Positions 1-9,483 of a DNA stretch of 9,483 nucleotides are shown here, in pieces. Each line of letters begins with the position of its first letter. Within the stretch, counting starts at the first letter, position 1. Where the stretch lies: NCBI GenBank assembly GCA_002350855.1, contig DEFM01000020.1, positions 43,600-53,082 on the forward strand. The letters run 5' to 3'. The stretch is from Prevotellaceae bacterium UBA2852 (GTDB taxonomy: Bacteria > Bacteroidota > Bacteroidia > Bacteroidales > Bacteroidaceae). A program made the translations under genes and the position numbers. Below the pieces are notes generated by a model. That model worked only from the letters and a program-made list of their open reading frames with translations. It was not told the origin of the DNA and searched no databases.

Positions 1-56
1 TCAAGAGTTCAAGAAGTTCAAGAGTTCAAGAAGTTCAAGGGTTCAAGAGTTCAAGA
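1..56. repeat. Tandem array of TTCAAGAG / TTCAAGAAG, cut by window edge
   Basis: Seven consecutive units share the core TTCAAG. Complete units alternate between 8 bp (TTCAAGAG, one TTCAAGGG) and 9 bp (TTCAAGAAG), and the first is truncated by the window start. The array ends about 100 bp before lysC. It belongs to the same sequence family, in the same orientation, as the array at 3411-3508. It may be the 3' flank of a gene to the left that cannot be seen. No promoter was recognised in it. Confidence 0.9.
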
Positions 57-82
57 TAATATAGATTATTAGAAATTAACAA

Positions 83-135
83 TAACTCCCGGATGGTGGT
101 AACCATCCTCCCCCTGCAGGAGGAGTTAGAGGGGG
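83..135 (+). promoter_or_regulatory. Structured leader upstream of lysC
   Basis: This leader can fold into a compact structure. A perfect 7-bp outer stem pairs TAACTCC (83-89) with GGAGTTA (122-128). Inside it is a perfect 7-bp hairpin, GGATGGT (91-97) with ACCATCC (102-108), closed by the loop GGTA. A competing pairing, CCCCCT (110-115) with AGGGGG (130-135), cannot form together with the outer stem. A 15-codon ORF starting ATG GTG GTA ACC ATC and ending TGA (93-140) spans the same bases. The layout resembles an attenuator or riboregulator, but it does not match the lysine riboswitch as I know it, and regulation is inferred. Confidence 0.35.
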
Positions 136-154
136 TCTGATTATTTAATATATA

Positions 155-1468
155 ATGAAAGTACTGAAATTTGGTGGCACATCCGTAGGTTCGCCACAGA
201 GAATGAAAGAAGTTGTCAACCTTATCAATGACGACCAGCAAAAAATCGTAGTTCTTTCCGCTATGTCGGGCACAACCAACACACTCGTTGAAATCTCCGA
301 CTACCTCTACAAGAAGAATCCGGAAGGAGCAAATGAAACCATCAACAACCTCGAGAACAAGTATAAGCGCCACGTGGCTGAACTCTACGAAACAGAGGAA
401 TATAAGGCACGCACGCTCGACTTCATCAAGCAGGAGTTTGACTACCTTCGTTCGTTCACCAAGGGAATCTTCACCATGTTTGAGGAAAAAATCATCGTGG
501 GACAGGGAGAACTCATCTCAACCAACATGGTCACAAACTATCTCCTCGAAAAGGGTATCAACGCATGCCTCATCCCTGCGCTCGAATTCATGCGCACCGA
601 CAAGAACGCAGAGCCTGACCTCGAATACATCAAGGAGAAGCTTCAGAGCCAGCTTGAAGAGCATGAGGGTAAGACCATATACATCACCCAGGGATTCATC
701 TGCCGCAATGCCTACGGAGAAATCGACAACCTACAGCGCGGAGGAAGCGACTACACCGCATCACTCATCGGTGCAGCAATCGGAGCAAGCGAAATCCAAA
801 TCTGGACCGACATCGACGGTATGCACAACAACGACCCACGCTTTGTGGACAACACGGCACCAGTTGGCCAGCTCCACTTCGAGGAAGCAGCCGAACTCGC
901 ATACTTCGGAGCCAAGATCCTCCACCCTACCTGCATCCAGCCAGCCAAGTTCGCAGGCATCCCGGTGAAGCTCCTCAACACCATGGATCCTTCCGCTGCC
1001 GGAACCATCATCACCGACAACATCGAGTACGGCAAAATCAAGGCAGTTGCAGCTAAGGACAACATCACAGCCATCAACATCACATCCAGCCGCATGCTCC
1101 TCGCCTACGGTTTTCTCCGCAAAGTGTTTGAGATTTTCGAGACCTTCAAGACCAGCATCGACATGGTCTGCACTTCCGAGGTCGGAGTATCCGTGTCTAT
1201 CGACAACACATCCAACCTCACTCAGATTATCAACGAGCTGAAGAAATTCGGAACAGTCAAGGTGGACAAGGACATGTGCATTATCTGTGTGGTAGGTGAC
1301 CTCGACTGGCAGAACGTTGGTTTCGAGTCCAAGGTTACAGAGGCTCTCCACGAAATCCCAGTACGCATGATTTCCTACGGAGGAAGCAACCACAACATCT
1401 CATTCCTTATTTCCGCACAAGACAAAAAGCGTGCACTTCAGTCGCTTAGCAACCACCTCTTCCAATAA
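155..1468 (+). CDS. lysC: Monofunctional aspartate kinase
   Basis: Aspartate kinase (EC 2.7.2.4) phosphorylates L-aspartate with ATP in the cytoplasm, the committed step towards lysine, diaminopimelate, threonine and methionine. The 437-residue protein opens with the diagnostic KFGGTSVG at about residues 5-12. It carries the nucleotide-binding motif RGGSDYTAS near 194-202 and WTDIDGM near 217-223. The last 130-140 residues, including SEVGVSVSID, fit the paired ACT domains that bind amino-acid effectors in this family. There is no homoserine dehydrogenase domain, so this is the monofunctional type. The ATG at 155 puts the KFGG motif at the very N-terminus, as in homologues. The stop overlaps the lysA start by one base (TAATG), so translational coupling is likely. 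Effector specificity cannot be read from the sequence. Confidence 0.96.
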   Translation: MKVLKFGGTSVGSPQRMKEVVNLINDDQQKIVVLSAMSGTTNTLVEISDYLYKKNPEGANETINNLENKYKRHVAELYETEEYKARTLDFIKQEFDYLRSFTKGIFTMFEEKIIVGQGELISTNMVTNYLLEKGINACLIPALEFMRTDKNAEPDLEYIKEKLQSQLEEHEGKTIYITQGFICRNAYGEIDNLQRGGSDYTASLIGAAIGASEIQIWTDIDGMHNNDPRFVDNTAPVGQLHFEEAAELAYFGAKILHPTCIQPAKFAGIPVKLLNTMDPSAAGTIITDNIEYGKIKAVAAKDNITAINITSSRMLLAYGFLRKVFEIFETFKTSIDMVCTSEVGVSVSIDNTSNLTQIINELKKFGTVKVDKDMCIICVVGDLDWQNVGFESKVTEALHEIPVRMISYGGSNHNISFLISAQDKKRALQSLSNHLFQ

Positions 1469-2646
1469 TGACAACACGACAGACGCCATATTACCTCTAC
1501 GACACAGACCTCCTCGATGAAACCCTCGCCAGTCTGTGCAGAGAAGTAAACAAATACAAGAACTACCACGTTCACTACGCAATCAAGGCTAACGCCAACC
1601 CACTCGTGCTCGAACGCATCGTCAAGGCAGGATTAGGAGTTGACTGCGTAAGCGGATGGGAAGTAGAAGCTGCCATCAATGCAGGATTCCACCCCTCAAA
1701 GATAGTCTTTGCAGGTGTGGGAAAGAACGACAACGAAATCCGTCTTGCACTCCACAACGACATCTTCTGCTTCAATGTGGAAAGCATTCCTGAACTCGAA
1801 GTCATCAACGACATCGCCAACCGCATGAACAAACGTGCCGCTGTATGTCTCCGAATCAATCCCGATGTAGGAGCACACACTCACGCCAACATCACTACAG
1901 GACTGGCAGAGAACAAATTCGGAATTGCCCTTGCCGACACACTCGACGTGATACGTCAGGCACAAAGCATGGAAAATATCCTGTTGCGAGGACTTCACTT
2001 CCACATCGGCAGCCAGATACTCGAGATGGACGATTTCCAGGCACTCGCCCTGCGAATCAATGAGATTCAGGACATGCTCGAATCCAACGGCATCAACCTC
2101 GAAGTCATCAACGTGGGAGGCGGTCTTGGAGTGGACTATGAGAATCCCAATACACACCCCATTCCCGACTTCCAGAAATACTTCGCCACCTTCCACGACA
2201 ATCTGCGCCAGCGTCCGCACAACCAAATCCACTTTGAGCTGGGACGCGCCATCGTGGCACAGTGCGGAAGCCTCATCACACGAGTACTCTACGTCAAGCA
2301 AGGCACAGAACGCAAGTTCGCCATCGTCGATGCGGGAATGACAGAACTCATCCGCCCTGCTCTTTACGGAGCATTGCACAAGATTGAGAACATCACCGCT
2401 TCGCAGACACCCAACCTCACACCAGCTCTTCCTTTTGCAATGCCAGAAGGCGTAGAGACCTACGATGTGGTTGGACCTATATGCGAATCCAGCGACACTT
2501 TCGCTGTGGGCTACAAACTCCCGACCGTGCACCGAGGCGACATCCTCGCCATCCGCTCAGCCGGAGCCTACGGCGAAGCCATGGCGTCTAACTACAACCT
2601 ACGCCCTCTGCCTCGCAGCTATACCACCCGCGAAATTGAACAATAG
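1468..2646 (+). CDS. lysA: Diaminopimelate decarboxylase
   Basis: LysA (EC 4.1.1.20) is the PLP-dependent cytoplasmic enzyme that decarboxylates meso-diaminopimelate to L-lysine, the last step of the pathway begun by the upstream kinase. The 392-residue protein is slightly shorter than the roughly 410-420 residues common elsewhere. It has the fold-type III PLP lysine in HYAIKANAN (Lys about residue 40), HFHIGSQI near 177-184, the phosphate-binding glycine run GGGLGVDY near 217, ELGRAIV near 257, the substrate-contacting CESSDTFA near 338-345, and the C-terminal SAGAYGEAMASNYN with the conserved Tyr. The start ATG shares a base with the lysC stop. Codon use is strongly C-ending, as in lysC, which suggests a well-expressed core gene. 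A hairpin terminator follows 28 bp after the stop. Confidence 0.96.
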   Translation: MTTRQTPYYLYDTDLLDETLASLCREVNKYKNYHVHYAIKANANPLVLERIVKAGLGVDCVSGWEVEAAINAGFHPSKIVFAGVGKNDNEIRLALHNDIFCFNVESIPELEVINDIANRMNKRAAVCLRINPDVGAHTHANITTGLAENKFGIALADTLDVIRQAQSMENILLRGLHFHIGSQILEMDDFQALALRINEIQDMLESNGINLEVINVGGGLGVDYENPNTHPIPDFQKYFATFHDNLRQRPHNQIHFELGRAIVAQCGSLITRVLYVKQGTERKFAIVDAGMTELIRPALYGALHKIENITASQTPNLTPALPFAMPEGVETYDVVGPICESSDTFAVGYKLPTVHRGDILAIRSAGAYGEAMASNYNLRPLPRSYTTREIEQ

Positions 2647-2674
2647 CATATCACAACACTCTCAATACACACAC

Positions 2675-2711
2675 AAAGGCTGGAATCCACACAGGACTCC
2701 AGCCTTTTGTT
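2675..2711 (+). terminator. Rho-independent terminator of lysC-lysA
   Basis: A 14-bp stem with one mismatch pairs AAAGGCTGGAATCC (2675-2688) with GGACTCCAGCCTTT (2694-2707) across a 5-nt loop, followed by TTTTGTTGT. It lies 28 bp past the lysA stop. The other strand also ends in a partly T-rich run, so it may work weakly for the converging P5-like gene. Confidence 0.85.
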
Positions 2712-2736
2712 GTGTAAAAATCGTTAAGTACTATCT

Positions 2737-2844
2737 CTTCACGCTTCATTTTTCACCTTCCCCCGGTACAATCACAAAGTTCTTGGGAGCGTTGCCCCAA
2801 GCGTCGGCAAGCCGAACGATAACACACTTCACACTTCACCTTCC
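2737..2844. repeat. Imperfect direct repeats CTTCACNCTTCA...CCTTCC bracketing a 65-bp stretch
   Basis: Copy A is at 2737-2761 and copy B at 2827-2844. They match as CTTCACRCTTCA + CCTTCC, with a 7-bp insertion (TTTTTCA) in copy A. Read on the minus strand, each copy gives GGAAGGTGAA-type sequence followed by TGAAGNGTGAAG. Copy B covers the stop codon of the P5-like gene. Copy A covers the next in-frame stop. Confidence 0.6.
2746..2835 (-). other. In-frame coding-like tail after the P5-like stop codon
   Basis: Directly after the TGA of the P5-like gene, the same frame stays open for 29 more codons to a second TGA at 2746-2748. Its translation includes RLADAWGNAPKNFVIVPG, which looks like real protein sequence rather than random intergenic DNA, with mixed hydrophobic and polar residues and well-used codons. 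It could be a lost C-terminal tail of the P5-like protein, a remnant of another gene, or chance. I do not recognise the peptide. Confidence 0.35.
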
Positions 2845-3402
2845 TTCGTACGGTTTGAAAAGTATATCCCAAGCCTTTGAGATGCGGTAGCGGAGGTATT
2901 CGTCATCGTATTCCTGGTTCACTCCGTTCTCCACGGTAGCCATGCCGAGGACGATGTTGCACCAGAGACCGCGGTCGAGGTCGGGAGCAGTGATGCGTTG
3001 GGCAGGAGTGACGTTGGCATAGACGCAGACACGGCGGGCGTAAGCTTTGACATTGTTGCCGTCGCTGCCCGGTGCCCAGCGCCCTATTACCTCACGCACG
3101 GAGCGCAGGCGGTAGTTATAGTAGTAGTTGTTGAGCAGGCGTAGCATGGCGCGGAATCCCCAAGTTATGTCGGTGAACTGGCAGAAAGTGCCGTCCTTCT
3201 GCTTCTCGCACATCCCTTTCCATTTCGTCTTGGTCAGACGTATATTGCCCGGGTTGTTGTTACGATAGCCGCGAGTGACGGGCAGTTTTCTCATTATGGT
3301 TCTTTCGAGCCATGACTGGTAGGAGGGCGAGAGCATCTCGTCGTTCCACCACGACTTCTGTTGCAGCTTTTCTATCTCTGCTTGTAGATCTATGTATTGC
3401 AT
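2836..3402 (-). CDS. P5-like / phage-type peptidoglycan hydrolase-like protein
   Basis: This 188-residue protein carries GYRNNNPGNIR near residues 45-55, the hallmark of a phage-associated family usually named 'structural protein P5' in Bacteroidetes and similar to lytic-transglycosylase-type virion proteins. Other family-like blocks are FCQFTDITWGFRAMLRLL (73-90), with the common 'F.s...G.RA' pattern, and IGRWAPGSDGNNVKAYARRV (106-125). No signal peptide or membrane segment is visible. It is the last gene of the primase/ATPase unit, separated from it by about 100 bp made almost entirely of 9-bp repeats that end 8 bp before this ATG. That leaves no conventional ribosome-binding site. Cell-wall hydrolysis is inferred from the family; catalytic residues were not identified. 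Confidence 0.72.
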   Translation of the reverse strand: MQYIDLQAEIEKLQQKSWWNDEMLSPSYQSWLERTIMRKLPVTRGYRNNNPGNIRLTKTKWKGMCEKQKDGTFCQFTDITWGFRAMLRLLNNYYYNYRLRSVREVIGRWAPGSDGNNVKAYARRVCVYANVTPAQRITAPDLDRGLWCNIVLGMATVENGVNQEYDDEYLRYRISKAWDILFKPYEGR

Positions 3403-3410
3403 ATAATTAG

Positions 3411-3508
3411 AGGTTTAAGAAGTTCAAAAAGTTCAAGAGGTTTAAGAAGTTCAAAAAGTTTAAGAAGTTCAAAAGTTTAAGAGGTTCAAGAGGTTCAAGA
3501 GGTTTAAG
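3411..3508. repeat. Eleven-unit tandem array, consensus ARGTTYAAR
   Basis: Eleven units run without interruption: AGGTTTAAG, AAGTTCAAA, AAGTTCAAG, AGGTTTAAG, AAGTTCAAA, AAGTTTAAG, AAGTTCAAA, an 8-bp AGTTTAAG, AGGTTCAAG twice, and AGGTTTAAG. Variation is confined to purine and pyrimidine transitions at fixed positions. The array fills the gap between the primase/ATPase stop and the P5-like start. The last unit contains the primase/ATPase stop codon (3504-3506), so the array begins inside the gene. Confidence 0.95.
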
Positions 3509-5789
3509 TTCTGTTCTTTTTAAAACTGTATACTGTATACTGTATAACATAGCCGCGGCTGATCCAGGTGTTAATCATCTTGTTGGCACGCGAGGCTTCG
3601 TTGCTGAGTCCCTGCTGCTGACGCACACGCTTGGCATCGTCGAGAGTGAATTCCTCAGGCAGAAGTTCGAGCAGATTTCGCGGACCGCGTTTGCCGAGGC
3701 GTGAGCCGTCGCCGTTGGCAGCTTTCTCTATGTCTTCGCCGAAGAACTGCATCTTGCACCACAGGTCGTAGTTCAGACTCCAGCGGACGAAGTCGTCGAT
3801 GCTCTTCTCCCATTTCCTGCCATTGGCCACGTAGAGCACACATGCTTTCAGCCATGCTATCACGCAGGCTCTGTGACTGAGGTTCCAGTAGGTCTCGTTT
3901 TGCGAGAGCCGGGCAAATTCGGCACATTCCTGCTGCAGCTTTCTGGCGAGTCGGTACGCCTGCGGACAGTCTATAAGTCCCCGGGCAGAAGTGAGGTTGT
4001 CGATATATGGTTTGAGAGCTTCGTCAAACTCAGCTTCATACTTGCCGTAAACAGGTTGGTCACAGCCTATCTCGGGTTCGGGGATGGTGCAGAAGTTGAT
4101 ACGTGAGATTGGACCGTCGGTGAGGACCCGGCTGAAGAAGCGGCGTCCCTTCAGTATGGTCGTGCAGGCGTTCCAGTTGAAGCGGCACTGCGGACGTGCG
4201 GTTACGGATTGTGCTCCGACACGTGTCTGTCCGTATTCTGCTCCCGGGTCGAACGCCAGGCACATGAGCTGGAAGTGCTGCTTGCCTGTCTGACCTTTGA
4301 GCTGCTCGAAGAGATCCAGTTCATTCAGTTTAACATACACAAAGTGTCCTTCCGCCTCGTCCATACGTGTCACCAGTGCTGGTTTGGTCATATCCGGGTC
4401 GATTATCTGTATTACCAGTCCTTCAGGACGTACCATCTTGTCCTTGTTGGCACCTTTGCGTTGACAATCCTTCTTCCACTCAGCCTCACGGCGTTCGTTT
4501 TCTTCATCACGTCGCTTAATGTCGGCCATGATGTGGCGGATAGGTTCGTCTATACAACCTTTACCTACACCCGTTCCTGCCATCAGGCAGTTCATGAGAG
4601 TGGCTTCGTGAGCCACGTTGTCGGTATAGTTGAAGCGCACGTCACACAGATGGGTGGCAAGAGGTGGGAACACCGCATGAGCCACAGCTGCCTTGTAGTG
4701 CTCTGGAGTGTTTGAGGTGAGCAGCTGGATGAGTTTTGGCAGTCTTGACGGGATTCTTGGTGGGACGTCCGAGTTGTTGCTTGTGCCCTGCTCTTCGTTT
4801 TCAGTCAGTCGCTGGCTCTTGGTAAACAGTTGTTCCTGATACCTCATCAGTCGCTGCGAAGGCTTGGTGTAGTTGTTGTAGAAGTCATCTACCAGCTGCT
4901 GGATGTTTTGGTCGTTCCAATGCTCAGGCATCATCTCTGCCAGCATGGAGTTTGTCTCCGTCTTCGACAAGAGAGGTGTGCATCCGCTCAGCAAAATCTT
5001 CACCGAGGTGTGACGACTGCCCTCCTTGATGAAGTCCCTGTCCTCCAGCCCCTTCTCCGCCATCACACCGCGTACGATGAATCTTACGCGCTCCTCTGGT
5101 TTGGCTGCTTTCAAATCCTTGGATTGAGGCTTGGACTCAGCCTTAGGTTCTTCCAGCTTACGTCCGTCCACATCGAGACCACGCATCAAGAAAGCCTCTC
5201 GGCGTTCCTCCAGCTCCTCCTGTGCGATAGCTTTCAGCCAGCCTTCCGAGCGGAAAATCTCTTCGCTCTTGCCGGTCATGAAAATGAATCTCTCAGGCGT
5301 GGTGCACGACTCATCATAAGGAACCTCAATCTCTTCGCAAAACTCCTTTTGCGCCTCGGCTATGGTCTTACCCAGAGGCAGACGCAGCCAGATATGTACC
5401 TTGTTGCGAGCCGAGCGGTCCATGCGCAGAATCAGGTCCTTCCATTCCGAATACTCGTCCCTGGTCAGCTCCAGTGTACGCTTCACAGCCTGATCCACCA
5501 GCTCCATATCGTCCACATCCACACAAGTAATGAAGGTGAAAGCCTCGGGAACGATGTCAGCCTGCGCTCTGTGGTTGTTTCTGAACTGCGAATAGTGAGG
5601 GCAAAGGAAAGGAAGGCTATTCTTCAGTTTCTCGTTGCCGCTGCGAATGTCGGCCACCATCTCGGGCAGCCAGTTTGCGGAGAGCAGGTTTTCCACCTGC
5701 TCTGCCGTCATAGCTTCAGCATAGCCTCTGTTGTTCTTCTTGCGTTCGGCATAATGCTGCGTATTTCCTGCAAAAAATAATGTGTCCAT
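3504..5789 (-). CDS. VirE-N (BT4734-like) primase fused to DUF3987-like ATPase
   Basis: This 761-residue cytoplasmic protein probably primes and drives replication of a mobile element. Residues 1-200 resemble the BT4734/VirE-N domain of the archaeo-eukaryotic primase superfamily, with the metal-binding-like CVDVDD (89-94), a VHIWLRL strand (131-137) supplying the motif-II-like His, and RFIFMTG (167-173). A charged linker (about 200-230) leads to an ATPase-like region with the P-loop LMAGTGVGKG (402-411), an acidic VKLNELDLFEQL block, and RRFFSRVLTDGPISRINF, as expected for DUF3987-type proteins. The C-terminus (WISRGYVIQ) resembles a winged-helix tail. The final residues are encoded by three ACTGTAT repeats, and the stop lies in a 9-bp array. 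It starts 3 nt after the upstream gene. Domain names are from motif reading only. Confidence 0.8.
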   Translation of the reverse strand: MDTLFFAGNTQHYAERKKNNRGYAEAMTAEQVENLLSANWLPEMVADIRSGNEKLKNSLPFLCPHYSQFRNNHRAQADIVPEAFTFITCVDVDDMELVDQAVKRTLELTRDEYSEWKDLILRMDRSARNKVHIWLRLPLGKTIAEAQKEFCEEIEVPYDESCTTPERFIFMTGKSEEIFRSEGWLKAIAQEELEERREAFLMRGLDVDGRKLEEPKAESKPQSKDLKAAKPEERVRFIVRGVMAEKGLEDRDFIKEGSRHTSVKILLSGCTPLLSKTETNSMLAEMMPEHWNDQNIQQLVDDFYNNYTKPSQRLMRYQEQLFTKSQRLTENEEQGTSNNSDVPPRIPSRLPKLIQLLTSNTPEHYKAAVAHAVFPPLATHLCDVRFNYTDNVAHEATLMNCLMAGTGVGKGCIDEPIRHIMADIKRRDEENERREAEWKKDCQRKGANKDKMVRPEGLVIQIIDPDMTKPALVTRMDEAEGHFVYVKLNELDLFEQLKGQTGKQHFQLMCLAFDPGAEYGQTRVGAQSVTARPQCRFNWNACTTILKGRRFFSRVLTDGPISRINFCTIPEPEIGCDQPVYGKYEAEFDEALKPYIDNLTSARGLIDCPQAYRLARKLQQECAEFARLSQNETYWNLSHRACVIAWLKACVLYVANGRKWEKSIDDFVRWSLNYDLWCKMQFFGEDIEKAANGDGSRLGKRGPRNLLELLPEEFTLDDAKRVRQQQGLSNEASRANKMINTWISRGYVIQYTVYSFKKNRT
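3525..3545. repeat. Three perfect ACTGTAT units inside the 3' coding end
   Basis: Three exact 7-bp copies of ACTGTAT lie within the last 15 codons of the primase/ATPase gene, where they encode IQYTVYS. They stop 16 bp before the ARGTTYAAR array, so the gene's 3' end consists of two unrelated tandem repeats in succession. Confidence 0.85.
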
Positions 5790-5792
5790 AGG

Positions 5793-6173
5793 TTATTTCT
5801 GATTTATTCTGGTTAATAGTTTCTTCGCAATCGCCCTTGCCTGACGTGTGAGCTGTGCAGGCAGTTCGTCCACAAGCTGCTCAGGCATGGAGAAGATGAA
5901 GTAGTAGCGGCCGTTGCGGCCAAGCGACAGCGAACTGTTGTCCTCGCGGAAGAGAGGTCTGCCACGTTTGTGGCGCATCTTCTCCGTCATGTAGATGTTG
6001 CCGTCGCGCATGCCCTGCACACGGAACAGGCCGTTGAAAGGTTCCGTCTCCACATCCTCCATGCAGGCGAAGTCCGCCACCCTCTGACCAGTTTCCAACT
6101 TAGATACGATCATCATACCTTCTACTGATAACACTCTCTCTTTGATGTTTGTTTTATTATCTGAATTATTCAT
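5793..6173 (-). CDS. Conserved-looking hypothetical protein, 126 aa
   Basis: I do not recognise this protein. It is 126 residues long, soluble-looking, with no signal peptide or membrane segment. A polar N-terminus is followed by GLFRVQGMRDGNIYMTEK (about 49-66), the basic stretch RHKRGRPLFRE, and GRNGRYYFIFSMP, which read like alternating beta strands. The C-terminal third is a basic helix (PAQLTRQARAIAKKLLTR). The basic content would suit nucleic-acid or partner binding, but that is inference. The stop is only 3 nt before the primase/ATPase start (TAA CCT ATG), so the two are almost certainly co-translated and probably act together. The start was chosen at the ATG after an in-frame upstream stop. 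Confidence 0.75.
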   Translation of the reverse strand: MNNSDNKTNIKERVLSVEGMMIVSKLETGQRVADFACMEDVETEPFNGLFRVQGMRDGNIYMTEKMRHKRGRPLFREDNSSLSLGRNGRYYFIFSMPEQLVDELPAQLTRQARAIAKKLLTRINQK

Positions 6174-6178
6174 GATTT

Positions 6179-6263
6179 TGAGTTGAATTTTTGCGAGAGA
6201 AGTTTTCGAGAAAGGCGCCTACATCATTGCTGATGCTCAATTGATTCCCTCGACTTCAACTCA
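6179..6263 (-). promoter_or_regulatory. Inverted repeat in the 5' leader of the 126-aa/primase operon
   Basis: TGAGTTGAA (6179-6187) and TTCAACTCA (6255-6263) are perfect 9-bp inverted repeats. They enclose 67 bp that contains a smaller hairpin, CATCA/TGATG with loop TTGC (6222-6235). The proximal arm ends 5 bp before the ATG at 6173, so pairing in the mRNA would cover the ribosome-entry region. Either translational control or a protein-binding site is possible; neither is proven. Confidence 0.4.
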
Positions 6264-6286
6264 GGTTGTTTTTTTCTTTTAACATG

Positions 6287-6319
6287 TAATTACCATATAA
6301 TTACCCATGAATTATCATT
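6287..6319. repeat. Degenerate AATTACC-type tandem repeat
   Basis: Three decayed copies, TAATTACCATA, TAATTACCCATG and AATTATCATT, follow one another. They are AT-rich and imperfect, and look like an old version of the short-unit arrays elsewhere in the window. Confidence 0.45.
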
Positions 6320-6399
6320 AATGAAAAATTGCTTTTAGCCATTATCTTCACGACTCGGCAATGCAGATGCGAGCATCGTATTGCTCTCGCTGTTCTGAT

Positions 6400-6430
6400 A
6401 ATTCGTGTTCAATTCGTGGCAATTCGTGTT
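6400..6430. repeat. Three AATTCGTG-core repeats abutting a stop codon
   Basis: The units AATTCGTGTTC (11 bp), AATTCGTGGC and AATTCGTGTT (10 bp) share AATTCGTG and end exactly where the stop codon of the OB-fold-like gene begins (6431-6433). I believe this motif is common between genes in Bacteroidales, but that is from memory. Confidence 0.75.
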
Positions 6431-6715
6431 TTATTTTTTTACTTTCACGATGTCAGTCACAAGGATTTCCTGAAACGTCTGTTCCTGGTATTCGTGGGTT
6501 GAGAATCGCATGGTAGCAACCACGATGTCGCCCTCCTGGAAGCGGCACTCAGCCAGGTTGCCGAGCATTGCCCCTACGAATTCATTTTCAAACTTCGAGC
6601 CGCCCAATTCCCTTAGCACGATATTGCACTTGCGGGTATAGCCCGACTCCGATTTCTGACTCTGTACGTTGAAGGCCTCGCCCTGCCGTACCACTTTTAA
6701 GATTTTTGTTTCCAT
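6431..6715 (-). CDS. Small OB-fold-like protein, possible ssDNA-binding (94 aa)
   Basis: This 94-residue protein has the strand-rich layout of an OB fold: a short first strand (TKILKVVRQG), YTRKCNIVLRELGG, then EGDIVVATMRFSTHEYQEQT, and a final strand (FQEILVTDIVKVKK). The 'GD.V.......Y....F....V..I' pattern resembles small single-stranded-DNA-binding or DUF3127-like proteins. The family was not confirmed and no ssDNA contact residues were mapped. It lies upstream of the primase/ATPase gene on the same strand, which would suit a replication accessory role. It has its own Bacteroidetes-type promoter about 70 bp upstream, and a hairpin is possible in the leader (6743-6763). AATTCGTG repeats follow the stop immediately. 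Confidence 0.65.
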   Translation of the reverse strand: METKILKVVRQGEAFNVQSQKSESGYTRKCNIVLRELGGSKFENEFVGAMLGNLAECRFQEGDIVVATMRFSTHEYQEQTFQEILVTDIVKVKK

Positions 6716-6782
6716 AACGGATTATTCTGCATCCAGCTACCCGAGTTGTCAACGCGACGACTCTTCGTCCGAATTGCTGGTG

Positions 6783-6814
6783 CAAAGATACAGCACAGAA
6801 AAAGCCTCTGCAAT
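6783..6814 (-). promoter_or_regulatory. Bacteroidetes-type promoter for the OB-fold gene
   Basis: On the minus strand, ATTG (6811-6814; consensus TTTG) is followed by a 20-bp spacer and TATCTTTG (6783-6790), a perfect match to TAnnTTTG. It would start transcription near 6776, about 60 nt before the ATG at 6715. The -33 element lies inside the terminator hairpin of the preceding operon. Confidence 0.7.
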
Positions 6815-6834
6815 AAATTGAAGCAGAGGCTTTT
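6799..6834 (-). terminator. Rho-independent terminator of the three-gene operon
   Basis: A perfect 12-bp stem pairs AAAAGCCTCTGC (6800-6811) with GCAGAGGCTTTT (6823-6834) over an 11-nt loop. Read on the minus strand it ends GGCTTTTTC, 67 bp after the stop of the 146-aa frame. The opposite strand also has a T-run, so it could be bidirectional. Confidence 0.88.
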
Positions 6835-6901
6835 AACTTAAAGAATAATAAAGAAAAATAAAGATTTATAAAGAATTATAAAGGCGATTGCAATTCCGAC
6901 T

Positions 6902-7312
6902 TTACATATTATCTTTTTTTAGCGCCTGAAACCGTTCCACAAGGGGAGATATTTCCCTGTGATCGTAGCCGGCATCCGAGTTGTTCACCCAACTACTCCA
7001 GTTCGTAGCGTTCAAGGTCAGCTGGTAGCGTTCATTCATCCATTTCAGATCAGCTATAGGCAGCATATTAGCATCCTTGGCCGCCCTGACAGGCAGCAGG
7101 ATATATTTAGCAGTTTTCTTCTTGTCTATAGCATCCTTGACCAGTTCGTCAAGCAAATTCAGAACACACTCTTCAGTCTTGCTACCCTCCTTAGTAGCAT
7201 TCCCACATTTCTGATAACACACCTCACCGTTGTTCACGGCAATAATCTGCGCACCGCTGAGGTCTGCACCTTTGAACAGACCTTCGAGGTTTATGCATGG
7301 ATTCCCTTCCAT
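6902..7312 (-). CDS. Hypothetical protein, third gene of the 8188-6799 operon
   Basis: I do not recognise this protein. From ATG 7312 it has 136 residues; an ATG ten codons further up (7342) would overlap the preceding gene by 26 nt. I prefer 7312 because it leaves a 4-nt gap after the upstream stop. It starts MEGNPCINLEGLFKGADLSG, followed by a hydrophobic strand (AQIIAVNNGEV), two cysteines near VCYQKCGN, an acidic helix (EECVLNLLDELVKDAID), and YILLPVRAAKDANMLP. There is a tryptophan-rich segment near NWSSW. It has no signal peptide or membrane segment. It is the last gene before the terminator, so it probably works with its two operon partners. Confidence 0.75.
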   Translation of the reverse strand: MEGNPCINLEGLFKGADLSGAQIIAVNNGEVCYQKCGNATKEGSKTEECVLNLLDELVKDAIDKKKTAKYILLPVRAAKDANMLPIADLKWMNERYQLTLNATNWSSWVNNSDAGYDHREISPLVERFQALKKDNM

Positions 7313-7316
7313 ATTG

Positions 7317-7736
7317 TTACTGATATTGTGAATGATATACATTACCTAAGTTCGACGCAACCACCTGGTCTGCTTTACCAACACCTATTGATGAAGTGGC
7401 GGCAGGATTGTTGATGAACTGAGCGATAGGCATTTGCTGACGACTTGCCAGTTCAGCTTGCTGACGATTACGAATCTTGATAGCTTCCACTAATATAGGT
7501 TTAACAAGCCTAACCACAGAAGGCCACCAATCTTCAGTTTCATAAAGGTCGCAAACAACCCTCCAATGATCTTGAGCCTTATCAACACCATACATCTCAA
7601 TCTGCTCCTTTACCCATGCACAGATATTCGCATATCCTCCTACAGCCACAGCCCCTTCAGCCCCAGCAGAAACTGGAGCTTTAACAACGTCTGAATTGCC
7701 AGACGGATATGTGGGGAAAACAGCTTCTGTTGGCAT
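7317..7736 (-). CDS. Hypothetical protein, second gene of the 8188-6799 operon
   Basis: This 139-residue protein is unrecognised. Its N-terminal 35 residues are low-complexity (Ala, Gly, Val, Pro, Ser) and probably unstructured. A central helical domain follows, with ICAWVKEQIEMYGVDKAQDH and the tryptophan- and acid-rich VCDLYETEDWWPSVVRLVKP, then a charged helix (EAIKIRNRQQAELASRQQ) and a flexible tail. The layout suggests a small helical adaptor or binding domain between disordered ends, but no function can be assigned. It starts 21 nt after the upstream stop. Confidence 0.75.
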   Translation of the reverse strand: MPTEAVFPTYPSGNSDVVKAPVSAGAEGAVAVGGYANICAWVKEQIEMYGVDKAQDHWRVVCDLYETEDWWPSVVRLVKPILVEAIKIRNRQQAELASRQQMPIAQFINNPAATSSIGVGKADQVVASNLGNVYHSQYQ

Positions 7737-7757
7737 TGGGTTGAGTGGGTTATTCAG

Positions 7758-8162
7758 TCAGGGTTCTACATCATCGGTTTTCTTCTCTTTCCTCTTGTTG
7801 ACACGCGGCTTCATGAAAAATGCCTGCCCCATGAGTTCTTCGTCAAGAGCAGTCTGGCGCACCAGGTCGAACATAATATTATTGTTCTCATAATCCATGC
7901 CAAGCATGTCGAACATCATCTTCGCCGGAACATAGAAGTAACCGCTCGATTCCTTGATGGAGAAAGCGTCCTCGCACGGCTCATTTGTCAATATAAGGTA
8001 GAGAATGTCCTTTTCATCGTCTTGCGCAAATTTCGCATACTTTCCTGACGCTAAATCCAACGCCTTACCTGTTTCCTCTGTAAATCCGAGCCTTCCAGAG
8101 TGCTGGATGGTTGCTTTCAGTTTTGTTGTAAACTGTTTTGCGCTTAATACTTTAATTGCCAT
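7758..8162 (-). CDS. Hypothetical protein, first gene of the 8188-6799 operon
   Basis: This 134-residue protein (from ATG 8162; a TTG two codons upstream is less likely) is unrecognised. It begins MAIKVLSAKQFTTKLKATIQ, then HSGRLGFTEETGKALDL, and a strand pair around DILYLILTNEP and SSGYFYVPAKMMFDMLGMDY. The C-terminus is strongly charged (KPRVNKRKEKKTDD). No secretion signal or membrane segment is seen. A perfect Bacteroidetes promoter sits 26 bp upstream, giving a leader of only about 19 nt, so this gene leads a dedicated three-gene transcript. Confidence 0.78.
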   Translation of the reverse strand: MAIKVLSAKQFTTKLKATIQHSGRLGFTEETGKALDLASGKYAKFAQDDEKDILYLILTNEPCEDAFSIKESSGYFYVPAKMMFDMLGMDYENNNIMFDLVRQTALDEELMGQAFFMKPRVNKRKEKKTDDVEP

Positions 8163-8187
8163 AATCAATCAGTTATTATTTTTATCG

Positions 8188-8219
8188 CAAAGATACAACT
8201 ATATAAAAACACCTCCAAA
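8188..8219 (-). promoter_or_regulatory. Perfect Bacteroidetes promoter for the three-gene operon
   Basis: On the minus strand TTTG (8216-8219), a 20-bp spacer and TATCTTTG (8188-8195) match the -33/-7 consensus TTTG-N19-21-TAnnTTTG with no mismatch. Transcription should start near 8181, about 19 nt before the ATG at 8162. Confidence 0.85.
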
Positions 8220-8270
8220 TTTTTCAAAGAAAAAACCACAGCTTTTCTCAAAAATTTAAAACACGCCCCA

Positions 8271-8290
8271 CTCCTGTCCACTCCCGTCCA
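8271..8290. repeat. Two tandem CTCCYGTCCA units
   Basis: CTCCTGTCCA is followed directly by CTCCCGTCCA, differing at one pyrimidine. With a 10-bp period on one face of the helix, it could be a protein-binding pair. It is GC-rich in otherwise A-rich DNA. Confidence 0.5.
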
Positions 8291-8303
8291 TAAATCTCAA
8301 AAA

Positions 8304-8358
8304 TTGCAGAAAAACGCAAGAAAACTGCAAGAAATCCACAAGAATATACCAAGAAAAT
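8304..8358. repeat. Decayed tandem repeat with CAAGAA core
   Basis: The series TTGCAGAAAAA, CGCAAGAAAA, CTGCAAGAAAT, CCACAAGAATATA, CCAAGAAAAT keeps a (G)CAAGAAA core at a spacing of 10-13 bp, with mutations building up towards one end. Confidence 0.5.
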
Positions 8359-8390
8359 GATATATTTATGCGATATATGAGCATATATGC

Positions 8391-8428
8391 AATAAAAAAT
8401 CCCCGACATCCACAACGGAATGTCGAGG
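8391..8428 (-). terminator. Rho-independent terminator of the four-helix gene
   Basis: Read on the minus strand, CCTCGACATTCC, loop GTTGT and GGATGTCGGGG form a stem with one wobble or mismatch and one bulge (8401-8428), followed by ATTTTTTATT (8391-8400). It lies just after the 22-unit array, so the array falls between stop codon and terminator. Confidence 0.85.
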
Positions 8429-8436
8429 AAATTATT

Positions 8437-8634
8437 TCTATAGCTTCTATAGCTTCTATAGTTTCTATAGCCTCTATAGTTTCTATAGTTTCTATAGCCT
8501 CTATAGCTTCTATAGTTTCTATAGCTTCTATAGCTTCTATAGCTTCTATAGTTTCTATAGCTTCTATAGCTTCTATAGTTTCTATAGCCTCTATAGTTTC
8601 TATAGTTTCTATAGCCTCTATAGCCTCTATAGCT
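8437..8634. repeat. 22 perfect 9-bp units TCTATAG(CT/TT/CC)
   Basis: Twenty-two uninterrupted units differ only in their last two bases: CT, TT or CC, never TC. In order these are CT CT TT CC TT TT CC CT TT CT CT CT TT CT CT TT CC TT TT CC CC CT. Each unit contains the 6-bp palindrome CTATAG. A 73-bp segment (8435-8507) recurs exactly at 8552-8624, 13 units away. The last unit supplies the stop codon of the four-helix gene. The array lies between that stop and the terminator, so it should be transcribed. Confidence 0.98.
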
Positions 8635-9379
8635 TTGCGGCTTTCTTGAGCCGCTCTATTTCTTGCAGTTGCTGATTGTAGGCATTGAGAGCACGCTGCT
8701 TCAAGTCCTCGTATTTTGCTTTCCACTCAGCGGCCTGAGCTTGAGCTTGAGCCAGTTGTTGCTGCAAGGCAGGCACAGACTGCTCCAACTCTGCAAGACG
8801 TTTGTCCTGCTGCTCACGAAAGCCCGTGCGAGCCTTGTGCATACGCTCCTTAATACCTCCCTCCGTCACAAACAAATGCTCCAGAGACTTCATGTATTTG
8901 TTCATCATCGTGTCAACCTGATAGCAAAGCGTCAGCCCGATATTCGCCATCTCCTCAGCCGACCATTGATTGAAGAATGGTTCGTAGTCGTCGAGCTGGT
9001 TGTGACTCTTGGTAAAGTCCTGCATGGGCTGGTAACGCTCATGGCCTGGAGTCCATAAACTGAGATGACGGCTGCGGAGGAAGTCATCATAATCAGAGCG
9101 CAACTCACCAATGCTCCCTCGGGCGGCATTGAGGAGCTTCAGTTCCATCTCGGTAGAAGTCTTGCCGTCCTCGCTCCCCTCCACTATATTCTGCTTACCG
9201 GAACGGGCTGCCTGTACCATCTGATCAACGGTCCTGTCGCCATACTGGGGCAAAAACCTCTCGCAGAAGACATAAGTCATCTGGTAGAGCACCACCGTCT
9301 TCTGGTAGAACCATAGGTCTTGCCACTTAGGCACTTGTCTAAAAATGCTCTTAAAGGGTTTATCGCTATTCCCAGCCAT
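8627..9379 (-). CDS. Four-helix-bundle 'suffix' protein with C-terminal coiled coil
   Basis: This 250-residue protein (ATG 9379; GTG 9382 possible) resembles the Bacteroidetes four-helix-bundle suffix family, whose N-terminal half is related to the S23/Avd-type bundle of 23S rRNA intervening sequences. Visible signs are WQDLWFYQKTVVLYQMTYVF, the motif RSGKQNIVEGSEDGKTS near residues 60-76, ELKLLNAARGSIGELRSDYD, and CYQVDTMMNKYMKSLE. Residues 185-250 form a long Gln/Ala/Glu-rich coiled coil (LAELEQSVPALQQQLAQAQA). No enzyme motif, signal peptide or membrane segment is seen. Related bundles are basic and bind nucleic acid or a reverse transcriptase, but no RT gene is present. The codons for the final KL-stop come from the flanking array, and a matching array lies about 20 bp upstream. 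Confidence 0.82.
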   Translation of the reverse strand: MAGNSDKPFKSIFRQVPKWQDLWFYQKTVVLYQMTYVFCERFLPQYGDRTVDQMVQAARSGKQNIVEGSEDGKTSTEMELKLLNAARGSIGELRSDYDDFLRSRHLSLWTPGHERYQPMQDFTKSHNQLDDYEPFFNQWSAEEMANIGLTLCYQVDTMMNKYMKSLEHLFVTEGGIKERMHKARTGFREQQDKRLAELEQSVPALQQQLAQAQAQAAEWKAKYEDLKQRALNAYNQQLQEIERLKKAAKL

Positions 9380-9398
9380 CACTTTAATATTTTTTAGG

Positions 9399-9483
9399 TT
9401 GATAGTATTGATAGTTTCTATAGTTTCTATAGCCTCTATAGCCTCTATAGTTTCTATAGCCTCTATAGCCTCTATAGCTTCTA
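9399..9483. repeat. Upstream TCTATAGNN array, cut by window edge
   Basis: Two diverged units (TTGATAGTA, TTGATAGTT) lead into seven perfect units with endings TT CC CC TT CC CC CT, then a truncated unit at the window end. It has the same orientation and unit family as 8437-8634, and 37 bp (9444-9480) are identical to 8599-8635. It ends about 20 bp before the four-helix start codon, so any promoter for that gene lies within or beyond the array. Confidence 0.95.

Follow-up and report, generated by a model that had tools for sequence, protein, structure and literature searches.

The stretch of DNA analysed here (the window) is 9,483 bp long, and its end is formed by a gene for a four-helix-bundle protein together with two arrays of a 9-bp unit. 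The locus comprises the following features:

8400..8429, minus strand: intrinsic-terminator-like hairpin and T run, directly past the 3' array on the gene strand
8437..8634, plus strand: 3' array of 22 units TCTATAGYY (CTATAGARR on the gene strand), overlapping the stop codon
8627..9379, minus strand: four-helix-bundle gene, 250 aa, with S23/IVP fold, TIGR04258 suffix and long C-terminal helix
8816..8959, minus strand: TIGR04258 "four helix bundle suffix" domain, residues 141-188, by profile match (the profile-scan numbering begins one codon earlier)
8897..8923, minus strand: residues 153-161, within helix 141-173, with several core-tracking positions (Y153, T157, N160, K161)
9092..9319, minus strand: N-terminal S23/IVP region, residues 21-96
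9399..9416, plus strand: TTGATAGTA TTGATAGTT, a pair of degenerate units read from the sequence, where the 5' array comes closest to the gene
9417..9483, plus strand: 5' array with 7 complete units (9417-9479), continuing past the window end

The 3' array consists of 22 consecutive TCTATAGNN units and the 5' array of at least 7, all on the plus strand (TRF scores of 309 for one array and up to 127 for the other). The gene starts with the ATG at 9379 and stops with the TAG at 8629-8627, which is part of the array unit 8626-8634, and the degenerate units at 9399-9416 carry the 5' array to ~20 bp from the ATG; these coordinates bear out an earlier note on this DNA, according to which direct arrays bracket the gene, one beginning inside its stop codon and the other ending ~20 bp before its start. 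Across the 29 array units, bases 1-7 (TCTATAG) never change, and bases 8 and 9 vary among pyrimidines only. The core CTATAG is its own reverse complement, although both arrays share the same orientation. A chance origin is ruled out by the 30 copies of TCTATAG in the window, compared with a mean of 0.36 in 100 first-order shuffles; a CRISPR-like array is likewise ruled out, the 9-bp units being too short, with two bases varying C/T and no unique spacers, as is a coding repeat, the open frame EAIETIEAI being a product of a 9-bp period without stops in one frame. The terminator-like hairpin has 12 pairs and a fold z of -4.0 (2 such sites in the stretch vs 1.1 expected from shuffles); given its location just past the array on the gene strand, the 3' array is probably transcribed as a 3' UTR.

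Between two plus-strand genes, presumably encoding aspartokinase and diaminopimelate decarboxylase, and the array gene lie seven minus-strand ORFs (2836-8168), which gave no Pfam or NCBIfam match over cut-off and one weak DUF5633 match; possibly, they are a degenerate integrated element. A second 9-bp array family, AAGTTCAAG-like and with a period of 8-9, occupies 1-56 and 3409-3508. No four-helix-bundle gene was found beside these arrays in the window, and they are possibly dispersed arrays of another paralogue in the same genome. At 3525-3546, a 7-bp unit, ACTGTAT, is repeated three times in tandem directly after the TTCAAG-type array, a heptamer thus adjoining a nonamer.

The protein encoded by the array gene is a member of the TIGR04258 family (61.7 bits vs a cut-off of 40); it also exceeds the cut-off for TIGR02436 (33.5 bits vs 24) and falls slightly below that for PF05635 (32.3 bits vs 33.8). 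Its AlphaFold2 model has a pLDDT of 81.4, and it possesses the four-helix-bundle fold of the solved S23/IVP members. Pfam and NCBIfam scans up to E 0.01 matched it to no transposase family, no nuclease, transposase or polymerase domain was found in it, and the same two libraries revealed no reverse transcriptase family among the 8 proteins scanned in the window, which stops at 9483. There is no Rfam match in the window at the gathering threshold, and the array gene does not reside inside a 23S rRNA gene; a search for its relatives in viral contigs found none. A bZIP-like reading of residues 181-232 is a weak lead and is not relied on: the PDB sequence matches are non-significant (E 0.4-0.5), and columns 176-200 of the alignment track the repeat core no better than average.

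A scan of genome contigs with 22 homologues as queries yielded at least 571 loci encoding relatives, and the best 80 were kept. Among these best 80 of at least 571, arrays with a period of 8-11 were detected in 92 of 156 gene flanks, compared with 47 of 1226 flanks of other ORFs at the same loci and 1 of 380 shuffled flanks (150-bp flanks, array score threshold 30/50; flanks shorter than 100-120 bp, a limit that varies by count, were left out), so that the arrays are not equally frequent beside unrelated genes, the outcome the earlier note had named as speaking against it. The best period of the 92 array flanks is 9 in 66 cases, 10 in 20, 8 in 4 and 11 in 2. The expectation of arrays on both sides holds in part: the relatives are often flanked, but among the 76 loci with both flanks usable two-sided arrays are a minority (23), 44 loci carrying an array on one side only and 9 on neither. 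By eye, degenerate CTAG arrays can be made out at four of these nine, which are below the threshold on both sides (L044, L046, L068 and L077). In a count of 76 genes, 43 end in TAG, as expected where an array overlaps the stop codon. At least 7 of the 80 homologues (L001, L005, L011, L013, L030, L056 and L079) are situated a few hundred bases from a contig end; perhaps arrays break short-read assemblies, and such genes may be under-counted in metagenomes.

The unit varies among homologues, with palindromic cores such as CTATAG, TCTAGA and CCTAGG, and the word content of the upstream flank resembles that of the downstream flank of the same gene (cosine 0.359 over 76 loci; permuted pairs have a mean of 0.224 and a maximum of 0.275 in 2000). 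The repeat profile also tracks protein distance, with a Mantel rho of 0.369 against a permutation maximum of 0.18 (1000 permutations; n=72) and -0.02 for a control segment 2 kb away (n=63). In 35 genomes, chosen by the author from the 80 loci and holding 35 of them, TIGR04258 has 91 matches, 1-6 per genome, of which 81 were read with their flanks and 10 were left out for weak scores or odd frames. At an array threshold of 28/45, an array is present on at least one side of 59 of the 78 full-length suffix genes with both flanks and absent from 19. Paralogues within one genome may differ in core, as in G007, which has CTATAG, CCTAG and ACTAG. In the 19 genomes with at least two paralogues (43 genes; same threshold, proteins below 180 aa dropped), the similarity between a gene's own flanks is 0.375, compared with 0.16 to the same-genome paralogue, and none of 5000 within-genome permutations reached this value (permuted mean 0.255), which rules out genome composition as the cause of the match. 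The unit thus co-varies with the protein, a check that the earlier note had proposed, and its partner is the gene it flanks, no paralogue of that gene.

Within the unit, conservation is unequal. For 60 arrays of the suffix class, conservation is 0.94 in the six columns centred on the best dyad and 0.72 in the rest (the spacer), a contrast taken at the position selected for palindrome score, for which the arrays of classical S23/IVP genes (see below) serve as control: the same procedure detected no dyad in 24 classical arrays (0.48 vs 0.46) and no core-spacer contrast (0.84 vs 0.82). The palindrome score of the suffix-class arrays is 0.83 vs 0.60 with shuffled columns; it is at least 0.85 in 32 of the 60 (4.6% when shuffled), below 0.85 in 28 and below 0.7 in 16, and the cores of the 32 high-palindrome arrays are CTATAG (15), TCTAGA (10), CCTAGG (5) and ACTAGT (2). 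Since adjacent units vary in the spacer and keep the core, the pattern points to the core as the part that is recognised, over recent slippage alone.

A candidate for the recognising part emerges from the protein alignment. Fixed word counts in the flanks provided core labels for 65 of 124 proteins and left 59 unlabelled (proteins below 180 aa were dropped), and among 156 scored columns it is position 160, located in the suffix domain, whose excess mutual information with the core is greatest (1.38 bits; next 1.03). CTATAG genes have N here (19 of 20), CCTAGG genes C (13 of 14) and TCTAGA genes M, T, L or V (22 of 24). The association is also seen in L025 and L055/L058, which an N-terminal tree (one without support values) sets apart from their core-mates; two further test proteins, L014 and L078, show a weaker likeness to their own class than these, and L078 (CCTAGG label, 8-bp period) has T160. 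Core labels change only 9 times on the N-terminal tree, compared with at least 28 times in 300 shuffles, and much of the signal at other positions of the protein is therefore attributable to shared descent. Of the 59 unlabelled proteins, 15 have N160 as well, some with quite different units, so that residue 160 is no one-to-one code. Residue 160 and the suffix helix, on the one side, and the repeat core, on the other, may be regarded as a candidate code.

The arrays are dispersed through genomes. Triplets of CTATAGNNN are present in 12 of the 35 genomes, with up to 142 overlapping matches in a single one, TCTAG with period 9 in 20 and CCTAG with period 10 in 11. In tallies of core against genome that were made by hand for the 35 genomes and include matches in the genes' own flanks, CTATAG arrays occur in 9 of 10 genomes with a CTATAG gene vs 3 of 25 without (Fisher 3e-5), TCTAG arrays in 12 of 12 with a TCTAG gene vs 8 of 23 without (2e-4) and 10-bp CCTAG arrays in 7 of 7 with a CCTAG gene vs 4 of 28 without (5e-5); the matches are confined to own flanks in G003 and G009 for CTATAG, and so is the single match of G025 for CCTAG. 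A backward-read control pattern gave no matches in the CTATAGNNN triplet scan, a few in a scan for further cores (G005, G017, G030) and a few in a scan of the genomes of one family (G046). In the latter scan, covering 201 genomes, a homologue (E 1e-30) is encoded in 17 of 26 CTATAG-array genomes vs 42 of 175 others (P 5e-5). The remaining 9 of the 26 lack a homologue at E 1e-30, and arrays can consequently be kept or formed in genomes whose assembly has no close homologue. Among 24 dispersed arrays from two genomes, the author's choice from the first-listed places, 21 are positioned between ORFs, 1 overlaps an ORF end and 2 are inside an ORF, according to mechanical ORF calls; the 22 that are not internal are found between codirectional genes in 15 cases, between convergent genes in 7 and between divergent genes in none. 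In L414 of G052, near 3560-3720, CTATAG nonamers occupy the loop of a heptamer array with inverted arms, which looks like the insertion of one repeat family into another.

The classical S23/IVP genes (~120 aa) are a sister form, mostly with 7-bp non-palindromic units and the two flanks inverted with respect to each other. The set analysed comprises 54 loci of Bacteroidota, 27 of the phylum of G026 (its locus L060 is from Kiritimatiellae) and 11 on plasmids, nine of them cyanobacterial; 92 loci entered, 6 of 102 having been dropped because no ORF was detected, others because their flanks were too short, and 2 suffix-type genes left out. The upstream flank is the reverse complement of the downstream flank (a match of at least 19 of 24 bp) in 31 of 54, 13 of 27 and 5 of 11 loci, respectively, compared with 5 of 159, 1 of 80 and 1 of 32 mismatched pairs. 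Direct flank matches are rarer (5/54, 2/27 and 2/11), and an array on at least one side, at a threshold of 30/45, accompanies 24 of 54, 7 of 27 and 6 of 11 genes. The period is 7 in 30 and 8 in 13 of 48 classical array flanks. In the suffix class, direct flank matches prevail (43 vs 22 inverted, with 11 ties). An inverted flank pair and a palindromic core alike let the two flanks pair. An Azospirillum copy is situated inside 23S rRNA, and its flanks read as heptads; in Coxiella, tandem heptamers precede the S23p ORF (PMC4990558). Other S23/IVP copies are located between cas6 and cas4, or between cas10 and a cmr3-type gene, and IVP genes in cas loci have been published (PMC3936711). L353, L355 and L357, S23/IVP genes inside cas operons of cyanobacterial plasmids, also have repeat-bearing flanks, so that the published co-occurrence with cas genes may reflect insertion, not function.

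Occupied and empty sites are found among these relatives. Ten plasmid records cover at least 80% of one locus; the cassette is present in 3, absent from 6 that are 97-98% identical and truncated in 1 (relative H32, L392). In the two of the six empty records whose junctions were read, the difference is a 423-bp block (409 bp in the second pair) of array, ORF and array, flanked by a 5-bp direct repeat, GTAAT, of which the empty site has one copy. Of the four occupied/empty plasmid sites, this clean picture is seen at one only; the "empty" records of the three others contain 11, 16, 16 or 193 bases without a match. ORF-less elements of ~180-220 bp share the terminal arrays of the S23 cassettes, and one of them, used as query, detected 90 places in 42 plasmid records, with 66-100% query cover among the 25 matches listed and at least one match at a four-helix-bundle gene. 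Those in L394-L396 and L398 (near 600-800), from cyanobacterial plasmids, combine heptad ends like those of S23 cassettes with a strongly folded core, and the core of L394-L396 matched no Rfam family. In four close relatives, the gap between serC and serA holds intergenic cassettes of 480 and 493 bp in two and 18-19 bp, about two heptamer units, in the other two; another gap of the same four contains three different array families and one short repeat. For the suffix subfamily, the search for a two-sided empty site found none: the site of the suffix gene of G052 has a one-sided break at the array edge only, with 2-unit traces in 2 of 3 relatives. At the cas6-cas4 site, the relative without the gene has another insert. 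The suggestion in the earlier note of a self-contained cassette that spreads is therefore sustained in part, by the dispersal of same-core arrays and by the occupied and empty sites of the wider family, but not by a clean two-sided empty site in the suffix subfamily; only in the classical S23/IVP relatives does the evidence favour a cassette that moves as one piece.

The explanation we consider the most probable, with some reservation, is that gene and arrays belong together as a cognate protein-repeat pair, in the manner of a REPtron, the protein being a four-helix bundle without a recognised catalytic domain. At the level of sequence, the pairing itself, the co-variation, the exclusivity within genomes, the dispersal and the stronger conservation of the core than of the spacer are all documented. 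The protein, assembled into a dimer or a higher oligomer, would recognise the palindromic core, probably via the helix containing residues 153-161 of the suffix domain; the core may be read as DNA or as RNA, its dyad suiting a DNA-binding oligomer. The protein might then act as a recognition and annealing or recruiting factor, and host replication or repair (or a reverse transcriptase) would copy array units into new intergenic sites; for this copying step, recruitment of host replication or repair is preferred, and reverse transcription is the main alternative. Counted against the pair are the 9 of 76 loci without an array at threshold, the 19 of 78 genes likewise without one, the 9 of 26 CTATAG-array genomes without a homologue, N160 in 15 of 59 unlabelled proteins, the low-palindrome arrays and the missing two-sided empty site of the suffix class. 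The arrays alone could grow in part by replication slippage.

Rather unlikely, in our view, is an RNA element whose arrays, transcribed as UTRs, would fold on themselves or pair with each other and be bound in this form by the protein, any movement proceeding via RNA or reverse transcription, with the 23S rRNA intervening sequences, which have a terminal stem around the ORF, as a parallel. In keeping with RNA are the terminator, the strongly folding transcript and the lack of dispersed arrays between divergent genes. The predicted duplex between the upstream and downstream flanks of the suffix class, however, barely beats that of mismatched loci (median -37.9 vs -34.2), its energy falling below the 5th percentile of mismatched pairs in 11 of 76 loci (24 of 92 in classical genes); no reverse transcriptase family was found among the 8 window proteins scanned, and the tracking of the core by residues fits DNA equally. 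Autoregulation, with the arrays as operator- or iteron-like sites for their own gene, the dispersed copies as regulon or decoys and expansion by slippage only, is improbable. An upstream array that stops ~20 bp before the ATG, another that starts inside the stop codon and a conserved, often palindromic core count in its favour, but a position at the 3' end is difficult to reconcile with an operator, and no dispersed array among those examined is placed between divergent genes, where promoters would be. Moreover, three array families and one short repeat at one site in four close relatives resemble turnover and not a conserved regulon, and spacers vary between adjacent units, unlike fresh slippage. 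Neutral hitch-hiking, in which intergenic gaps gather short tandem repeats through unrelated processes and simply serve the four-helix-bundle genes as places to insert, is very improbable and already strongly disfavoured, since the identity of the unit tracks the protein, the gene within its genome and one protein residue, even though 47 of 1226 control flanks also score and the gap of the serC-serA operon has different arrays in different genomes.

Returning to the cognate pair of protein and repeat, that many relatives have their own distinct, often scattered repeat suggests an overlooked family of repeat-spreading elements. A broader reading, which we hold tentatively and rate at somewhat less than an even chance, is that a large class of the short tandem repeats of bacteria is made and kept by S23/IVP four-helix-bundle genes. 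Every such gene would be the autonomous copy of a minimal mobile element ending in tandem arrays, with inverted 7-mers as ends in the classical form and palindromic-core 9-10-mers in the suffix form, and with ORF-less derivatives and dispersed solo arrays; 23S rRNA intervening sequences, the IVP genes of cas loci and the cyanobacterial and Xanthomonas heptamers would form one element family, moving without a known transposase, and the suffix domain would embody a readable helix-to-core code. The part of the open-licence PMC literature that was accessible yielded no description of the gene-array pairing. The pairing offers a handle on function for a protein family whose name only tells where it sits in certain rRNA genes, and a candidate origin for tandem repeats that, in the available parts of their descriptions, have no associated protein. 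One gene-one core pairing and residue 160 are directly testable, and if the arrays spread in trans, the logic of a mobile element would operate without a recognisable transposase.

Among known systems, the closest parallel is the REPtron, a tnpA_REP/RAYT gene flanked by its REP sequences, with one gene per repeat type, dispersed repeats, presumed co-evolution of gene and repeat and possibly several types per genome (PMC6006769). Relatives of the window gene are likewise flanked by, and co-vary with, a dispersed repeat. In contrast to the REPtron, the array gene has no HuH/Y1 transposase domain (Pfam, NCBIfam), its protein fold is unrelated, and its repeats are tandem 9-10-mers (or 7-mers), REP sequences being reported as palindromes of 20-40 bp; with tandem nonamers as repeats and no match to a transposase domain, the pair works like a REPtron without being one. 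A CRISPR array differs from the 9-bp units, with their C/T variation in the last two bases, in its unique spacers of similar length. Avd, the accessory protein of diversity-generating retroelements (4dwl, 8ub8), has the same type of fold as the S23/IVP proteins; no reverse transcriptase family was found among the 8 proteins scanned in the window, which stops at 9483.

The intervening sequences of 23S rRNA contain an S23p ORF within complementary flanks and, in Coxiella, the tandem heptamers before the ORF mentioned above (PMC4990558); the array gene is probably from the same protein family, but lies outside rRNA (no Rfam match), has a suffix domain and a long C-terminal helix, and is accompanied by direct nonamers with a palindromic core. 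The heptameric repeats of Xanthomonas and Nostoc are dispersed, mostly intergenic and tandem, those of Xanthomonas lying near the ORF on their 5' side and frequently forming convergent pairs (PMC4692102); in the accessible portion of that text, the terms XCC0516, S23 and four helix do not occur. The repeats linked to S23/IVP genes are similarly dispersed, mostly intergenic and tandem, and the structure 2gsc (Xcc0516) is of a Xanthomonas campestris protein. We propose that the heptamers of Xanthomonas and Nostoc are linked to S23/IVP genes.
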